Of a stretch of 64,000 bases of DNA, positions 1-64,000 are shown piece by piece. Made by a program: the position numbers and the translations under genes. The stretch covers positions 125,600 to 189,599 of the forward strand of contig NZ_QKTW01000027.1 of NCBI RefSeq assembly GCF_003236175.1, written 5' to 3'. Within the stretch, counting starts at the first letter, position 1. Every line of letters starts with the position of its first letter. The stretch comes from Taibaiella soli. Its GTDB lineage: Bacteria > Bacteroidota > Bacteroidia > Chitinophagales > Chitinophagaceae. A model generated the notes under the pieces. It made no database searches. It was not told the origin of the DNA and saw nothing but the letters and a program-made list of their open reading frames with translations.

Positions 1-1211
1 TCCTGAAAAACGCGCATTTCATTATTCCCTTTAAAGATCGTTGGCTTTATATAGTAGCCGCGTTCCAATCCATTGCCCTGATAAAATGGTTCACCGCCGC
101 AAAGCACTTCCGCTCCTTCCAGTCTGCCAATCGTAAGGTAGTTAAGAATTTTTTTGTACTGCTCTTCGGAGACCTGTGCACCCATCATCGTTTCCGGATC
201 AAGTGGATCGCCCAGCCTAATGGCATTTGTACGTAATATCACACGTTCCATGAACCGGTCGTAAATATGCTCATGTACAAGTATGCGCGAAGGGCAGGTG
301 CAAACCTCACCCTGATTCAATGCAAACATTACAGCACCTTCCACCGCCTTTGCAAAAAACTCGTCGTCTTCAGCAACTACAGATTCAAAAAAGATATTCG
401 GACTCTTGCCGCCCAATTCCATTGTTACAGGAATCAGACTTTCTGATGCGTATTGCAAAATCGATCTGCCGGTCGTTGTTTCTCCTGTAAATGCGATCTT
501 CTGAATACGCGGAGATGTTGCCAATGCTTTGCCCGCTTCAGGGCCAAATCCTGTTACAACATTTAAAACGCCGGCTGGAAGTACGTGGCCAATTAGTTCC
601 ATCAGGCACATAATGCTAGTAGGTGTTTGTTCTGCGGGTTTTAGAATCACCGTACAACCAGCAGCCAATGCGGGCGCAATTTTCCATGCAGCCATTAGCA
701 ACGGGAAATTCCACGGAATAATTTGTCCTACAACGCCGATGGGCTCATGAAGGTTAATACTCACCGTCGTGTCATCGAGCTCGCTGATGGTGCTTTCCTC
801 ACTGCGGATCGCACCTGCGAAATAACGGAAATGGTCAATCACAAGTGGCAGATCTGCTGTTTGTGTTTCCCGTATTGGTTTTCCATTGTCGATGGTTTCT
901 ACCGTTGCCAGGTAATGCAGATTGTCCTCAATAATCTGTGCAATTTTAAGCAGCAGATTACTTCTGTGAGCTGCACTTGTTTTGCTCCAGGTTTTAAACG
1001 CTTCACTGGCCGCATCTACCGCTTTTTCAATGTCCGCAGCATTTCCTCTGGCGGCTTTTGTAAATACTTTGCCGGTAATGGGAGAGAGGTTATCGAAATA
1101 GTCGCCGTTGGCGGGTTTTTCCCACCGGCCTCCGATATAGTGATCGTATTTTTCTTTAAATGAAATTGTCCAGATGCCGGCTGTTGAAGTTGCGATTGCT
1201 GATGTATCCAT
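1..1211 (-). CDS. NAD(P)-dependent aldehyde dehydrogenase (3' end outside window)
   Basis: Oxidises an aldehyde to the carboxylic acid in the cytoplasm. About 403 residues are visible from an ATG at 1211; the C-terminal part lies beyond base 1, so the gene is partial. Visible family landmarks are the Rossmann-region PWNFPL (Asn168), the MELGGKSP motif with the general base Glu266, and NQGEVCTCPSR, where Cys304 aligns with the catalytic cysteine. The GEVCTCPSR form is characteristic of the AcoD/ExaC acetaldehyde dehydrogenase group (family knowledge). The true substrate cannot be read from sequence. It stands alone, divergent from the VOC gene. Family call very secure; substrate open. Confidence 0.93.
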   Translation of the reverse strand, partial: MDTSAIATSTAGIWTISFKEKYDHYIGGRWEKPANGDYFDNLSPITGKVFTKAARGNAADIEKAVDAASEAFKTWSKTSAAHRSNLLLKIAQIIEDNLHYLATVETIDNGKPIRETQTADLPLVIDHFRYFAGAIRSEESTISELDDTTVSINLHEPIGVVGQIIPWNFPLLMAAWKIAPALAAGCTVILKPAEQTPTSIMCLMELIGHVLPAGVLNVVTGFGPEAGKALATSPRIQKIAFTGETTTGRSILQYASESLIPVTMELGGKSPNIFFESVVAEDDEFFAKAVEGAVMFALNQGEVCTCPSRILVHEHIYDRFMERVILRTNAIRLGDPLDPETMMGAQVSEEQYKKILNYLTIGRLEGAEVLCGGEPFYQGNGLERGYYIKPTIFKGNNEMRVFQ

Positions 1212-1630
1212 TGTAATTGTTTTTAAGTTGTTAACAACGTAACTTACTGTATATTAAATATTAGTGAATGGATTAGCAGGTATATTTCTTGCGCATAATC
1301 ATATTCTATAACTGAAAATAGAGGTGGAATATTTGCGATAAATTAGAAATGCATAAGTGTGAATTTTCTTTATCGGCTTTTCCCGTTTACCTGATCTCCT
1401 ACGTATAGGACGATTAGGCCAAGAAGGAAAAAACATTGTGTGTTCGTTTTTAATTGATGATGGGAAATTGCTTTAGTAAATAATATGTAGTCGTGAAATC
1501 CGACAGGATTAAATACATCTTCGTTTTAAATAAGTGGTGACGCAAAACGGATACTGATTCGTTTGTAACAACAAGATGGTTTATGGTAACGGAAATATTT
1601 TACGTAATTTACTTTCCTAAAACCTGACAC
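1212..1630. other. Divergent intergenic region without a recognised gene
   Basis: This 419-base AT-rich stretch separates the aldehyde dehydrogenase from the VOC protein and must carry both promoters. No convincing TTG/TAnnTTTG pair, hairpin or coding frame was seen in it. Confidence 0.5.
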
Positions 1631-2038
1631 ATGATGAAACAACTTTGGCTGAATTTGCCGGTAAAAGACGTTAACCAATCCCGGGCTTTTTTTACGCAGA
1701 TAGGATGCCAGCTCAATACCCATGGAAACACCGAAACATCCGCCAGTATTGTGATTGGCGGCTCTACTGTGATGCTTTACGACGAAAAAGCCTTTAAGAG
1801 CTTTGTAAATAACGAAGTCTCTGATTCACAGAAATGTACTGAGATGCTGATCTCATTTGATGTGGAAAGCAAGGAAGAAGCTGATGAGATTGCAAAAAAC
1901 GTACTGCTGGCAGGCGGACGGACGGCTCATCAACCTAAGGAAATGGACGGATGGTTATACGGTTTCGTATTCTCAGATCTCGATGGTCATCGCTGGAATG
2001 TAGTGTACATGGACATCAGTAAAATGCCCAATAATTAG
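1631..2038 (+). CDS. VOC (glyoxalase/bleomycin resistance fold) family protein
   Basis: A 135-residue single-domain protein of the vicinal oxygen chelate superfamily. The N-terminal stretch LWLNLPVKDVNQSRAFF, the central ASIVIGGSTVMLY strand and the C-terminal DLDGHRWNVVYMD end are the usual betaalphabetabetabeta halves of this fold, nearest to the PhnB/YaeR-like group that Bacteroidota carry in many copies. The C-terminal GHRWNV is a typical end motif. Metal ligands and substrate cannot be assigned. Two ATG codons are adjacent at 1631 and 1634; the first is used here. A hairpin terminator lies about 90 bases downstream, so it is probably monocistronic. Confidence 0.8.
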   Translation: MMKQLWLNLPVKDVNQSRAFFTQIGCQLNTHGNTETSASIVIGGSTVMLYDEKAFKSFVNNEVSDSQKCTEMLISFDVESKEEADEIAKNVLLAGGRTAHQPKEMDGWLYGFVFSDLDGHRWNVVYMDISKMPNN

Positions 2039-2129
2039 ATGCCAATAAATTACAATATCAACATTCAGCATTTCTAAATGAAATGTAGATTGAAGTAATC
2101 CCATTTTTTTTGAAATAAATTTTTGCAAG

Positions 2130-2167
2130 GGTGTTTTGTGCCGGTGAAGGTACTGAAACACCTTTTT
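2130..2167 (+). terminator. Rho-independent terminator after the VOC gene
   Basis: GGTGTTT at 2130-2136 pairs with AAACACC at 2156-2162, with an inner GTGCC/GGTAC stem, followed by a T5 run. Confidence 0.6.
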
Positions 2168-2368
2168 CTATTTTCTTTCCTCCGAACAAGTGCAGTATGC
2201 TTCGTCTTCAGCAAAGTCAGTTTTAGGGTTGTATTGCTGACGCACCACAATTGAATTAGGTTAAAATTTATTTGTCGAACGCTTCTTTTCTTTCAAGAAA
2301 AAACGGCACGATAATTGGGCTTGGTGTAAACCAGGGGAAATAAAGCTCTCCTGGTTTAAACTTTCGAT

Positions 2369-3112
2369 ATGGAGAAAAGCATAAAAGAGATATACTACAA
2401 TCACAAAGGTTTTCTTGTCAATAAATGGAATCATTATCTGGATATTTACGACAGGCATTTCCTTCCTTATCAGGGAAAAGATGTCAAATTCCTCGAAATT
2501 GGTATTTCCCAAGGCGGGAGCCTTGAAATGTGGAAGCAGTATTTCGGTGCCGGAAGTATGTTCTATGCGATGGATATCATTCCCGAGTGTAAAATGTTTG
2601 AAAGGGAAAACGTCAAAATTTTTATAGGCTCGCAAGGAGATCCTCAATACTTAAATTCAATTTTGGGAGACATACCGCCTTTGGATATTCTACTAGATGA
2701 TGGCGGGCATTTTGTAAAAGATCAGATCGTTACTTTTAATCTTCTCTGGGATAAGGTCAAGGATGGAGGATTGTATGTTTGCGAAGACCTTCATACTTCT
2801 TATTGGTATTCATACGGCGGTGGGTATATGAGAAAGGGCACCTTCATCGAATTTGTAAAACACCTGATGGATGTGATGCATGCCTGGCACTCTAAACAAC
2901 CAGCTAAATTTAAACTTGAGAAATTAACGGAACAGATTAAAGCAATCCATGTTTACGAAAGCATGGTTGTGATTGAAAAAGCGAAAGTATCTCAGCCGAA
3001 GCAATCAAAATTTGGGGAAAAACAAATTCCGGATCAAATCCCTGCGAAAAGAGGGTTTTTCGATCTGGCAACGGGAAAAATCAGAAAAGCATGGATGGGT
3101 TTTAAAAACTAA
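2369..3112 (+). CDS. Class I SAM-dependent methyltransferase
   Basis: A 247-residue protein with a Rossmann methyltransferase core. FLEIGISQGGSLEMWKQYFG (residues about 40-59) is the glycine-rich SAM motif I, MDIIPEC is the acidic end of strand 2, and DILLDDGGH (about 106-114) is the post-motif acidic loop, with CEDLHTSYW after it. The DDGGH arrangement resembles the macrocin O-methyltransferase/cephalosporin-hydroxylase-like group involved in sugar or glycan modification (inference from motif style). The last 45 residues are lysine-rich and not part of the core. It stands alone between a terminator and the two-component system. The acceptor is unknown. Confidence 0.8.
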   Translation: MEKSIKEIYYNHKGFLVNKWNHYLDIYDRHFLPYQGKDVKFLEIGISQGGSLEMWKQYFGAGSMFYAMDIIPECKMFERENVKIFIGSQGDPQYLNSILGDIPPLDILLDDGGHFVKDQIVTFNLLWDKVKDGGLYVCEDLHTSYWYSYGGGYMRKGTFIEFVKHLMDVMHAWHSKQPAKFKLEKLTEQIKAIHVYESMVVIEKAKVSQPKQSKFGEKQIPDQIPAKRGFFDLATGKIRKAWMGFKN

Positions 3113-3298
3113 TAACGCAGCGGATACTTTAGAGGAAATGGTCGATGTCGATTTTTATTTGTAAAAAGTAAAAATCAGCATCGACCATCGATAATTTTAC
3201 AACTTCAGAATTGCTCCCGATTTACTTGCTATTTTGCGGCGGCTTCACGGTAATTTCTTAAATTAAGGAAAAGAAATCCGACGCAAAGTTGTAGAAAA

Positions 3299-3979
3299 AT
3301 GAAGATTCTGATAATCGAAGATAATGTGGCGTTGTCCAAAAGTATTTGCGACTTCCTGGCAGCGGAAAATTTTGTGTGTGAAACAGCTTATGATTTTCAT
3401 ACGGCGATGGAGAAAGTATCCTTGTATGAATACGGCTGTATTTTGTTGGATATCGGCTTGCCCGACGGCAGTGGCCTGGAAATTTTAAAAGAGCTCAAAG
3501 AGAACAACAAAACGGACGGCGTGTTGATTGTCTCGGCAAAAAATTCACTTGACGATAAAATTGCCGGATTGAATGCCGGTGCCGATGATTATTTGTCGAA
3601 ACCCTTCCATTTGCCAGAACTCGGCGCACGGGTTGCTGCTATTATTCGCCGGCGTTCTTTTGAAGGAAAAAATTTAATCAGTTTTGATGAATTAACGATT
3701 GATATCAATGCCAAAACTGCACAGGTTAATGAACAAGAGTTAGACCTGACTCGTAAAGAATACGATCTGCTGCTCTATTTTGTTAGCAATAAAAATAAAG
3801 TAATCAGCAAGGGCGCCATCGCAGAACATCTATGGGGCGATGATATGGACATGGCTGACAACTATGATCTTATTTACACGCATATCAAAAACCTGCGGAA
3901 GAAAATGATGCAGGCGGGAACCCCGGATTATATTCAGTCAGTGTATGGCATGGGTTATAAATTCGCGGTACCAAAATGA
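3299..3979 (+). CDS. OmpR/PhoB-family response regulator
   Basis: DNA-binding partner of the histidine kinase that follows. Residues 1-115 form the receiver: acidic IIEDN pocket, phospho-acceptor Asp51 in LLDIGLPDGSG, and Lys101 in LSKPF. Residues about 130-226 form a winged-helix domain with the LTRKEYDLLLYF and YTHIKNLRKKM segments and the GMGYKF wing at the end. Its stop overlaps the kinase start (ATGA at 3976-3979), so the two are translationally coupled. Target genes are not identifiable; the nearest downstream genes are an ion channel, a cation exchanger and a TonB receptor. Confidence 0.95.
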   Translation: MKILIIEDNVALSKSICDFLAAENFVCETAYDFHTAMEKVSLYEYGCILLDIGLPDGSGLEILKELKENNKTDGVLIVSAKNSLDDKIAGLNAGADDYLSKPFHLPELGARVAAIIRRRSFEGKNLISFDELTIDINAKTAQVNEQELDLTRKEYDLLLYFVSNKNKVISKGAIAEHLWGDDMDMADNYDLIYTHIKNLRKKMMQAGTPDYIQSVYGMGYKFAVPK

Positions 3980-5232
3980 AGCTGTTTACAAAATACAACC
4001 GTGTAAACCTGCTGGCAACGACTATAATATTCTTGCTGGCCAGTATCGCCTTTTCAGTACTCATCACATATGTATTGGTTTCACAGCTCGATGAAAACCT
4101 GGATATAGAACGGCATGAAATCAAAAATTATATTGAGAAGTACAATCGTCTGCCGGAAACTATACCCGTAAAGGATCAATATACTTCTTATGTTCTAACC
4201 AATGATCCGCCGAAGAAGAAGAAATTTGCTACCATCCGTGCGTATGTTGCGGAAAGTCATGAATACGAAATGCAGCGTGCGGTGGTATTTCCAATCACTG
4301 TCAACGGACAGTCTTATTCTGTGACCGTTGCCAAATCAATGGAAGGTACAGACGACATGATCCGTTCCGTAATTGCGATTACATTGATCACCATTTGTAC
4401 CATTCTTGTCGTGAGCTTTCTGACCAATCGTATTTTGCTGCGTAAGCTCTGGCAGCCATTTTACGGCACGGTTGATAAACTGAAAAATTATCGCATCGGT
4501 CGGTTGGAGAAAATTGAATTCCCGCAAACAGACATCGACGAATTTTCTCTGTTGAACAGCACGTTGGAATCAGCGACCGGAAAGGCAAACGAAGACTATT
4601 TACTGCTAAAGGCATTTACGGAAAATGCATCACATGAATTACAGACTCCCATTGCGGTTATCCGTTCCAAACTCGATGTGTTGATACAAGACGAACAGCT
4701 GACGGAAACACAATCATCTTTGGTCGAAGAAGCTTACGAGCATATTCGCAAGATCACCAAACTGAATCAGTCTTTGTTGTTGCTGGCGAAAATTGAAAAC
4801 CGCCAGTTTATGGAAATTACTGCTGTTGCGCTGCAGCCATTGATCATCGCGAAGCTGAAACAGTTTAAGGAATTACTGCGTCACAAAGGCATCGATGTAA
4901 TCGTTGACCTGCAAGAGGCAACTGTAAATATGGATCCATACCTTGCAGACGTACTGCTGAATAACCTGCTGAGCAATGCGATCCGGCATAATGCGGCAAA
5001 TGGCAGCATAAAAATCACATTGGCACCACACGAACTTTCCATGGGTAATTCTGGTGTTGATCACGCATTAGATAACAGCCAACTGTTCGTTCGCTTCAGC
5101 AAAACGAGCAACGCAGCGGAATACAACGGACTTGGTTTATCCATCATCAAAGAAATCTGCGCTGTAAATAATTACAGTATCGGGTACAGTTTCAGGGAAC
5201 GGTTACATACGTTTACCCTGAACTGGAAATAA
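3976..5232 (+). CDS. Two-component sensor histidine kinase
   Basis: A 418-residue inner-membrane kinase. Transmembrane segments at about 12-35 and 127-149 enclose a roughly 90-residue periplasmic sensor with no family signature that I recognise. Then come the dimerisation helix with phospho-acceptor His220 in ASHELQTPIAVIRSKL, the N-box LLNNLLSNAIRHN and the G2-type box NGLGLSIIKEIC. The G1 region reads LSMGNSGVD, lacking the usual DxGxG but common in Bacteroidota kinases. The start overlaps the regulator gene by 4 bases. The signal sensed is unknown. Confidence 0.94.
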   Translation: MKLFTKYNRVNLLATTIIFLLASIAFSVLITYVLVSQLDENLDIERHEIKNYIEKYNRLPETIPVKDQYTSYVLTNDPPKKKKFATIRAYVAESHEYEMQRAVVFPITVNGQSYSVTVAKSMEGTDDMIRSVIAITLITICTILVVSFLTNRILLRKLWQPFYGTVDKLKNYRIGRLEKIEFPQTDIDEFSLLNSTLESATGKANEDYLLLKAFTENASHELQTPIAVIRSKLDVLIQDEQLTETQSSLVEEAYEHIRKITKLNQSLLLLAKIENRQFMEITAVALQPLIIAKLKQFKELLRHKGIDVIVDLQEATVNMDPYLADVLLNNLLSNAIRHNAANGSIKITLAPHELSMGNSGVDHALDNSQLFVRFSKTSNAAEYNGLGLSIIKEICAVNNYSIGYSFRERLHTFTLNWK

Positions 5233-5424
5233 TCTCCAATGTACCATTGGCGCGGAATAGCCCACCGTCTTTCTGAGGGGCTGTATGATCCGTTTACGCA
5301 AACGTTTCAACGATCAGATTCAGGCTAAATTTCGATGCAATTACACATTTATAAATAGAATAATATTTGGTATCTTGTAGAAGAAGAATTTTTTAAACGG
5401 TTTCTTAATCTGCGGATACGACAC

Positions 5425-6111
5425 ATGAATTTGTTTGAAAAAAAAGTGCTATCATTCTGGGATCGGGAAAACAGCCTCACGATTCTATTAATCGTTCTTG
5501 CAATTCAGATTTTTATTGTCATTCCTTTTGGACAGCAAACATTTTTTGGCAGGGCCATCTTTTATGTCTTCTATATACTATTAATGGTAACCGGGATGCT
5601 TGTATTAATGAAAAATAACCGGTTAAGGGCAACCACCTTTGTTTTATTAATACTCGCCGTCGTAGCACTTTTTGGTACAAATCCAAGTTTTGAAATTGCC
5701 CATGATCTGATCACTGCATTTTTCTGTCTGTTATTGAACTGGGTAGTATTGTTGCGAACATTCGGAAAGGGGCCGGTTACTACGCACCGCATCTTCGGGG
5801 CCATCGTGGCCTATCTGCTCATCGCGCTGATATTTGCGCTTTTGTATCATACCGTTTATATCATCAAGGGAGAAATCTCTTTTAAAGGATTAGGCACTGC
5901 CGATAGAAAGGAATTTTTATACTTCAGCTTTGTGACACTCACCTCTATTGGTTATGGCGATATCAGTCCTGTGGTGCCCTTCCTTAGATCACTGGCTAAT
6001 CTTGAGGGCCTGGTGGGGCAGTTATACCCGGGAATAATAATAGCCAGACTTGTTTCTATGGAATTTGAATCCTCAAGGAGAAAAAAGGAAAACAATGATC
6101 GTCTGGCTTAA
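5425..6111 (+). CDS. Potassium-channel-type membrane protein
   Basis: A 228-residue membrane protein with roughly six hydrophobic segments. The last pair encloses a pore helix and the selectivity filter TSIGYGD (residues 173-179), the classic K+ channel signature, so it most likely forms a tetrameric cation pore. The first four hydrophobic segments lack a regular arginine pattern and do not look like a voltage sensor. There is no cytoplasmic RCK domain, only a short basic tail (SSRRKKENND). It lies 42 bases upstream of a Ca2+/H+ exchanger and probably shares its transcript, suggesting an ion-homeostasis pair (inference). Confidence 0.88.
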   Translation: MNLFEKKVLSFWDRENSLTILLIVLAIQIFIVIPFGQQTFFGRAIFYVFYILLMVTGMLVLMKNNRLRATTFVLLILAVVALFGTNPSFEIAHDLITAFFCLLLNWVVLLRTFGKGPVTTHRIFGAIVAYLLIALIFALLYHTVYIIKGEISFKGLGTADRKEFLYFSFVTLTSIGYGDISPVVPFLRSLANLEGLVGQLYPGIIIARLVSMEFESSRRKKENNDRLA

Positions 6112-6153
6112 AAAAAATCATCGTCCATTTACAATACCTAACACATCTTCGTC

Positions 6154-7236
6154 ATGCACCAGTTTATAAAAGACCTGAAATCAACGCCGATATTTTGGCT
6201 GGGTGTATTCGTGCCCATTGTTTTGATATTACATTGGACACATGGCGCATCGGAGACAGCGATGTTTGTACTGTCGCTTTTAGCGATCATTCCGCTTGCC
6301 GGTTTTCTCTCTCATGCTACCGAAGGTGTTGCCGCAAAAACAGGAGATACTGTCGGCGGGCTGTTGAATGCAACATTGGGTAATCTAACCGAATTAGCAA
6401 TTTTTATAACGGCGCTGCATCAGGGATTGATTGATCTGGTAAAAGCTTCTATTGCAGGTGCTGTTGTTACAAACTCATTATTTATGCTCGGAAGCGCATT
6501 GTTGATTGGGGGATTAAAGTTTCGAGTTCAAAATTATAATAAGCTCAATGCTTTTATTCAATCATCACTGTTGTTCATCGTTTGCATTGCTTTGATGGTA
6601 CCTACAATTGTAGCAAAAGTTTCAGTTGGAGAAAGCACGGTACGGGTAGGAAAGATAAGCTTTGGGATCGCCATTTTACTGCTTGTCATTTATCTGCTGG
6701 GATTATTGTTTTCCCTGAAAACACACGCTGATTTTTTTAAATCAGAAGAAACAGAATCGGTAGACGAACATGTATGGCCGGTAAATATATCGGTGGTTGT
6801 GCTTATTATCTCCGCTGTTTGCATTGCTATTGTGAGTGAAATTTTCGTAGATGGTGTGCAGGGTGCCGCAACGAAGATGGGGTTATCGCAGGCATTTGTA
6901 GGATTTGTGATTATTCCTATTGTAGGTGCTGCAGCAGAAATGATGGCTGCTTTTTCTGCTGCCAGGAAAAATAAGCTGGACATAAGTGTGGGCATTGCTA
7001 TGGGAAGTTCGGTACAAATTGCGCTATTTGTGGCGCCGCTAATGGTTATACTCAGCTATTTTATTGCACCGGCACCTATGGATCTCAGTTTTAAAGGTGG
7101 ACTGATTTTCATGTTATTATTTGCTACGCTTACCGTGGCATTAACCTCCAATCAGGGCAAATCAACCTGGTATTTAGGTGTTTTATTGATCGCGGTTTAT
7201 TCCATCTTCGGCATCACATTGTTTTTTATGGATTAG
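6154..7236 (+). CDS. Calcium/proton exchanger (CaCA superfamily, CAX type)
   Basis: A 360-residue protein with about eleven transmembrane helices that exports Ca2+ in exchange for H+. The two alpha-repeats are visible: GGLLNATLGNLTELAIF (about residues 68-84) and GAAAEMMAAFSAARKN followed by GIAMGSSVQIALFVAP. Conserved glutamates in GNLTE and AAAE are the ion-binding residues of the family. Length and repeat spacing fit bacterial CAX proteins. It follows the channel gene closely and is probably cotranscribed. Substrate preference among Ca2+, Na+ and K+ cannot be fixed from sequence alone. Confidence 0.92.
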   Translation: MHQFIKDLKSTPIFWLGVFVPIVLILHWTHGASETAMFVLSLLAIIPLAGFLSHATEGVAAKTGDTVGGLLNATLGNLTELAIFITALHQGLIDLVKASIAGAVVTNSLFMLGSALLIGGLKFRVQNYNKLNAFIQSSLLFIVCIALMVPTIVAKVSVGESTVRVGKISFGIAILLLVIYLLGLLFSLKTHADFFKSEETESVDEHVWPVNISVVVLIISAVCIAIVSEIFVDGVQGAATKMGLSQAFVGFVIIPIVGAAAEMMAAFSAARKNKLDISVGIAMGSSVQIALFVAPLMVILSYFIAPAPMDLSFKGGLIFMLLFATLTVALTSNQGKSTWYLGVLLIAVYSIFGITLFFMD

Positions 7237-7508
7237 GGAGGTTAAACATCAGATGTTTCGTTTGCTGAAATGATAATCAGGATTTAATATAGGGCCTTTC
7301 TGGCTCAATAAAGCATGAGGATTTTCAGTGTTTTATTGCCAGTTTAACCCAGGCAAAAGCTGTATGCTATTGACTTTCCGCATTTCATGTCCAACATTTA
7401 TAGTGTTGCTTAGACGCAGGAATTTTTCAACCATCACCACATGTCTGCATTTAACCTACAGAATCTGCACAGATTCACATTGCTATTTTACATAGTAATT
7501 CATACTTC

Positions 7509-9698
7509 GTGAAAAAACTGATTCTTTTGATCGCTATCAGCTTTGCCGCTCAGACTTTATGGGCACAGGCAACCTTTAAGGCTGTAGTCGAAGATAAATC
7601 CACACATGAAACACTGGCCGGCGTCTCCGTTGTTGTAAAAGGAAACGAAACAGTCGGTAATAGTTCAGACGTAAATGGCAAATTGGTGCTGAGCAATTTG
7701 CCCGAAGGGAAACTGACGTTGCAATGCAACTTCGTTGGTTATAAAAAGCTGGATGTTGACATCGTTTTGCCGGATACAAGCACACACGTTATTTTTCTGG
7801 AACCTGATGAAGCGACACTAAACGAAGTAGTCGTTGTTTCGTCTACCCGCAATAACGACCGCATTGAAAATGCAACGACAAAAGTTGAAGTGCTTGGCTC
7901 TGAGGAAATGAGCGAAGAAAGCATGGTGAAGCCCGGAAACATTTCCAGCATTCTTGGCGATGTGAGTGGTATTCAGATCCAGCAATCTTCGGCGACTTCG
8001 GGCAATGCAAATGTTCGTATTCTCGGTCTAGATGGCAAATATACACAGATGCTGAAAGACGGCATGCCGCTGTATGATGGTTATTCCGGTGGCTTTGGCG
8101 TATTGTCTATTCAACCATTAGACCTGAAACAAGTGGAACTGATTAAAGGCTCTGCTTCTACTTTGTACGGTGGCGGTGCCATTGGCGGTTTAATCAATTT
8201 CATTTCTAAGAAACCTACTTATGAGCCGGATGCTTCTTTTATTCTGAATGGAACCACGCTGAAAGAAGGAAACCTGAACGGTTATTTTGCACAACGCTGG
8301 AAGAAAATTGGTTTTACATTATTCGCCGGACAAACAATGCAAAAACAAGTGGATGTAGATGGCGACGGCCTGAGTGATGTGCCAAAGATTAGCAGCACGA
8401 GTATTCACCCGACTTTATTTTTATATCCTACCGATAAAAGCACGATTTCTATCGGATGGGCAGGCAACTACGAAAAACGCACTGGTGGTGATATGCTGGC
8501 GATTGATAATGCTAATGATGCCGCACATCCGTACTATGATAAAAACGATTTAAAAAGGAATACGTACACAATGATTGCTACTAATAATTTCACCAGTCGG
8601 ATTACGGGTACTTTAAAAGGGAGCCTCAGCGTATTTGATCGTACCGAAACAACCAACACCTATTTATTCAAAGCACAGCAGAAGAATTTTTATTCCGAGG
8701 CATCGCTCGCCATTCATCTGGATCGTCATAACATTGTCGGTGGTGTAAACATTACCGGTGACGATTTCCGTCCGGATGCAAGTACGCCGGCACCCGTGGG
8801 TAATTTCTCCAATACAGTACAGGGTATCTTCGGACAAGACACCTGGCAACTGCTGAAGAACACAAAACTGGAAGGTGGCCTGCGTGTGGATCACCATACA
8901 CAATATGGCATGTTTGTATTGCCGCGTTTGGCTTTGTTCCAAAAGATCAACGAAGCATGGGGTGTGCGTGCGGGATTCGGTATGGGCTACAAAACGCCAA
9001 ACCCGCTTTCTCCGCAGATAAAAGACTACGAAATCTATCAGATTATGCCGATACCTTCTGGTGTAACACCGGAAAAATCAACTGGTGGCAATATTGAATT
9101 CAACTATAAAAAAGCATTCGGTGATGGCGACGAAAAAAACAGTTTCTTTATCAATCATGCGTTTTTCATGACCCAGATTAATAACCCCGTTGTTGGTACG
9201 GAACAGCCGAATGGTGATCTTACTTTCAGCAATGGCAGCAAACCTATTGTAACACGCGGTTTCGATACGTATGTTCAACTGAAAATGGCACCATGGGAAT
9301 TCTACGTAGGTTATACATATACCGACGCTATTCGCAAATACCTCGCCGATAACCAATACATGCCGCTCACGCCAAGAAACCGTGCTGCTGCAACAGCAGT
9401 GTATGAGATTGAAGGTAAGTGGCGTTTCGGTCTGGAAGCATCTTACAACGGAACACAATACCGCGATGGCGACACCAAAACACCGGACTATGTTTTCATG
9501 GCAACCATGATTGAACGTAAGTTTGGAAAGAAATGGAGTGTGGTGCTCAACTGTGAAAACTTACTTGACGTTCGCCAAACGAAATACGAAACTATCTACA
9601 CAGGCTCGATCATGAATCCGGACTACAAGCCTTTGTGGGCGCCAATCGACGGCAGAGTAGTGAACCTGGCAATTAAATTTATGCCGTTTGCTCACTAG
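7509..9698 (+). CDS. TonB-dependent outer-membrane receptor with CarboxypepD-like N-terminal domain
   Basis: A 729-residue receptor. A signal peptide ending at LWA-Q (about residue 20) is followed by a carboxypeptidase-regulatory-like beta-sandwich (22-100), a TonB-box-like region near LNEVVVVSS, a plug with VRILGLDGKYTQMLKDGMPLYDG and ELIKGSASTLYGGGAIGG, then the 22-strand barrel. The substrate is not obvious. One predicted loop carries a DxDxDGxxD motif (residues 282-290), a possible calcium site. The GTG start at 7509 is chosen because the signal peptide begins there. It is bounded by a 272-base gap upstream and a strong terminator downstream. Confidence 0.93.
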   Translation: MKKLILLIAISFAAQTLWAQATFKAVVEDKSTHETLAGVSVVVKGNETVGNSSDVNGKLVLSNLPEGKLTLQCNFVGYKKLDVDIVLPDTSTHVIFLEPDEATLNEVVVVSSTRNNDRIENATTKVEVLGSEEMSEESMVKPGNISSILGDVSGIQIQQSSATSGNANVRILGLDGKYTQMLKDGMPLYDGYSGGFGVLSIQPLDLKQVELIKGSASTLYGGGAIGGLINFISKKPTYEPDASFILNGTTLKEGNLNGYFAQRWKKIGFTLFAGQTMQKQVDVDGDGLSDVPKISSTSIHPTLFLYPTDKSTISIGWAGNYEKRTGGDMLAIDNANDAAHPYYDKNDLKRNTYTMIATNNFTSRITGTLKGSLSVFDRTETTNTYLFKAQQKNFYSEASLAIHLDRHNIVGGVNITGDDFRPDASTPAPVGNFSNTVQGIFGQDTWQLLKNTKLEGGLRVDHHTQYGMFVLPRLALFQKINEAWGVRAGFGMGYKTPNPLSPQIKDYEIYQIMPIPSGVTPEKSTGGNIEFNYKKAFGDGDEKNSFFINHAFFMTQINNPVVGTEQPNGDLTFSNGSKPIVTRGFDTYVQLKMAPWEFYVGYTYTDAIRKYLADNQYMPLTPRNRAAATAVYEIEGKWRFGLEASYNGTQYRDGDTKTPDYVFMATMIERKFGKKWSVVLNCENLLDVRQTKYETIYTGSIMNPDYKPLWAPIDGRVVNLAIKFMPFAH

Positions 9699-9721
9699 CG
9701 TAGCCAATTGATTAAAATGGT

Positions 9722-9757
9722 AAATGGCTAAATCAGTTGTGACTGATTTAGCCATTT
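9722..9757 (+). terminator. Strong rho-independent terminator after the TonB receptor
   Basis: A perfect 16-bp stem (9722-9737 with 9742-9757) and TGTG loop, followed by further T residues. Confidence 0.9.
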
Positions 9758-9832
9758 TTCCATTCAGGATAAACGACTGATTTAACTTTGACCAATTAAC
9801 CATTTACCGAATTAACCTTTTAACTTCACAAA

Positions 9833-10495
9833 ATGGGTATTAAAGTAATCATCACAGGTGCAACCGGAATGGTTGGAGAAGGCGTACTGCTGGAATGTTT
9901 GAAGAATCCGGAAGTAGAATCTGTTTTGATTATAAACCGTCGTACGGCTGGCGTGATTCATCCAAAACTGACGGAGATTATTCACACCGATTTTTACAAC
10001 CTCAATCCGATAGCGGATCAGTTGACAGGATATGATGCTTGTTATTTTTGTCTGGGTATTTCTTCAGTTGGCATGAAAGAGCCTGATTATTTTAAGACCA
10101 CTTACACGCTGACGATGCACGTCGCTGAAATACTTTGCCTACGCAATCCAAACATGGTCTTTTGTTACATCTCCGGAGCCGGAACAGATAGCTCTGAAAA
10201 GGGCCGCCAGATGTGGGCGCGCGTGAAAGGCAAAACAGAAAATGATCTCATGAAAATGCCGTGTCGTAACGTGTACGCATTTCGTCCCGGATTTATCAAA
10301 CCAATTGAAGGACAAAAATTCGTCAATAAACTGTACAAATATATCAACTGGATGTTTCCGATCTTCCGCCCGATATTTCCCGGAGGTTTTTGCAGAGTCA
10401 CAGAAATCGCAGATGCTATGATCTACGTAACAACACATGATGTGACAAATAAAGTGGTGACGGGAAAAGATATTATTGCGTTAGCGAGCCGTTAG
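9833..10495 (+). CDS. NAD(P)-dependent epimerase/dehydratase-like Rossmann protein
   Basis: A 220-residue short-chain Rossmann protein. The N-terminal nucleotide-binding motif is VIITGATGMVGEG (residues 5-17), and the second strand ends in NRR, compatible with NADP binding. CYFCLGIS and CYISGAGTDSS are the later strands, and RPGFIKP is the usual substrate-loop start. The classic YxxxK catalytic pair is not clear, which fits the atypical NmrA/HTATIP2-like branch rather than a true sugar epimerase (inference). It stands alone between a terminator and the convergent LysR gene. Substrate unknown. Confidence 0.82.
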   Translation: MGIKVIITGATGMVGEGVLLECLKNPEVESVLIINRRTAGVIHPKLTEIIHTDFYNLNPIADQLTGYDACYFCLGISSVGMKEPDYFKTTYTLTMHVAEILCLRNPNMVFCYISGAGTDSSEKGRQMWARVKGKTENDLMKMPCRNVYAFRPGFIKPIEGQKFVNKLYKYINWMFPIFRPIFPGGFCRVTEIADAMIYVTTHDVTNKVVTGKDIIALASR

Positions 10496-10812
10496 TGGTT
10501 AATTGTATTGTTCTTTTTTGGCACCGACGTATTGTCTCCGGTTCAGCCTGAGTTGCGTCGCACATTTCAGCGCCGGTGCTGCTATTTCCATTTTTTCAAA
10601 AACATGAAGAACCATACCGGCGTGAGCCTTCCATAGGGCGCTCGTGTCTGCCAATTCCGTCAGATTGTATCTGGCTTCACGAGACTGGAGCTATTATAGA
10701 CACAGGAAGGAGCGCTACGTTAACACCTGCGCCAATGGAAATAGAGATTTTGCATCTCTGCTCCTTAGCTTCTCTGCGGGAAATTTTTGAATTTTTACTT
10801 TTGAATTTTACT
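10496..10812. other. Convergent intergenic region
   Basis: This 317-base gap separates the epimerase-like gene and the LysR gene. It holds no convincing coding frame. Its right end (10784-10813) is a micro-repeat of the TTTTGAATTTTTAC type that recurs elsewhere in the window. Confidence 0.5.
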
Positions 10813-11709
10813 TCAAAACGCTTGTTTTTCAAAAACCTCTTTCACCAGTCCGATTTCCTTTTCATACATCGTTTTCTTCCGATTGCCGAAGTACAGCGTA
10901 TTCTCAATCGTATTATTGCCTTCCCAGGCCAATTTGATTTTACCAGCATTCATCTCCGAACGGCACAGAAAATCCGGCACAATAGAGAACCCCTCCGAAT
11001 CACTCAAACAACGGACAATAGAACTGATGTTTGGTACAATATAATTCGGCTTGAAATCGATATGATGTTTGAAATTGCTTTGCCAGAAGCGTTTCAGATG
11101 CTCCATGTCTGCCGCAGTACTATACCAGATCTGTTGTTTTAGCCATTCTTCCGCTTCCGCAACCTTATTTGCTTTTAACAGTGCATTCAACGGCTTTAGA
11201 TTTGTTTTAGATCCGGCTACCATCACAATTCTTTCCTTCGCAAACGCTTTATACTCCAGGTTTTTCTGTTCTTCTTTCTGCGGCGTGATGATCAGATCGA
11301 GCAGACCTTTGTCCAGGTCATGAATCATCTGCGGATATTCGCCAAATTTAATGATGATATTAAACGGTAGCGAAGAAATATGTCGCTCCAAGGTGAACTG
11401 AAACGTCTCGAAACACATGCCGATACTGATTGTAGCACGATCATCCTTTGTGCTTTTATGAAAAAGCTGTTCAGCACTTTCCAGTTTATAAATCGGCTCC
11501 AGGATAAAATTATACAGCACTTTACCACGTTCAGTCGGCACCATTTTCTTCGCCGAACGATCAAATAGTTTATATCCAGTATAAGCTTCCAATGAGTTCA
11601 AATGCAAGCTCACGCCGGGTTGTGAGATAAACAGCGTTTGCGCTGCTCCGGTCAATGTTCCCGTTTCATAAATTGCTTTAAACGTCCGCAGCCATTCCAG
11701 ATTAAGCAT
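10813..11709 (-). CDS. LysR-family transcriptional regulator
   Basis: A 298-residue regulator. Residues 1-60 contain the winged HTH (EWLRTFKAIYETGTLTGAAQ, then SQPGVSLHLNSLE), and residues about 90-290 the periplasmic-binding-like effector domain. It is divergent from the aldo/keto reductase and the two Old Yellow Enzymes, with 103 bases between starts, the typical arrangement for a LysR protein controlling its neighbour. A likely effector is an electrophile or enone handled by those reductases (inference). A TATCTTTG box on its own strand at 11740-11733 may be its -7 element. Confidence 0.92.
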   Translation of the reverse strand: MLNLEWLRTFKAIYETGTLTGAAQTLFISQPGVSLHLNSLEAYTGYKLFDRSAKKMVPTERGKVLYNFILEPIYKLESAEQLFHKSTKDDRATISIGMCFETFQFTLERHISSLPFNIIIKFGEYPQMIHDLDKGLLDLIITPQKEEQKNLEYKAFAKERIVMVAGSKTNLKPLNALLKANKVAEAEEWLKQQIWYSTAADMEHLKRFWQSNFKHHIDFKPNYIVPNISSIVRCLSDSEGFSIVPDFLCRSEMNAGKIKLAWEGNNTIENTLYFGNRKKTMYEKEIGLVKEVFEKQAF

Positions 11710-11717
11710 AGCTTTAT

Positions 11718-11763
11718 ATTATTTTTCTGATACAAAGATACAATTTAAATAATTTTTCTAATA
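11718..11763. promoter_or_regulatory. Direct repeat in the LysR/reductase divergent promoter
   Basis: ATTATTTTTCTGATA (11718-11732) recurs as ATAATTTTTCTAATA (11749-11763), 13 of 15 identical and 31 bp apart, about three helical turns. The repeats flank a TATCTTTG box read on the minus strand (11740-11733). They are candidate LysR operators. Confidence 0.5.
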
Positions 11764-11812
11764 TACTGGATTGACGGAAATTTGTTCCATCAAAATAAGA
11801 AAACGAACAAAA

Positions 11813-12796
11813 ATGGAATATAGAAAACTCGGAAACAGCTCGCTCGAATTATCAACTATCACTTACGGCGCGTTCGCTATTGGCGGTAATATGTGGGGCG
11901 GTAATGAAAAAAACGATTCTATCAGCGCTATCCACGCCGCTCTGGATCATGGGGTTACCTCAATTGACACCGCGCCTTTTTATGGTTTCGGTCTCAGTGA
12001 ACAAATGATTGGTGAAGCATTGAAAGGCAAGGATCGTACGAAGGTACAACTGCTTACAAAATTTGGATTGGTTTGGGATGGCAGCAACAATGGCAAGGGA
12101 GAATTTTTCTTCGATGCAAATGATGAGGGTAAAACAGTTCCAGTCTTTAAATATGCTTCAAAGGCAAACCTGATCAAAGAAGTTGAAGAGAGTCTGAAAC
12201 GCCTGGGCACCGATTATATTGATTTGTTGCAGTTACATTGGCCTGATAATTCAACGTCGATTTCCGAAACAATGGAAGCACTGGAAGCATTGATTCAACA
12301 AGGAAAAATCAGAGCGGCTGGTGTGAGTAATTATAGTGTTACACAAATGCAGGAAGCTGCAAAGACCATCGGTTTGGCTTCCAACCAGGTTTCATACAGT
12401 ATGTTGAACCGCGCCATCGAACAGGAATTAGTGCCTTATACAACTGCAAATAAAATTGGCATCATTGCTTACAGTCCGCTGGAACGGGGTTTGCTTTCCG
12501 GTAAATATTTTAAAGACGCGAAGCTCAGCAATGACGACCATCGCAACGGCTATTTTGGTCAGTTTGACGCAGAGAAAGTAAAAGCTTTGCTGCAAACAAT
12601 TCAGCCAATAGCGGAAGAGAAAAAAGCAACTTTATCACAAATTGTACTTCGGTGGACCACTTTACAAAATGGAATTACTGTAGTGCTGGCCGGTGCGCGA
12701 AATGCAGCACAAGCAATTGAAAATGCCGGCGCCATGAATATAGAATTATCTGCCGGAGAATTGCAAATGATCAACAACGCAATCGCCGGAATTTAA
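11813..12796 (+). CDS. Aldo/keto reductase
   Basis: A 327-residue NADPH-dependent carbonyl reductase of the AKR TIM-barrel family. The catalytic Asp and Tyr are in SIDTAPFYGFGLSEQ, the Lys in LLTKFGL, and the His in LLQLHWPD. The cofactor site is seen in IIAYSPLERGLLSGK. The upstream in-frame codons from 11771 give a charged, non-conserved tail, so the ATG at 11813 is preferred. First gene of a likely operon with two Old Yellow Enzymes, divergent from a LysR regulator. The combination suggests removal of reactive carbonyls and enones (inference). Confidence 0.93.
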   Translation: MEYRKLGNSSLELSTITYGAFAIGGNMWGGNEKNDSISAIHAALDHGVTSIDTAPFYGFGLSEQMIGEALKGKDRTKVQLLTKFGLVWDGSNNGKGEFFFDANDEGKTVPVFKYASKANLIKEVEESLKRLGTDYIDLLQLHWPDNSTSISETMEALEALIQQGKIRAAGVSNYSVTQMQEAAKTIGLASNQVSYSMLNRAIEQELVPYTTANKIGIIAYSPLERGLLSGKYFKDAKLSNDDHRNGYFGQFDAEKVKALLQTIQPIAEEKKATLSQIVLRWTTLQNGITVVLAGARNAAQAIENAGAMNIELSAGELQMINNAIAGI

Positions 12797-12817
12797 GAAC
12801 GTTTAAATATAAGTGTG

Positions 12818-13921
12818 ATGCTATTCACAAAATATGAATTAAGCGGACTGCCGCTTGGTAACAGAATCGTCATGCCGCCAATGACGCGATCCAGAGCTTC
12901 TTCGGGCGAAGTTGCAACCGACCTGATGGCGGAATATTACAGTCAACGTGCTACAGCAGGATTGATCATATCAGAAGGAACACAGATTAGCCGGCAAGGA
13001 CAAGGTTATGCATGGACACCAGGAATTTTTACGGATGAACAGATTCAGGGCTGGCGTAAAGTAACAGATGCAGTTCATAAAAATGGAGGTAAAATATTTG
13101 CACAGCTTTGGCATGTAGGTCGTATATCGCATGTGTCACTGCAGGAAGACGGGGCAGCACCGGTAGCTCCTTCCGCAATTTTAGCCGACGGTGTAAAGGT
13201 TTTTGTAGATGCCAATGGCGATGGGGCCATTGGCGGTGCTGGTGAAATGATACAACACTCCATGCCACGTGAATTGACTATAGGCGAAATACAAAGCATC
13301 ATTAAAGATTATGCACATGCCGCCAAAAACGCTATAACAGCTGGTTTTGACGGTGTGGAATTACACGGTGCCAACGGTTATCTGATTGAGCAGTTCATTG
13401 ATTCGCAAACCAACCTTCGAACAGATGAGTATGGCGGTTCGTTGGAAAATCGTCTTCGCTTTCTACGCGAAGTGGTGACAGCCGTCGCTGATGCGATTGG
13501 TAAAGAAAGAGTGGGCGTACGTCAGGCGCCACTCACAACATTGATGGGTGCGATTGATGATCATCCGGAAGAAACGTATATCGCCGCGGCGAAAATTCTG
13601 AATGAAATCGGAATTGCCTACATCCATATTGCAGAAGCTGACTGGGACAACGCGCCGGTGATGCCGGTTGCCTTTAAGGAAGCCTATCGCAAAGCGTTCT
13701 CCGGCACTTTAATTTATGCAGGAAAATACACAAAAGAACGCTCCGAAGAAGCGCTGACAAAAGGTTGGGCAGATCTTATCGCTTTTGGCCGCCCATTTAT
13801 CGCTAACCCGGATTTGCCGTATCGTTTAGAAAATGACTTGCCTTTAAACGAGCCTGATCGCACTAAGTTTTTCGGTGGCGATGCAAATGGCTATACCGAT
13901 TATTCATTTTATAAAAACTAA
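12818..13921 (+). CDS. Old Yellow Enzyme family alkene reductase (copy 1)
   Basis: An FMN-dependent NAD(P)H:2-enoate reductase, 367 residues. The TIM barrel shows the N-terminal FMN motif RIVMPPMTRSRA, QLWHVGRISH, and the family block AGFDGVELHGANGYLIEQF followed by RTDEYGGSLENR. ATG at 12818 is chosen over the adjoining GTG at 12815. The strand-6 segment reads VGVRQAPLTTLMGA where most relatives have RxSPFGxFNG, so the phosphate-binding Arg is kept but the next residues are unusual. It is 21 bases after the reductase and 3 bases before its paralogue. Confidence 0.94.
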   Translation: MLFTKYELSGLPLGNRIVMPPMTRSRASSGEVATDLMAEYYSQRATAGLIISEGTQISRQGQGYAWTPGIFTDEQIQGWRKVTDAVHKNGGKIFAQLWHVGRISHVSLQEDGAAPVAPSAILADGVKVFVDANGDGAIGGAGEMIQHSMPRELTIGEIQSIIKDYAHAAKNAITAGFDGVELHGANGYLIEQFIDSQTNLRTDEYGGSLENRLRFLREVVTAVADAIGKERVGVRQAPLTTLMGAIDDHPEETYIAAAKILNEIGIAYIHIAEADWDNAPVMPVAFKEAYRKAFSGTLIYAGKYTKERSEEALTKGWADLIAFGRPFIANPDLPYRLENDLPLNEPDRTKFFGGDANGYTDYSFYKN

Positions 13922-13924
13922 GCA

Positions 13925-15031
13925 ATGTCTTTATTCGAATCATTTCATAGTAAACAGCTCCAATTAAAGAATCGAATTGTTATGGCGCCGATGACCCGCG
14001 CGCGCAATCCCAACGGCATTCCGAACGAAATGAACGCACTGTATTATCTGCAACGTAGTGACGCCGGTTTGATTATCACGGAAGGAACAGCAATTTCCGA
14101 TACCGCAATGGGCGTCTTGCATATTCCCGGTCTCTATACGGCTGCTCAAACCGAAGGCTGGAAACTGGTAACAGAAGCTGTGCACAAAAATGGTGCAGTA
14201 ATTTTCACTCAGCTCTGGCATGTTGGCCGTGTATCACATACATCGATACAGCCCAATGGTGGTAAGCCTTTTGGTCCGTCTGATATTCGTGCTAATTCAT
14301 CTGCCTGGGGGTACGATGAAAACGGAAAGGAAAATTTCGTTCCCTGTTCTGAACCACAAGCACTGACAACCGAAGGCGTGGGACAAGTGGTAAATGATTT
14401 TGCCAATGCCGCGAAAAATGCGATTGTTGCAGGATTCGACGGTGTGGAACTGCACGGGGCTAACGGATATCTGATTGAACAGTTTCTGAATCCGTTTGTC
14501 AATAACCGCACGGACGAATACGGAGGTTCTGTCGAAAACAGAAGCCGGTTTCTGCTGGAAGCAATAGACGCGTGTATCGCTGCAATTGGTGCGGATAAAG
14601 TAGCAATTCGTTTAACGCCTTATGGAGGCCTGAATGATTTGCCGTTGTACGATGAAATTGAAACTACTTACCAATACCTCGCTGCTGAACTGCAAAAACG
14701 AAATATCGCTTACATCCATATTATGGATCAGCAATCACGCGGCAGTTTTGCGCTGCCAAAGGATTTTATGAGTCGCTTCCGGACCTGGTATGCCGGTGTG
14801 ATTGTACTCGCTGGCGGAATGAGCAAAGGAATCTCTGAACAAATGATTGCTGACGGCAGCATTGATTTAGCTGGATTCGGCGAACCATTTATTGCGAATC
14901 CTGATCTGGTAGCACGTTTGCAAAACGACTGGCCGTTAACTGCTCCAGAGCGTCACTTACATTATGGTGGCGGAGCACATGGCTATACCGATTACCCATT
15001 TTTTGAAACAGCAGATGTTTGCAGCGCATAG
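13925..15031 (+). CDS. Old Yellow Enzyme family alkene reductase (copy 2)
   Basis: A second FMN-dependent alkene reductase of 368 residues, clearly paralogous to the preceding gene. It has RIVMAPMTRARNP, QLWHVGRVSH, AGFDGVELHGANGYLIEQF and RTDEYGGSVENR, and the more canonical strand-6 segment IRLTPYGGLND. It starts 3 bases after the upstream stop, so the two are certainly cotranscribed. The duplicates have diverged well beyond recent duplication and may cover different enones or nitro-compounds (inference). Transcription may continue into the esterase 67 bases downstream. Confidence 0.94.
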   Translation: MSLFESFHSKQLQLKNRIVMAPMTRARNPNGIPNEMNALYYLQRSDAGLIITEGTAISDTAMGVLHIPGLYTAAQTEGWKLVTEAVHKNGAVIFTQLWHVGRVSHTSIQPNGGKPFGPSDIRANSSAWGYDENGKENFVPCSEPQALTTEGVGQVVNDFANAAKNAIVAGFDGVELHGANGYLIEQFLNPFVNNRTDEYGGSVENRSRFLLEAIDACIAAIGADKVAIRLTPYGGLNDLPLYDEIETTYQYLAAELQKRNIAYIHIMDQQSRGSFALPKDFMSRFRTWYAGVIVLAGGMSKGISEQMIADGSIDLAGFGEPFIANPDLVARLQNDWPLTAPERHLHYGGGAHGYTDYPFFETADVCSA

Positions 15032-15098
15032 ATGGTAAAGCTGTGTTAAAGTAAGTATTCCGGAATATGGTTAACATGTTGCGTGTCGCTAGATCTGT

Positions 15099-15986
15099 AT
15101 GTTTATGTCAAACTACATACCTATGGCAGTACTACGCAGCGTTTTTCTGTTTTCCGGAATGCTTTTTATTTTCAGTAGTTGTCAGCCACGGACAGTAAAG
15201 CAACGTGGTCAGTCATCTGATGTTTCCCGCGATGCTTATTTTAGCATGTATGCACCGTCGGTAAATGACAGCTTTTATATTTCTGTAGCTCTGCCCGAAG
15301 ATTATGATCCGTCAAAAAAATATCCGGTCGTTTATCTGCTCGATGCCAATGTTTATTACAACATTATTGCCGCTACTACAAAAGAATATGGCACCATCGG
15401 CATGCTGGATCCTATGATTGTGGTCGGTATCGGTTACAAAGATTTCCCAACGCTGGATTCACTCCGGAACCGCGATTATACTTATCCGGCGGCAATGCCA
15501 GAACAGGAAATGGCAGCCAGTGGTGGCGCTGAAAAATTTCTTTCTTTCCTGAACGGCCAACTTATCCCTTATATAGACAAGCATTATCCGACAAACCCGC
15601 AACGTACTTTAGCCGGACATTCATTAGGTGGCTACTTCGTGATGTATGCTCTGTTTCAGCATCTGAACGGTATTGATCATAGCTTCACACATTATATTGC
15701 GGCAAGTCCCTCTCTGGAATACAATCAGCAATATTTATTAGGTCGGTTTGATTCTCTTAAGACAACAGCAACTGCAGATTCGCTCACCACATATATCACT
15801 TATGGAGGGCTGGAGGATAAAGAAAATGCGGAAGACGTCAACTTCGTAAAGACAGATTCGCTTTTGCATCATGCAGAGAAGACACTGGCGCGCTTCCCAA
15901 AGCTAAAAACAACAACGGTTACATTTTCGAACATGGTTCATATGGATACACCGTTTCCGAGTTTTATTAAAGGCCTCCAAGATTGA
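15099..15986 (+). CDS. Putative esterase, alpha/beta hydrolase (EstD/IroE type), lipoprotein
   Basis: A 295-residue alpha/beta hydrolase. A hydrophobic leader runs to FIFSSC, a lipobox whose Cys would be lipidated, placing the enzyme in the periplasm or outer membrane. The nucleophile elbow is AGHSLGGYF, and YPVVYLLDANVYYN is the early core strand; a C-terminal NMVHMDTPF supplies the likely catalytic His. Such enzymes hydrolyse siderophore or other esters. The ATG at 15123 (MAVLRSVFLF) gives a 20-residue leader ending at the Cys and is an equally good start. It may belong to the reductase operon. Confidence 0.85.
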   Translation: MFMSNYIPMAVLRSVFLFSGMLFIFSSCQPRTVKQRGQSSDVSRDAYFSMYAPSVNDSFYISVALPEDYDPSKKYPVVYLLDANVYYNIIAATTKEYGTIGMLDPMIVVGIGYKDFPTLDSLRNRDYTYPAAMPEQEMAASGGAEKFLSFLNGQLIPYIDKHYPTNPQRTLAGHSLGGYFVMYALFQHLNGIDHSFTHYIAASPSLEYNQQYLLGRFDSLKTTATADSLTTYITYGGLEDKENAEDVNFVKTDSLLHHAEKTLARFPKLKTTTVTFSNMVHMDTPFPSFIKGLQD

Positions 15987-16086
15987 TGTTTGAAAATTTG
16001 TGATTGACTTTGGTTTATCAGATTTCAGGAAGCCAATTGCAATTGAAGGCCAATCACCAATCTCAAATAAACAAATGACCAAAATG

Positions 16087-16114
16087 AAAAAGGCTTCCCC
16101 CCGGAAGCCTTTTT
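16087..16114. terminator. Bidirectional terminator
   Basis: A perfect 12-bp stem AAAAAGGCTTCC/GGAAGCCTTTTT (16087-16098 and 16103-16114) with a CCCC loop sits between the convergent esterase and lectin-protein genes and can serve both. Confidence 0.92.
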
Positions 16115-16154
16115 ATTATAGAACCACAACCAAAACAAAATGTTTTTGAATGTC

Positions 16155-17687
16155 TTATTTGATGATTTGAATTTTGCTTGTTTGTAAAACACCGTTTGTG
16201 TTTGCAACGCGGCAGATATACATTCCCTCAGTCAGGTTAGATGTTGCGATCTGACCGTTACCATTTACTTCTTGCGTTGCAACGTTTACACCGTTCATGT
16301 TGAAGATAGCTACAGTTACATTACCCGTTGTAGCGATGTTCAGTACATCTTTAGCTGGGTTCGGGTAAAAGTTTACTGATGCAGCAGCTACTTCTTTACC
16401 GATGTTCAGTTTGATTACTTTAGAATATTGGAAAGAGCCATCGTTGTCTACTTGTTTCAGACGGTAGTAGTTAGCGCCGTTCGCAGTGTTGTTATCGGTG
16501 AATTCGTAAGTGTTGTTACCAGTACCTTTTGCAGCGATTGTGCCGATATTTTCAAAAGAAGCACCATCAGTAGAATGTTCGATCTCGAAAGTAGCTGTGT
16601 TTTTTTCGTCAGCAGTAGCCCATGTCAGTTCTGTATTTTCATTTACTGCACTTGCAGTGAAAGAAACCCAGGTAAGACCGAGTGGTTTAGCAGTATTGCC
16701 CATTGCAACGCTGTATTGAACCGTACGTGTGAAAGTCAGAGAAACTGAAGGATCACCAGTCATACCACCGAATTCTACTACGAAACCTAACGTGTTAGAA
16801 GAATCCATATCGCTCCATTTACCGTTTGTTGCAGAGATAGCGCCAGAGTTTTCACCTTTTGTGTTACCACCCTGGTAGTTATCAGGTTGGTTTGTGTTCC
16901 AGTTCATGAAACTATTGCCTTGTGCTACAGGAGCAACTGTGCCATAGTTGTAGAAATTTTGGTGTTTACCATAATCTGTGCTGGAAACGAAAGTTCCTTT
17001 TTCAGGACCAGTAACCCAGTACCAGTTTGCTTCAGAACCGTTTTGATTATTGTAGGTAGCAGTGCCGGTAGCAGCGTTGATCTGAGCTACGTCGTCAGAA
17101 GCGCCCATCCACGCGTCAGCCTGCAGTTTTGCTTTGATGAAATCGTTTTCCGCCTGAGAAGTAGCAGTAGCAAGGTAACCGTGCATACCGTAGAGACGCA
17201 TTGTATCAGCGCTGTATTTAGCAGCTCCCCATGTTTTAGCGCCGGCAACGTATTGGTAGTAGTGACCGTTACCGCTGAAAGTCAGCGCAGAACCGATTGT
17301 GAATGCTACAGATTTAGAACCTGAAGTTGCAGCAGATGTCAGTGTAACGCTGCGGAGTATATTTTGATAGTTGATAGCAGCAGAAGAACCGGAGAAGGTA
17401 AGAACGCCGGTAGTTGCGTTGTAAGAACCAGTGATGCCGTTGATTGCAGTATAGCCGAGTACATCGCCAGACTGAAAACCAGTGATGCTTACTGTTGCGC
17501 CAGTGTAAGTAGTGCTTGCATCCAGCGCAATTGTGGTATCTACTTTATAAGCAGTAGTTGCAGAAGCGGCAACCTGGAGTGCAGTGGCGTTTCCTTTGAT
17601 CGGTGCAGTAGCTGATTGAGCGTTTGCAGCGAAAGTAGCAGTAGCGAGGGCAGCAGCAGCGATCAATTTTGTAAATACTTGTGTCAT
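16155..17687 (-). CDS. Secreted C-type-lectin-domain protein with T9SS sorting tail
   Basis: A 510-residue secreted protein. Signal peptide 1-24 (cut after FAANA), a beta-sandwich of cadherin-like style (about 40-138), a C-type-lectin-like domain (about 141-308: WMGASDD, NWNTNQPDN, GKWSDMD, GFVVEFGG), a fibronectin-III-like domain (335-430) and a Por tail (437-510: FYPNPAKDVLNI to the LTEGMYICRV end). NWNTNQPDN resembles the sugar/Ca2+-binding loop of lectins, so carbohydrate or surface binding is likely. The ATG at 17687 fits the signal peptide; 15 upstream in-frame residues are ignored. Presumably T9SS-exported to the cell surface or medium. Confidence 0.9.
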   Translation of the reverse strand: MTQVFTKLIAAAALATATFAANAQSATAPIKGNATALQVAASATTAYKVDTTIALDASTTYTGATVSITGFQSGDVLGYTAINGITGSYNATTGVLTFSGSSAAINYQNILRSVTLTSAATSGSKSVAFTIGSALTFSGNGHYYQYVAGAKTWGAAKYSADTMRLYGMHGYLATATSQAENDFIKAKLQADAWMGASDDVAQINAATGTATYNNQNGSEANWYWVTGPEKGTFVSSTDYGKHQNFYNYGTVAPVAQGNSFMNWNTNQPDNYQGGNTKGENSGAISATNGKWSDMDSSNTLGFVVEFGGMTGDPSVSLTFTRTVQYSVAMGNTAKPLGLTWVSFTASAVNENTELTWATADEKNTATFEIEHSTDGASFENIGTIAAKGTGNNTYEFTDNNTANGANYYRLKQVDNDGSFQYSKVIKLNIGKEVAAASVNFYPNPAKDVLNIATTGNVTVAIFNMNGVNVATQEVNGNGQIATSNLTEGMYICRVANTNGVLQTSKIQIIK

Positions 17688-18108
17688 TTTGGTTGGCTTT
17701 GGGGGGTGGTTATTTGTTTGTTTTGTTGACACAAAGATGGAACGAGAAACCCGACAGGACAGTTAATCAATTGCTAATGAGTGTGTTGCAAGAAGGCTCT
17801 TAACCAGACGTTTTTAAATCAATTGTTAAGCGATATAGAATCTGATTATAACGATTGAATATTAAGTGCTTCGGAAAGCCTTGCTGGATAAGGGTCTTAG
17901 AGAATGGGCAAATTCAAAAAATGGAAGTGTTTGTAAATCAGTTCGTTTTGTTAAGCTAATTGTTAACCGAAAGGCGCTACCGGGCAACGGGTATCAGAAT
18001 TTGGGCATTTGCGGTTGATTTTGAGTTTATGAGCATGAAAAAGCCGGCTCTATGGCCGGCTTTTCACAAAATATTACTTGCTAGTATCTAATGTCTGATG
18101 CCTAAAAA
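17688..18108. other. Intergenic region upstream of the lectin protein
   Basis: A 421-base region between two minus-strand genes. It contains the terminator of the M16 peptidase near its right end and the lectin promoter region on the left. No coding frame is evident. Confidence 0.5.
18039..18064 (-). terminator. Terminator of the M16 peptidase gene
   Basis: AAAAGCCGGC (18039-18048) pairs perfectly with GCCGGCTTTT (18055-18064) around a 6-base loop, just downstream of the minus-strand stop. Confidence 0.88.
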
Positions 18109-20928
18109 CTAACCTTCAGGGTAGAGTATAGCTGTAAACTGATTTTTACCATTAAACAGTTTTTGTGCCGTTTGCTGAATATCTGCAGGTGTCAGTTTAT
18201 CTACCCGGCTATCATATTGCAGGATGGTGTTTTTGTCTTTACCCCAGAATAGAATGCTTTCGAGGCTGCCCATCCAGTATTTGTTTTCTTTCAAGGCCGT
18301 GCGATGTTGTTCATGCCAGGTTGCCTTCACTTTATCCAGGTCTTTCTGATCAGGACCTTTTTCCTTCAATTCCTTAATTTCATCGTTTGCAGCTGCGATC
18401 AACTTATCTACATTCTCCGGACCGCAGGGAAGCTGCATGCCCACAGAATACCGTTGATAAGGTAATCTGCTCACACTCGCATTGAATCCACCGCCGTAAA
18501 TAGCACCTAACTTCTCACGAAGATCTTCCACCACTTTTATATTAAGTACTTCAGAAAGCGCTTGTGCTTTCAGTGCCAGATCATCAGAATAGGGAATCTC
18601 GCCATAATACTGGGTAACGATCAGGCTTTGCTTTTCCGTACCTTTTTTGAATTTTAAAGTATGTTCACCGGCAATCGGACGAACGCCATTGTCTTTATAA
18701 GCCGTTGTTTTTTTCTGCACCGGAATGCTGCCCAGATAAGTTTCCAGCAATGGAATGATCTTTTCAGCGTCTACATTGCCGACAATGAAGAAATGATAAC
18801 CATCGGCGGAGCCAAATTCCGCTTTGTAAATGTCCAGCGCACGGTCCAGATTTACTTTGTCGATATCCTGAATGGTCGGAATTGCAATTTTGGCCAGCGG
18901 ATTATTATCATACAGCGTTTTAATCATGGTATCCGCAAAAGCTACTTTTGGATTTGCAGAAAGGAATTGCAACTGTTGCTTTTGTTTGTCTTTAAATGCA
19001 TTGTACAGCGCCTCATCTTTTCTCGGATGCATAATATAGAGGTAAGTGAGTTGCATCAGCGATTCAAAATCCTTGATACTGCTGCCACCTGAAAGTATAT
19101 CTTCAATATCAGACATATCGGAATTGATGCTGACTGTTTTGCCTGCCAGAATTTTTTCAAGATCTGTAGGTGAAAAATCACCGATACCCATTTCTTCAAT
19201 GATATCGGTAATGAAAGCAGCATTCTGTTTGTCGGCAACGCCATATTGACCAGTACCACCTTGTTTCACACCTCTCATAATGATTTCGTCACTTTTGAAA
19301 TCGGTCGGCTTGATGGTTACCTTAATGCCGTTACTTAATGTATAAGTAGTTGCATCTAATCCTTCCTCTTTGACAGTTCCTACTACTTTTCCAGGTTGCG
19401 GAATCGTTGTCATCAAACTGGTCGCTACTTTTTCTTCTGCTTTAGCCGTTACCGTCTGACTCAATCCAGCTTGCGTCATCGCGAGCAAAGCGGCATCGTT
19501 TGGCAATTTCTGATCTGCTTTTTCAGGAGCAGTGATCAGTGTAAACGTGTTCACGTTCTGCATCCATTGCGCAGGTTGTTTACTTACTTCTGAAAGCTGA
19601 ATGCCTGGCAAAAGATTTTTATAATATTGGTATTCGTTTTCGATGCCAGGAACTGGTTCGTTATCCAGGAAATTGCGGGTGTATTCGTTGATGTAGCTGC
19701 CGCTGTTGGTTGTTTTACGTTCGTTGTAAAGCTTATCCATGCCGCTCATCATTTCTTTTTTCGTCAGTTCCAATTCGCTTTCGGTAAAACCGAATTTCTT
19801 TGCTCGGATCAACTCTGCTGTAACTGCTTTCATGGCATTATCCGGACCATCAGCACCAAATCCTGCATTCACAACAAAACTTTCATAACCATGAATCAGG
19901 TCATCGAATCCTGCGCCAGCATAAAGAAACGGAGGATTACTGCTTTGCGACAGATCACTAAAACGACGGTTCAGCATTTGCAGCGCCAATGCTCGTACTA
20001 TATTTGAGCGGTAGTCGCCTACAGTTTTCTCTTCCATTTTTTTGGTGTGTGAAAACATAATCTGCAGATCTGAACTTGTTGCTTCTTTATCAGTCACAAC
20101 CATCGCGTCTGATTTTGTACGTGCCGCAGCTGTAATATAGGTGCGTGTTTTTTCGCCTTTCGGATTTTTCAGCGTAGCAAAATGTTCCCGTATCAGTTTC
20201 ATCGCGGTAGCAGTGTCAATATCACCAACAACAGCTACGGCCTGCAGGTCCGGACGGTACCAATCGTTATAGAAACGACGGATGTTTTCGTATTTGAATG
20301 TCTTTAGAATGGTGTCCTTACCAATCGGCAAACGTTCAGCGTATTTAGTACCTGCTGCATATTTCGGGAAATATTTTTTCAGCATGCGGTCGTCCGCGCC
20401 TTTACCCAAACGGCTTTCTTCCAGCACCACGCCGCGTTCATCGTCAATATCCTTATCAGTCAGCAAAGCATTGTGTGCCCAGTCTTCTATAATCTGGAAA
20501 CCTTTTTCGAGATTACCTGGCTTGTCTGTAGGAATGGGCAGTATATAAACGGTCTGATCGAAAGCCGTATAAGCATTCAGATCGGCACCAAACTCCACGC
20601 CGATTGATTGCAGATAATTGACCAGTTCGTTTTTCTGGAAATTCTTTGTTCCGTTGAAGTTCATGTGTTCCATGAAATGCGCCAGACCTTGCTGGTCGTT
20701 ATCTTCCAGAATCGAACCGGCTTTTACTACCAGGCGTAGTTCTACTTTTTTCTCCGGTTTTTGATTCGGGCGTACGTAATAGGTAAGACCATTGGCAAAT
20801 TTGCCGGTAAGTAGATTTGGGTCTGTCGGTAAGTTTGATTTCAGATCCTGTGCAAACAATGAAAAACCTGCAAAGGATAAGGTGCCCGCCAGCATGCAGC
20901 GAAGCAAAATTCGGGTGTGTGATTGCAT
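18109..20928 (-). CDS. M16-family zinc metallopeptidase, exported
   Basis: A 939-residue pitrilysin-family peptidase containing both M16 halves in one chain. Signal peptide about 1-26 (SLFA-Q). The active half has the inverted zinc motif HFMEH (His84, Glu87, His88), and Glu164 in DDERGVVLEE is the expected third ligand. The second half, from about residue 510, is the catalytically inert-looking partner with the QSLIVTQYYGE and EDLREKLGAIYGGG segments typical of the C-terminal repeat. Likely degrades peptides in the periplasm. A single-gene transcript, divergent from glmM. Confidence 0.94.
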   Translation of the reverse strand: MQSHTRILLRCMLAGTLSFAGFSLFAQDLKSNLPTDPNLLTGKFANGLTYYVRPNQKPEKKVELRLVVKAGSILEDNDQQGLAHFMEHMNFNGTKNFQKNELVNYLQSIGVEFGADLNAYTAFDQTVYILPIPTDKPGNLEKGFQIIEDWAHNALLTDKDIDDERGVVLEESRLGKGADDRMLKKYFPKYAAGTKYAERLPIGKDTILKTFKYENIRRFYNDWYRPDLQAVAVVGDIDTATAMKLIREHFATLKNPKGEKTRTYITAAARTKSDAMVVTDKEATSSDLQIMFSHTKKMEEKTVGDYRSNIVRALALQMLNRRFSDLSQSSNPPFLYAGAGFDDLIHGYESFVVNAGFGADGPDNAMKAVTAELIRAKKFGFTESELELTKKEMMSGMDKLYNERKTTNSGSYINEYTRNFLDNEPVPGIENEYQYYKNLLPGIQLSEVSKQPAQWMQNVNTFTLITAPEKADQKLPNDAALLAMTQAGLSQTVTAKAEEKVATSLMTTIPQPGKVVGTVKEEGLDATTYTLSNGIKVTIKPTDFKSDEIIMRGVKQGGTGQYGVADKQNAAFITDIIEEMGIGDFSPTDLEKILAGKTVSINSDMSDIEDILSGGSSIKDFESLMQLTYLYIMHPRKDEALYNAFKDKQKQQLQFLSANPKVAFADTMIKTLYDNNPLAKIAIPTIQDIDKVNLDRALDIYKAEFGSADGYHFFIVGNVDAEKIIPLLETYLGSIPVQKKTTAYKDNGVRPIAGEHTLKFKKGTEKQSLIVTQYYGEIPYSDDLALKAQALSEVLNIKVVEDLREKLGAIYGGGFNASVSRLPYQRYSVGMQLPCGPENVDKLIAAANDEIKELKEKGPDQKDLDKVKATWHEQHRTALKENKYWMGSLESILFWGKDKNTILQYDSRVDKLTPADIQQTAQKLFNGKNQFTAILYPEG

Positions 20929-21142
20929 AAAAGCGGTCAGATTTAAAGGAGCAAAGTACGCTAATGGCTGGAAAATAAAAGCTGTGGAAAACGTTCGAAA
21001 ATGCTAAAATGTTGTTATATAACGGCTTCTCTAGCCGTTATATGCGCCGAAAGATCCTTTTGTTCAAAATTCTATGTTAATTGTACTTTCCGGCTAGCGC
21101 GAGTATATTAAACGCTTATCTTCGCACGGTAGCACAGTTTAT

Positions 21143-22537
21143 ATGGCACTTATCAAATCGATTTCAGGAATCAGAGGAACTATTGGCGGAAAACCCGGCA
21201 CCGCGCTTACACCGATCGACATTGTAAAATTCACTACTGCTTATGGCGCATGGATCGCACAGCAGGGAGAGAATAAGAAAATCATCATCGGTCGCGACGG
21301 ACGTATCTCCGGCCCGATGGTGCGCAATCTCGTTGTTGCAACGCTTCAGGGCATGGGTTTTGACATCATCGACCTCGGCCTGAGCACCACGCCAACCGTT
21401 GAAATGGCAGTGAAAACAGAAAGCGCAGCAGGTGGCATTATCCTTACAGCCAGCCACAATCCCAAAGAATGGAACGCACTGAAACTGTTGAATGCGGCAG
21501 GTGAATTTCTGGACGCTGAGGCAGGCAAATGGATATTGGAATATGCCGAAAGATCTGAAATGGATTTTGCGGATGTAAATAAATTAGGAAAGGTAACCAC
21601 AGACGAGACTTTGGGTCAAAAGCACATCGATGCTATTCTGGCGCACCCATTAGTTGATGTAGAAGCAATCCGTAAAAAAGAATTTAAAGTTGTAGTTGAT
21701 CCGGTAAACAGTACCGGCGCTATTTATGTACCAATGGTACTGAAAGCGCTGGGCGTTGATGATATCATTATTATCAACGAAGAAGTAACCGGTAAATTTG
21801 CTCATAATCCGGAACCTTTACCAGAACATCTGCGCGAACTGTGCAGTGTAGTAGAAAAGAAAAACGCACATCTCGGTATTGCCGTTGATCCGGATGTAGA
21901 CCGTCTGTGTTTTGTTTGTGAAGATGGCAGCCTGTTTGGCGAAGAATATACACTTGTAGCGATTGCTGATTATGTGCTTTCTCATAAGAAAGGTAACACT
22001 GTTTCCAACCTTTCTTCTACACGCGCATTGAGAGATGTTACCGAAAAACACGGTGGTACTTACTATCCAAGTGCGGTAGGCGAGGTGAATGTGGTGAAAA
22101 AAATGAAAGAAGTAGACGCAGTAATCGGCGGTGAAGGTAACGGTGGTGTTATCGTTCCGGAACTGCACTACGGTCGTGATGCGCTGATCGGTATCGCTTT
22201 ATTCCTTACTCATCTGGCGAAGTCTGGCAAAACGGCTAAAAACCTGCGCAGTTCATATCCTGATTACATTATTTCTAAAAACAAAATTGAACTGGACGAA
22301 AGCGTGGATGTAAAACACATCTTCGACCAGATCATGAAGAAATACAAAAAGCAGCCGATCAATACAGAAGATGGTCTGCGTATTGAATTCGATAAAGACT
22401 GGGTACACCTGCGTACTTCAAACACAGAGCCAATCATTCGTATCTATGCGGAAAGCGTAAACGAAACAACGGCCAACAATATCGCCAAACGTATTATTGG
22501 TGATATCAAGGAGATGATGCTGGTGAAAGCGGAGTAG
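21143..22537 (+). CDS. glmM: Phosphoglucosamine mutase (alpha-D-phosphohexomutase)
   Basis: A 464-residue phosphohexomutase. The phosphoserine loop is TASHNPKEW (Ser104), the Mg2+ loop DPDVDRL (Asp249, Asp251, Asp253), the sugar-binding loop GGEGNGG (about 329-335) and the phosphate-binding loop RTSNTEPIIRIYAE near residue 424. In Bacteroidota this form is annotated GlmM, converting glucosamine-6-phosphate to glucosamine-1-phosphate for UDP-GlcNAc; phosphomannomutase or phosphoglucomutase activity cannot be excluded. A TATCTTCG box at 21117-21124 may be the -7 promoter element. Monocistronic. Confidence 0.88.
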   Translation: MALIKSISGIRGTIGGKPGTALTPIDIVKFTTAYGAWIAQQGENKKIIIGRDGRISGPMVRNLVVATLQGMGFDIIDLGLSTTPTVEMAVKTESAAGGIILTASHNPKEWNALKLLNAAGEFLDAEAGKWILEYAERSEMDFADVNKLGKVTTDETLGQKHIDAILAHPLVDVEAIRKKEFKVVVDPVNSTGAIYVPMVLKALGVDDIIIINEEVTGKFAHNPEPLPEHLRELCSVVEKKNAHLGIAVDPDVDRLCFVCEDGSLFGEEYTLVAIADYVLSHKKGNTVSNLSSTRALRDVTEKHGGTYYPSAVGEVNVVKKMKEVDAVIGGEGNGGVIVPELHYGRDALIGIALFLTHLAKSGKTAKNLRSSYPDYIISKNKIELDESVDVKHIFDQIMKKYKKQPINTEDGLRIEFDKDWVHLRTSNTEPIIRIYAESVNETTANNIAKRIIGDIKEMMLVKAE

Positions 22538-22703
22538 GCCTTGACTTGGTGAATGGTGAATAGTCAATGGTTAATGTGGTGAGACGTCAAACGTCAAAGT
22601 GTGGATGTATAACCGCATAGTCATGTCGACGATAGGAGACATCCCGCGGAATAAGAAGTGTTGAATGAGTGGTCGCAACCTCAGTAAATAAAATTAAAAA
22701 ATA

Positions 22704-22743
22704 GGAAACCCGCAGGCGCTCGCTTGCGGGTTCCTTGTTTTTT
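22704..22743 (+). terminator. Terminator-like hairpin downstream of glmM
   Basis: AACCCGCA (22707-22714) pairs with TGCGGGTT (22725-22732), followed by CCTTG and a run of six T. It is 170 bases past glmM. Confidence 0.7.
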
Positions 22744-22762
22744 ACGTGCATGTAACCATACG

Positions 22763-23491
22763 GGTCATCGCGAGGACGACGCAGGAGGATGTGGCGATCT
22801 GATTTCGCGCTGGATTCGTCTGTATTATCGGGCAAATTGCGTCGAAGAACCACCTTCCCAAAACCGCCACAGCAGCAACTTTTATATGATCGTCAAAATC
22901 GTCCTTACAATATTCCCAACTCGTCCTTACGATTTTCTAAACTCGTAAGGACGAGTTTAAGCGAAGATCCTGACGAATGTGAGCAGTTGTAACAAATAAT
23001 TTTTCCCATCGCGAAAAAACCTGCGGGTCATTGCGATGAGGAGATACGACGAAGTGGCAATCTGGTTTCGCGGAGGGAAGAACGAGCTTTCGCAATAGGG
23101 ATTAAAAATCCCTATTATCTGTCGTTCGATATGCGCTATGCTAACATGCCGAACAGCGAGGGGATGTTTAATTTCCTCAGCGCGAAATCAGATCACCATG
23201 TCGCCCCGACAGTTTCACTGTATTGGGGCTCCTCGTGATGATCCTCAAAATCTGTTACTCAATGCGAGTGCTATGATGGTAAGGTCGTTTTTTTTGCGAT
23301 GATTCAAAGAAAAAGTCAAAAATTGAAAATGTGTTTATGGTTTAAATGTCACATCGGCATGAGATGGCCCACTAAATACGGATGCTCGTTACGCGGGAAC
23401 CTTCTTTCGTCAGGAGGACAAACGCGGGCAGTACCGCGCGAGTAACCGCGAAATCAGATTCCAACTTCCTCTTTCGTCGTCATCGCGATGA
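22763..23491. repeat. Cluster of four degenerate REP-like repeats
   Basis: A unit of about 50 bp, roughly GTCATYGCGAKGA...CGACGAAG...GGCGATCTG plus ATTTCGCG, occurs forward at about 22763-22810 and 23026-23072, and inverted at about 23180-23242 and 23443-23491. Degenerate relatives occur at 28216-28258 and 36637-36665. Confidence 0.7.
22918..22957. repeat. Perfect 15-bp inverted repeat
   Basis: AACTCGTCCTTACGA (22918-22932) and its exact reverse complement (22943-22957) surround a 10-base loop. There is no clean T run after it, so a terminator role is doubtful. Confidence 0.85.
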
Positions 23492-23699
23492 CCGTGTTGG
23501 CATACACTCGCATTATATGTGCCTTCTAGTTAGTATGACAAACGTGATAGGAAGCCGCGCCTTCGTGCCACCGCGAACAAAACCTTTGCATCTTTGCTAC
23601 CTATTTTCCTTTGCGTGAAACGCTAAGCTGGTTATACGCTTTTAGTTTTAGCCTTTCCGCTTTAATAAAATCGTATTTTGCTGCACCATTTTAGTTTTT

Positions 23700-25208
23700 G
23701 TGCGTCAATCTGAATACGATATAGTGATCATCGGCAGTGGCCTCGGTGGCTTGCTGACAGCTGTTTTCCTCGCAAAGGAAGGCATGAAGGTTTGTGTGCT
23801 GGAGAAAAACAAACAGATTGGTGGTTGTTTGCAGACATTTGCCCTGCACAAAAAAGTGTTCGACAGCTGCGTGCACTATATCGGCGGTCTGGGCGAAGGG
23901 CATACACTCAACCGGATCTTCAGTTATGCCGGTATTATGGACAAATTATCGCTCTCGGCATTTGATACTAATGGCTTCGACCGCATTGCTTTCGGCGATG
24001 AGCAAATTGAATATCCACAGGCAACAGGCAAAGAGAATTTTATCGAACAATTATTGCCTTTCTTCCCGGAGGAAAAAGCTGCGCTGAAAAAATACATCGC
24101 CACTATGAGCGAGGTAACCAGCCATTTTCCATTGTATCATTTGCGCAATGGTTCTGCGGATGAAAAGATTGCGGTAACCAGTTTAGAACTCAGCGGTACA
24201 CTACAACATATCACTTCAAACAAACGTCTGCGAAATGTTCTGGCGGGAAACAATCTTTTGTACGCCGGTGTCGAAAATGTATCGCCGTTTTATCTGCATG
24301 CTTTGGTGCTGGAAAGTTATCTGCACAGTGCACATAAAGTAATGCCGGGTAGTTCACAGATAGCAAAATTGCTTTGGCAGGAATTACAAAAGCACGGCGG
24401 CGAAATTCATCGCAATCTCGGCGTTACAAAACTGGTGGAAGAAAACGGTCAGATTTGCTACGCTGAAACCGAAGGTGGGCAAAGGTTTTACGGGAAACAA
24501 TTCATCAGTAATATTCATCCCGCGGCATTATTGCGAATTACCGACAGCGATTTGTTGCGCAAAGCTTACCGGCAACGCATCAACGGGCTAGAACAAACGC
24601 AATCTGCCTTTATGATTAATTTGGTATTGCGGCCCGGAACAGTTGCACATCGCGATTACAACCTCTACTGGCATCGTACCGATGACGTATTTATTGGTGC
24701 GACAAATAAAGCTGAATGGCCCCAAACCTATGCTTTGTACTTCGTCGGCGATAAAGAGCGACCGGGCTTCGCAGAAAGTCTGTCCATACTTACTTATATG
24801 AGTCCTGTGCAAACGGCGTTATGGGATACAACAGAAAATCATTCTGGCAGACCTACGGAGCGTGACGAAACCTACGAATCGTTCAAACAATCTTACGCCG
24901 ACCAACTGTTCAATAAAGTATTGGAACGCGTTCCGGAATTGAAAGGAAATATCCTTGCCCAATCAGTAGCGACACCGCTTACATACCGAGATTACACGCA
25001 TACTCCTAATGGTGCATTGTACGGCATTCTCAAAAACGTACATGAACCGATGAAAACAACCATCGCAACGCGCACACGCATCCCCAACTTATTACAAACC
25101 GGCCAGAATGTAAACCTGCATGGCGTTTTGGGTGTGAGCATTACTGCAATTGCTACTGCCGGCGAGTTAATTGGACTGGATTATCTGCTAGGAAAAATTA
25201 ATAGCTGA
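23700..25208 (+). CDS. FAD-dependent oxidoreductase (phytoene desaturase / retinol saturase-like)
   Basis: A 502-residue flavoprotein. The dinucleotide motif IIGSGLGGLLTAVFLAKEG (residues 10-28) is followed by LEKNKQIGG, and the C-terminal NLHGVLGVSITAIATAGE is the FAD-binding end of the carotenoid-desaturase/isomerase superfamily. The closest style is CrtH/RetSat-like: carotenoid or retinol isomerase or saturase. No other carotenoid gene is present in the window, so the substrate stays open. The start is a GTG at 23700, directly before the flavin motif; no better ATG exists upstream in frame. Confidence 0.88.
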   Translation: MRQSEYDIVIIGSGLGGLLTAVFLAKEGMKVCVLEKNKQIGGCLQTFALHKKVFDSCVHYIGGLGEGHTLNRIFSYAGIMDKLSLSAFDTNGFDRIAFGDEQIEYPQATGKENFIEQLLPFFPEEKAALKKYIATMSEVTSHFPLYHLRNGSADEKIAVTSLELSGTLQHITSNKRLRNVLAGNNLLYAGVENVSPFYLHALVLESYLHSAHKVMPGSSQIAKLLWQELQKHGGEIHRNLGVTKLVEENGQICYAETEGGQRFYGKQFISNIHPAALLRITDSDLLRKAYRQRINGLEQTQSAFMINLVLRPGTVAHRDYNLYWHRTDDVFIGATNKAEWPQTYALYFVGDKERPGFAESLSILTYMSPVQTALWDTTENHSGRPTERDETYESFKQSYADQLFNKVLERVPELKGNILAQSVATPLTYRDYTHTPNGALYGILKNVHEPMKTTIATRTRIPNLLQTGQNVNLHGVLGVSITAIATAGELIGLDYLLGKINS

Positions 25209-25238
25209 TTTGCTAAACGCTGGCGTAGCATTTAGCAA

Positions 25239-25304
25239 AATCCTGTACGGGACTTGCCTAACTTCTGTACAGGATTTGCCTGACTTCTGTACAGAAGTTT
25301 CCAA
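25239..25304. repeat. Three 22-bp tandem repeats containing a palindrome
   Basis: Units at 25239-25260, 25261-25282 and 25283-25304 share CTGTACRGRA plus TTGCCT-type sequence. The third contains the perfect 16-bp palindrome ACTTCTGTACAGAAGT (25283-25298). They lie upstream of the outer-membrane protein gene. Confidence 0.75.
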
Positions 25305-25398
25305 ACTGCTGCTTAGCATTTTTTTTGTATTTTTCATGCCTGCTGATAAATAAATAGGGGTTTTCGGTTAAGCATCCGTGTTGTAATAAACCAAACCC

Positions 25399-26067
25399 AT
25401 GTATCAACGAATTGTACTTACCCTCGTTTTCTTCTTCTCCGTAACATTTACCGACGCACAAGACAAAGGACTTTATTTAGGCATGCAAGCCAATGGGGGA
25501 TTTGCCAACGATCTTAACAACAACGCTACCAAAGCCGGTACAACCATAAACGGTCATAGCGAGCTTGGTTTCACCGGTACCTTTATGGTGAAAGACTTTT
25601 GGGGAATCACGACAGGAGCACTGCACACTAATTTCAATTTTGATCTCCGCTACGGTGACCATCTTTTAGGCACACAAAAGCTATATTATTGGCGAATGCC
25701 ACTCGGTGTACGTTTCATCTTTTCAAGAAAGCCGAGTCGTGTAAAAATTGATTTCTACGGCGGTTTATCGCTGTACTTTCTTCAAAAAGCAAACTTTACT
25801 GGCAACAGAGAAGGTCCGCTGGGACCTACAGTTTCCGACCCCACAACGCAAAATTATCATGCAGTAGGAGTGGGTGCTTATACGGGAATGGGGATGAATA
25901 TTCGAGTTGCAAAATCTTGCAATTTATTGCTTGGGTTCCAATTGGCAGGTGCGTTTGGTAACCAAAATAAGAGTGGCGAGATACAAGGCTATAAAATGAA
26001 CGCAAGCCTCACAACCTTTACGTTTAATCTTGGTTTTCAGATGTGCATCTTTTCGTATAGGCATTAA
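25399..26067 (+). CDS. Outer-membrane beta-barrel protein
   Basis: A 222-residue exported protein with a signal peptide (cleaved after TFTDA). The mature part begins KGLYLGMQANGGF and shows alternating hydrophobic strands, ending in a FNLGFQMCIFSYRH strand. This pattern is the porin-family/OMP-b-brl beta-barrel of eight to ten strands common in Bacteroidota. No specific function can be assigned. Immediately downstream lies the Uma2 duplication. Confidence 0.75.
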   Translation: MYQRIVLTLVFFFSVTFTDAQDKGLYLGMQANGGFANDLNNNATKAGTTINGHSELGFTGTFMVKDFWGITTGALHTNFNFDLRYGDHLLGTQKLYYWRMPLGVRFIFSRKPSRVKIDFYGGLSLYFLQKANFTGNREGPLGPTVSDPTTQNYHAVGVGAYTGMGMNIRVAKSCNLLLGFQLAGAFGNQNKSGEIQGYKMNASLTTFTFNLGFQMCIFSYRH

Positions 26068-26090
26068 GGGATTTGCCCGGATCGATAAAA

Positions 26091-26645
26091 ATGGAGTACT
26101 TTCGGGAAATGGGTGCAACGAAAATGATACCAAGGTATACATACGATGATTATAAAAATTGGGAAGGCAATTGGGAATTGATTAATGGAATTCCCTTTGC
26201 GATGAGTCCTGCACCTCAACCAAAACATCAGCGTATTTCGGTGCGATTATCTACTATTTTCGATAATGCTTTAAGTCAATGTAAATCTTGCGTTGTCTAC
26301 GGTCCTATCGATTATAAAATTTCAGACGAAACAGTGCTGCAACCCGATATGCTAATCGTCTGCGATGAAATCACAAAACAATATCTTGATTTTGCACCTT
26401 CACTTGTAGTTGAAATTTTGTCACCATCGACTGCTTCTAAAGATCGGCTCTATAAATATGAATGCTACCAGAAACAAGGTATCCCATACTATCTGATCGT
26501 AGATCCGGAGTCTGAAGAAGTGAATGTTTATGAATTGCGGGATGGCATTTATAGTGAAGCGGCTTCGGCAAAAGACTTTCAACATCATTTCAATTTTCCG
26601 GAAGCTTGCACTGCCGATATCAATTTCTCGGAAATCTGGCAATAA
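26091..26645 (+). CDS. Uma2-family PD-(D/E)XK endonuclease-like protein (copy 1)
   Basis: A 184-residue Uma2 (DUF820) protein. Family marks are WELINGIPFAMSPAP (Glu29), PKHQRIS, LQPDMLIVC (Asp86), VVEILSPSTASKDR (Glu108) and KYECYQKQGIPYY (Lys122 to Tyr), the restriction-endonuclease-like catalytic core. Biological role of the family is uncertain. The ATG at 26091 is preferred to the TTG at 26073 because it lines up with copy 2. The paralogue is 90 bases downstream. Outside residues 51-68 the two differ at only four positions. Confidence 0.9.
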   Translation: MEYFREMGATKMIPRYTYDDYKNWEGNWELINGIPFAMSPAPQPKHQRISVRLSTIFDNALSQCKSCVVYGPIDYKISDETVLQPDMLIVCDEITKQYLDFAPSLVVEILSPSTASKDRLYKYECYQKQGIPYYLIVDPESEEVNVYELRDGIYSEAASAKDFQHHFNFPEACTADINFSEIWQ

Positions 26646-26735
26646 GCGCGGTTGCAACAAAGTTACCTAGCTGTTATATCGCGAACCTGCAATAACAGAG
26701 AACCCGAAGTAAGGGATTTGCCCGGATCGATAAAA

Positions 26736-27290
26736 ATGCAGTACTTTCGGGAAATGGGTGCAACGAAGATGGTACCAAGGTATACATACGATGATTATAA
26801 AAATTGGGAAGGCAATTGGGAATTGATTAATGGAATTCCCTTTGCGATGAGTCCTGCACCTCAACCGAAACATCAACGTATTTCAGCTAATCTCCAGGCT
26901 GAATTTCGCATGTTTCTGAAAAAATGTGACGTATGTACCGTCTACGGTCCTATCGATTATAAAATTTCAGACGAAACAGTTCTGCAACCCGACATGCTAA
27001 TCGTCTGCGGTGAAATCACAAAACAATATCTTGATTTTGCACCTTCACTTGTAGTTGAAATTTTGTCACCATCAACTGCTTCTAAAGATCGGCTCTATAA
27101 ATTTGAATGCTACCAGAAACAAGGTATCCCATACTATCTGATCGTAGATCCTGAGTCTGAAGAAGTGAATGTTTATGAATTGCGGGATGGCATTTATAGT
27201 GAAGCAGCTTCGGCAAAAGACTTTCAACATCATTTCAATTTTCCGGAAGCTTGCACTGCCGATATCAATTTCTCGGAAATCTGGCAATAA
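26736..27290 (+). CDS. Uma2-family PD-(D/E)XK endonuclease-like protein (copy 2)
   Basis: A 184-residue paralogue of the preceding gene. Differences are E2Q, I13V, D92G, Y123F and a block at residues 51-68 in which 13 of 18 residues differ. All presumed catalytic residues (Glu29, Asp86, Glu108, Lys122) are kept, so both may be active. The ATG at 26736 is in the position corresponding to copy 1; an upstream in-frame extension to 26652 is encoded by copied trailer sequence and is unlikely to be real. The diverged block may alter specificity (inference). Confidence 0.9.
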   Translation: MQYFREMGATKMVPRYTYDDYKNWEGNWELINGIPFAMSPAPQPKHQRISANLQAEFRMFLKKCDVCTVYGPIDYKISDETVLQPDMLIVCGEITKQYLDFAPSLVVEILSPSTASKDRLYKFECYQKQGIPYYLIVDPESEEVNVYELRDGIYSEAASAKDFQHHFNFPEACTADINFSEIWQ

Positions 27291-27426
27291 GCGCGGTTGC
27301 AACAAAGTTACCTAGCTGTTATATCGCGAACCTGCAATAACAGAGGACTCGAAGTCGTCCAGCTGTCATTGTTTTTTCAATTGTGGGACGCAGGCTTCGC
27401 TGGCACGGTACTAATGGCATATTTCG

Positions 27427-27434
27427 TAAATTTG
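27427..27434 (+). promoter_or_regulatory. Possible -7 box, TAAATTTG
   Basis: A TAnnTTTG match ends 4 bases before the ATG at 27439, implying a very short or absent leader. No matching -33 TTG was found. Confidence 0.35.
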
Positions 27435-27438
27435 TATT

Positions 27439-27798
27439 ATGGAATCCGATGAAAATGCATATCTCGGTTCGCCTGATAATCCACGTACCGCTGCATTGGT
27501 CAGCTATATCACTATGCTTGGCTGGCTGACTGCCTATTTTCTTCTGTACCGCGGCAGTAGAAATTCCTTTTCTGCATTTCATCTCCGGCAGACTTTATTG
27601 CTACATATCCTGGCGTTTTTCCTCAACATCCTGAGTTTGCTTGCATTATGGCATTATATTCCAAACAGCGTCGTCATCATACTGGCCGTCTTATTACTGA
27701 TACTCTGGATGATGGGTGCATGGTCCGCTATTAATAACGAACAAAAGCCTGTCCCTTTGGTGGGCAGGCTTGCACAAAATTTATTCAGGAATTTGTAG
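27439..27798 (+). CDS. DUF4870/Tic20-like small membrane protein
   Basis: A 119-residue protein with three or four hydrophobic segments (about 17-37, 50-72, 75-97). The layout of a polar N-terminus, the NSFSAFHLRQTLLLH motif (FHxxQ) and following helices matches the DUF4870/Tic20-like family, whose function is unknown. Convergent with the next small gene, 20 bases apart. Confidence 0.7.
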   Translation: MESDENAYLGSPDNPRTAALVSYITMLGWLTAYFLLYRGSRNSFSAFHLRQTLLLHILAFFLNILSLLALWHYIPNSVVIILAVLLLILWMMGAWSAINNEQKPVPLVGRLAQNLFRNL

Positions 27799-27817
27799 CG
27801 GGAGATTTCCCTTTTTA

Positions 27818-28045
27818 TTAATGATTTCCCAGTTTGCCGGCAATTTCGGATTCAACCCGGTCCGGCATGTTTTCGGCGCCGTCGCCGATTGTGGTGTAAC
27901 GGCTCATTTGAGAGTCATAGGCGAAAATATATTCGTCTCCGTCGTAGTGTACTTTAAAACGTTTTTCGCTGTTGAAATTGTAAGGAGTAGCTTTTACAGC
28001 ATAAGGCACACCATCGATCACTAACTGAAGATTGATTGTTTCCAT
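27818..28045 (-). CDS. Small conserved-looking hypothetical protein
   Basis: A 75-residue soluble protein, METINLQLVIDGVPYAVKA at its start, rich in aromatic and acidic residues (GDEYIFAYDSQMSRY). It looks like a small beta-rich domain. I do not recognise a family. Support for it being real comes from the clean ATG, gene-like composition and tight convergent fit with the DUF4870-like gene. Confidence 0.6.
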   Translation of the reverse strand: METINLQLVIDGVPYAVKATPYNFNSEKRFKVHYDGDEYIFAYDSQMSRYTTIGDGAENMPDRVESEIAGKLGNH

Positions 28046-28414
28046 AAAGTCAGATTTTGTTTGAGAGCCTGAAAATTTGATACTATTATAAATTTAGGGA
28101 AATAAACTCATCTGTCCGTGTTATCACTTACAATTGACCGTTATCCGTTTTTCTCAGCAAACTGTGTAACTATCCATCGGGTTTCTAAATCCTTTTTGTT
28201 ACCATCAGGGGTTATTGCTATTAAGCTTCGTTGCGACGCTCCTTTCATCGCAGGCAATTCTATTAAACAAAAAAACGGCGCAGTAAATTTTACTGCGCCG
28301 TTTGGCAATTTATTGTTGTTATTGTTACTCTTGTTTGTCAGGCTGAGCGGAGACGAAGCAAACACTCGCATAATTGACGTTTGACCTCATTGACTATGAC
28401 GATTCACCATTCAC
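28046..28414. other. Intergenic gap with terminator and micro-repeats
   Basis: A 369-base gap. It holds a degenerate REP-like copy (28216-28258), the terminator of the next minus-strand gene and, near 28372-28414, a micro-repeat that is the reverse complement of one near 22551-22593. Confidence 0.6.
28273..28303 (-). terminator. Terminator of the deoxyhypusine-synthase-like gene
   Basis: AAACGGCGCAGTAAA and its exact complement (28289-28303) form a nearly loop-free stem flanked by A and T tracts. It lies 110 bases past the minus-strand stop and may act in both directions. Confidence 0.75.
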
Positions 28415-29389
28415 CTACTGTCCCAGCAACCACGCAAAGATCAATGGCGCAACGATCGTTGCATCACTTTCCACGATGAATTTCGGCGTGTTGATATCCA
28501 GTTTACCCCAGGTAATTTTTTCGTTTGGAACCGCACCAGAGTAAGAACCGTAAGAAGTCGTAGAATCACTGATCTGACAGAAATAGCTCCAGAACGGAAC
28601 ATCATGCCATTCCAGATCCTGGTACATCATCGGAACTACGCAGATTGGGAAGTCACCAGCGATACCGCCACCGATCTGGAAGAAACCAACACCTTTACCG
28701 CCAGAATTGTTGCGGTACCAGTCAGCCAGCCAAACCATGTATTCGATACCGTTTTTCACCAGCGTCGCAGGCAATTCACCTTTGATTACATAGCTTGCAA
28801 AGATGTTACCGGTAGTGCTATCTTCCCATCCTGGTACTACAATCGGAATATTTTTCTCAGCAGCAGCAACGATCCAGCTGTCTTTAGGATCGATTTCATA
28901 ATACTGTTCCAGAACACCGCTCAGTACTACTTTATATAAAAATTCGTGCGGGAACATACGTTCACCTTTCGCATTAGCTTCATTCCATACATCAACGAGG
29001 TGTTTCTGCAAACGGCGGAAAGCTTCTTCTTCCGGAATACAAGTATCTGTAACGCGGTTGTAGTGGTTTTCCAGCAGATCCCATTCTTCCTGTGGTGTCA
29101 GATCGCGGTAGTTAGGTACGCGTTTGTAGCTTTTGTGAGCAACCAGGTTCATTACATCTTCTTCCAGGTTTGCGCCTGTACAAGAAATGATATGAATTTT
29201 ATCCTGACGGATCATTTCAGCCAGAGAAATACCCAGCTCAGCGGTACTCATAGCACCAGCGAGTGATACGAGCATTTTACCGCCTTCCAGCAAATGTGTT
29301 TCATAACCTTTCGCAGCGTCCATCAGGGCAGCAGCGTTAAAGTGGCGATAATTGTGTTCGATGAATTGCGAAACAGGACCCTTGTTCAT
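28415..29389 (-). CDS. Deoxyhypusine-synthase-family protein lacking the catalytic lysine
   Basis: A 324-residue member of the DHS family, NAD-dependent enzymes that move an aminobutyl group from spermidine. Recognisable blocks are SLAGAMSTAELG, ISCTGANLEED, GWEDSTTGN, FFQIGGGIAGDFP and SGAVPNEKITWGKLD. In true DHS the third of these reads GGGxxKHH with the catalytic Lys; here residue 245 is Gly (GGGIAGD). The chemistry must therefore differ from deoxyhypusine synthesis; polyamine or agmatine-like modification is only a guess, and bacteria lack eIF5A. Located 115 bases downstream of citrate synthase, with its own terminator. Confidence 0.88.
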   Translation of the reverse strand: MNKGPVSQFIEHNYRHFNAAALMDAAKGYETHLLEGGKMLVSLAGAMSTAELGISLAEMIRQDKIHIISCTGANLEEDVMNLVAHKSYKRVPNYRDLTPQEEWDLLENHYNRVTDTCIPEEEAFRRLQKHLVDVWNEANAKGERMFPHEFLYKVVLSGVLEQYYEIDPKDSWIVAAAEKNIPIVVPGWEDSTTGNIFASYVIKGELPATLVKNGIEYMVWLADWYRNNSGGKGVGFFQIGGGIAGDFPICVVPMMYQDLEWHDVPFWSYFCQISDSTTSYGSYSGAVPNEKITWGKLDINTPKFIVESDATIVAPLIFAWLLGQ

Positions 29390-29438
29390 ATTGTGAATGA
29401 AATTTTTATTGATTGAGTGATATATTCCTATTTATGGA

Positions 29439-29472
29439 AAAAGCAGGCAGTATTGCTACTGCTTGCTTTTTC
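29439..29472 (-). terminator. Terminator of the citrate synthase gene
   Basis: A 15-bp stem (29439-29453 with 29458-29472, one G-T wobble) with a TTGC loop and a T tract on the minus strand. Confidence 0.9.
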
Positions 29473-29504
29473 ATTTTGAAACTTATAAAAAGACAAGTAG
29501 CGAA

Positions 29505-30824
29505 TTAAGCTACTGGCTCGTTTTTAGCAACGAATTGTTTTGCCCATTCTGTAGTAATTGATTTCGGACGCTCGATCGGGAAACCGAGTGCGCGATCCCA
29601 GCAGAGGCTCGCCAGTACACCGAGTGCACGGCTAACACCGAACAGTACTGTATAGAAATCTTCTTCTACCAGACCGTAGTGTTTCAGCAAAGAACCAGAG
29701 TGTGCATCCACGTTAGGCCATGGATTTTTGATTTTGCCAGTGCTTTCGAGAATAGCAGGAGCTACTTCGTAAACATTCCATACTGTTTGTACAGTGGCAT
29801 CATCCGGACAATGTTTTTTCGCAAATTCCATCTGTGCAGTAAAGCGTGGATCTGTTTTGCGCAGTACAGCGTGACCGTAACCCGGAACTACTTTACCGGC
29901 AGCCAGTGTATCCTTAATATATTGTGCGATCTGTTCTTTAGTCGGACGGTCAGTACCCAGTTCTTTCTGGAGTTCTTCGATCCAGCGGATCACTTCCTGG
30001 TTAGCCAGACCGTGCAGCGGACCTGCAAGACCAGTCATACCGGCAGTAAAAGACAAATAAGGATCGCTCAGTGCAGAACCTACGAGGTGAGTAGCATGAG
30101 CAGACACGTTACCACCTTCGTGATCAGCGTGAATCGTCAGGTACAAACGCATCAGTTCTTTGAAGCCATCATCGTTGAAACCGAGCATGTGTGCGAAGTT
30201 TGCACTCCAGTCGAGCATACCGTCAGGTTGGATATGTTCGCCGTTTTTGTATTTGCGACGGTAGATATATGCTGCGATACGCGGCAGGCGAGCAATCAAC
30301 GTCATTGAGTCTTCGTAAACGAAATCCCAATATTGTTTTTTGCTGATACCTTCTTCGTAAGCTTTGGCAAATTTAGATTCAGTTTGCAGTGCAAGGATAG
30401 CAGCACAGAACTGAGTCATTGGGTGAGATGATACAGGGAAAGATTCAATAACATCAAAAACATGATTCGGAACGTGAGAACGACGGGCCCATGTTGCAGA
30501 GATGTGTTCAACATCTTCTTGAGTTGGCACCTGGCCTGTCAGCATCAGGTAAAACAAACCTTCCGGCAGCGGCTCATTTCCGCCTTCAGCTTTTGGAAGT
30601 CTGTCTCTCAGTTCAGGAATAGAGAAACCACGGAAACGGATACCTTCATTGGAGTCAAGCAGGGAAGTTTCGGTAACGAGGCCTGTGATGCCGCGCATAC
30701 CCTGGTAAACCTGAGCAAGCGTTACGTCGCCTACTTTTGTTTCTCCATGTTGTGCAATCAGATTTTTGATTTCCTGAGATTGAATATCGGCAATCTCTTT
30801 AAACCGGTCTTTTACGTAGCCCAT
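29505..30824 (-). CDS. gltA: Citrate synthase, mitochondrial-like type
   Basis: Condenses acetyl-CoA and oxaloacetate to citrate in the TCA cycle. A 439-residue protein with the catalytic triad in [10 protein letters not shown] (His271), [16 protein letters not shown] (His318) and NVDAHSG (Asp373), and the HADHEGGN motif (232-239). These blocks match the eukaryotic mitochondrial (Si) group more closely than the hexameric E. coli GltA type, a form known from some Bacteroidota. A TACCTTTG box (30884-30877, minus strand) upstream is a plausible -7 element. Confidence 0.96.
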
Positions 30825-30876
30825 ATGTTTAGTGCATTAAATTGCGGGGATGGATTAATCTAAAATTCAGTCCTCG

Positions 30877-30884
30877 CAAAGGTA
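30877..30884 (-). promoter_or_regulatory. Possible -7 box of citrate synthase, TACCTTTG
   Basis: Read on the minus strand it fits TAnnTTTG and ends 52 bases before the start codon. No clear -33 TTG. Confidence 0.4.
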
Positions 30885-31031
30885 ATAAAACTGAGCTTAT
30901 AAGGTTAGTCTAACTTATAAATTATACGATTGCTTTTTAGGATTGTTCTATAAACTGTATAGATATAATGTTTTGATTATAAGAGTCAAGTTTTAACAAC
31001 ATTAATTTAACCTGAATATTACTTTTAGGAA

Positions 31032-31487
31032 ATGAAGAATGTTTATAAAACTATTCTTGTATGGCTGCTTACGGCGCTTTTGGGCAGTACTTTTCTTGGG
31101 TTTGGCTCTTGCGTCGACGACTTAAGGCACAATGTGCGCGTCGGAACTGATATCGCGGGAATTCTGTCTCTTGCCCTTGTTGGGGGAATAGTTTGCCTGA
31201 TAACATCTGTTCCAGCAATAGTTATTTACCATTTTCTGGCGGTGAGATTATATCGTCGCCAGCCGAATATAGTTAAAGTAAAAGCCGTGCTGGCGTTTTA
31301 TGGGTTCGTTGTTCCATTTCCCAGTTATTGGTTTATAAGTATTGTTTCCGGAGATTCACCGGAGGCATGCACGCTTCCTGTTTTGGCTTATGCCGTCGCA
31401 GGTTTATTTACCGCACAAATTTTCCACTATTATCCGTTGGCACCGAAAACAGAAACAAAAATTGCTGCGACCAATTACCCGGAATAA
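31032..31487 (+). CDS. Hypothetical four-helix membrane protein, paralogue 1 of 3
   Basis: A 151-residue protein with about four transmembrane helices (10-24, 43-66, 80-103, 113-133). No known family. It is homologous to the next two genes: all share an N-terminal TILVWLLTALLGS-like helix, a helix ending VPAIVIYHFLAVRLYRR and a KVKAVLAFYGF-like third helix. 42 bases separate it from paralogue 2, so the three form an operon from tandem duplication. Confidence 0.75.
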   Translation: MKNVYKTILVWLLTALLGSTFLGFGSCVDDLRHNVRVGTDIAGILSLALVGGIVCLITSVPAIVIYHFLAVRLYRRQPNIVKVKAVLAFYGFVVPFPSYWFISIVSGDSPEACTLPVLAYAVAGLFTAQIFHYYPLAPKTETKIAATNYPE

Positions 31488-31528
31488 ATTTCATTGGATG
31501 ACAAACTTCCAAAATCAAACAAAATTTA

Positions 31529-32017
31529 ATGAAGCATAACACTATTCGAATCTGGATTCTTACTGCTCTTATCGGAAGTATTCTTTTCGGATTTCTGCTG
31601 AAAATTGATGGCTCCATACACCACAGCAGGTTTTCCCTGGATGGTGGGCAAATAGTTATGGTTTCCGGAATTGCCGTTGTCGCATGTCTTATTTTATTGA
31701 TCCCGGCGACAATTATTTTTCATTTCCTGGCTATCCGATTGTTTGAACGGTGGAACAATACGTTGAAAATAAAAACAGTGCTTGCGTTGTATGCGCTGGT
31801 GTCTGTATTTGCGAGCGTCTTTATCGTGAGCGTTGGTACGGGAGGTTATGTGAATGATGCGCTCGCCATTTTGACTTCGCCCTATGCCATCAGCTTTTCT
31901 GTAGCTTCCTGTTTTTTCAGTTATCGTTCTTCCCATCAGAATTTAGAACAGAACCATTCCGCGAACTCATTCCCCAAACACAATTTTCAAAAATCCCCAA
32001 ATGAAAAACATTTCTAA
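31529..32017 (+). CDS. Hypothetical four-helix membrane protein, paralogue 2 of 3
   Basis: A 162-residue paralogue of its neighbours, with shared elements IWILTALIGS, PATIIFHFLAIRLFERW and KIKTVLALYAL. Four predicted helices, then a polar tail rich in His, Asn and Lys. It overlaps the start of paralogue 3 by 17 bases, so the last residues and the next start are encoded twice and translation is probably coupled. Function unknown. Confidence 0.75.
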   Translation: MKHNTIRIWILTALIGSILFGFLLKIDGSIHHSRFSLDGGQIVMVSGIAVVACLILLIPATIIFHFLAIRLFERWNNTLKIKTVLALYALVSVFASVFIVSVGTGGYVNDALAILTSPYAISFSVASCFFSYRSSHQNLEQNHSANSFPKHNFQKSPNEKHF

Positions 32018-32936
32018 AACCATCTTCGTATGGCTACTCACCGCAATTATAGGCGGTTTTGCATTCGGTGTCATGCTCGCTGCAGACGAAAGCGGACATA
32101 CCGGACGATTTGCCCTGAATGATAGTGACATGGTAGTAGTTTCTGCGATAGCTGCTGTTGCCTGTCTGGCATTATCAATACCCGCAACGATACTATACCA
32201 TTTTATTGCTATCAGGCTGTATCAGCGCTGGGACAGCACGACTAAGATTAAAGCGGTACTTGGCCTTTACGCAGCTGGCGCCACGGTTGTCAGTATTGAT
32301 GTTTTGGGAATTTCATCCGATGGGCGTTTGGACACCGATTTCTTCATTTTAGCAGTGCCATTTGCAATAGGTGCGCTGGTGAGTGCTTTGCTTTTTAGCT
32401 ATCGGCCGCTGCCGAAAGAACAGCGCTGGGGGAGCGATTCTTCAGTATTTCCTGATGAAGAAGAAGCCGAAGCGGAAAATTTATTTCCGAAGGAGACACA
32501 TGCCATCATTATTTGTATCACTGTCCTCATGATTCTTTGGGATCTGATCAACATGATCAAGGGAAAATTTTACGGCGGCGGGTTTAATATTGGCTTTTCG
32601 GTGCTTTTATTGGGAACATTGATTGCAGGTATGGTATTGTTTGCCCGTAAAAACGTTACAGGTTGGTACCTGTTGTTTGGCTTCTTTGTCTACGGCTCCG
32701 TAAGCACCTTACTTTCGGTGCTCAATGTCATGGGGCGTTATCGTGCCACAATATCCGGCCAGTACATGATCCAGACGATTCTCATGCTGGTGATTTGTAA
32801 TCTGGCACCATTGATACTGATCGCTGCCCCTAAAATGACTCATTATTTTAAAGTGGAAAAGAATAAAACCATATTAGTGTGCATCATTGCAGGTTTGCTG
32901 GTAGCGGGCGTTTGGGTAAGATTCTGGATGATGTAA
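32001..32936 (+). CDS. Hypothetical membrane protein, paralogue 3 of 3 with extra C-terminal domain
   Basis: A 311-residue protein. Residues 1-135 are the shared four-helix module (FVWLLTAIIGG, PATILYHFIAIRLYQRW, KIKAVLGLYAAG). An acidic linker (DEEEAEAENLF, about 151-161) leads to a second module with four more helices (about 168-187, 200-222, 228-248, 254-278) and a last one near 288-308. The C-terminal module is absent from the two upstream paralogues. Function unknown; the fusion suggests the ancestral form may be the long one. Confidence 0.75.
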   Translation: MKNISKTIFVWLLTAIIGGFAFGVMLAADESGHTGRFALNDSDMVVVSAIAAVACLALSIPATILYHFIAIRLYQRWDSTTKIKAVLGLYAAGATVVSIDVLGISSDGRLDTDFFILAVPFAIGALVSALLFSYRPLPKEQRWGSDSSVFPDEEEAEAENLFPKETHAIIICITVLMILWDLINMIKGKFYGGGFNIGFSVLLLGTLIAGMVLFARKNVTGWYLLFGFFVYGSVSTLLSVLNVMGRYRATISGQYMIQTILMLVICNLAPLILIAAPKMTHYFKVEKNKTILVCIIAGLLVAGVWVRFWMM

Positions 32937-33004
32937 AATATCTGATTGTTTTCTGATTTCGTTGGAAAATACAAGCGTCATTCGGAGGACTAAGGAACAC
33001 AAAA

Positions 33005-33032
33005 AAAGCGCAGACCGTTTGGTCTGCGCTTT
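33005..33032. terminator. Bidirectional terminator
   Basis: AAAGCGCAGACC (33005-33016) and GGTCTGCGCTTT (33021-33032) form a perfect 12-bp stem with a GTTT loop between two convergent genes. Confidence 0.92.
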
Positions 33033-33053
33033 CATTTTATCAGAACATTCAAA

Positions 33054-35261
33054 TTACTGAACGATCAGTTTTTGTGTACTTGTTTTATCAGCAATAGTAA
33101 TCGTTACCAGATAGAACCCGGAAGCAGGGAAAATATTGCCCGGGATCGCCTGTTCTACAACTGAATTCGGTGCATAAGTCTGTTGCGCCGTATAGATAGT
33201 TTTACCACTCAGATCACGTACTGCATAAGCAACTTTACCATCGTTACCTGTTGTAAAGGCCATGTTGAATGCACCTTTAGTCGGGTTAGGGTAAATTTTA
33301 ACCTGATCATGATGTGTTGCCACTTCAGCTACTTCTGTAGCATATGGAGTAATGGAGAATTTATCCATATAGAAGTCGTTACCACCTGATTTAGGCAAAT
33401 AGCGGAAGCGGAAGAAAACCTGTGTGGTACGCGCCGCAGCTGGAACCGCAATAGTCTGTGCTGCCCAGTTGCTGCTGCTGCCAGGAACGAATTCTGTGTT
33501 TTTATAACCGTTATTGGCCAGGGTAGTGCCGCCCAGTGAGCTAAATGTAGTCCATGATCTGCCGCCATTGATACTATAGGCAATCTCTAATGAATCATTG
33601 CTGCCACTACTTTTATAGCTACCGGCAGTGTAAAAACTAAGATTCAAAGAACCAGTGCCCCAATCAGCCAGGCTAAATGCCGGAGTAAAAACATCATCAT
33701 GGTCGCCATCCGGATTGCCGGCATATATATCTGTTCTGTTGTCGAAAGAGCGGTAGCGTATAGATCCATTATCGTCATAACCAGCGCCGGTAAATGCTTC
33801 CCAGGCGAAAGTATTATCGAAGTAGTTAAACATTGGCCAGTTTGCCATATCGGCAGCAGAAGCGAAGTTCTGCATATAGCCCCATGCTGCTGTGCCAACA
33901 GAGTCCGCGATGAACATTTTCTTCGTTATAGTATTTGAACCTGCATTAGAACCTGCGGTAAGTGCAATTGTTGCCCAGCCCGGTTGTGAGAATTTCACGT
34001 TTACAACTGAGAGACTGCTGGCGGTAGCAGGAGTTGCCCCGTTGCTGAATGTCCAGTCCCCTGTAGCAACCGTATCGTTCCAACTGCGATTTTTAAACGA
34101 GAAAGCGATATTTGAATTAGCCGCGGCAAAATAGAGACGCTCGGGTGTGGTGAAAGAACCACCTACAACACCTTTCTCTACAGAAAAATCAGCGATCGGC
34201 GCAAGATCCGGACGAGCAGCCAATGCTCCGGTAGCTGCAAGGTTGCTGGCGGTATACAAATTGTTACGTCCGGCAATGGTGCTTGTCAATGCGGTTCTCA
34301 TGCGCTGTACCTGACCAATCGTAAACATCTTCTGGCAATAAGTATAGTCCATGATGTTCTGCGAATTATTGGTATCAGGATAGTTGATGATATAGCTGCT
34401 GCCGGTAATTGCGTCGGTATACGATTTCTGATAACCGATAGAACAACTTGTATCATATAGTGCAGCTGTGGTACAACCCGGCATATGTCCTTTCGTTGGT
34501 GGTGTATCATCTACGCCATCGTCGCCACATTGCTGGCCTGGCTGGTTGTTGTTACCCCAAACGTGTTGCAGCTCCAGACAGTGACCAATTTCGTGCGGAA
34601 TTGCTTTGTCGTAATTCAGATAATTGAAGAGTCCAATTACACCATCGTAATAAGGATAGTATTGCGCTGAGGACGGGTAGTAAGCATAAGCCGCCGCGCC
34701 AGCCATTTGTGAAGAGAAAGTATTAATAAACCATATATTGAGATAGGAAGTGTTTGGCCATCTGCCGATTTTCGCAACATCCGAAGCATTTGTAGTGAGA
34801 TAAGAATGCTCGTGTGTGATACCTTTTGTAGGATTGCCGTTCGGATCTTTAGTAGCAAGATGCAGACGGATTTTTGCGTTGCCTACATATTGTTTGAACG
34901 GTTGGATAACATCTGAAGTGTCGGCGTTCCGCTTCATGTATACGTCTGCCCAATAACTAACAGCATTAAAGATGTCGTCATCTTTCAGGTATTCATTTCC
35001 GTAGTCATGCACCACGTGAATCACAATCGGAATATCGTAAGTTGTTGTATCAGCACCACCGGTTGTACGTGCAAACTTGCTGATGTTCATCTGCTGAAGG
35101 CCTTGTGCAATGGCCTGCTCAATCTGTTGCTGGTAAATTCCGATTTCGGGATGTGCTTTTAACTGTTCCTGAAAAAGGATGTCGGTGCCACAAGCTTTTT
35201 GCGCGGAACCGGTTGTCGCCGCGCCTAAAAGGATGCACAGCGGTAAGATGACTTTTTTCAT
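33054..35261 (-). CDS. Secreted M43-family zinc metalloprotease with T9SS tail
   Basis: A 735-residue pappalysin/cytophagalysin-type protease. Signal peptide 1-20 (GSA-Q), then the catalytic domain with HEIGHCLELQH (His223, Glu224, His227, His233) and the Met-turn NIMDYTY further on. The middle holds PKD/jellyroll-like beta domains, and the last 75 residues are a Por sorting tail starting VKIYPNPTKGAFNM. It is probably exported by T9SS and digests extracellular protein for nutrition. Monocistronic with its own terminator. Confidence 0.95.
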   Translation of the reverse strand: MKKVILPLCILLGAATTGSAQKACGTDILFQEQLKAHPEIGIYQQQIEQAIAQGLQQMNISKFARTTGGADTTTYDIPIVIHVVHDYGNEYLKDDDIFNAVSYWADVYMKRNADTSDVIQPFKQYVGNAKIRLHLATKDPNGNPTKGITHEHSYLTTNASDVAKIGRWPNTSYLNIWFINTFSSQMAGAAAYAYYPSSAQYYPYYDGVIGLFNYLNYDKAIPHEIGHCLELQHVWGNNNQPGQQCGDDGVDDTPPTKGHMPGCTTAALYDTSCSIGYQKSYTDAITGSSYIINYPDTNNSQNIMDYTYCQKMFTIGQVQRMRTALTSTIAGRNNLYTASNLAATGALAARPDLAPIADFSVEKGVVGGSFTTPERLYFAAANSNIAFSFKNRSWNDTVATGDWTFSNGATPATASSLSVVNVKFSQPGWATIALTAGSNAGSNTITKKMFIADSVGTAAWGYMQNFASAADMANWPMFNYFDNTFAWEAFTGAGYDDNGSIRYRSFDNRTDIYAGNPDGDHDDVFTPAFSLADWGTGSLNLSFYTAGSYKSSGSNDSLEIAYSINGGRSWTTFSSLGGTTLANNGYKNTEFVPGSSSNWAAQTIAVPAAARTTQVFFRFRYLPKSGGNDFYMDKFSITPYATEVAEVATHHDQVKIYPNPTKGAFNMAFTTGNDGKVAYAVRDLSGKTIYTAQQTYAPNSVVEQAIPGNIFPASGFYLVTITIADKTSTQKLIVQ

Positions 35262-35443
35262 CGATTAGTTGAATGGTGAAATAATGAAAAATCTAAGAGC
35301 GATTTCTAAAATTAGGGATGAATGAGGTTGGAAATGAATTTTTATGAACTCTATATTATGTTATAAATAAGTTAAATAGAGTTAATGCCCTTATTTCAAT
35401 GTTGGTACACCTTTTGAAATATTAAATCTGTAGTAATAAAAAA

Positions 35444-35486
35444 ATAAAATTGACATTGGATTGACAAGTTCCAAAGTCAATTTTAT
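35444..35486 (-). terminator. Terminator of the LptF/G gene
   Basis: A 17-base arm at 35444-35460 pairs with 35470-35486 with one mismatch; on the minus strand it is followed by a T-rich run. Confidence 0.75.
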
Positions 35487-35506
35487 CCTTATTATAAATA
35501 AATCAA

Positions 35507-36583
35507 TTACTTGATTTGTTTTCTGTAGAGATAAAATGCCAGAATTCCGGCCAGAATGTTCGGAATCCATACCGCAATAAGCGGATTCAGACCGGCCTTA
35601 GTAGAAAAGGTTGTAGAGAATTGCATCAGCATGATATATACAGCACTGATCACAATACCTAATGCAAGGTGAAACCCGCTACCACCGCGTATTTTACGAC
35701 TGGCGATACAGGCGCCGATCATGGTAAGGATAAAACCGGCAAATGCTTGTGAAGTACGCTTATGCAGCTCTACGTAATAGAAATTCAGCGTTTCTGCACC
35801 GCGGGTTTTCAGCAGTTCAATATGATCCAGCAACTGAGGCGTCGTCATGGCCTGCATGATATCATCGTTTACTTTAAGGTCTTTCGGTGTGAAGGCATAT
35901 GCCTGAGTCATTTCGGTAGCATACTTCAACTGTTCATGCAAACCGTCGTTGGTGCGGGTTGTCACATTATAAAGATGCCATTGTTTTTTTACACTGTCGT
36001 AACTGGCTGTTTCCGCCATTACTTTTTCTTTCAGTAAAATGCCGTCAATTTTTTCTGCCGAAAAACGATAGCCGCGATTGGCATTGTAATCGTAGTTCTG
36101 CATATATACGTATAACCCTGGCGTCAGCCGCAGATGCACGTTCCGGTCTGCAGTATTTACGTGCTCATGTACGTAGAGATCTTCAAAATTAAGGCGTTGC
36201 TTATTAGCCGCAGGCACAATCCAGTGGCTACATAACAAAGCCATTACGCCCAAAAATGCACTGCCGATAATATAGGGCCGAAGAAAACGCTGGAATGAAA
36301 CGCCGCTCGCCAGTATCGCAATGATCTCCGATTTATAGGCCAGTTTTGACGTAAAAAATATGGATGCGATAAATATGAAAAGCGGGTAGAGCAGCGAAAC
36401 GATGTAAGGCATAAAGTTTTTGAAATAATTCAAAACCGCCAGAAACGGTGCCTTATGTTTCACGAAATCATCTACCTTCTCCGAATAGTCGATCACACAG
36501 GAGATAACCGCCAGTATGATGATGGCAAAGAAGAAAGTACCGAGGAACTTCTTTATAATATACCAGTCAAGTTTCTTGATCAT
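35507..36583 (-). CDS. LptF/LptG-family (YjgP/YjgQ) permease
   Basis: A 358-residue inner-membrane component of the lipopolysaccharide exporter. Transmembrane helices lie at about 12-32, 55-77, 97-115 and three near the C-terminus (275-355), enclosing a periplasmic beta-jellyroll (about 130-260), the standard LptF/G layout. With LptB2 it would drive LPS extraction toward LptC and LptA. F and G cannot be told apart here. It sits 157 bases downstream of tgt on the same strand, a pairing common in Bacteroidota. Confidence 0.9.
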   Translation of the reverse strand: MIKKLDWYIIKKFLGTFFFAIIILAVISCVIDYSEKVDDFVKHKAPFLAVLNYFKNFMPYIVSLLYPLFIFIASIFFTSKLAYKSEIIAILASGVSFQRFLRPYIIGSAFLGVMALLCSHWIVPAANKQRLNFEDLYVHEHVNTADRNVHLRLTPGLYVYMQNYDYNANRGYRFSAEKIDGILLKEKVMAETASYDSVKKQWHLYNVTTRTNDGLHEQLKYATEMTQAYAFTPKDLKVNDDIMQAMTTPQLLDHIELLKTRGAETLNFYYVELHKRTSQAFAGFILTMIGACIASRKIRGGSGFHLALGIVISAVYIMLMQFSTTFSTKAGLNPLIAVWIPNILAGILAFYLYRKQIK

Positions 36584-36740
36584 GGGTTAAGTCAAAAACT
36601 AATAGTGAGTTGTGAGGTGTCAATTGAGTCCCCTCGTTACATCATTGCGAGGCACGAAGCAAACTGCACGATACGAGTTGCCCGTTTCCATTTTCAAAAA
36701 TAACAGCTTTCTATCTGATACTTTCCATTTTATACAAAAC

Positions 36741-37871
36741 TTAGCATCTCTGTTTCAGAATCGGTATCATTTCATTTTTCCATTGATTGTAATCGCCGGC
36801 AATGATATGCTCACGGGCCTGTTTTACGAGATGAAGATAAAATGCAAGGTTATGAATGCTTGCAATCTCCAATGCCAGGATTTCGCTGGCTACGAATAGA
36901 TGACGCAGGTACGCTTTAGTGTAAAAATTGCTGGTATAACAGTCAATACCATCATCGATCGGCGTAAAATCATTTGCCCATTTCTTGTTTTTGATATTCA
37001 CCACACCTTTAGACGTAAACAGCATGCCGTTGCGGCCATTGCGGGTTGGCATCACGCAGTCAAACATGTCAACGCCCAGTGAAATGTTTTCCAGAATATT
37101 CCACGGAGTGCCTACGCCCATCAGATAACGCGGTTTGCTTTCTGGCAAATATTCACAGCAGAGCGCACACATTTCGTACATCATTTCTTCTGGTTCACCT
37201 ACAGACAAACCGCCAATGGCGTTACCTTCACATTCTGCTGCAGCTACAAATTCCGCTGACGCTTTACGCAAGTCTTTATAGGTGCTGCCTTGCACAATTG
37301 GGAACAAAGTCTGACGATAACCATATTTAGGTTCTGTTTCGCCCAGACGCTGAATACAACGTGCCAGCCAGCGATGTGTCAGCTCCATCGAGTTTTTAGC
37401 ATACAGATATTCCGAAGGATACGGCGGGCATTCATCAAAAGCCATAATAATATCGGCGCCGATACTCCGCTGAATATCCATCACGCGCTCTGGCGTAAAC
37501 AAATGTCGCGAGCCATCAATATGAGATTGAAACATCGCGCCTTCTTCAGTGAGTTTACGGTTGTTCGACAAAGAAAATACCTGATAACCGCCACTATCCG
37601 TCAGAATAGGCCGGTCCCAGCCGTTAAATTTATGTAAGCCGCCTGCTTCCTCCAGAATCTCCGTTCCGGGACGCAGGTATAAATGATAAGTGTTGCCGAG
37701 GATGATCTGTGCTTTGATTTCCTCTTTCAGTTGTTGCTGGTTCACAGCTTTTACACTACCGACGGTGCCTACCGGCATAAAAATCGGGGTTTCGATCTGT
37801 CCGTGATCGGTGGTAATGATTCCGGCCCTTGCTTTGGAACCGCTGTCGGCAGCTAAAAGTTGAAATTCCAT
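36741..37871 (-). CDS. tgt: tRNA-guanine transglycosylase
   Basis: Exchanges guanine-34 of GUN-anticodon tRNAs for preQ1 on the way to queuosine. A 376-residue TIM barrel: TDSGGYQVFSLS (Asp92 general base), GGLSVGE substrate loop and FDCVMPTRNGRNG (Asp271 nucleophile). The usual zinc site CxCxxC...H is degraded: IDCYTS at 309-314 keeps one Cys, although His340 in SIHNL remains. Loss of zinc ligands appears to be common in this phylum's Tgt (recollection, not checked). The ATG at 37871 has AAAGGA just upstream. Confidence 0.95.
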   Translation of the reverse strand: MEFQLLAADSGSKARAGIITTDHGQIETPIFMPVGTVGSVKAVNQQQLKEEIKAQIILGNTYHLYLRPGTEILEEAGGLHKFNGWDRPILTDSGGYQVFSLSNNRKLTEEGAMFQSHIDGSRHLFTPERVMDIQRSIGADIIMAFDECPPYPSEYLYAKNSMELTHRWLARCIQRLGETEPKYGYRQTLFPIVQGSTYKDLRKASAEFVAAAECEGNAIGGLSVGEPEEMMYEMCALCCEYLPESKPRYLMGVGTPWNILENISLGVDMFDCVMPTRNGRNGMLFTSKGVVNIKNKKWANDFTPIDDGIDCYTSNFYTKAYLRHLFVASEILALEIASIHNLAFYLHLVKQAREHIIAGDYNQWKNEMIPILKQRC

Positions 37872-37956
37872 TGTTCCTTTCAAAACGTCATTCAGGGAGA
37901 TATATTATCCTTAGAATAAATAATAAATCAGTGATTGACAATGTTTACGTTTCTTT

Positions 37957-39114
37957 GTGAACGTGATCAGTTCACTGTTATTTATATTATTTGCCGTTTC
38001 CGTAGCCATACAACTGGCTTATGCTTTTTATTTCTTTTTGCCGGCGCTTCCGTCTGGCGATAATGAAATAAATGATGTTCCTGTTGTGATTTCCGAAAAG
38101 GAAAAAGTATCAGTGGTGATCTGTGGCAAAAACGAAGCCCATCATCTCCGCAACTATCTTCCGCTGATTTTGGCGCAAAGATATAGCAATGCTTCGGGGA
38201 AAAGAATGTTTGAGGTAATTGTTGTAAATGATGCATCTACAGACGATTCCGCCGCGGTATTGGCTGGGTTCGCGCAAAACAACGAACATTTAAAAATTGT
38301 TACCATTTTACCGGAGGAGCCTCGCAAGTTTCCGGGGAAGAAATTCGCTATTGGCAAAGGGGTAGCGGCTGCAGCAAATGAATGGCTCTTGTTTACCGAC
38401 GCGGATTGTCAGCCAGTCAGTAAATACTGGATAGAAGAAATGACCGTTCTTTTTAGAACTTCCGGAGGAAAAAAGCAGATTGCCGGTGGTTATGGGAAAT
38501 ATGCACAGGAACCAGGATTATTAAATGCATTGATCCGCTGGGAAACGATGCATAGCTTTCTGCAGGCGTTCAGTTACGCTTATCGCGGAATGCCTTATAT
38601 GGCAGTAGGAAGAAATATGGCTGTCGAGAAAAAATTATTCAGAGAAGCAGAAGAATGGGATGTCTGGAATAAGCTGCCTTCTGGCGACGATGATCTGCTG
38701 GTGGCAAAAACGGCGACTACGGATAATATGCGATTGATCATGCCAAAAGGATCTTTTACTATATCTGAACCCAAACACTATTGGCAGGATTGGATCCGGC
38801 AAAAACAGCGTCATCTTTCTACCGGCAAATATTATAAACCATCTGTAAAACGGCTTTTAGGCATTTATGCATTGACCCATAGCTGGAGCTGGCTGTTTTT
38901 TATTCCTTTATTATTTACCCATTTCTACGCAGCTGCCATTTGCTTTATGATTGCCCGTTGTCTGCTTTATTGGACCGTCTGGACCGCAGCCGCAAAACAG
39001 CTTGGTGAAAAAAAACTTTCGATTTTCTTTCCACTCTTCGATTTCGGCTGGATGATCTATAACTTTGCGTTCGCTCCATACATATTCTGGAAAAACAAAC
39101 AACAGTGGAAATAA
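37957..39114 (+). CDS. Family 2 glycosyltransferase, membrane-anchored
   Basis: A 385-residue GT-A fold enzyme. An N-terminal helix (7-29) anchors it, the nucleotide-sugar site includes SVVICGKNEAHHLRNYLP and VNDASTDDS, and the DxD-type motif is TDADCQPVSKYW. QDWIRQKQRHLSTG corresponds to the QxxRW region of processive enzymes, and helices follow (about 305-350). Probably builds a surface glycan or glycolipid. The start is the GTG at 37957, as no in-frame ATG precedes the anchor. It overlaps rsmG by 10 bases. Confidence 0.88.
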   Translation: MNVISSLLFILFAVSVAIQLAYAFYFFLPALPSGDNEINDVPVVISEKEKVSVVICGKNEAHHLRNYLPLILAQRYSNASGKRMFEVIVVNDASTDDSAAVLAGFAQNNEHLKIVTILPEEPRKFPGKKFAIGKGVAAAANEWLLFTDADCQPVSKYWIEEMTVLFRTSGGKKQIAGGYGKYAQEPGLLNALIRWETMHSFLQAFSYAYRGMPYMAVGRNMAVEKKLFREAEEWDVWNKLPSGDDDLLVAKTATTDNMRLIMPKGSFTISEPKHYWQDWIRQKQRHLSTGKYYKPSVKRLLGIYALTHSWSWLFFIPLLFTHFYAAAICFMIARCLLYWTVWTAAAKQLGEKKLSIFFPLFDFGWMIYNFAFAPYIFWKNKQQWK

Positions 39115-39728
39115 TTCAAGACTACTTCTCCGATTTTACGGAAACACAGACGCAACAGTTTCAGCAACTGCAGGCACTTTATACCGAGTGGAATGAAAAA
39201 ATCAATGTCATTTCACGCAAGGATATTGATTCACTCTACGAAAAACATGTGCTGCATTCGTTGGCTATCGCTGCTATTTGTAATTTTCACAAAGGTGCGC
39301 ATGTTGTAGATATTGGTACTGGTGGCGGTTTTCCGGGTATTCCGTTGGCAATCTTCTTTCCCGAGGTAGAATTCTTGCTTGTAGATAGTATTGGTAAAAA
39401 GATTAAAGTGGTGGAGGAAGTAGCCAGCGCCATTGGACTTAAGAATGTGAAAACAATGCATGGCCGTGTAGAAAATACAGGTCAGATCTTTGATTTTGCA
39501 GTGAGCCGTGCCGTAGCTCCTTTGGGTGAACTCTGGGGCTGGATCCGTAATTCGCTCCGCAAAGGTCGTATGAGCGACGAATTTGCTAATGGTCTTATTT
39601 GTCTGAAAGGCGGCGATCTTACTGAAGAAGTAAAGCAATCCGGCTTACGTCCGCATTTGTTTCCGATCTCTGAGATATTTGACGAGCCTTCGTTTGAGAC
39701 GAAGTATGTGGTGTATGTGCCGCGCTAG
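39105..39728 (+). CDS. rsmG: 16S rRNA (guanine-527-N7)-methyltransferase
   Basis: A 207-residue SAM-dependent methyltransferase modifying G527 of 16S rRNA. Typical blocks are LYTEWNEKINVISRKD (about 24-39), HVLHSLAIA, VVDIGTGGGFPGIPLAIFFP (SAM motif I) and FDFAVSRAVAPLGEL. The GTG start at 39105 overlaps the glycosyltransferase stop, indicating coupled translation. Length fits the family. Confidence 0.96.
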   Translation: MEIIQDYFSDFTETQTQQFQQLQALYTEWNEKINVISRKDIDSLYEKHVLHSLAIAAICNFHKGAHVVDIGTGGGFPGIPLAIFFPEVEFLLVDSIGKKIKVVEEVASAIGLKNVKTMHGRVENTGQIFDFAVSRAVAPLGELWGWIRNSLRKGRMSDEFANGLICLKGGDLTEEVKQSGLRPHLFPISEIFDEPSFETKYVVYVPR

Positions 39729-39818
39729 AACGTAATGTGTTTAATGTGGGAAATGTGATGAATGTGTTTGCTCGCGCTGGGAGTTCTCCTCCTTTGAGTT
39801 TTCACCAACAATTAATCC

Positions 39819-40253
39819 ATGAAACAGCAGAAAAGAATCGCGCTGGTAGCGCACGATAATAAAAAACATGAGCTGATCCGCTGGGCGGTTGGCAATAGGG
39901 AAAAACTGGCGCAACATATACTTTCGGCAACCGGCACTACCGGAAAAATGCTGGAAGAAGAGCTGAAACAGCCGATCCATAAATATAAAAGTGGTCCACT
40001 CGGCGGTGATATGCAGATTGGTGCGGACATTGCCAACGGCAATATAGATATTCTGATCTTTTTCTGGGATCCGATGGAAGCTCAGGCGCATGATCCGGAT
40101 ATTAAGGCTTTACTGCGTGTAGCGGTTACCTACAATATTCCATTGGCTTGTGATATGGCTACGGCAGACTTTATTTTTAATTCGTCGTTACTGAGTCAGG
40201 ATTATGAAGTTCAATTGCCGGATTATAGTTTTTATGTAAAACGGAAAATCTAA
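39819..40253 (+). CDS. mgsA: Methylglyoxal synthase
   Basis: Converts dihydroxyacetone phosphate to methylglyoxal and phosphate. The 144-residue protein begins IALVAHDNKKHELIRW, has the phosphate-binding ATGTTGKML and SGPLGGDMQIGADIA, and the catalytic Asp/His region FFWDPMEAQAHDPDIKALLR. All are hallmark MgsA blocks. The downstream lipid-synthesis-type gene begins 3 bases after its stop. Confidence 0.96.
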   Translation: MKQQKRIALVAHDNKKHELIRWAVGNREKLAQHILSATGTTGKMLEEELKQPIHKYKSGPLGGDMQIGADIANGNIDILIFFWDPMEAQAHDPDIKALLRVAVTYNIPLACDMATADFIFNSSLLSQDYEVQLPDYSFYVKRKI

Positions 40254-40256
40254 CAA

Positions 40257-40859
40257 GTGAAGCATATTCCTATAACACTTATCTTTTCCCGGCTACTGGT
40301 TGCAATATGGCTGATCCTGGCGAGTATTTTGCATATTCAGATGTCCGGATGGCTGGTGATTACGTTATTCAGTTATGCCTTGGTTTCGGATATTTTTGAT
40401 GGGATTATCGCCCGGAGACTTAATGTTTCGACGCCATTACTGCGACGCTTAGATTCATCCATCGATCAGGTATTCTGGATTTCGGCAGCAGTTGCGATGT
40501 TTATCAAATGCCCGGAATTCTGGCAGGAACATTCCCATAAAATTATTCTGTTGCTTTGTTTCGAGGCATTTACCTATGTGGTTAGTTTCTGGAAATTCCG
40601 GAAGGAAGTGGCTACCCACGCCATTGCATCCAAAATCTGGACATTGACTTTATTTGCTACAATGGTGGAAATAATGGCGAGCTGTCATTCAAACGTGCTG
40701 TTCGAAATCTGTTTCTATGGTGGCGTACTGACCCGTATAGAAATTATAGCGATTCTGTTGTTTCTCCGCGAATGGACTAACGACGTGCCTTCATTTTACC
40801 ACGCTATCCAATTGCGGCAGGGAAAAACAATCAGAAGAAACAAGATTTTCAATGGCTAG
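40257..40859 (+). CDS. CDP-alcohol phosphatidyltransferase family protein
   Basis: A 200-residue integral membrane enzyme that transfers a phosphatidyl group from CDP-diacylglycerol to an alcohol. The metal-binding signature is DIFDGIIARR followed by RRLDSSID: Asp45, Asp48, Gly49, Arg53, Asp66 and Asp70 fit DxxDGxxAR...D...D, but the glycine that normally precedes the third Asp is Leu62. Six hydrophobic helices are predicted. The GTG at 40257 lies 3 bases after mgsA, so they are cotranscribed. Alcohol acceptor unknown. Confidence 0.85.
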   Translation: MKHIPITLIFSRLLVAIWLILASILHIQMSGWLVITLFSYALVSDIFDGIIARRLNVSTPLLRRLDSSIDQVFWISAAVAMFIKCPEFWQEHSHKIILLLCFEAFTYVVSFWKFRKEVATHAIASKIWTLTLFATMVEIMASCHSNVLFEICFYGGVLTRIEIIAILLFLREWTNDVPSFYHAIQLRQGKTIRRNKIFNG

Positions 40860-40990
40860 CTTTGGGTTAAACATGCTGGTTGAATTGATGTAATAAGTTG
40901 GAATGTGAAAAAATGTATGCAGCCAACCGTCTGTAAAGGCCTGATTAACAAATTAACCCTTTACCATTTTTAACTAATCGACCATTTAAT

Positions 40991-40998
40991 TACATTTG
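40991..40998 (+). promoter_or_regulatory. Possible -7 box of the YebC-family gene, TACATTTG
   Basis: A TAnnTTTG match 35 bases before the start codon, with a weak TTT about 20 bases further up. Confidence 0.4.
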
Positions 40999-41033
40999 CA
41001 GCCTTAAAACCAGAATAAAAACTACCATAATTT

Positions 41034-41744
41034 ATGGGTCGCATATTTGAAGTACGTAAATCTACCATGTTTGCCCGCTACGATCGTATGGCAAAACAGT
41101 TTAGCCGTATCGGTAAAGAAATTGCAATTGCAGTAAAGAAAGGTGGCGCTGACCCGAATACCAACCCGATGCTGCGTCGTGTGATGCAGAATGCGAAAGG
41201 TATCAACATGCCGAAAGACCGCATTGAAGGTGCTATTAAAAATGCGTTAGGTAAGGACACAAGCAACTACGACGAAGTTTTATACGAAGGTTACGCACCA
41301 CATGGCATTGCCATCCTGGTTGTAACGGCAACTGATAACACCACACGCACTGTGGCCAACGTTCGTTCACATTTCAACAAAGCTGGCGGCACCCTTGGCA
41401 ACAGCGGTTCTGTGGCATTTATGTTTAAACACCTCGGTGTTTTCAAACTTGCTCCTGCAGGTTTGAGTGCAGAAGATCTGGAACTGGAACTGATCGACGC
41501 TGGTTTGGAAGAACTCGGTGAAGACAGCGAAGGCAACCTGATCGTTCGTTGCGAATTCAACGATTTCGGTAATATGCAGAAAGCACTGGAAGAAAGAGGT
41601 ATCACACCAATTTCTTCTGAGCTGGAATGGATTCCGCTGAATACGGTCGCTATTTCTGAAGAACAAGCAGAAGACGTGTTTAAGCTGATTGAGCGCGTAG
41701 AGCAAGACGATGACGTGCAGCAGGTGTTCCATAACATGGGTTAA
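41034..41744 (+). CDS. YebC/PmpR-family transcriptional/translational factor
   Basis: A 236-residue member of the YebC family, cytoplasmic DNA-binding regulators; newer work also links the family to ribosome function. Conserved blocks are RKSTMFARYDRMAKQFSR (a variant of the usual HKWANIQH region), GGADPNTNPMLRRV, NMPKDRIEGAIK, YEGYAPHGIAILV and NKAGGTLGNSGSVAFMF. Length and domain order are complete. Own promoter and strong terminator, so monocistronic. Confidence 0.95.
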   Translation: MGRIFEVRKSTMFARYDRMAKQFSRIGKEIAIAVKKGGADPNTNPMLRRVMQNAKGINMPKDRIEGAIKNALGKDTSNYDEVLYEGYAPHGIAILVVTATDNTTRTVANVRSHFNKAGGTLGNSGSVAFMFKHLGVFKLAPAGLSAEDLELELIDAGLEELGEDSEGNLIVRCEFNDFGNMQKALEERGITPISSELEWIPLNTVAISEEQAEDVFKLIERVEQDDDVQQVFHNMG

Positions 41745-41767
41745 AATCATTTTGTTAAAATTTATAT

Positions 41768-41797
41768 CGGCTGGCAGTTACCTGTCAGCCGTTTTTT
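41768..41797 (+). terminator. Terminator after the YebC-family gene
   Basis: CGGCTGGCAG/CTGTCAGCCG (41768-41777, 41782-41791, one wobble) plus six T. Confidence 0.93.
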
Positions 41798-41812
41798 ATT
41801 TTCATACCTGTT

Positions 41813-42592
41813 ATGAAAAGACCTTTTGTTCTGTCGGGTGGAGGAAACCGTGGCTTTGCGCATCTGGGCGTGCTGAAAGCATTTGCAGAAAAGGATATTT
41901 TTCCTGAGGCAATTGCGGCCACCAGTGCAGGTTCTATTATTGGCGCATTGATTTGCGATGGTTATATGCCAGAAGAAATTCTGGAACTGGCAGTACACAA
42001 CAAGCTGTATTCAATGTTCGACTGGGCGTTTCCGCTCAAAAGTCTGATGTCTCTGCGTCCACTGCAGGAATTTCTCACCCGTTATCTGCGACACAAAAAA
42101 TTTGAGGACCTGCCCATACCTCTTTTTATTACTGCCACGAATATGAATACCGGCCATCAGGCTATTTTTGATAAAGGAGAAATTATTCCGGCCGTAATTG
42201 CTGCTTGTTCTATTCCGCTCGTATTCCCAGCCAAAATTATTGATGGCATTGCGTATGCAGACGGTGGCATTTGCAGTAACCTGCCTTTAGAACCTTTACT
42301 CTTGCATCAATACGAAGACATTATTGGTATTTATGTTAATCCTTTGCCGGATTACAACGAAAAAGCCCATTTCTCTGAGCTTTTTGATCGATTAATGCAT
42401 CTGATGATTCGCGAAAATGTGGTTCGGAATATTGGGCATTGTTCCATTTTCATTGAACCGCCATTGCTTTCCCATTATGGTATCTTCGATGAAAAGAAGA
42501 AACGTATGATTTTTGAAGAAGGGTACAAATATGCGCAGGAGAGATTAGAGACACTGGATGATGATGGACCTGTTGATACGTTTATAGGTTGA
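41813..42592 (+). CDS. Patatin-like phospholipase
   Basis: A 259-residue serine lipid hydrolase. SGGGNRGFAHLGVL (8-21) is the oxyanion loop, ATSAGSIIG carries the nucleophile Ser38 (the GxSxG motif has Ala in place of the first Gly), and ADGGICSNLP carries the dyad Asp150. No signal peptide, so it is cytoplasmic or membrane-peripheral, like the RssA group. It acts on phospholipids or acyl esters; physiological substrate unknown. Confidence 0.92.
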   Translation: MKRPFVLSGGGNRGFAHLGVLKAFAEKDIFPEAIAATSAGSIIGALICDGYMPEEILELAVHNKLYSMFDWAFPLKSLMSLRPLQEFLTRYLRHKKFEDLPIPLFITATNMNTGHQAIFDKGEIIPAVIAACSIPLVFPAKIIDGIAYADGGICSNLPLEPLLLHQYEDIIGIYVNPLPDYNEKAHFSELFDRLMHLMIRENVVRNIGHCSIFIEPPLLSHYGIFDEKKKRMIFEEGYKYAQERLETLDDDGPVDTFIG

Positions 42593-42676
42593 TTCGTTCT
42601 GCTGCGCAGGTTTAAAGTCTTAGGTAAAAACCCCGGTGCTACAGACAATTAGCTGCGCGCCCTCCGGCTTTTTTTG

Positions 42677-42684
42677 TAGGTTTG
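42677..42684 (+). promoter_or_regulatory. Possible -7 box before rlmB, TAGGTTTG
   Basis: A TAnnTTTG match ending 4 bases before the ATG at 42689, which would give an almost leaderless mRNA. No clear -33 TTG. Confidence 0.4.
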
Positions 42685-42688
42685 CGGA

Positions 42689-43516
42689 ATGAAACAAGAA
42701 CGGCGCGAACACTCGAAACAGGCTTCAGGCAAAGGAAAACCAAATACTTATGCCAACAGATCTCCAAAACCTGTCCGTTCATTGCCGTTGCTCATTGGGC
42801 GTAAACCAGTCATGGAGGCGTTAGAGCAGGGTACCACTATTGAAAAATTGTTTCTGCTCCGTACAGCCACTGGCCCGGAGATAAATTCCATCAAACAATT
42901 AGCCAAAGAAAGAAATATTCCCATCAGCCAGGTGCCGGTAGAAAAGCTGGACAGCTTTACAAAAGCACAGCACCAAGGTGTAGTAGCGTGGACAAGTCTG
43001 CTGCAATATGTAGAGCTTCAGGATGCGATCTCACATGTGGTAGATAAAGGCGAAACACCGTTGTTTATGTTATTGGACGGCGTTACCGATGTGCGTAACG
43101 TGGGAGCTATTGCCCGTACCGCTTTATGCTGTGGCGCTCAGGGTCTCATTCTGCCAACATCGCATGCAGCGTCGCTAACCGAAGAAGCGATTAAAACATC
43201 TGCCGGTGCGCTCCATAAAATTATGCTCTGCCGTATTCCTTCTGTACAGCAGGCAATGGATGTACTTCGTTTAAATGGTATTCAAATTCTTGGAACCGAA
43301 ATGCGTGGCAGCGTTCCCGTTTATGAAAGCAATCTGAAAGTGCCTTCTGCTATCGTGATGGGGGCTGAAGACACCGGAATCAGTAAGGAAGTCCTCAAAC
43401 GTGCAGATCAGCTCATTCGCATTCCAATGGCGACCAATTTCGATTCGCTTAATGTTTCTGTAGCGGCTGGTATGATTATGTACGAAGCGCTGAGGCAACG
43501 GACTTTGGATGTCTGA
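42689..43516 (+). CDS. rlmB: TrmH-family 23S rRNA 2'-O-methyltransferase (RlmB-like)
   Basis: A 275-residue SPOUT-class enzyme, most likely methylating G2251 of 23S rRNA. A basic N-terminal tail (1-35) leads to the substrate-binding domain with PLLIGRKPVMEALEQ, then the knotted domain with DGVTDVRNVGAIARTA, AIVMGAEDTGISKEVLK and RIPMATNFDSLNVSVAAGM. These three motifs are the trefoil-knot signature of RlmB/TrmH. The exact nucleotide target is inferred from the closest family. Confidence 0.92.
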   Translation: MKQERREHSKQASGKGKPNTYANRSPKPVRSLPLLIGRKPVMEALEQGTTIEKLFLLRTATGPEINSIKQLAKERNIPISQVPVEKLDSFTKAQHQGVVAWTSLLQYVELQDAISHVVDKGETPLFMLLDGVTDVRNVGAIARTALCCGAQGLILPTSHAASLTEEAIKTSAGALHKIMLCRIPSVQQAMDVLRLNGIQILGTEMRGSVPVYESNLKVPSAIVMGAEDTGISKEVLKRADQLIRIPMATNFDSLNVSVAAGMIMYEALRQRTLDV

Positions 43517-43569
43517 TTTGGCTGAATCAAGAATGGCCAATCTCGTAAAATGTCAAACTAACTACATAT

Positions 43570-43683
43570 AGTTGAGCGAAGTCTCTGACTTCGTTCGAGC
43601 AGAGGCGGTCTCCCGACCGTTGTATTTTTGTGCCGGTCAGGAGACCGAAAACCACTGCGACGAAGTCTGGAGACTTCGCCGAA
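43570..43683. repeat. Palindromic MITE-like element, copy A
   Basis: A 114-bp element with near-perfect terminal inverted repeats around GCGAAGTCTC...GACTTCG and a central inverted pair GGTCTCC/GGAGACC. It can fold into one long hairpin. The same element recurs at 44024-44136 in the same orientation. Confidence 0.85.
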
Positions 43684-43685
43684 CG

Positions 43686-43951
43686 GCGTCTACGTTCATA
43701 CTCTGAGCGTCAACGTTGACTCTTTTAGAATCAACATACATGTTCGGAGAGTCAAATTCCACTCTTTTTACCTCAATGTCCACTCTTTTAGAGTCTACGT
43801 TCATGCTCCGAGAGTCAACATTGACTCTTTTAGAATCAACGTCCATGCTCAGAGAGTCAAGCTCCAGTCATTTAGATTCAGCGTCGACTCTTTTAGAGTC
43901 CACGTTTATGCTCTGAGAATCGACATTGACTCTTTTAGTATCAATTTTCAG
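43686..43951. repeat. 21-bp tandem repeat array (minisatellite)
   Basis: About 12.7 units of 21 bp without spacers. Two main unit types: GAGTCAACATTGACTCTTTTA and GAATCAACGTCCATGCTCAGA, roughly alternating. Because 21 is a multiple of three, several frames stay open and give heptapeptide repeats such as MNVDSKRVNVDSRS on the minus strand, but that frame meets a stop (rc of 43868-43870 region) and no initiation context is visible. Confidence 0.9.
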
Positions 43952-44023
43952 TAACCAGAACCGACATCGGAGTAAAAAGCATCAACGTTGGAGTTCTGAG
44001 GTTCAGCACTTTTCGACCTCACA

Positions 44024-44136
44024 GTTGAGCGAAGTCTCTGACTTCGTTCTGGTGGAACGCGGTCTCCCGACCGTTGTATTCTATGCCGGTCAGGAGATCG
44101 GAAACCACTGCGACGAAGTCTGGAGACTTCGCCGAA
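44024..44136. repeat. Palindromic MITE-like element, copy B
   Basis: A 113-bp direct copy of the element at 43570-43683. Ends and the central GGTCTCCCGACCG block are identical; the interior loop segments differ at several positions. Together the copies bracket the 21-bp array. Confidence 0.85.
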
Positions 44137-44182
44137 TGGATATTAGTGCCGGCTTGGCCGAACTAAACCTCTCAATATTATT

Positions 44183-44208
44183 TAGAGACGTAGCGTGCTA
44201 CGTCTCTA
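44183..44208. repeat. 26-bp palindrome TAGAGACGTAGC..GCTACGTCTCTA
   Basis: Perfect 12-bp arms with a 2-bp centre. It resembles iterated palindromes I recall from other bacterial genomes. Confidence 0.85.
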
Positions 44209-44299
44209 CGTACTTCCGGTGCGGGAAAATTCACCATTGCCCATTCACCCCATTCACCCTTTTTGAATTTTGACTTTTGAATTTTGACTTTCTATGCTA

Positions 44300-44476
44300 C
44301 CTTCGTCCCCGCTAAGGTTTTCGCTTTCGGGCGGAATGAAAAGGGAACCGGGTGTAAATCCCGGACATTACCCGATGCTGTGAGCTTCCAATAATTCTTT
44401 TGTCCGTACTATCGCCACTGTTTACCAAACGGGAAGGCCGCAAAAGAAGAAGCAAGTCAGAAGACCTGCCTTTCGC
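44300..44476 (+). ncRNA. Cobalamin (B12) riboswitch
   Basis: The leader of the B12 operon carries the characteristic conserved core: AAAAGGGAACCGGGTG, AAATCCCGGACATTACCCG, GATGCTGTGA, GCCACTG, GGGAAGGCCG and the B12 box AAGTCAGAAGACCTGCC (44454-44470). It would bind adenosylcobalamin or a related corrinoid and repress the operon. About 140 bases separate it from the first start codon. A GGCAGGTTT at 44518-44526 is complementary to the B12 box and may be part of the expression platform. Outer boundaries are approximate. Confidence 0.96.
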
Positions 44477-44617
44477 AAACATTTATCGCTGCTTTCGGGA
44501 ACAAAAGCACAGATAACGGCAGGTTTATGGCTTTGATGCCCGGCTTGCTCTTTTCTGATATTTTTCCGTAGCTGCGTAGCAACCAATTAAAAACAGTTTT
44601 TAAACACAACAATTGCT

Positions 44618-45595
44618 ATGCGCAAACTTTTACTCCTGCTCGCTGCTGCCGCAGCAACCGTTTCTGTAAAGGCCCAGACAGTCTCTACATTTGACTCCTT
44701 AGCACTTTCCAAAAGTGACACATTTTATGTGAACACTGCCAATTCAATGACCGATCAGGGTTTTAACGATGGTCTTGCTCATTTCGATTATTACTACGAT
44801 ACTTCTTATGGCGGCTATTGGACTGCGGGTTGGTTGTATTCAAATATGACCGACAGCGTCACCAGCGGTTATACCAACATGTATTCAGCTAAAGCAGGTA
44901 AAGGTTACAATGGCTCTGCGCAATACGCTGTAGCGAACGGCGACGCCATGATCCGCTTGATTAATCAAGGTTTGGGTCAGCCGGTTTCAGGTTTGTACAT
45001 TACCAACAGCACTTATACATACAACAGCATGCGTGATGGCGATGGTTTTGCTAAGAAATTTACTGCAGCAGATTCCGATTGGTTTAAAGTAACCATCAAA
45101 GGTTATTCTGGTGGTCAATTGACAACTGACAGCGTTAATTTTATGCTGGCTGATTTTACCAAAGCCGATTCTACACAGGATTACATTCAGAAAGACTGGG
45201 CTTGGGTTGACCTGAGTTCACTCGGTGCTGTAGATAGCATTACCTTCCATTTGTCTTCTTCCGATAATGGCCAGTACGGCATGAATACACCGGGCTTCTT
45301 CTGTATTGATAACTTTACGTCGTCTTATATTTATCCAAATGGCGTTCCTTCGGTAATGGCAAACCTTGCAAAAGTTTACCCGAACCCGGCTACAGATAAA
45401 TTGTTCGTAGAACTGGCAAATACCACTTCGGTGAATCAAGTAAATGTAATTGATATGGCCGGTCGTGTAATACTGAGCCAGCCAGTTGCTGGAGATAAAG
45501 TAATTTTGAATACGGCAAACCTTGCAGCAGGTACTTATTATCTGCAGTTGAGCGGCGATGCTGTTCATGCAGGAACCCGCTTTGTAAAACAATAA
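44618..45595 (+). CDS. DUF4465 surface protein with T9SS tail, riboswitch-controlled
   Basis: A 325-residue secreted protein. Signal peptide 1-19 (VSVKA-Q); residues about 25-240 are a DUF4465 domain (GFAKKFTAADSDWFKVTIKG, DWAWVDLSSLGAVDS, SSSDNGQYGMNTPGFFCIDN); residues about 252-325 a Por tail (KVYPNPATDKLFVEL to LAAGTYYLQL). It is the first gene after the cobalamin riboswitch. DUF4465 proteins recur in Bacteroidota corrinoid-uptake loci, where surface proteins such as BtuH bind B12 (family knowledge, exact equivalence unverified). Likely a surface-anchored corrinoid binder (inference). Confidence 0.88.
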   Translation: MRKLLLLLAAAAATVSVKAQTVSTFDSLALSKSDTFYVNTANSMTDQGFNDGLAHFDYYYDTSYGGYWTAGWLYSNMTDSVTSGYTNMYSAKAGKGYNGSAQYAVANGDAMIRLINQGLGQPVSGLYITNSTYTYNSMRDGDGFAKKFTAADSDWFKVTIKGYSGGQLTTDSVNFMLADFTKADSTQDYIQKDWAWVDLSSLGAVDSITFHLSSSDNGQYGMNTPGFFCIDNFTSSYIYPNGVPSVMANLAKVYPNPATDKLFVELANTTSVNQVNVIDMAGRVILSQPVAGDKVILNTANLAAGTYYLQLSGDAVHAGTRFVKQ

Positions 45596-45625
45596 TCCGG
45601 AGCTTTCCGAAGAAAATAGAATCTG

Positions 45626-46627
45626 ATGAAAAAAGCCATTTCGGCCATTATACTCAGTCTGAGCAGTCTGTCTGCGGCGCAAGCACAATTTGCGCCACAG
45701 GCAGGTGTTTCAGGAACCACGGCAATACCAGCCAGCAGCAGCCAGTTTGTAGGCTGGGCCACACATTGTGATGTGCAACGCGGCTGGATGGATATCGCAG
45801 ATCAATCACTTGGCAGGGTTTCAGCCGGTGATAGCAGCGTGGTAGTAGGCGCGCCTGATAATTATATTATGAGTCTCGGTGACAGCGGTGTGGCAGTGCT
45901 CACATTTGCCCATCCGATTGTAAACGGCCCTGGTTACGATTTTGCTGTCTTCGAAAATGGCTTTGCCAATCCGAATAACCCGGAGGAAGCCTATCTGGAG
46001 TTTGCATTCGTAGAAGTAAGTTCGGACGGCGTCAATTATGTTCGTTTTCCTGTTACTTCCAATACACAAGATACCGCGCAGATTGCCGGTACCGGTGAGT
46101 ATATGGTAGCAAGCCTGGTCAATAACCTGGCAGGGAAATACATCGGTAATTACGGAACGCCATTTGATTTAAGTGAACTTTCGGGTGCTGCCAATCTCGA
46201 CCTGAACAATATTACTCATGTTCGTTTGGTAGACGTAATTGGCTCCATTGGTGCGCTCGGTACCGTAGATATGAATAACCACAAGATCAATGATCCTTAT
46301 CCTACGCCGTTCCCAACCGGAGGTTTTGATCTGGATGCCGTAGGTGTTATTAATCAATCGACCACCGGTGTAGCAACAATCAATGGTAATAATGCTTTCC
46401 GCATTTATCCGAATCCCGCAACGGAGAAAATTGTTTTTCATTGCGATCGGACTCCTGAAGGAGCAACGCTTTCACTGACTGATGTAACTGGTAAAATTGT
46501 TTTGCAACAATCTGTAAGCGGAAACGATACGGAAATTAATCTGAATGCCTGCGCATCCGGTCTTTACTATCTGGTGCTGAACGATGCGAAAGGAAATAAA
46601 TGGGTGGAGAAAATCTCAAAATTGTAA
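45626..46627 (+). CDS. Secreted beta-rich surface protein with T9SS tail, B12 operon
   Basis: A 333-residue exported protein: signal peptide 1-20 (SAAQA-Q), a beta-rich domain of about 230 residues (GAPDNYIMSLGDSGVAVLTF, GYDFAVFENGF, VEVSSDGVNYVRFP, HVRLVDVIGS) and a Por tail (RIYPNPATEKIVFH onward). The domain resembles the unnamed cell-surface proteins found beside BtuB-type receptors in Bacteroidota. It follows the DUF4465 gene by 30 bases in the riboswitch-controlled operon. A corrinoid-binding or scaffold role is inferred from context only. Confidence 0.85.
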   Translation: MKKAISAIILSLSSLSAAQAQFAPQAGVSGTTAIPASSSQFVGWATHCDVQRGWMDIADQSLGRVSAGDSSVVVGAPDNYIMSLGDSGVAVLTFAHPIVNGPGYDFAVFENGFANPNNPEEAYLEFAFVEVSSDGVNYVRFPVTSNTQDTAQIAGTGEYMVASLVNNLAGKYIGNYGTPFDLSELSGAANLDLNNITHVRLVDVIGSIGALGTVDMNNHKINDPYPTPFPTGGFDLDAVGVINQSTTGVATINGNNAFRIYPNPATEKIVFHCDRTPEGATLSLTDVTGKIVLQQSVSGNDTEINLNACASGLYYLVLNDAKGNKWVEKISKL

Positions 46628-46646
46628 AGGAGTTCTGTTGAAAAGA

Positions 46647-47744
46647 ATGCAAATAAATCAGCGGTCAAAAAATCAGACATCAGCGATACTATTATTGCTG
46701 TGTTGCTTTTTGTTTGCCTGTAAAAAGGATAAGCCCGGCGGCTCCTATACACTGCCTTCCACAGACACAACCAGACAAGTGCTGGTGGTTTGCGAAGGAA
46801 GTCTGGGTAATGGCAATTCTGCGCTGACGCTGTATTTGCCCAATAAGGATTCGGTGTATGAAGATGTTTACAAAGCAGCAAACGGGCAATCGCTCGGGGA
46901 TGTTTTTCAGAGCATCACACCCATTGGCAGCAACTATTTTCTCTGCATCAATAACTCCGACAAAATTTTAGTGATCAATAAAACAGACTGGACATTGCAG
47001 AGCTCCATCAGTATTCCGAAGCCGCGTTATATACTGCCGGTTTCAGAACACAAAGCTTATGTTTCCAGCCTGTTCAGCAACAAACTTTACACGATCGATC
47101 CTGTCACCATGCAAACAACAGACACGATCGTAATGCCTTATCAAAATACAGAAGGTCTTACACTTTCAAACGATGGAAACAGCGTGCTGGTTTGCGTTTG
47201 GGATACTGCCAATAATCATCTTTATTCGGTAGATATTGCAACCAATACACCAACGCAGTCTACAACATTGGCTGGTTATGCACCACAAGAAGCGTTCTAT
47301 GATAAAGAGGGCAAGCTTTGGGTTTTATCGGGAAATGTAACCAAGAAAAAAGACGCGGCGCTCACGCGCATTGATCCGGTGAGCGGCAATGTAATTAAGA
47401 CTTATCAGTTCCCGACAGGCGCAGATGTTGTCCGTCCGGTGACGAATATCGCCAAAGATTCCATTTACTTCATCGAGGTAAATTATACCGGCGGTACTCA
47501 ATACAACGGCGTCTACCGCATGAATATTAACGATGCGACACTGCCTTCGCAAGCCTTTGTACAGGCTACAGCATATCAGTATTTCTGGGGCCTGGGCGTT
47601 GATCCGCTGAGCGGAAATATTTACGTCGCCGATCCGAAAGGCTTTGTGCAAAAAGGTTCGGTGTACATTTACAGTCCGGATGGTACCAAAACCGATGAGT
47701 TTAAAACCAGTGTAGGTCCGGGACATATTTACTTTAAAATTTAG
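46647..47744 (+). CDS. BtuG-like beta-propeller lipoprotein (B12 capture)
   Basis: A 365-residue lipoprotein: a leader of about 25 residues ends in the lipobox LFACKK (lipidated Cys), with following KKD consistent with surface export in Bacteroidota. The rest is a YncE/NHL-type seven-bladed propeller (NSDKILVINKTDWT, NKLYTIDPVTMQTTD, NHLYSVDIATNTP, LTRIDPVSGNVIKTY, YWFGLGVDPLSGNIYVAD-like blades). In Bacteroides, BtuG is such a lipoprotein, capping BtuB and binding B12 with very high affinity. The gene is directly before the receptor (3 bases). A TTG at 46638 after AAAGGAG is an alternative start. Confidence 0.87.
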   Translation: MQINQRSKNQTSAILLLLCCFLFACKKDKPGGSYTLPSTDTTRQVLVVCEGSLGNGNSALTLYLPNKDSVYEDVYKAANGQSLGDVFQSITPIGSNYFLCINNSDKILVINKTDWTLQSSISIPKPRYILPVSEHKAYVSSLFSNKLYTIDPVTMQTTDTIVMPYQNTEGLTLSNDGNSVLVCVWDTANNHLYSVDIATNTPTQSTTLAGYAPQEAFYDKEGKLWVLSGNVTKKKDAALTRIDPVSGNVIKTYQFPTGADVVRPVTNIAKDSIYFIEVNYTGGTQYNGVYRMNINDATLPSQAFVQATAYQYFWGLGVDPLSGNIYVADPKGFVQKGSVYIYSPDGTKTDEFKTSVGPGHIYFKI

Positions 47745-47747
47745 CAA

Positions 47748-49682
47748 GTGCATCATAAATGCAACATATCCCTATGCAAACTGGAAATAGCATTGCTTTC
47801 TGCGATGCTATTTTTCTTTTCCAATGTGCAGGGCCAGCAATTGGCAGATACGCTGCATGAACTAAAAGTGAAGGGAAAAAAAGACCGTCATCAGACCGAC
47901 GATCTCCGTATTAAGAATTATGCATCAGGTATGAAAGTGCAGACGATCGACAGTACCATGATGCAGGTTTATCAGCAACAATCTGTAGCCAGTCTGCTTG
48001 CTCAGCAGGTGCCTGTTTTCATCAAGTCTTATGGATTTAACGGTGTAGCCACGCTCAATTTTCGTGGCTCGTCTGCCGCACAATCACAAGTACTTTGGAA
48101 CGGCATTCCTTTGCAGAACGCATCTTTAGGATTAACGGATGTTTCATTATTGCCGGTTTCGCTGATGGATAAAATCAATATCGTGTACGGCGGTTCAGCG
48201 GCATTGCTTGGAAGCGGTAACGTAGGTGGTGCAGTAATGCTGGAGAATGATGCACCGTCCTTTGATTCGAATAGAAAATTTAAACTGCAGTTGTCTGGCG
48301 CAGCAGGCAGTTTCGGGCAATATCAGGCAGGTGCGAAAGCAAGTTTCAGCAGCAAAAACTGGTTTACTTCACTGCAAGCTTTCGGACAAACGGCACAAAA
48401 TAATTTTACGTTCACTGACCAGAAACGTATGGATCAGTCGATGCCAAATGCACAGTTAAAGGGCGGGGGATTGCTCTGGCAAACAGCGTGGCGACCGAAT
48501 ATCTACAATACTTTCAGCCTTTCGGCCTGGTTTCAATACTATGACCGGCAAATTCCGCCAGCGCTATTTGAAGACATTTCTGTAAAAGAACAGAAAGATG
48601 AATCCGCGCGATTCCTGCTACAATGGCAACATCAGAAAGGCGCATCTAAATGGTATGCGAAACTTGCTTATTTGCAAGATGGCATGAAATACCGCGACAG
48701 TCTAAGTCTGTTGAACACAAACAATATTACCCGTCAGATATATGGTGAAGCTGGTTGGCAGCATAGTTTAAATGCACACCATGACGTACTCTTTTTTGTT
48801 CCGATGCAAACTTCCTGGTTTACCGGCGACAAAGCACATACGCAAACTAAGCTGGCATTGGCTGCAGCCTGGCGAATGCACTATATTAATGACCGTTTGC
48901 AAGTGGCAATCAATGCCCGAGATGAATGGGTGAACAGTAATAATTTCTTTCTGCCGGGAGCGAATGCTTCTTATCAGTTACTATCCTGGCTGAAGCTGAA
49001 AGCCAATGTGCAAAAGACATACCGGGTGCCAACGTTAAATGAATTGTATTATGATCCCGGTGGTAATAAAGATCTCAAACCAGAACAGGGCTGGGGTGAA
49101 GACTGCGGTTATACAATCGATCTGCATTTCGCCAAACGGTTTACACTACACCAGGAAACTTCGATTTTTAACCGCAATATCAACGACTGGATTATCTGGT
49201 ACGGCGGTTCCATCTGGACGCCACACAACATTGCCAGCGTACATAGCAGAGGTATTGAAACCAGTAATACCCTTACCATTCAGCTCAATAAATGGCAATT
49301 ACATTTTGGATTGAATACGGAATATGTGCTGGCCACAACGACAAGCAGCTACGTACAAAATGATGGTAGTATCGGCATGCAGATTCCTTACACGCCGCGA
49401 TATCAATGGCAGGCAAACATCGGATGTGCTTACAAAGGATTTTATCTGAATTATAATCACACCTACGTCGGCTATCGCTTTCTTACAAACGACGAGTCTG
49501 TTTATCTTGATCCATATCAGACGGGAAATGTACAGCTGATGTATTCATTCCCTTTCAGGAACGCAAATTGGCGCGCATCTCTTCAATGCAATAATATCTG
49601 GAATCAACAATATGAGGTAGTGGCGGCAAGACCAATGCCGGGCGTGAACTGGCTTGCCGGTTTGGCTGTGAGTTTGTGGTAG
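47748..49682 (+). CDS. btuB: BtuB-like TonB-dependent cobalamin receptor
   Basis: A 644-residue outer-membrane receptor. Signal peptide to about residue 29 (NVQG-Q), plug with LNFRGSSAAQSQVLWNGIPLQN and KINIVYGGSAALLGSGNVGGAV, then a barrel ending in the outer-membrane signature LAGLAVSLW. Length and short extracellular loops match BtuB rather than SusC-type receptors. It is the last gene of a riboswitch-controlled operon and follows a BtuG-like lipoprotein by 3 bases, giving strong context for corrinoid transport. The GTG at 47748 is the best start. Confidence 0.88.
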   Translation: MHHKCNISLCKLEIALLSAMLFFFSNVQGQQLADTLHELKVKGKKDRHQTDDLRIKNYASGMKVQTIDSTMMQVYQQQSVASLLAQQVPVFIKSYGFNGVATLNFRGSSAAQSQVLWNGIPLQNASLGLTDVSLLPVSLMDKINIVYGGSAALLGSGNVGGAVMLENDAPSFDSNRKFKLQLSGAAGSFGQYQAGAKASFSSKNWFTSLQAFGQTAQNNFTFTDQKRMDQSMPNAQLKGGGLLWQTAWRPNIYNTFSLSAWFQYYDRQIPPALFEDISVKEQKDESARFLLQWQHQKGASKWYAKLAYLQDGMKYRDSLSLLNTNNITRQIYGEAGWQHSLNAHHDVLFFVPMQTSWFTGDKAHTQTKLALAAAWRMHYINDRLQVAINARDEWVNSNNFFLPGANASYQLLSWLKLKANVQKTYRVPTLNELYYDPGGNKDLKPEQGWGEDCGYTIDLHFAKRFTLHQETSIFNRNINDWIIWYGGSIWTPHNIASVHSRGIETSNTLTIQLNKWQLHFGLNTEYVLATTTSSYVQNDGSIGMQIPYTPRYQWQANIGCAYKGFYLNYNHTYVGYRFLTNDESVYLDPYQTGNVQLMYSFPFRNANWRASLQCNNIWNQQYEVVAARPMPGVNWLAGLAVSLW

Positions 49683-50124
49683 TTTCCGCAATGTGTTCTT
49701 CTCGCAAAAGCATTATATTTTTAACGAAAATCTCTTGCGGCGCTCGCTACGGCGCTAAGTCCGTATTTAAAAACAAGCATTATAAATTATACCCTAGCGC
49801 CTCCGTGAGCGTTGCGAGAAAAACTTACGCGTCTTTGCGTGAAATAGACTCGATTTTTTTGAAAAAATATATCTTTTTAAGTCCTTCTTCCCAGGAGCTT
49901 TTTCAGCTTTTTATCATCAGTAAAGTCTGATTCTCAATACTATTTTATTTGTTCATTTGCAATGGATTAACTTCTTTTGTGCTGGTCTCAGCCCATAAAT
50001 GACTAGATAAAATACCTCCCGTTCCATTTATATCGTATTAGCAGATTTGCGCGCTGTTTTGAGCAGCAATGCCTGTTAAGTTGTCGGGGTATTAATTAAT
50101 AACCATGTTTTATCATAGTTAGAA
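49683..50124. other. Intergenic region with a repeat copy
   Basis: A 442-base gap after btuB. It holds copy 1 of a 101-bp repeat (49744-49844); the rest has no recognised feature. Confidence 0.6.
49744..49844. repeat. 101-bp intergenic repeat, copy 1
   Basis: Matches 51763-51863 in the same orientation with 7 mismatches in 101 bases. Ends in CTTACGCGTCTTTGCGTGAAA. Confidence 0.93.
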
Positions 50125-51714
50125 ATGGAAAAATATTACAAGAGAATACTACAAAGAACGTTGCTCATTACGTTGATGATGGCGAATAAAAGTATCATCG
50201 CTAACGCCCAGTTTGGAGGTGTCCCCATAGAATCATTCCCTGGTTATTTCACTTATTTTGACCCTGCTGCTGCAAATAATCCTCCGGGATCTGATACTGC
50301 AAATAAAGCGATACTTTATTATAAAGATCTGCGTAGCTCCGGGACAATGTCTTTAATATATACGGACCGTAACGACGATACAATATGTGCCTGCATGGCG
50401 GGACATCAGATTCGCTCCTTCTTTCCGGCAGGAGTAGTAAGTCTGGGGCCTTTTGCAAGTACCATTGACGTTTACTCGGATTATATGGGACGCGATTCGG
50501 TGGCTACAATTAACGGTGTCACTTATCATTTGAATAAGAATACTGGCAATTATTCAAAGAGCGTGTTGACCGGAGGGAATTTAGTAGCCTATTATTACAA
50601 TCAGGCACAGGCCACTGCACCCGATATCGCTTTGGTACTTATTGATGGACGCCAGCTACTTAATCGAAAAATTGGGAAACTAGGATATGATCTTGATAAA
50701 TTCAACTGGGGCACGAGTGAATACTATTCCATAAGCTATCCGCATAATTATCCGCAGCGACTACAGGACGAATATGAAATAACGGTGAATGGGACGGATT
50801 TAGCCTGGGTGCTCACATCATTGCCTTTTGCAGCCGCTCCTGGAAGTTCGGGTGCTCCGTTAATCAAACGACCAGGTTCCCCTTCCGAACCATGGTACAT
50901 GCGCGGCGTAATGAGTACAGCAAATTATGTTGCTGGCGAAGTCGTATATGATCGTTTTCTTAATGATAATTTTGAATTTAGTTATGAGCAGGGCTTTACC
51001 AAAATCGGTGTAATCGCAGAAGAGATAAAACGCCATTGCTGGAAAAACAGGGATTCGTCGTACATCATTGCAAATGGCCTCAACAAAAAGCCGACATTGG
51101 TTGATAACAGTATTAATCTGGCACAATTCACAACGAAGCGGTCCATAACGAGCGCATCCGGAATCCCTGGAGTTGCGTCCTTCTCTGGCCCGCTTAAGAA
51201 GCGCATAATGGCGTCTTACATTCCCGGAGGAGAGGTAGAATTAAGTGGATTTACTATGCCTTCCATTTATCCTGGCGACGCTGCTGATTGGTTGCTGGTT
51301 TTAGCGGGTAAGGAAATTAACGTACTGCCGGAATTTAGTTATACCGCAACCGGTTTATCTGAGTTGACATTAGGAACCGTGGTCGGTGGCGTCGGATCGT
51401 TAGCAGGTTCCGCACGAATATCTGATAGTATTGAGACTCCACAACCGGCAGCCTTTAACGGTAAAGAAATAAATCGCCAATTCAGTATATATCCAAATCC
51501 AAGTCCAGAAGGAGCATTTCATATTTCACTTCCTTTGGAAGGGCACTATCGGGTTGAAGTGATTGGCATGGACGGGAAGACAGTCTTCCATTCCGGATGC
51601 GATACAAATCCGTTTGTGGTCAAAATGCCAGCTATATCTAAAGGAACTTTTCTATTAAATGTTTACGCCACAGGTGAACATACCCCCGTTTACAGCCAGT
51701 TAGTGATTTACTAA
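50125..51714 (+). CDS. Secreted trypsin-like serine peptidase homologue with T9SS tail
   Basis: A 529-residue exported protein with no family that I recognise outright. A signal peptide runs to about residue 28 (IIANA-Q). Order and motifs fit a chymotrypsin-fold protease: CACMAGHQI (His94), PDIALVLID (Asp167) and APGSSGAPLI (Ser242, GxSGxP), the same order as His-Asp-Ser in the S1 family. A roughly 200-residue beta-rich middle precedes the Por tail (SIYPNPSPEGAFHI). Catalytic competence is inferred from motifs only. The gene is flanked by direct 101-bp repeats. Confidence 0.72.
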   Translation: MEKYYKRILQRTLLITLMMANKSIIANAQFGGVPIESFPGYFTYFDPAAANNPPGSDTANKAILYYKDLRSSGTMSLIYTDRNDDTICACMAGHQIRSFFPAGVVSLGPFASTIDVYSDYMGRDSVATINGVTYHLNKNTGNYSKSVLTGGNLVAYYYNQAQATAPDIALVLIDGRQLLNRKIGKLGYDLDKFNWGTSEYYSISYPHNYPQRLQDEYEITVNGTDLAWVLTSLPFAAAPGSSGAPLIKRPGSPSEPWYMRGVMSTANYVAGEVVYDRFLNDNFEFSYEQGFTKIGVIAEEIKRHCWKNRDSSYIIANGLNKKPTLVDNSINLAQFTTKRSITSASGIPGVASFSGPLKKRIMASYIPGGEVELSGFTMPSIYPGDAADWLLVLAGKEINVLPEFSYTATGLSELTLGTVVGGVGSLAGSARISDSIETPQPAAFNGKEINRQFSIYPNPSPEGAFHISLPLEGHYRVEVIGMDGKTVFHSGCDTNPFVVKMPAISKGTFLLNVYATGEHTPVYSQLVIY

Positions 51715-51762
51715 AAGATAACAGTTTCCCGCAAAGACACATAAGGAACAAAGACGCAACCC

Positions 51763-51863
51763 TCGCGACGGTGCTAAGTCCAAATTTAAAAACAAGCATT
51801 ATAAATTATACCCTTGCGTCGCCGTGAGCGTTGCGAGAAAAACTTACGCGTCTTTGCGTGAAA
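51763..51863. repeat. 101-bp intergenic repeat, copy 2
   Basis: 93 percent identical to 49744-49844. Its right end supplies the stop codon and last residues of the minus-strand PAP2 gene. Confidence 0.93.
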
Positions 51864-52467
51864 CTCTCGCGCGCGAAAAGAACCTGTCCGGCTGAGACAG
51901 ATCAAAATAACGATTGTACATCCTGCCGGTGATAATACCGATACATGTTCCCAGAATGGCACCTACTGTGACATCCAGCGGAAAATGCACACCGACGTAT
52001 ACCTGCGAATAAGAAACAACAAACGCCCATAACAATGCTATCCACCAAACCCATTTGCGCAGCTTTCCTAATGTAATAGCGCCAAAAACACCCAATGAAA
52101 AGTGATTGGATGCGTGCGACGAAGGAAAACTATACCCGCTGCCGCAAGGCACAATGATATGCACCACTTGCTGCAAATATGGATTGTTACAAGGTCGTAA
52201 ACGATGAAAATATGGCTTGATCATTCCAGCGCTGATATGATCGGCGAGACCAAATGTGAGCAGAAAACCAAGGCACCAGATCACGCCTCTCCAGCCAAAA
52301 TTGCGGATGGTAAAAATCAGCAGGAACAGATACAAAGGCGCCCATGTATATTGATTCCGGAAATAGGGTACAATCGCATCCAGCACATTATTGTGCCATA
52401 CGGTATTGACATAATACCATATTTCATAATCGAGGTACACAATATTATCACGGAGTTCCTGCAGCAT
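51844..52467 (-). CDS. PAP2-family membrane phosphatase
   Basis: A 207-residue integral membrane phosphatase, probably acting on undecaprenyl pyrophosphate, phosphatidic acid or a lipid A phosphate. The three motifs are KPYFHRLRP (KxxxxxxRP), PSSHASNHF (PSGH type) and YVGVHFPLD (HxxxD; the preceding Arg of the third motif is Gln). Five to six helices. The last ten residues (SRARVSRKDA) are encoded inside the 101-bp repeat, so the original C-terminus has been replaced or shortened. It starts 2 bases after the methyltransferase gene. Confidence 0.9.
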   Translation of the reverse strand: MLQELRDNIVYLDYEIWYYVNTVWHNNVLDAIVPYFRNQYTWAPLYLFLLIFTIRNFGWRGVIWCLGFLLTFGLADHISAGMIKPYFHRLRPCNNPYLQQVVHIIVPCGSGYSFPSSHASNHFSLGVFGAITLGKLRKWVWWIALLWAFVVSYSQVYVGVHFPLDVTVGAILGTCIGIITGRMYNRYFDLSQPDRFFSRARVSRKDA

Positions 52468-52469
52468 GG

Positions 52470-53204
52470 TTATTTTTTGAAAATCATGATCATTCTTGGC
52501 GATTCTTTGGCATCGTAAGCGTTAAGCTTGTAGTCGCCGAATGTCTGTTCCAGCGTCATCCCGGCTGTCTCAAACATTCGTACAAAATCCTCTAATGAAA
52601 ATGCAGCAACGCTTTCCGAAAAATGCTTCGGCACATTGTCTGCGTCTGTAAAGTAAATATCTTTAATAATATGGTTGTTTTCTAGTCTTTTCCGGAGATC
52701 AAACTGATAACTGCCGCGATTTACAGTTTCCGCCGGCTTCAGTCGATCCAGCACATAACCTTTATTCAGGTAATCAATTACCAGCGTGCCTCCTTTTTTC
52801 AGGCCAGCGGCAAATGATTTCGCGGCAAGCAAATGATCGCGGTTATGCGCAAAATATCCGAAGCTTGTAAAAAAGTTAAAGGCGTAATCGAAATAGTTGA
52901 TATAAAATGGCATACGCATATCCTGCACATAAAATTGCAGATGATCATTCTCAAAAGCTTTTGCTTTTTCGATGCTGTGGTGCGACAGATCAACACCAAT
53001 TACATTATATCCATGCTCCGCCAGCTGCACTGCAAAGCGACCTTCCCCACAAGCAATGTCTACCATTCGGCTGCCGCCGGGAGGATTCAGGTGAGCTATG
53101 AGATTTTCCACAAATTCCTGTGCCTCCATATGATCTCTGTTTTGATACAAAATTTGATAATATGGAGACCCGAACCAACTTTCAAACCAATCTGTCTGTT
53201 GCAT
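52470..53204 (-). CDS. Class I SAM-dependent methyltransferase
   Basis: A 244-residue small-molecule-type methyltransferase. VDIACGEGRFAVQLAEHGYNVIGVD (about 44-68) contains motif I and the acidic strand-2 end, YVQDMRMPFY the third motif and FDYAFNFFTSFGYF the catalytic-face strand. Methyltransf_11/25 group. An N-terminal segment WFESWFGSPYYQILYQNRD is typical of many Bacteroidota homologues. First gene of a two-gene unit with PAP2. Substrate unknown. Confidence 0.87.
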   Translation of the reverse strand: MQQTDWFESWFGSPYYQILYQNRDHMEAQEFVENLIAHLNPPGGSRMVDIACGEGRFAVQLAEHGYNVIGVDLSHHSIEKAKAFENDHLQFYVQDMRMPFYINYFDYAFNFFTSFGYFAHNRDHLLAAKSFAAGLKKGGTLVIDYLNKGYVLDRLKPAETVNRGSYQFDLRKRLENNHIIKDIYFTDADNVPKHFSESVAAFSLEDFVRMFETAGMTLEQTFGDYKLNAYDAKESPRMIMIFKK

Positions 53205-53409
53205 AATGCCTTATTGTGCGCAACAAAAGTAAACTGAAATGTCTGATTTCTAAGAAAGTCAGAATTCAAAAGTCAAAATTCAAAAAAGCTTAAAGCGTTG
53301 GAGTACGATTATATGTTTTGATAAATTAAATACCAGCACTTAAATACAAGCGTTATCAACTGTCGATTATCTATTGTCAACTGAATAAGAATCAATCTTC
53401 AATCACAAA

Positions 53410-53440
53410 TTGAAAATCACAAATCTTAAATCTATCTTTG
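53410..53440 (+). promoter_or_regulatory. Bacteroidota-type promoter, TTG-N20-TATCTTTG
   Basis: TTG at 53410-53412 and TATCTTTG at 53433-53440 with 20-bp spacing match the phylum consensus; the ATG at 53459 follows 18 bases later. The best promoter seen in the window. Confidence 0.7.
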
Positions 53441-53458
53441 CAGCCAATTTTTAAAAGC

Positions 53459-54109
53459 ATGAATTTTCGCCGCATACTCGTTTTCTACCGTATTCCCATT
53501 GCAGTAGCATTGATGGCCCTCGGATTTTGGCTCGGTTTCTCTGTTACCTGGTGGGTCGCCTGGATTCCGATGCTTATTTCGCTGCTGATGATTTTCGCCC
53601 ATTTCTTTATTGGTCCGATGTCCCTTATCCAGGGCTATATTGAATCTGGCGATATGGAAGGCGCTCAAAAACTGCTGGATAAAGTAAAATATCCGAACCT
53701 GCTCTACAAGCCGATCCGTTCTTCTTACTATATGCTCCGTGCCAACATGTCTACGATGACTGATGACCTTGACAAAGCAGAAGCTGATCTGCGCAAAGGC
53801 CTGGAAGCTGGCTTGCCGGAAAAAGAATACGAAGGAACTGCTTATCTGCAGCTGGGTTCAATTGCTTATAAAAAAGGCAACACTAAAGAAGCTTACGAAC
53901 ATCTGCGCAAAGCCATTAAAATTGGTCTGCCGGACAGAGACAACGAAGCAACTGCTTACCTTCAGCTTTCAGCTATTGCAATGAACCGTCGCGATTTCCG
54001 TGGTGCAAAAATGTATTTTGCGAAAGCAAAATCCTGCAAACCTACCAACAAACAAGTGGTAGATCAGATCAACGAAATGAGTAAATACATTTCCCGCATT
54101 CCAGGTTAA
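53459..54109 (+). CDS. Membrane-anchored TPR protein
   Basis: A 216-residue protein with two N-terminal transmembrane helices (about 10-29, 31-55) followed by tetratricopeptide repeats (about 60-210: YLQLGSIAYKKGNTKEAYEHLRKA and AYLQLSAIAMNRRDFRGAK). Probably an inner-membrane scaffold for protein interactions; no partner can be named. The ATG at 53459 fits the promoter and replaces a longer TTG-initiated reading. Single gene ended by a terminator. Confidence 0.82.
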   Translation: MNFRRILVFYRIPIAVALMALGFWLGFSVTWWVAWIPMLISLLMIFAHFFIGPMSLIQGYIESGDMEGAQKLLDKVKYPNLLYKPIRSSYYMLRANMSTMTDDLDKAEADLRKGLEAGLPEKEYEGTAYLQLGSIAYKKGNTKEAYEHLRKAIKIGLPDRDNEATAYLQLSAIAMNRRDFRGAKMYFAKAKSCKPTNKQVVDQINEMSKYISRIPG

Positions 54110-54135
54110 TGCATTTTGACGAATAATAAATAAAG

Positions 54136-54167
54136 AAGCCTTCCAACATTCATGTCGGAAGGCTTTT
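54136..54167. terminator. Bidirectional terminator
   Basis: AAGCCTTCC (54136-54144) pairs with GGAAGGCTT (54157-54165), with an inner ACAT/ATGT stem, between convergent genes; TTTTG follows. Confidence 0.85.
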
Positions 54168-54168
54168 G

Positions 54169-54708
54169 TTATTTCAGCCAGTTGAGGATATTAAATATGA
54201 CAATTACAATCCCACAAACCTTGGTCGTAAGCGATCGTCGCGATTTGATATCTTGAAGGTAAATACCCAATACTATCAGCAAATCCAGTTGGTCATCTGA
54301 AGGTTCGTTTATTTCAATTGTATTGCTCCTTTTGAACAAGCCTTCCGGCTTGCCTGAGTTCATCATGATCCGCTCAGTCAGTTGCCATTGCCATTCATGA
54401 GCTAAGATTCCGCCCGCACTCCATCGATAACAAGTGCCATTGCTTAGCGCCAGCGTACACATTGGCGTTATATTAAACACGTTTCCTGTTTCAATCGTGG
54501 CAATTTGGTTGGCATTTTCATCGAAAATCAGAATACGATTCCTAAAAAAAACTTTGTTGACGAAGGTGAATTGGTGATTGTTTAAACTGGCGGTAATTGT
54601 GTTTCCAAACCATGTTTCTTTCCCAAGTTTCCCAATTTTCAGATTATCACAAAAGATCGAATAGGAGTCTTCCAGCGGACCGGTTTTGTAGCATATAGTC
54701 GGATACAT
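54169..54708 (-). CDS. Hypothetical protein, beta-rich with C-terminal helix
   Basis: A 179-residue protein without a family that I can name. Repeated short strands (KIGKLGKETWFGNTITA, FTFVNKVFFRNRILIFD) look like a beta-barrel of the tubby/LURP type, and the C-terminus (TKVCGIVIVIFNILNWLK) is a likely membrane anchor. Both are impressions, not identifications. Alone between a terminator and the SGNH gene. Confidence 0.55.
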   Translation of the reverse strand: MYPTICYKTGPLEDSYSIFCDNLKIGKLGKETWFGNTITASLNNHQFTFVNKVFFRNRILIFDENANQIATIETGNVFNITPMCTLALSNGTCYRWSAGGILAHEWQWQLTERIMMNSGKPEGLFKRSNTIEINEPSDDQLDLLIVLGIYLQDIKSRRSLTTKVCGIVIVIFNILNWLK

Positions 54709-54932
54709 AAAACTAGATGTTGAGATAGTTCTATGATATCAATTATTATGCCGTTTCTAACAAAACGCGAATCGGGTAGGTATGACTGCATCGGCCATCG
54801 ATTATAGGGGAAATGTACAATAGCAGCACTACAGATGAACGAAATGCGACGCAACACAGTTTAACCGGAGTGGAATGGCTCGTATCAAAACAAGATACAG
54901 CCGAGATATTTGGGTCTTCTTCGCATGGATGT

Positions 54933-55940
54933 TTATGGATTTGTGCTGTATATAATATTCATAATGCTGTCGCCGACCATTGGCCTGTAGTGGCTGTTTT
55001 CATAATAGTGGCGGATATCGGCCGTAAAATAATTCGCACCGGAGAAATCATATAACCGGTTTCCGAAGACCGATTGTAGAAATTCGATATCCTTTGGATT
55101 AAATTTTACCTGTTCATACAAAGGACTTAAAACGACCTTATACTCAGTATGATTCTTCTCAAATATTCTGGCGATTTCACGAAGCATAAAAGCATTCTGT
55201 CCCTCGATTTGTACTTCAGGCGATGTTGTTTCGCCGTTTCGCTTATAAAATATCGCCTCGTGCTTTTTATAATAAGCATCGGGATTGTCGCGCAATTCCT
55301 TTTCCTGGGCAAGACTGTATTGATCGTTCGTAATCGTATCGTAAGTTGTTGGTCGCGGCATAAGGATACTGCCCATCCATGACTGATAGCCGTTTAATTG
55401 GGCGCTGTAAAATGCAGTGATGAAACGGAAATTTGCGTAAGCTTTGAAAAACGTTAACTGATAATCCCAATTGCTTCCTCCGGAAATAACAGGATCTTTT
55501 TTATGAATAAACTGATCAAAGTCTCTTGCCGGACCGAACGACGCATTGCGGCACAATATAACCAGTGCATATTTTAACGGCGCCTGAATTGAATCCAGAT
55601 ATCGAACTTTCCGATAGATTCCATAGGTTGTTTCACAAGAAGCATCAAATAAAAACGGCTTAGCGTCAGATGGCAGATGTTTCTTCCATGATGCTGCTCT
55701 ATAAGCCTTTGTCCGGGAACTCCCGAAAATAAAAGCATTATATCCATAGCGGTCTTTATTGCGCAAATAAGTTTGAGTGGAAACACGTTCGCGATTGAGG
55801 CCAACAATAGATCCGGAATAATCAGAATAATGAAATACTACCTTAAACGGATCAAAATAGAGATAACTGCCCACCAGCAACACTACAATTACCAGTGGAA
55901 AAGCTAAAAACAAAAATGTCCGTTTAAGAAACCTCTTCAT
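54933..55940 (-). CDS. SGNH-hydrolase-like membrane-anchored partner of MBOAT
   Basis: A 335-residue protein with one N-terminal helix (7-29) and a periplasmic SGNH-like domain. FIFGSSRTKAY (Ser74 or Ser75) is the block I nucleophile loop, and YYENSHYRPMVGD carries the catalytic His317 of block V. Related to DltD/AlgJ/AlgX-type partners that move acyl groups delivered by an MBOAT protein onto a cell-envelope polymer. It starts 1 base after the MBOAT stop, so they form a functional pair. Confidence 0.82.
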   Translation of the reverse strand: MKRFLKRTFLFLAFPLVIVVLLVGSYLYFDPFKVVFHYSDYSGSIVGLNRERVSTQTYLRNKDRYGYNAFIFGSSRTKAYRAASWKKHLPSDAKPFLFDASCETTYGIYRKVRYLDSIQAPLKYALVILCRNASFGPARDFDQFIHKKDPVISGGSNWDYQLTFFKAYANFRFITAFYSAQLNGYQSWMGSILMPRPTTYDTITNDQYSLAQEKELRDNPDAYYKKHEAIFYKRNGETTSPEVQIEGQNAFMLREIARIFEKNHTEYKVVLSPLYEQVKFNPKDIEFLQSVFGNRLYDFSGANYFTADIRHYYENSHYRPMVGDSIMNIIYSTNP

Positions 55941-55941
55941 T

Positions 55942-57378
55942 TCAAAATTGAAAATAGATGAACTGTTGTGGTTTGCCAGAATAGAGGTACATCAGAAACA
56001 AGAGCAGATAATAGAAGCTCCATCGCCCGGTTGTTCGCCAGTTTTGCCCCAGTTTAGCGATGGCATAAGGTTCTTCACGCCCCAGCCATTCAATCGCCAT
56101 AAACACTGTCAATAACAGAAATTCTGTTTTGAAAAGTGGTTGCGGAATTGTGAAAAATGATCTGGAAAAAATGATACCTATATAGTGAAACGCATCAGGA
56201 AGACTCGGTGCACGGAAAACGGTAAGCGCCAGAGTAGTCAACAAAAAAGTAAAAATGATGCTGAAAAATTCGCGCAGCGACGGAAGCAGCTTGCCTTTAG
56301 CGGCAATATCAAGATATTGGCGGTTTGTATTAAGCAATACAGACGGCATAATGAACACTGCATGCATAAATCCCCAGGTGACACGCGTCCAGCTGGCGCC
56401 ATGCCAAAAACCGCTTACAATAAAAATGATAAACACATTACGCGCTCTTTTCCATTTACTGCCTTTGCTGCCACCGAGCGGGATGTATAGATAATCTCTA
56501 AACCACGAGGAAAGTGAAATATGCCATCGACGCCAAAATTCGGCGACGTTTCTCGAAAAGAAAGGGTAGGAGAAATTGCGCAACAACTCTACGCCTAAAA
56601 GGCGCGCCAGGCCTAAAGCGATATCTGAATAACCGGAAAAATCACCATAGACCTGAAATGAAAACATGATAGCGCCCAGCAGCAACGTACTCCCTGAATA
56701 ATGCGTATAGTTACCCCAAAGCTGATCTACAAATCCTGCACAAGTGTCGGCGATCACTATTTTTTTAAATAAACCCCAGAGTATTTGCCGGAGGCCGTCT
56801 ATCGCTTTTGCCTTATCAAAATGTCTCGGTTTTTCAATCTGTGGCAGTAAATGTGTAGCCCGCTCAATAGGGCCTGCAACTAATAAAGGAAAGAAACTAA
56901 CGAATACTGAATAATCTACCCAGTTGGTAGTTGGTTCTATCTTCCGGTTATAAATATCAAATACATAAGACAGTCCATGAAAGGTATAAAACGATATGCC
57001 AACCGGAAGTATGATGCTCAGCGAGTAGGGATTAGCCTTTAGCCCGAATAGAAGCAAAAAGTCGGCGGCCGAATGAGCAAAGAAATTGTAGTACTTGAAA
57101 AATCCAAGGAACCCGAGATTTACCAAAACGCTGATCAGCAACCACGATTTCCGTTTCCCTTGCGTCTCCGATCTGAAAATCATCAGGCCGGAAAAATAAT
57201 CGAGGAAAGTAGAAAACACCAACAGGAAAAGAAATCGCCAGTCCCAACAACTGTAAAAGAAATAACTGGAAATCAGTAACAGTAGGTTTTGTTTCCTCAG
57301 TGACTTATTGAGAACAAACCAATACAGAAAAAAAACTATGACGAAAAAAAGTAAAAATTGTAGGGAATTAAACAGCAT
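55942..57378 (-). CDS. MBOAT-family O-acyltransferase (AlgI/DltB-like)
   Basis: A 478-residue multi-spanning acyltransferase (about ten helices). The conserved active-site region is SGFWHGASW (His326), with the second conserved His286 in WRRWHISLSSWFRDYLYIPLG. It resembles AlgI and PatA, which pass acetyl groups across the membrane to periplasmic SGNH acetyltransferases. The next gene is such a partner. The acylated polymer (exopolysaccharide, LPS or peptidoglycan) is not shown by the neighbourhood. Confidence 0.94.
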   Translation of the reverse strand: MLFNSLQFLLFFVIVFFLYWFVLNKSLRKQNLLLLISSYFFYSCWDWRFLFLLVFSTFLDYFSGLMIFRSETQGKRKSWLLISVLVNLGFLGFFKYYNFFAHSAADFLLLFGLKANPYSLSIILPVGISFYTFHGLSYVFDIYNRKIEPTTNWVDYSVFVSFFPLLVAGPIERATHLLPQIEKPRHFDKAKAIDGLRQILWGLFKKIVIADTCAGFVDQLWGNYTHYSGSTLLLGAIMFSFQVYGDFSGYSDIALGLARLLGVELLRNFSYPFFSRNVAEFWRRWHISLSSWFRDYLYIPLGGSKGSKWKRARNVFIIFIVSGFWHGASWTRVTWGFMHAVFIMPSVLLNTNRQYLDIAAKGKLLPSLREFFSIIFTFLLTTLALTVFRAPSLPDAFHYIGIIFSRSFFTIPQPLFKTEFLLLTVFMAIEWLGREEPYAIAKLGQNWRTTGRWSFYYLLLFLMYLYSGKPQQFIYFQF

Positions 57379-57572
57379 CTCTGCTGCAATATTGCAATTT
57401 TTTCAGTGTATAATCTAGGATTTTGCATGAAATTATTTCCTTCTAAAGCTTGCATACCAGAGCGAATTGAAGAAATTAGGCATTTCCGATTATGCAATTA
57501 ATGTGTATATCCCGAAGTATCATTCGCGTCTGCAAAATCTATTCCGATTGCACCGGAACGTTGCGAAAGTTT

Positions 57573-58595
57573 TTATTTTCCCACACATTCCAGCGAATAC
57601 CGCACCAATGCGCCCATGGTTTTACATTGCAGAAACTGATCGTCTTTATAAAATTCAGCTAGTTCTGATTTTAGCTGCAATACTTTTTCTGGTTTCGAAA
57701 TGGTGTCGGCCTCCATCGATTCCAACAAAGCGTTCAACTGTTTTCCTGCAGCTTTCATACGCCTTACAATCAGGGAGCGTTCTTCCTGCTGATATTGTTC
57801 GATATTTTCAGCGGAAAGCAATTCCTGAACCAACAGCACCAATGCATAGTTTTCTTTAAAGAACTGCGGTAAATAAAGATTTTTCCGGCCTTCATAACTT
57901 TGCTGATCAAAATCAATTGCACGAATACGAAACTGCACCTCTTCAAAATCAGGTGTGATGTCAAAAACATAGTTGTAAGAACGCATATCGCCCAAAAGCC
58001 TTACAAAACAACGCTCATTAAACTTCACCAGTTCTTTGGCAATACGTACTTTATTAAACTCTGGATTGTTCAGGTAAAACTGAATAAACTGGTCGCCGGG
58101 AATGCCTGCAATATGTTCTTCCACCAGCGTAGCCTCGTTTACAAAATAGTTGATTCGCGAAGGCGAAAGAATATGTTCCAGCTCTAGTCCATAAATGCGG
58201 CTGGCATCGGCCCGTTTGATATAGAAATAGTCATAGTTATCATTAAAATTGTTCACGATTTTGATGCGGAATGGGTGCGAATTACCAAACGTACAATAGT
58301 CCACACGCTCCACATGCAGATGTTTGTGCACGCTGCTGTCACCCTCTGTTTTCAAAATGGAATAGATTTGCTTCAGACCTTCATGCAGCAGATGTTGGTC
58401 GTTGGTATTATACAAAGCCATCTCCCAAAGCGTATCCTTGCCATTTTTATCGTAGATCGGAATAGCGCTATCAAAACGAAGCAGATCGTCGTATTGAACC
58501 GGCAGCATAATTTCACGACCATAATAAATAAGGTATTCCCGCAAAATATCATTCACCGGAAAACTGGGCTTCTTCTTCGAGATAGACTGCGTCAT
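57573..58595 (-). CDS. Hypothetical protein with kinase-like features
   Basis: A 340-residue cytoplasmic protein that I do not recognise. Several segments follow the order of atypical protein kinases/aminoglycoside kinases: a YFYIKRAD strand with a central Lys, a VEEHIAG hinge-like stretch, LLGDMRSYNYVFD as a catalytic-loop-like motif (Asp203, Asn208) and IRAIDFDQ as a DFG/IDFD-like motif (Asp228, Asp230). This is inference only. The ATG at 58595 is chosen because the upstream extension (MSTYQRTNMSTYQHK) is encoded by a micro-repeat. Divergent from the sugar transporter. Confidence 0.65.
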   Translation of the reverse strand: MTQSISKKKPSFPVNDILREYLIYYGREIMLPVQYDDLLRFDSAIPIYDKNGKDTLWEMALYNTNDQHLLHEGLKQIYSILKTEGDSSVHKHLHVERVDYCTFGNSHPFRIKIVNNFNDNYDYFYIKRADASRIYGLELEHILSPSRINYFVNEATLVEEHIAGIPGDQFIQFYLNNPEFNKVRIAKELVKFNERCFVRLLGDMRSYNYVFDITPDFEEVQFRIRAIDFDQQSYEGRKNLYLPQFFKENYALVLLVQELLSAENIEQYQQEERSLIVRRMKAAGKQLNALLESMEADTISKPEKVLQLKSELAEFYKDDQFLQCKTMGALVRYSLECVGK

Positions 58596-58628
58596 CGGGT
58601 GTTTATGTTGATACGTCGACATGTTTGT

Positions 58629-58771
58629 ACGTTGATATGTTGACACGTTGATGCGTCACAACATTTCTAAAGTTACAGGTTTCATACAAGGTAAAGTCAA
58701 TGGCAGCTTTAATCCATTAACGAACCACCGTTTTAACCTTTTCACCTATCAACGTACCAACATATCAACGT
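58629..58771. repeat. 24-bp inverted micro-repeat pair in a divergent promoter region
   Basis: 58629-58652 and 58748-58771 are inverted copies, 22 of 24 identical, built from GTTGATATGTTG-like oligomers. They flank the promoter region between the kinase-like gene and the transporter. Confidence 0.75.
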
Positions 58772-58806
58772 ATAACGTATCTTGACGTCCTCAAAAGCAT
58801 TTGCAC

Positions 58807-60240
58807 ATGAACGACGTGGCGCAGCCAAAGTCTTATACATCCGCACTCGTTGCCATTATTTCGGTATTCTTCTTCTGGGGATTCGTAGCCGCTTCCAACG
58901 GTGTACTGATTCCAATGTTCCGAAAACATTTTGATCTCACGCAATTCCAGTCGCAGCTAGTAGATTTCGCCTTTTACATTGCCTATTTCGTAGGCTCGCT
59001 GATTTATTTCCTATGGTCGCTATTTCTTGGTGATCCGTTAAATAAGATCGGTTATAAAAAAGGTCTGATCATCGGTCTGCTGGTTTCTGCCTGTGGCGCT
59101 TTATTATTTATACCTGCGGTAAATGCGGTTTCGTATGGCATTTTCCTTACCGGTCTCTTTGTAATTGGAATTGGTTTTGCATTGCTGCAAATTGTGGCCA
59201 ATCCATTTGTGATTAATCTTGGCGACCCGGCAAAAGGCGCATCCAGATTGAATCTTGCGGGTGGCATCAACTCACTGGGTACTACCATCGGACCAATTAT
59301 TCTGGCCTTTGCGCTTTATGGAAAAATCATTCCCGGCAAAGAAGCTTCCATTGGTTTAGATAACCTGAAAATACCTTACGTAACGCTTGCGGTGGTTTTG
59401 ACAGCACTGGCGTTGCTGATTGCGGCCGTAAAAATGCCCGTGATCAAAAACGAAAGTGTTATCGAACGTAAAGTGGAAGCGTTTCAATATCCGCAGCTCA
59501 CACTCGGCATGATCGCCATCTTTGTGTATGTGGGCGTGGAGGTAACCATTCAAAGTAATCTTGGCGCGTTACTGAAACTGCCGGACATCAAAGGCATCGA
59601 TCATACAATGGTCGATAAATATATCGCACTTTATTGGGGAAGTCTGATGATCGGCCGTATGAGCAGTGCTTTGAAAACATTTAATCTAAGTAAAGGTGTT
59701 TACAATGTACTTTCTATTGTTGTTCCGTTTGTCGTGTTCGGCATTGTGATGTACTTCAGTTCGCTGCGTGGCTTTGAGGTAAATGACCTCTGGAATTATG
59801 CCGCCTGGATTGTAGTATTTATCCTGGTGAAATATGCAGGACAGGAAAAGCCTTCCAAAACCCTCATGTTATTCGGCATTTCGGCCATCGTGATGATGCT
59901 TATCGGTTTGTTTACTACCGGAGACGTTGCGCTGTTTTCATTTATCAGCGGCGGACTTTTCTGCAGTGTAATGTGGCCTTGTATCTTCAATCTGGCAATT
60001 GCCGGTCTGGGAAAATATACCAATCAGGGTTCTTCACTCCTTATTATGATGATTCTCGGTGGGGCAATAATTCCACCGCTGCAGGGCGCCATTTCTGATA
60101 ATCCGTCTATCGGAATACATAATTCATACTGGGTACCGGTTCTGGGATTTGCCTACCTCGCGTGGTACGGTTTTGCTTCCCGTCGTATTTTGCAAAAACA
60201 AGGAATAGACTATGACACAAACACTGGCGCTGGGCATTGA
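58807..60240 (+). CDS. Sugar MFS transporter (FucP/GluP type)
   Basis: A 477-residue major-facilitator protein of twelve helices that imports a hexose with protons. FFFWGFVAASNGVLIPMF in helix 1, VDFAFYIAYFVGS, and NPFVINLGDPAKGASRLNLAGG between helices 4 and 5 are typical of the glucose/galactose/fucose permease group. ATG at 58807 is preferred to the TTG at 58801. It overlaps the ROK kinase gene by 29 bases, so imported sugar is probably phosphorylated by that kinase. Confidence 0.92.
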   Translation: MNDVAQPKSYTSALVAIISVFFFWGFVAASNGVLIPMFRKHFDLTQFQSQLVDFAFYIAYFVGSLIYFLWSLFLGDPLNKIGYKKGLIIGLLVSACGALLFIPAVNAVSYGIFLTGLFVIGIGFALLQIVANPFVINLGDPAKGASRLNLAGGINSLGTTIGPIILAFALYGKIIPGKEASIGLDNLKIPYVTLAVVLTALALLIAAVKMPVIKNESVIERKVEAFQYPQLTLGMIAIFVYVGVEVTIQSNLGALLKLPDIKGIDHTMVDKYIALYWGSLMIGRMSSALKTFNLSKGVYNVLSIVVPFVVFGIVMYFSSLRGFEVNDLWNYAAWIVVFILVKYAGQEKPSKTLMLFGISAIVMMLIGLFTTGDVALFSFISGGLFCSVMWPCIFNLAIAGLGKYTNQGSSLLIMMILGGAIIPPLQGAISDNPSIGIHNSYWVPVLGFAYLAWYGFASRRILQKQGIDYDTNTGAGH

Positions 60241-61153
60241 TATCGGCGGCACCAATACATCTTTCGGCATCGTAAACCGCCGTGGTGAAATTGTAGCAAA
60301 AGGCGGCATGCGTACCAAAGATTATCCGGTACTGTCCACGTTTTTGCAGGCTTTAAAAAAAGAAATCAGTCCATTATTAGAACAAGTAGGCCATGAAAAT
60401 ATCGCAGGGTGTGGGGTAGGAGCGCCCAATGGCAATTTTTACACCGGCGAAATTGCATTTGCACCAAACCTCCCGTGGGAAGGCGTTATTCCGTTAGCTA
60501 AACTGATCGGTGATACCTTTCAGATGAAGGTGACGCTTACCAACGATGCTAATGCGGCGGCGCTGGGAGAAATGATGTACGGTGCAGCGAAAGGGATGAA
60601 AGATTTCATCCTCGTAACATTAGGCACGGGTGTTGGCAGCGGTTTTGTATCTAACGGGCAAATGATCTATGGTGCGGACGGTTTTGCCGGTGAACTCGGT
60701 CACGTGATCTCGGTTCGCGACGGTCGCTTGTGTGGCTGCGGACGTCATGGTTGTCTGGAACAGTACACATCTGCTTCCGGGATTATTAAAACTGCCGAAT
60801 TATGGCTCGAAGAACGCGATGATGAAACAGTGCTGCGCCCACTAAAAGGAAAAGTCGGAGGCCGCGATATTCATCATGCAGCAGAAAATGGCGATGCGTT
60901 TGCCTTGGAGATCTTCAACTATACAGCAAAAATTTTGGGTCAGACATTAGCTGACGCCGTGGCAATTACTTCGCCTGAAGCTATTATTTTTTTTGGTGGA
61001 TTAGCAAAAAGCGGAGACCTGCTTTTGGCCCCCGCTCATTTGTATATGGAGATGAATTTACTCCGCGTTTATAAAAATAAAGTTCAGTTTATTCAGTCAG
61101 CGTTACCAGATTCTGACGCAGCGATATTAGGCGCCAGTGCGCTGGTTTGGTAG
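60212..61153 (+). CDS. ROK-family sugar kinase (glucokinase-like)
   Basis: A 313-residue kinase: ATP-binding DIGGTNTSFGIV (9-20), TNDANAAALGE with the catalytic Asp, and the ROK zinc motif CGCGRHGCLEQY. ExGH is represented by GELGHVI. The companion transporter suggests a glucose, galactose or N-acetylhexosamine substrate. Start ATG at 60212 lies within the transporter gene. Its 3' end overlaps the convergent CPBP-like gene by 61 bases. Confidence 0.93.
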   Translation: MTQTLALGIDIGGTNTSFGIVNRRGEIVAKGGMRTKDYPVLSTFLQALKKEISPLLEQVGHENIAGCGVGAPNGNFYTGEIAFAPNLPWEGVIPLAKLIGDTFQMKVTLTNDANAAALGEMMYGAAKGMKDFILVTLGTGVGSGFVSNGQMIYGADGFAGELGHVISVRDGRLCGCGRHGCLEQYTSASGIIKTAELWLEERDDETVLRPLKGKVGGRDIHHAAENGDAFALEIFNYTAKILGQTLADAVAITSPEAIIFFGGLAKSGDLLLAPAHLYMEMNLLRVYKNKVQFIQSALPDSDAAILGASALVW

Positions 61154-62043
61154 GATAATATTTCAAGGTTGAACGATTCTGCAGCAGGCATTTCTTCTTT
61201 AGTAAGTGCCTGCTTATTTCTTTTATGGGCGATGCGCTGATGTACTGTCGATTTGTAAAACAGATGATTGCAAACTACTGCAGCAACTACTGCCGAAAGT
61301 ATGTAGAATACACCGGTATCATGCAGAAAGAAGACGCTGCCGTCATGGCGCGCAGTTTCTGTCGGAGCGATAACTACATGGAATACATACATGCAAAGAC
61401 CTTGGATCACAATGCCCGGAGTAATGCTTTTGCTCAATATTCTGAAATACGTAATCACAAAGCTTAGCGAAACCATTAAAATCGTAAACATGGGTAAGCT
61501 AAACCATAGTGGTGTATCGGAATACATAAACCGGGTATGAATAATCAACGGGTATTGGCATACCGCAGAGATCAAACCAATGTACAAGCTCGTTTTGCGG
61601 AAGCCATATAACTTTAGAAAATTGCTGAGGAGAAAACCACGCCACATCATTTCCTGCAATGCAGCAAATGTCAATGTCAGGGGCAAACCAATCACAACCA
61701 ATGCCGGATTGATTGCTATGTTTCCACTGATAATCGTTGTTTCGGCGAGCAGATTCAACCCATAAGGTACCCAGCAAATCAAGACGGCAACCATCAATGC
61801 TTGGCTGAGGTATCTGTTTTTCGCCCGCTTAAACGCAAAGCTTTTAAAATCTTTCCCATAAATAAATGCTGAGACAAATGCACTTAAACCAATAATCCCA
61901 GCATAAATGCCATTTGCTCTGAGACTGTCGTGTGCAGGCCCAACGTGCAGATAGCTACTGGCCAGGAGCATCCCAGCCATTACAAGCACCAAACTTAGTA
62001 ACACGGCGAAGCCAATTTTTTTCGTAGGTAGATTTGTAAACAT
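61093..62043 (-). CDS. CPBP (CaaX protease-like) membrane protein
   Basis: A 316-residue membrane protein of about eight helices. The CPBP core ALQEMMWRGFLLSNFL corresponds to the EExxxR motif but with Gln in place of the first Glu, so proteolytic activity is uncertain. A later HTRFMY and FHVVIAP segment contain candidate His ligands. The ATG at 62043 is used rather than the TTG at 62067. The soluble C-terminus is antisense to the ROK gene end. Function unknown. Confidence 0.75.
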   Translation of the reverse strand: MFTNLPTKKIGFAVLLSLVLVMAGMLLASSYLHVGPAHDSLRANGIYAGIIGLSAFVSAFIYGKDFKSFAFKRAKNRYLSQALMVAVLICWVPYGLNLLAETTIISGNIAINPALVVIGLPLTLTFAALQEMMWRGFLLSNFLKLYGFRKTSLYIGLISAVCQYPLIIHTRFMYSDTPLWFSLPMFTILMVSLSFVITYFRILSKSITPGIVIQGLCMYVFHVVIAPTETARHDGSVFFLHDTGVFYILSAVVAAVVCNHLFYKSTVHQRIAHKRNKQALTKEEMPAAESFNLEILSYQTSALAPNIAASESGNAD

Positions 62044-62402
62044 CTTTCGGGGAATTTGGGTAATCAATGTGCTTTATTTCAATCTGGGAGCTAAATAAAT
62101 AAATAAATCACTAATAGGTTGTAACTCGATTGTTAATGTCATCTAATTCACGTTCGAATAACAAAATAACCCCGCTCAAAAATCGCGCCAGATGAGCCAC
62201 TGATTTCAAAAAAAATCTGCATTTCCCCTTTGGCATTCGGTAAAAATCTTATTTAGACTGAACTCTAACGAACAAATAAATATCCCTGAAAATACATTAA
62301 AAATTATTCACATCCCACCACATAATATAATGAACAATACAAAAAAAGGTTGTCCCGTAAAGCAGGGACAACCTTTAAATTATCTATCAGTTCAACTGAG
62401 GA
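62044..62402. other. AT-rich intergenic region
   Basis: A 359-base gap between two minus-strand genes, holding the promoter of the CPBP-like gene and the terminator of the DUF6600-like gene. No coding frame. Confidence 0.5.
62345..62376 (-). terminator. Terminator of the DUF6600-type gene
   Basis: AAAGGTTGTCCC (62345-62356) and GGGACAACCTTT (62365-62376) form a perfect 12-bp stem; on the minus strand a run of seven T follows. Confidence 0.92.
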
Positions 62403-63797
62403 CTATCGTCTTGGTTCAGACCTTGGTGCTGACGGTTGCATTGGCTGAGATCTTGGCTGCTCCATATGCGGTTGTTGCTGTGGCATTGGTTGCGGTGCTC
62501 TCTGCGGCTGTTGTACCGGTTGTGCCTGAGGACGATTCCATTCCTGGCGCTGTGGTTGTTGCGCCGGTTGAGCTGGCTGTCTGCTCCAGTCCTGACGCTG
62601 CGGCTGTTGAACTGGCTGTGGTTGATTCCACTGCTGACGTTGAGGTTGCTGCTGCGCAGGCTGTGGTTGATTCCATTGTTGCTGTCTTACCGGCTGCTGC
62701 GTCGGTTGTTGCTGATTCCATTGCTGTTGTCTTACCGGTTCTTGTGTCGGTTGCTGACGGGCCGGTTGTGTTTGCAAACTCTGGTTTGGCTGTACCTGTA
62801 CTGGTCTTGCTGCCTGCGTTGCCTGTGAACCCGGATTCTGCTGTTGCGTATACTGCGGACGTGTATTGGTCACCGGACGCGCGTTCAGTACCGTTTCCCG
62901 ACCTTGAGGACGATTATTACTTATTGCCGCAGGTGAACCAATTGCCTGTTGCGGACGTACGATCTGCCTCGGTGCACTGCTATTATTCTGTCCTCTGTTG
63001 ATAGTAGGACGATAAATATTCACAGTATTATTATTCACAGTTGTTGTGCCCGGACGGCCTGAATTTGAAATATTGTAGACATTCACCCTTTGATGTGTTA
63101 CATTTTGAATGTCCGTTGGACGTGGACCTGTAACATACGTAGTGTGGTGGCTATTGTTGATATACGTGTTATTGATGATCGTGGTATTATTAATAATGGT
63201 CGTGTTATAACGTGGACCACGGTAATAACTCTGGAAGCGCGGATAGTAGATATAGCGGTTAGGAATAAATACCCACCAGTCCATCGGGTAGCTCCATCCA
63301 AAAGAAACAGAGATACTCACGCCAGGCCCCATTGGCGCCCAGCCGTAATAGTCGTTGTTAGAACGCCAGCAAACCCATGCCGGTCCCCATTCATTTCCTG
63401 GAATCCAGATCCAGCCATAGTAGCCGTCGAAAGTCCAGCGACCGTAGTGAAACGGTGCCCAGCCCCACGGATAATCAGAAACCCAGGTATTCCCATATTG
63501 GGTCATTACCCAGTGACCACTGCTATAGTAGGGACGGAAATCCGGTCCCACATTCGGCAACCATACATAACCATACTTCGGATCCTGTATCCATTGTCCG
63601 TAAGGTGATAATGCGTCGTAGAAATTCTGGTAAGAAGCGGCATAACCGTTATTGTCATTATAATTTACATAATCCCCATTGCCATTGTCATTATAATTCT
63701 CATCATTATAAATCTGTGCAACTGATTTTGTGGCGGGCGTCATAAAAAATAAAGATAATGCCAGTGCGAGTCCTGTTTTTTTCAATAAAGTGCTCAT
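62403..63797 (-). CDS. Exported DUF6600-type protein with Q/P-rich repeat tail
   Basis: A 464-residue exported protein. Signal peptide 1-27 (KSVA-Q), an acidic/Asn-rich stretch (28-52), then a tyrosine- and tryptophan-rich domain (about 58-190) with repeated WGWAPFHYGRW, YGWIWIPGNEWGPAWV and YYGWAPMGPG motifs typical of the YXWGXW/DUF6600 group. An Asn/Thr linker follows, and residues about 300-464 are low-complexity Q/P/R repeats (QQPxRQQWNQ). It is probably a periplasmic or surface structural protein; function unknown. Confidence 0.85.
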   Translation of the reverse strand: MSTLLKKTGLALALSLFFMTPATKSVAQIYNDENYNDNGNGDYVNYNDNNGYAASYQNFYDALSPYGQWIQDPKYGYVWLPNVGPDFRPYYSSGHWVMTQYGNTWVSDYPWGWAPFHYGRWTFDGYYGWIWIPGNEWGPAWVCWRSNNDYYGWAPMGPGVSISVSFGWSYPMDWWVFIPNRYIYYPRFQSYYRGPRYNTTIINNTTIINNTYINNSHHTTYVTGPRPTDIQNVTHQRVNVYNISNSGRPGTTTVNNNTVNIYRPTINRGQNNSSAPRQIVRPQQAIGSPAAISNNRPQGRETVLNARPVTNTRPQYTQQQNPGSQATQAARPVQVQPNQSLQTQPARQQPTQEPVRQQQWNQQQPTQQPVRQQQWNQPQPAQQQPQRQQWNQPQPVQQPQRQDWSRQPAQPAQQPQRQEWNRPQAQPVQQPQRAPQPMPQQQPHMEQPRSQPMQPSAPRSEPRR

Positions 63798-63915
63798 AAA
63801 ATGGTTTGGTTAAAAAGTCAAAATGAAACTTGCTCTTACCTAATTAAACACAAATTACTGGCCAAAATCTCACAAGACAATGTTAAAGAGTTTAAATCAT
63901 TTTATAAATTCACGG

Positions 63916-64000
63916 ATGCATATTCTATTACTTCATGGTGCCATTGGCGCTGCGGATCAATTGAAGCCGCTGGCTGACAAGCTCAGCAAGGATTTTACAG
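63916..64000 (+). CDS. Alpha/beta hydrolase (5' fragment, continues past window)
   Basis: The last 85 bases open a frame from ATG 63916 beginning MHILLLHGAIGAADQL and continuing KPLADKLS. The LLLHGAIG segment is the first strand and oxyanion loop (HG) of an alpha/beta hydrolase, similar to esterase/lipase-type enzymes. Only 28 codons are visible, so nothing more can be said. Confidence 0.7.
   Translation, partial: MHILLLHGAIGAADQLKPLADKLSKDFT

Follow-up and report, generated by a model that had tools for sequence, protein, structure and literature searches.

The window, which is the whole stretch of 64,000 nucleotides of Taibaiella soli DNA that was analysed, contains two tandem units of 645 bp each on the forward strand, unit 1 at positions 26065-26709 and unit 2 at 26710-27354; unit 1 opens with the T of the TAA that stops the gene upstream. 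The first-pass annotation had described two nearly identical 645-bp copies in tandem, which our comparison bore out, and had placed them at 26065-27345; the start of this span is right, and its end was corrected to 27354. Each unit carries one Uma2 gene on the forward strand, copy 1 at 26091-26645 and copy 2 at 26736-27290, both encoding 184 amino acids when read from ATG 26091 and ATG 26736, respectively. Because M7 is near-invariant in relatives, the true start of both genes is probably M7 (ATG 26109 in copy 1 and ATG 26754 in copy 2, forward strand), in which case the substitution E2Q would lie outside the protein. The gene upstream (25399-26067, forward strand) has a weak match to an outer-membrane beta-barrel model (PF13505, below its cut-off) and is probably unrelated to the Uma2 finding. 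A scan for sigma-70 promoters and terminators across positions 25900-27500 gave no signal above shuffled sequence. A 7-bp inverted repeat (CTGTTAT/ATAACAG) is present in the spacer separating the two Uma2 genes (26671-26698). Upstream of the pair, between an oxidoreductase gene and the outer-membrane gene, three 22-bp repeats are arranged head-to-tail at 25238-25303, the last of them with a perfect overlapping palindrome (ACTTCTGTACAGAAGT). A tandem array with a period of 105 bp, about 2.4 copies and shorter periods within it was found at 43688-43944.

Both copies matched the Uma2 profile PF05685, with 111.2 bits for copy 1 and 109.5 bits for copy 2 at a curated cut-off of 27. The H-PD-EXX-K motif, as given in the available sections of PMC551604, is intact in both copies and comprises H46 (26226-26228 in copy 1, forward strand, as for the following residues), P85 and D86 (26343-26348), E108 (26412-26414) and K122 in the following helix (26454-26456); all five residues were invariant across an alignment of 42 sequences. 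Both copies are thus predicted to be Uma2-type nucleases of the PD-(D/E)XK class. An AlphaFold (AF2) model was obtained for copy 2 (pLDDT 86.7), with a helix at residues 44-60 and a strand at 67-70, and it has the PD-(D/E)XK fold, matching the known Uma2 structures 6okh (Z 19.9), 9y1l (19.8), 1wdj (16.3) and 3ot2 (15.1). For 1wdj, the consulted part of PMC7582526 counts the residue pairs at the interfaces, 153 for chains A-B, 45 for A-C and 9 for B-C; the large A-B interface, for which the residues are not named there, fits a dimer. Both copies also matched PDC-S03 of PADLOC (E-values 1.5e-34 and 1.1e-34), which is a candidate defence model only, and the likeness seen here is a match at the level of sequence.

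The two units differ at 51 positions, 37 of which fall within 55 bp (26240-26294 in copy 1 and, at the same position within the gene, 26885-26939 in copy 2, both on the forward strand) and 14 in the other 590 bp. The probability of finding at least 37 of 51 differences within 55 of 645 bp is 5.4e-35, or 3e-32 when corrected for the choice of window, which excludes uniform drift, already judged a poor explanation in the first-pass annotation. This block consists of the third base of codon 50 and the codons of residues 51-68 (counted from ATG 26091). Thirteen of these 18 residues differ, and elsewhere the proteins differ only by E2Q, I13V, D92G and Y123F, exactly the counts that had been given before. 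In the model of copy 2 the block covers most of the first core helix past its first turns together with the loop to the next strand, and H46 lies near the start, that is the N-terminal end, of the same helix; for H43 of all3650, the counterpart of H46, a metal or substrate role is considered possible in the accessible text of PMC551604. A putative charge complementarity between the two helices (D58/R58 and K65/D65) was spotted by eye.

Ka/Ks was compared in and out of the block, a check which the first-pass annotation had proposed. Within the block pS was 0.93 (10.5 of 11.3 synonymous sites) and pN 0.60, whereas outside it pS was 0.09 and pN 0.008, so that at synonymous sites the block of this pair is older than its flanks. 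The genes outside the block look conserved (dS about 0.10, dN 0.008); the earlier description of the duplication as recent is qualified by this flank dS. Even of the five shared residues among the 18, L53, F57, L61 and C67 are encoded by different codons in the two copies. With its synonymous sites close to saturation, the block is homologous and old, and a burst of recent mutation does not account for it. An identity of 5/18 is typical for the block of Uma2 pairs that are about 45-50% identical elsewhere (mean 0.29), and both block versions conform to the family pattern. Among 36 relatives the mean entropy was 1.96 in the block and 1.43 in the rest of the protein, the most variable windows being at residues 146-160. 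The two 3' spacers are 97% identical and the ends of the units are sharp. Recombination as the likely cause of the mosaic, which had been suggested from the sequence, is supported by these results.

For the donor of the block the first-pass annotation had looked to a third Uma2 copy. This was not upheld, since a family search of the assembly (a draft of 32 contigs, 98.7% complete) returned exactly two Uma2 matches and searches of the same assembly with the DNA of either block returned no second copy. An 18-base match at C16 of the assembly (E-value 0.025) was taken as chance, as neither the family search nor reading of the sequence gave a Uma2 gene there. In plasmid and phage records (38 and 1, respectively) all relatives of copy 2 were below 60% identity, and in viral contigs one relative with 35% identity was found. 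The nearest relatives of the pair among the matches listed (394 genomes of a larger family; best 80 of 383) are about 60% identical, and these listings contained no congener of T. soli, although very near records may lie outside the best 80 of 383. Mutagenesis of the DGR type was rejected, as with either copy taken as template the changes also occur at T, C and G and are not limited to adenine. A chimeric assembly or a mixture of strains, for which the draft state of the genome might speak, is extremely improbable, since each copy has an uninterrupted frame and an intact motif and the pattern recurs in other genomes, one of them in a single contig (G419).

The absence of a donor in the genome also bears on a history in which a recent tandem duplication was followed by a conversion event of short tract that gave one copy a different helix, the donor Uma2 having since been lost or being foreign. 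The likeness of the spacers and the sharp ends of the units agree with such a history. Moreover, the block of copy 2 is the more family-typical (11-12 of 18 residues shared with five relatives, at most 10 of 18 for copy 1), so copy 1 could be the altered one. We nevertheless regard this import of a helix as rather improbable: besides the missing donor, the same segment would have to have been replaced in eight other arrays of the closest pairs described below, two of them in one genus, and in two genera the helix types are common to different species.

To place the pair among its relatives, the Uma2 open reading frames of related loci were collected and compared in all pairs (353 open reading frames, 264 after deduplication). 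The loci came from the protein and family searches (among the matches listed), tandem regions being picked by coordinates and therefore non-randomly, and the genomes were mostly Uma2-rich Bacteroidota; Cyanobacteria, to which the members of this family (Uma2/DUF820/COG4636) mostly belong according to the available sections of PMC551604, were left out. Open reading frames shorter than 120 residues, duplicates and pairs with more than 30% divergence outside the block were excluded; a pair also needed at least 90 aligned positions outside the block and at least 12 residues in it. Several tandem loci (L227, L231, L239 and L240, among others) do not enter the counts owing to these filters. The hypothesis was derived from the present locus and L012, and the pairs of L153, L158, L176 and L181 had been viewed before the first count.

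Outside the block, 32 tandem pairs of the survey diverged by no more than 30%, and 10 of these by less than 10% (G000, G036 twice, G681, G357, G419, G401, G793 and G566 twice). In all 10 of these closest pairs, which represent nine arrays of eight genomes with the present one included, the block divergence was 0.38-0.72, and the same held for 8/8 when this locus and L012 were left out. At equal outside divergence, 17 control pairs between genomes had a median block divergence of 0.11 (range 0-0.71), the two highest values (12/17 and 10/17) coming from genes of G419 and G423 that do not occupy the same place in the array, and three dispersed pairs within one genome had 0-0.35. The most divergent window of 17 residues was centred in the block in 9/10 of the closest tandem pairs and in 15 of 24 tandem pairs examined whose outside divergence was up to 20%; eight of the remaining nine had it at residues 148-169. 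The first-pass annotation had suggested the exchange of a specificity segment, and the behaviour of the block is in keeping with such a role, as the same part diverges in the tandem Uma2 pairs of other genomes.

Across the same 24 pairs, the block positions 51, 54, 55, 58, 59, 62 and 63 change most (in 67-88% of the pairs), and positions 53, 57 and 61 (L53, F57 and L61) are among the least changed (17-29%), a pattern which may be read as one exposed and one buried face of the helix. Synonymous changes were found in 27 of 66 conserved codons in the block versus 241 of 1448 outside it (P 7e-6); the P values of the survey treat the pairs as independent, although one array gave two pairs, one genome two arrays and one genus two arrays. 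Fast positive selection on the helix acting on point mutations, without recombination, would account for the high pN of the block and for the tendency of L53, F57 and L61 to be spared. It is nonetheless very unlikely, given that the synonymous sites of the block are near saturation in T. soli and raised in the survey, and that orthologues often preserve their helix type as well as the rest of the protein or better.

Two tandem pairs with a shared helix are exceptions, L144 5153/5905 (2/19 residues differing) and G423 L226 876/1729 (2/17), and block divergence was only moderate in L234 (6/16), where the worst window lies elsewhere, and in L275 (5/18). Both exceptions differ strongly near the C-terminus, so a second variable patch may lie in the strands there, as judged from few cases and in a region that is the most variable among relatives anyway. 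The L144 pair, from Aquificaceae, has the opposite mosaic: codons 51-103 are identical between the copies, which differ upstream of codon 51 and become very unlike towards the C-terminus, as after a putative conversion tract across the catalytic core. The reverse of the tandem pattern is seen in the dispersed pair L169 and L197 of G381, about 9 kb apart, whose blocks differ at 0/17 residues at 9% outside divergence. At L233 (G681:C44:24900-29100) five Uma2 matches lie in a row, one pair of which is below 30% outside divergence.

Relatives with two helix types were then compared between species. In the first array of G419 and G423, which belong to one genus, 18 block sites group by helix type and 0 by genome, compared with 7 by type and 8 by genome in the flanks (Fisher P 5e-4); on the C-terminal side in G419 and the N-terminal side in G423, the copies of one genome resemble each other more than they do those of the other species, which does not hold for the C-terminal side in G423. 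The second array of the two genomes is mostly orthologous throughout, its flanks also grouping mostly by type (32 to 6; P 0.07). In a second genus, G401 carries helix types a and b, of which type a is also present in G357 and type b, at 16/17 residues, in a gene of G804 with no Uma2 match nearby; the comparison of G401 with G357 and G804 gave 14 block sites by type and 1 by genome, and 10 to 16 in the flanks (P 8e-4). All three quartets compared among relatives thus have helix types in common across species (18:0, 25:0 and 14:1), and paralogues are closer than orthologues outside the block in parts of the flanks of the first array and in G401, and not in the second array. One of the same helix types is also found in congeners that lack a close tandem partner: G797, a third species of the genus of G419 and G423, has a single match at an E-value of at most 1e-60, which is of the first type (a), and the three Uma2 matches of G804 are far apart (among the matches listed). 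On this sequence evidence, the block in relatives is better explained as an old part that escaped the homogenisation of its flanks. Exchange of helix cassettes between unlike bodies was considered and rejected: only 9 of 33,132 pairs had a block identity of at least 0.70 with less than 0.65 outside, and these look like conserved helices in related proteins, which leaves wide exchange unsupported. The first-pass annotation had made its explanation depend on block exchange in relatives; relatives do show the same mosaic, which to that extent speaks in its favour, but wide exchange between unlike bodies was not seen among these pairs.

The spacers give further information on the age of the pairs. 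In L012, L158, L176, L222 and L224 protein identity outside the block is 93-96%, but the 3' spacers show no relation to each other (aligned identity 0.12-0.52, against a mean of 0.33 and a 95% point of 0.58 for random sequence), which would fit old duplicates with homogenised open reading frames. A 3' spacer common to both copies (0.82-0.97) was found in L181, L223, L001 and one pair of G566, the T. soli pair being included here. Some of the pattern might arise as a bias of survival, where recombination or redundancy removes tandem copies that are identical and pairs that happen to have differing helices persist, selection being confined to retention. This process overlaps with our preferred explanation and accounts for the difference between tandem and dispersed paralogues, of which the pair of G381 is an example. 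By itself it leaves unexplained both the flanks that are more alike in one genome than across species and, in the five pairs above, the unrelated 3' spacers beside open reading frames of 93-96% identity, and we think it unlikely as the sole cause.

The explanation we consider probable is that the Uma2 pair has one common body and two old versions of the helix, the body being homogenised and the helix being kept different by selection. On the simplest view of the family, recombination between the tandem copies, by gene conversion or unequal crossing over, would keep the Uma2 body alike, while the first core helix, which starts beside the conserved active-site histidine, would be kept different between neighbours. 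We infer selection as the cause of this maintained difference: neighbours sharing a helix would be disfavoured if, as we suppose, the helix determines the object of recognition, in the first place perhaps a partner subunit (in a dimer, or another protein) and in the second place a DNA target. The differing helix would accordingly have its biochemical role in the choice of partner or DNA, and its divergence in tandem copies of several other bacteria points to a specificity element held distinct between neighbours. For the T. soli genome itself, an old pair homogenised including its spacers appears preferable to a recent duplication with an imported helix because of the pattern in relatives.

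A wider reading, which we put forward tentatively and hold to be possible rather than probable, is that Uma2 arrays are specificity repertoires with a body made uniform by conversion and with stable old helix types, common across species, that define the recognition of a subunit, another protein or DNA. Neighbours would then be either the parts of an obligate heteromer or enzymes insulated from each other, and the C-terminal patch could be a second determinant. Uma2 genes can reach dozens per genome (53 matches in G681), and the recurrence of an 18-residue stretch that differs between close tandem copies points to a possible specificity part of these proteins. If true, this would add a bacterial example, spread over several families of Bacteroidota, of concerted evolution that a protected segment interrupts.

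Tandem copies, as found here, are on record for the Uma2/DUF820/COG4636 family in the available sections of PMC551604 and PMC2701414. The parts of the family papers at hand describe tandem duplication and cassettes of paralogues, whereas the present pairs combine a uniform body with one differing helix. No report of the helix mosaic was found in the literature on the family, which was covered mostly by titles and the openings of abstracts and included few subscription journals; the family, the fold and the tandem copies are therefore known and the helix mosaic is new as far as the literature search reached. The theory of selection against gene conversion predicts such a peak of divergence and has been applied to the red and green opsins (PMC3924837, in the part consulted), which likewise are duplicates that are alike save for one short functional stretch; unlike the opsins, the pairs described here are predicted bacterial nucleases from several lineages, with putative selection on the helix. 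A second parallel is offered by TLR1 and TLR6 (PMC2077338, as far as the accessible text goes), tandem paralogues in which one part is homogenised in each species and the other groups by orthologue, as would hold for the Uma2 arrays. There the homogenised part comprises about 300 residues near the C-terminus, the N-terminal sequences diverge and the ligands are known, whereas in the Uma2 pair it is a stretch of 18 residues that diverges.
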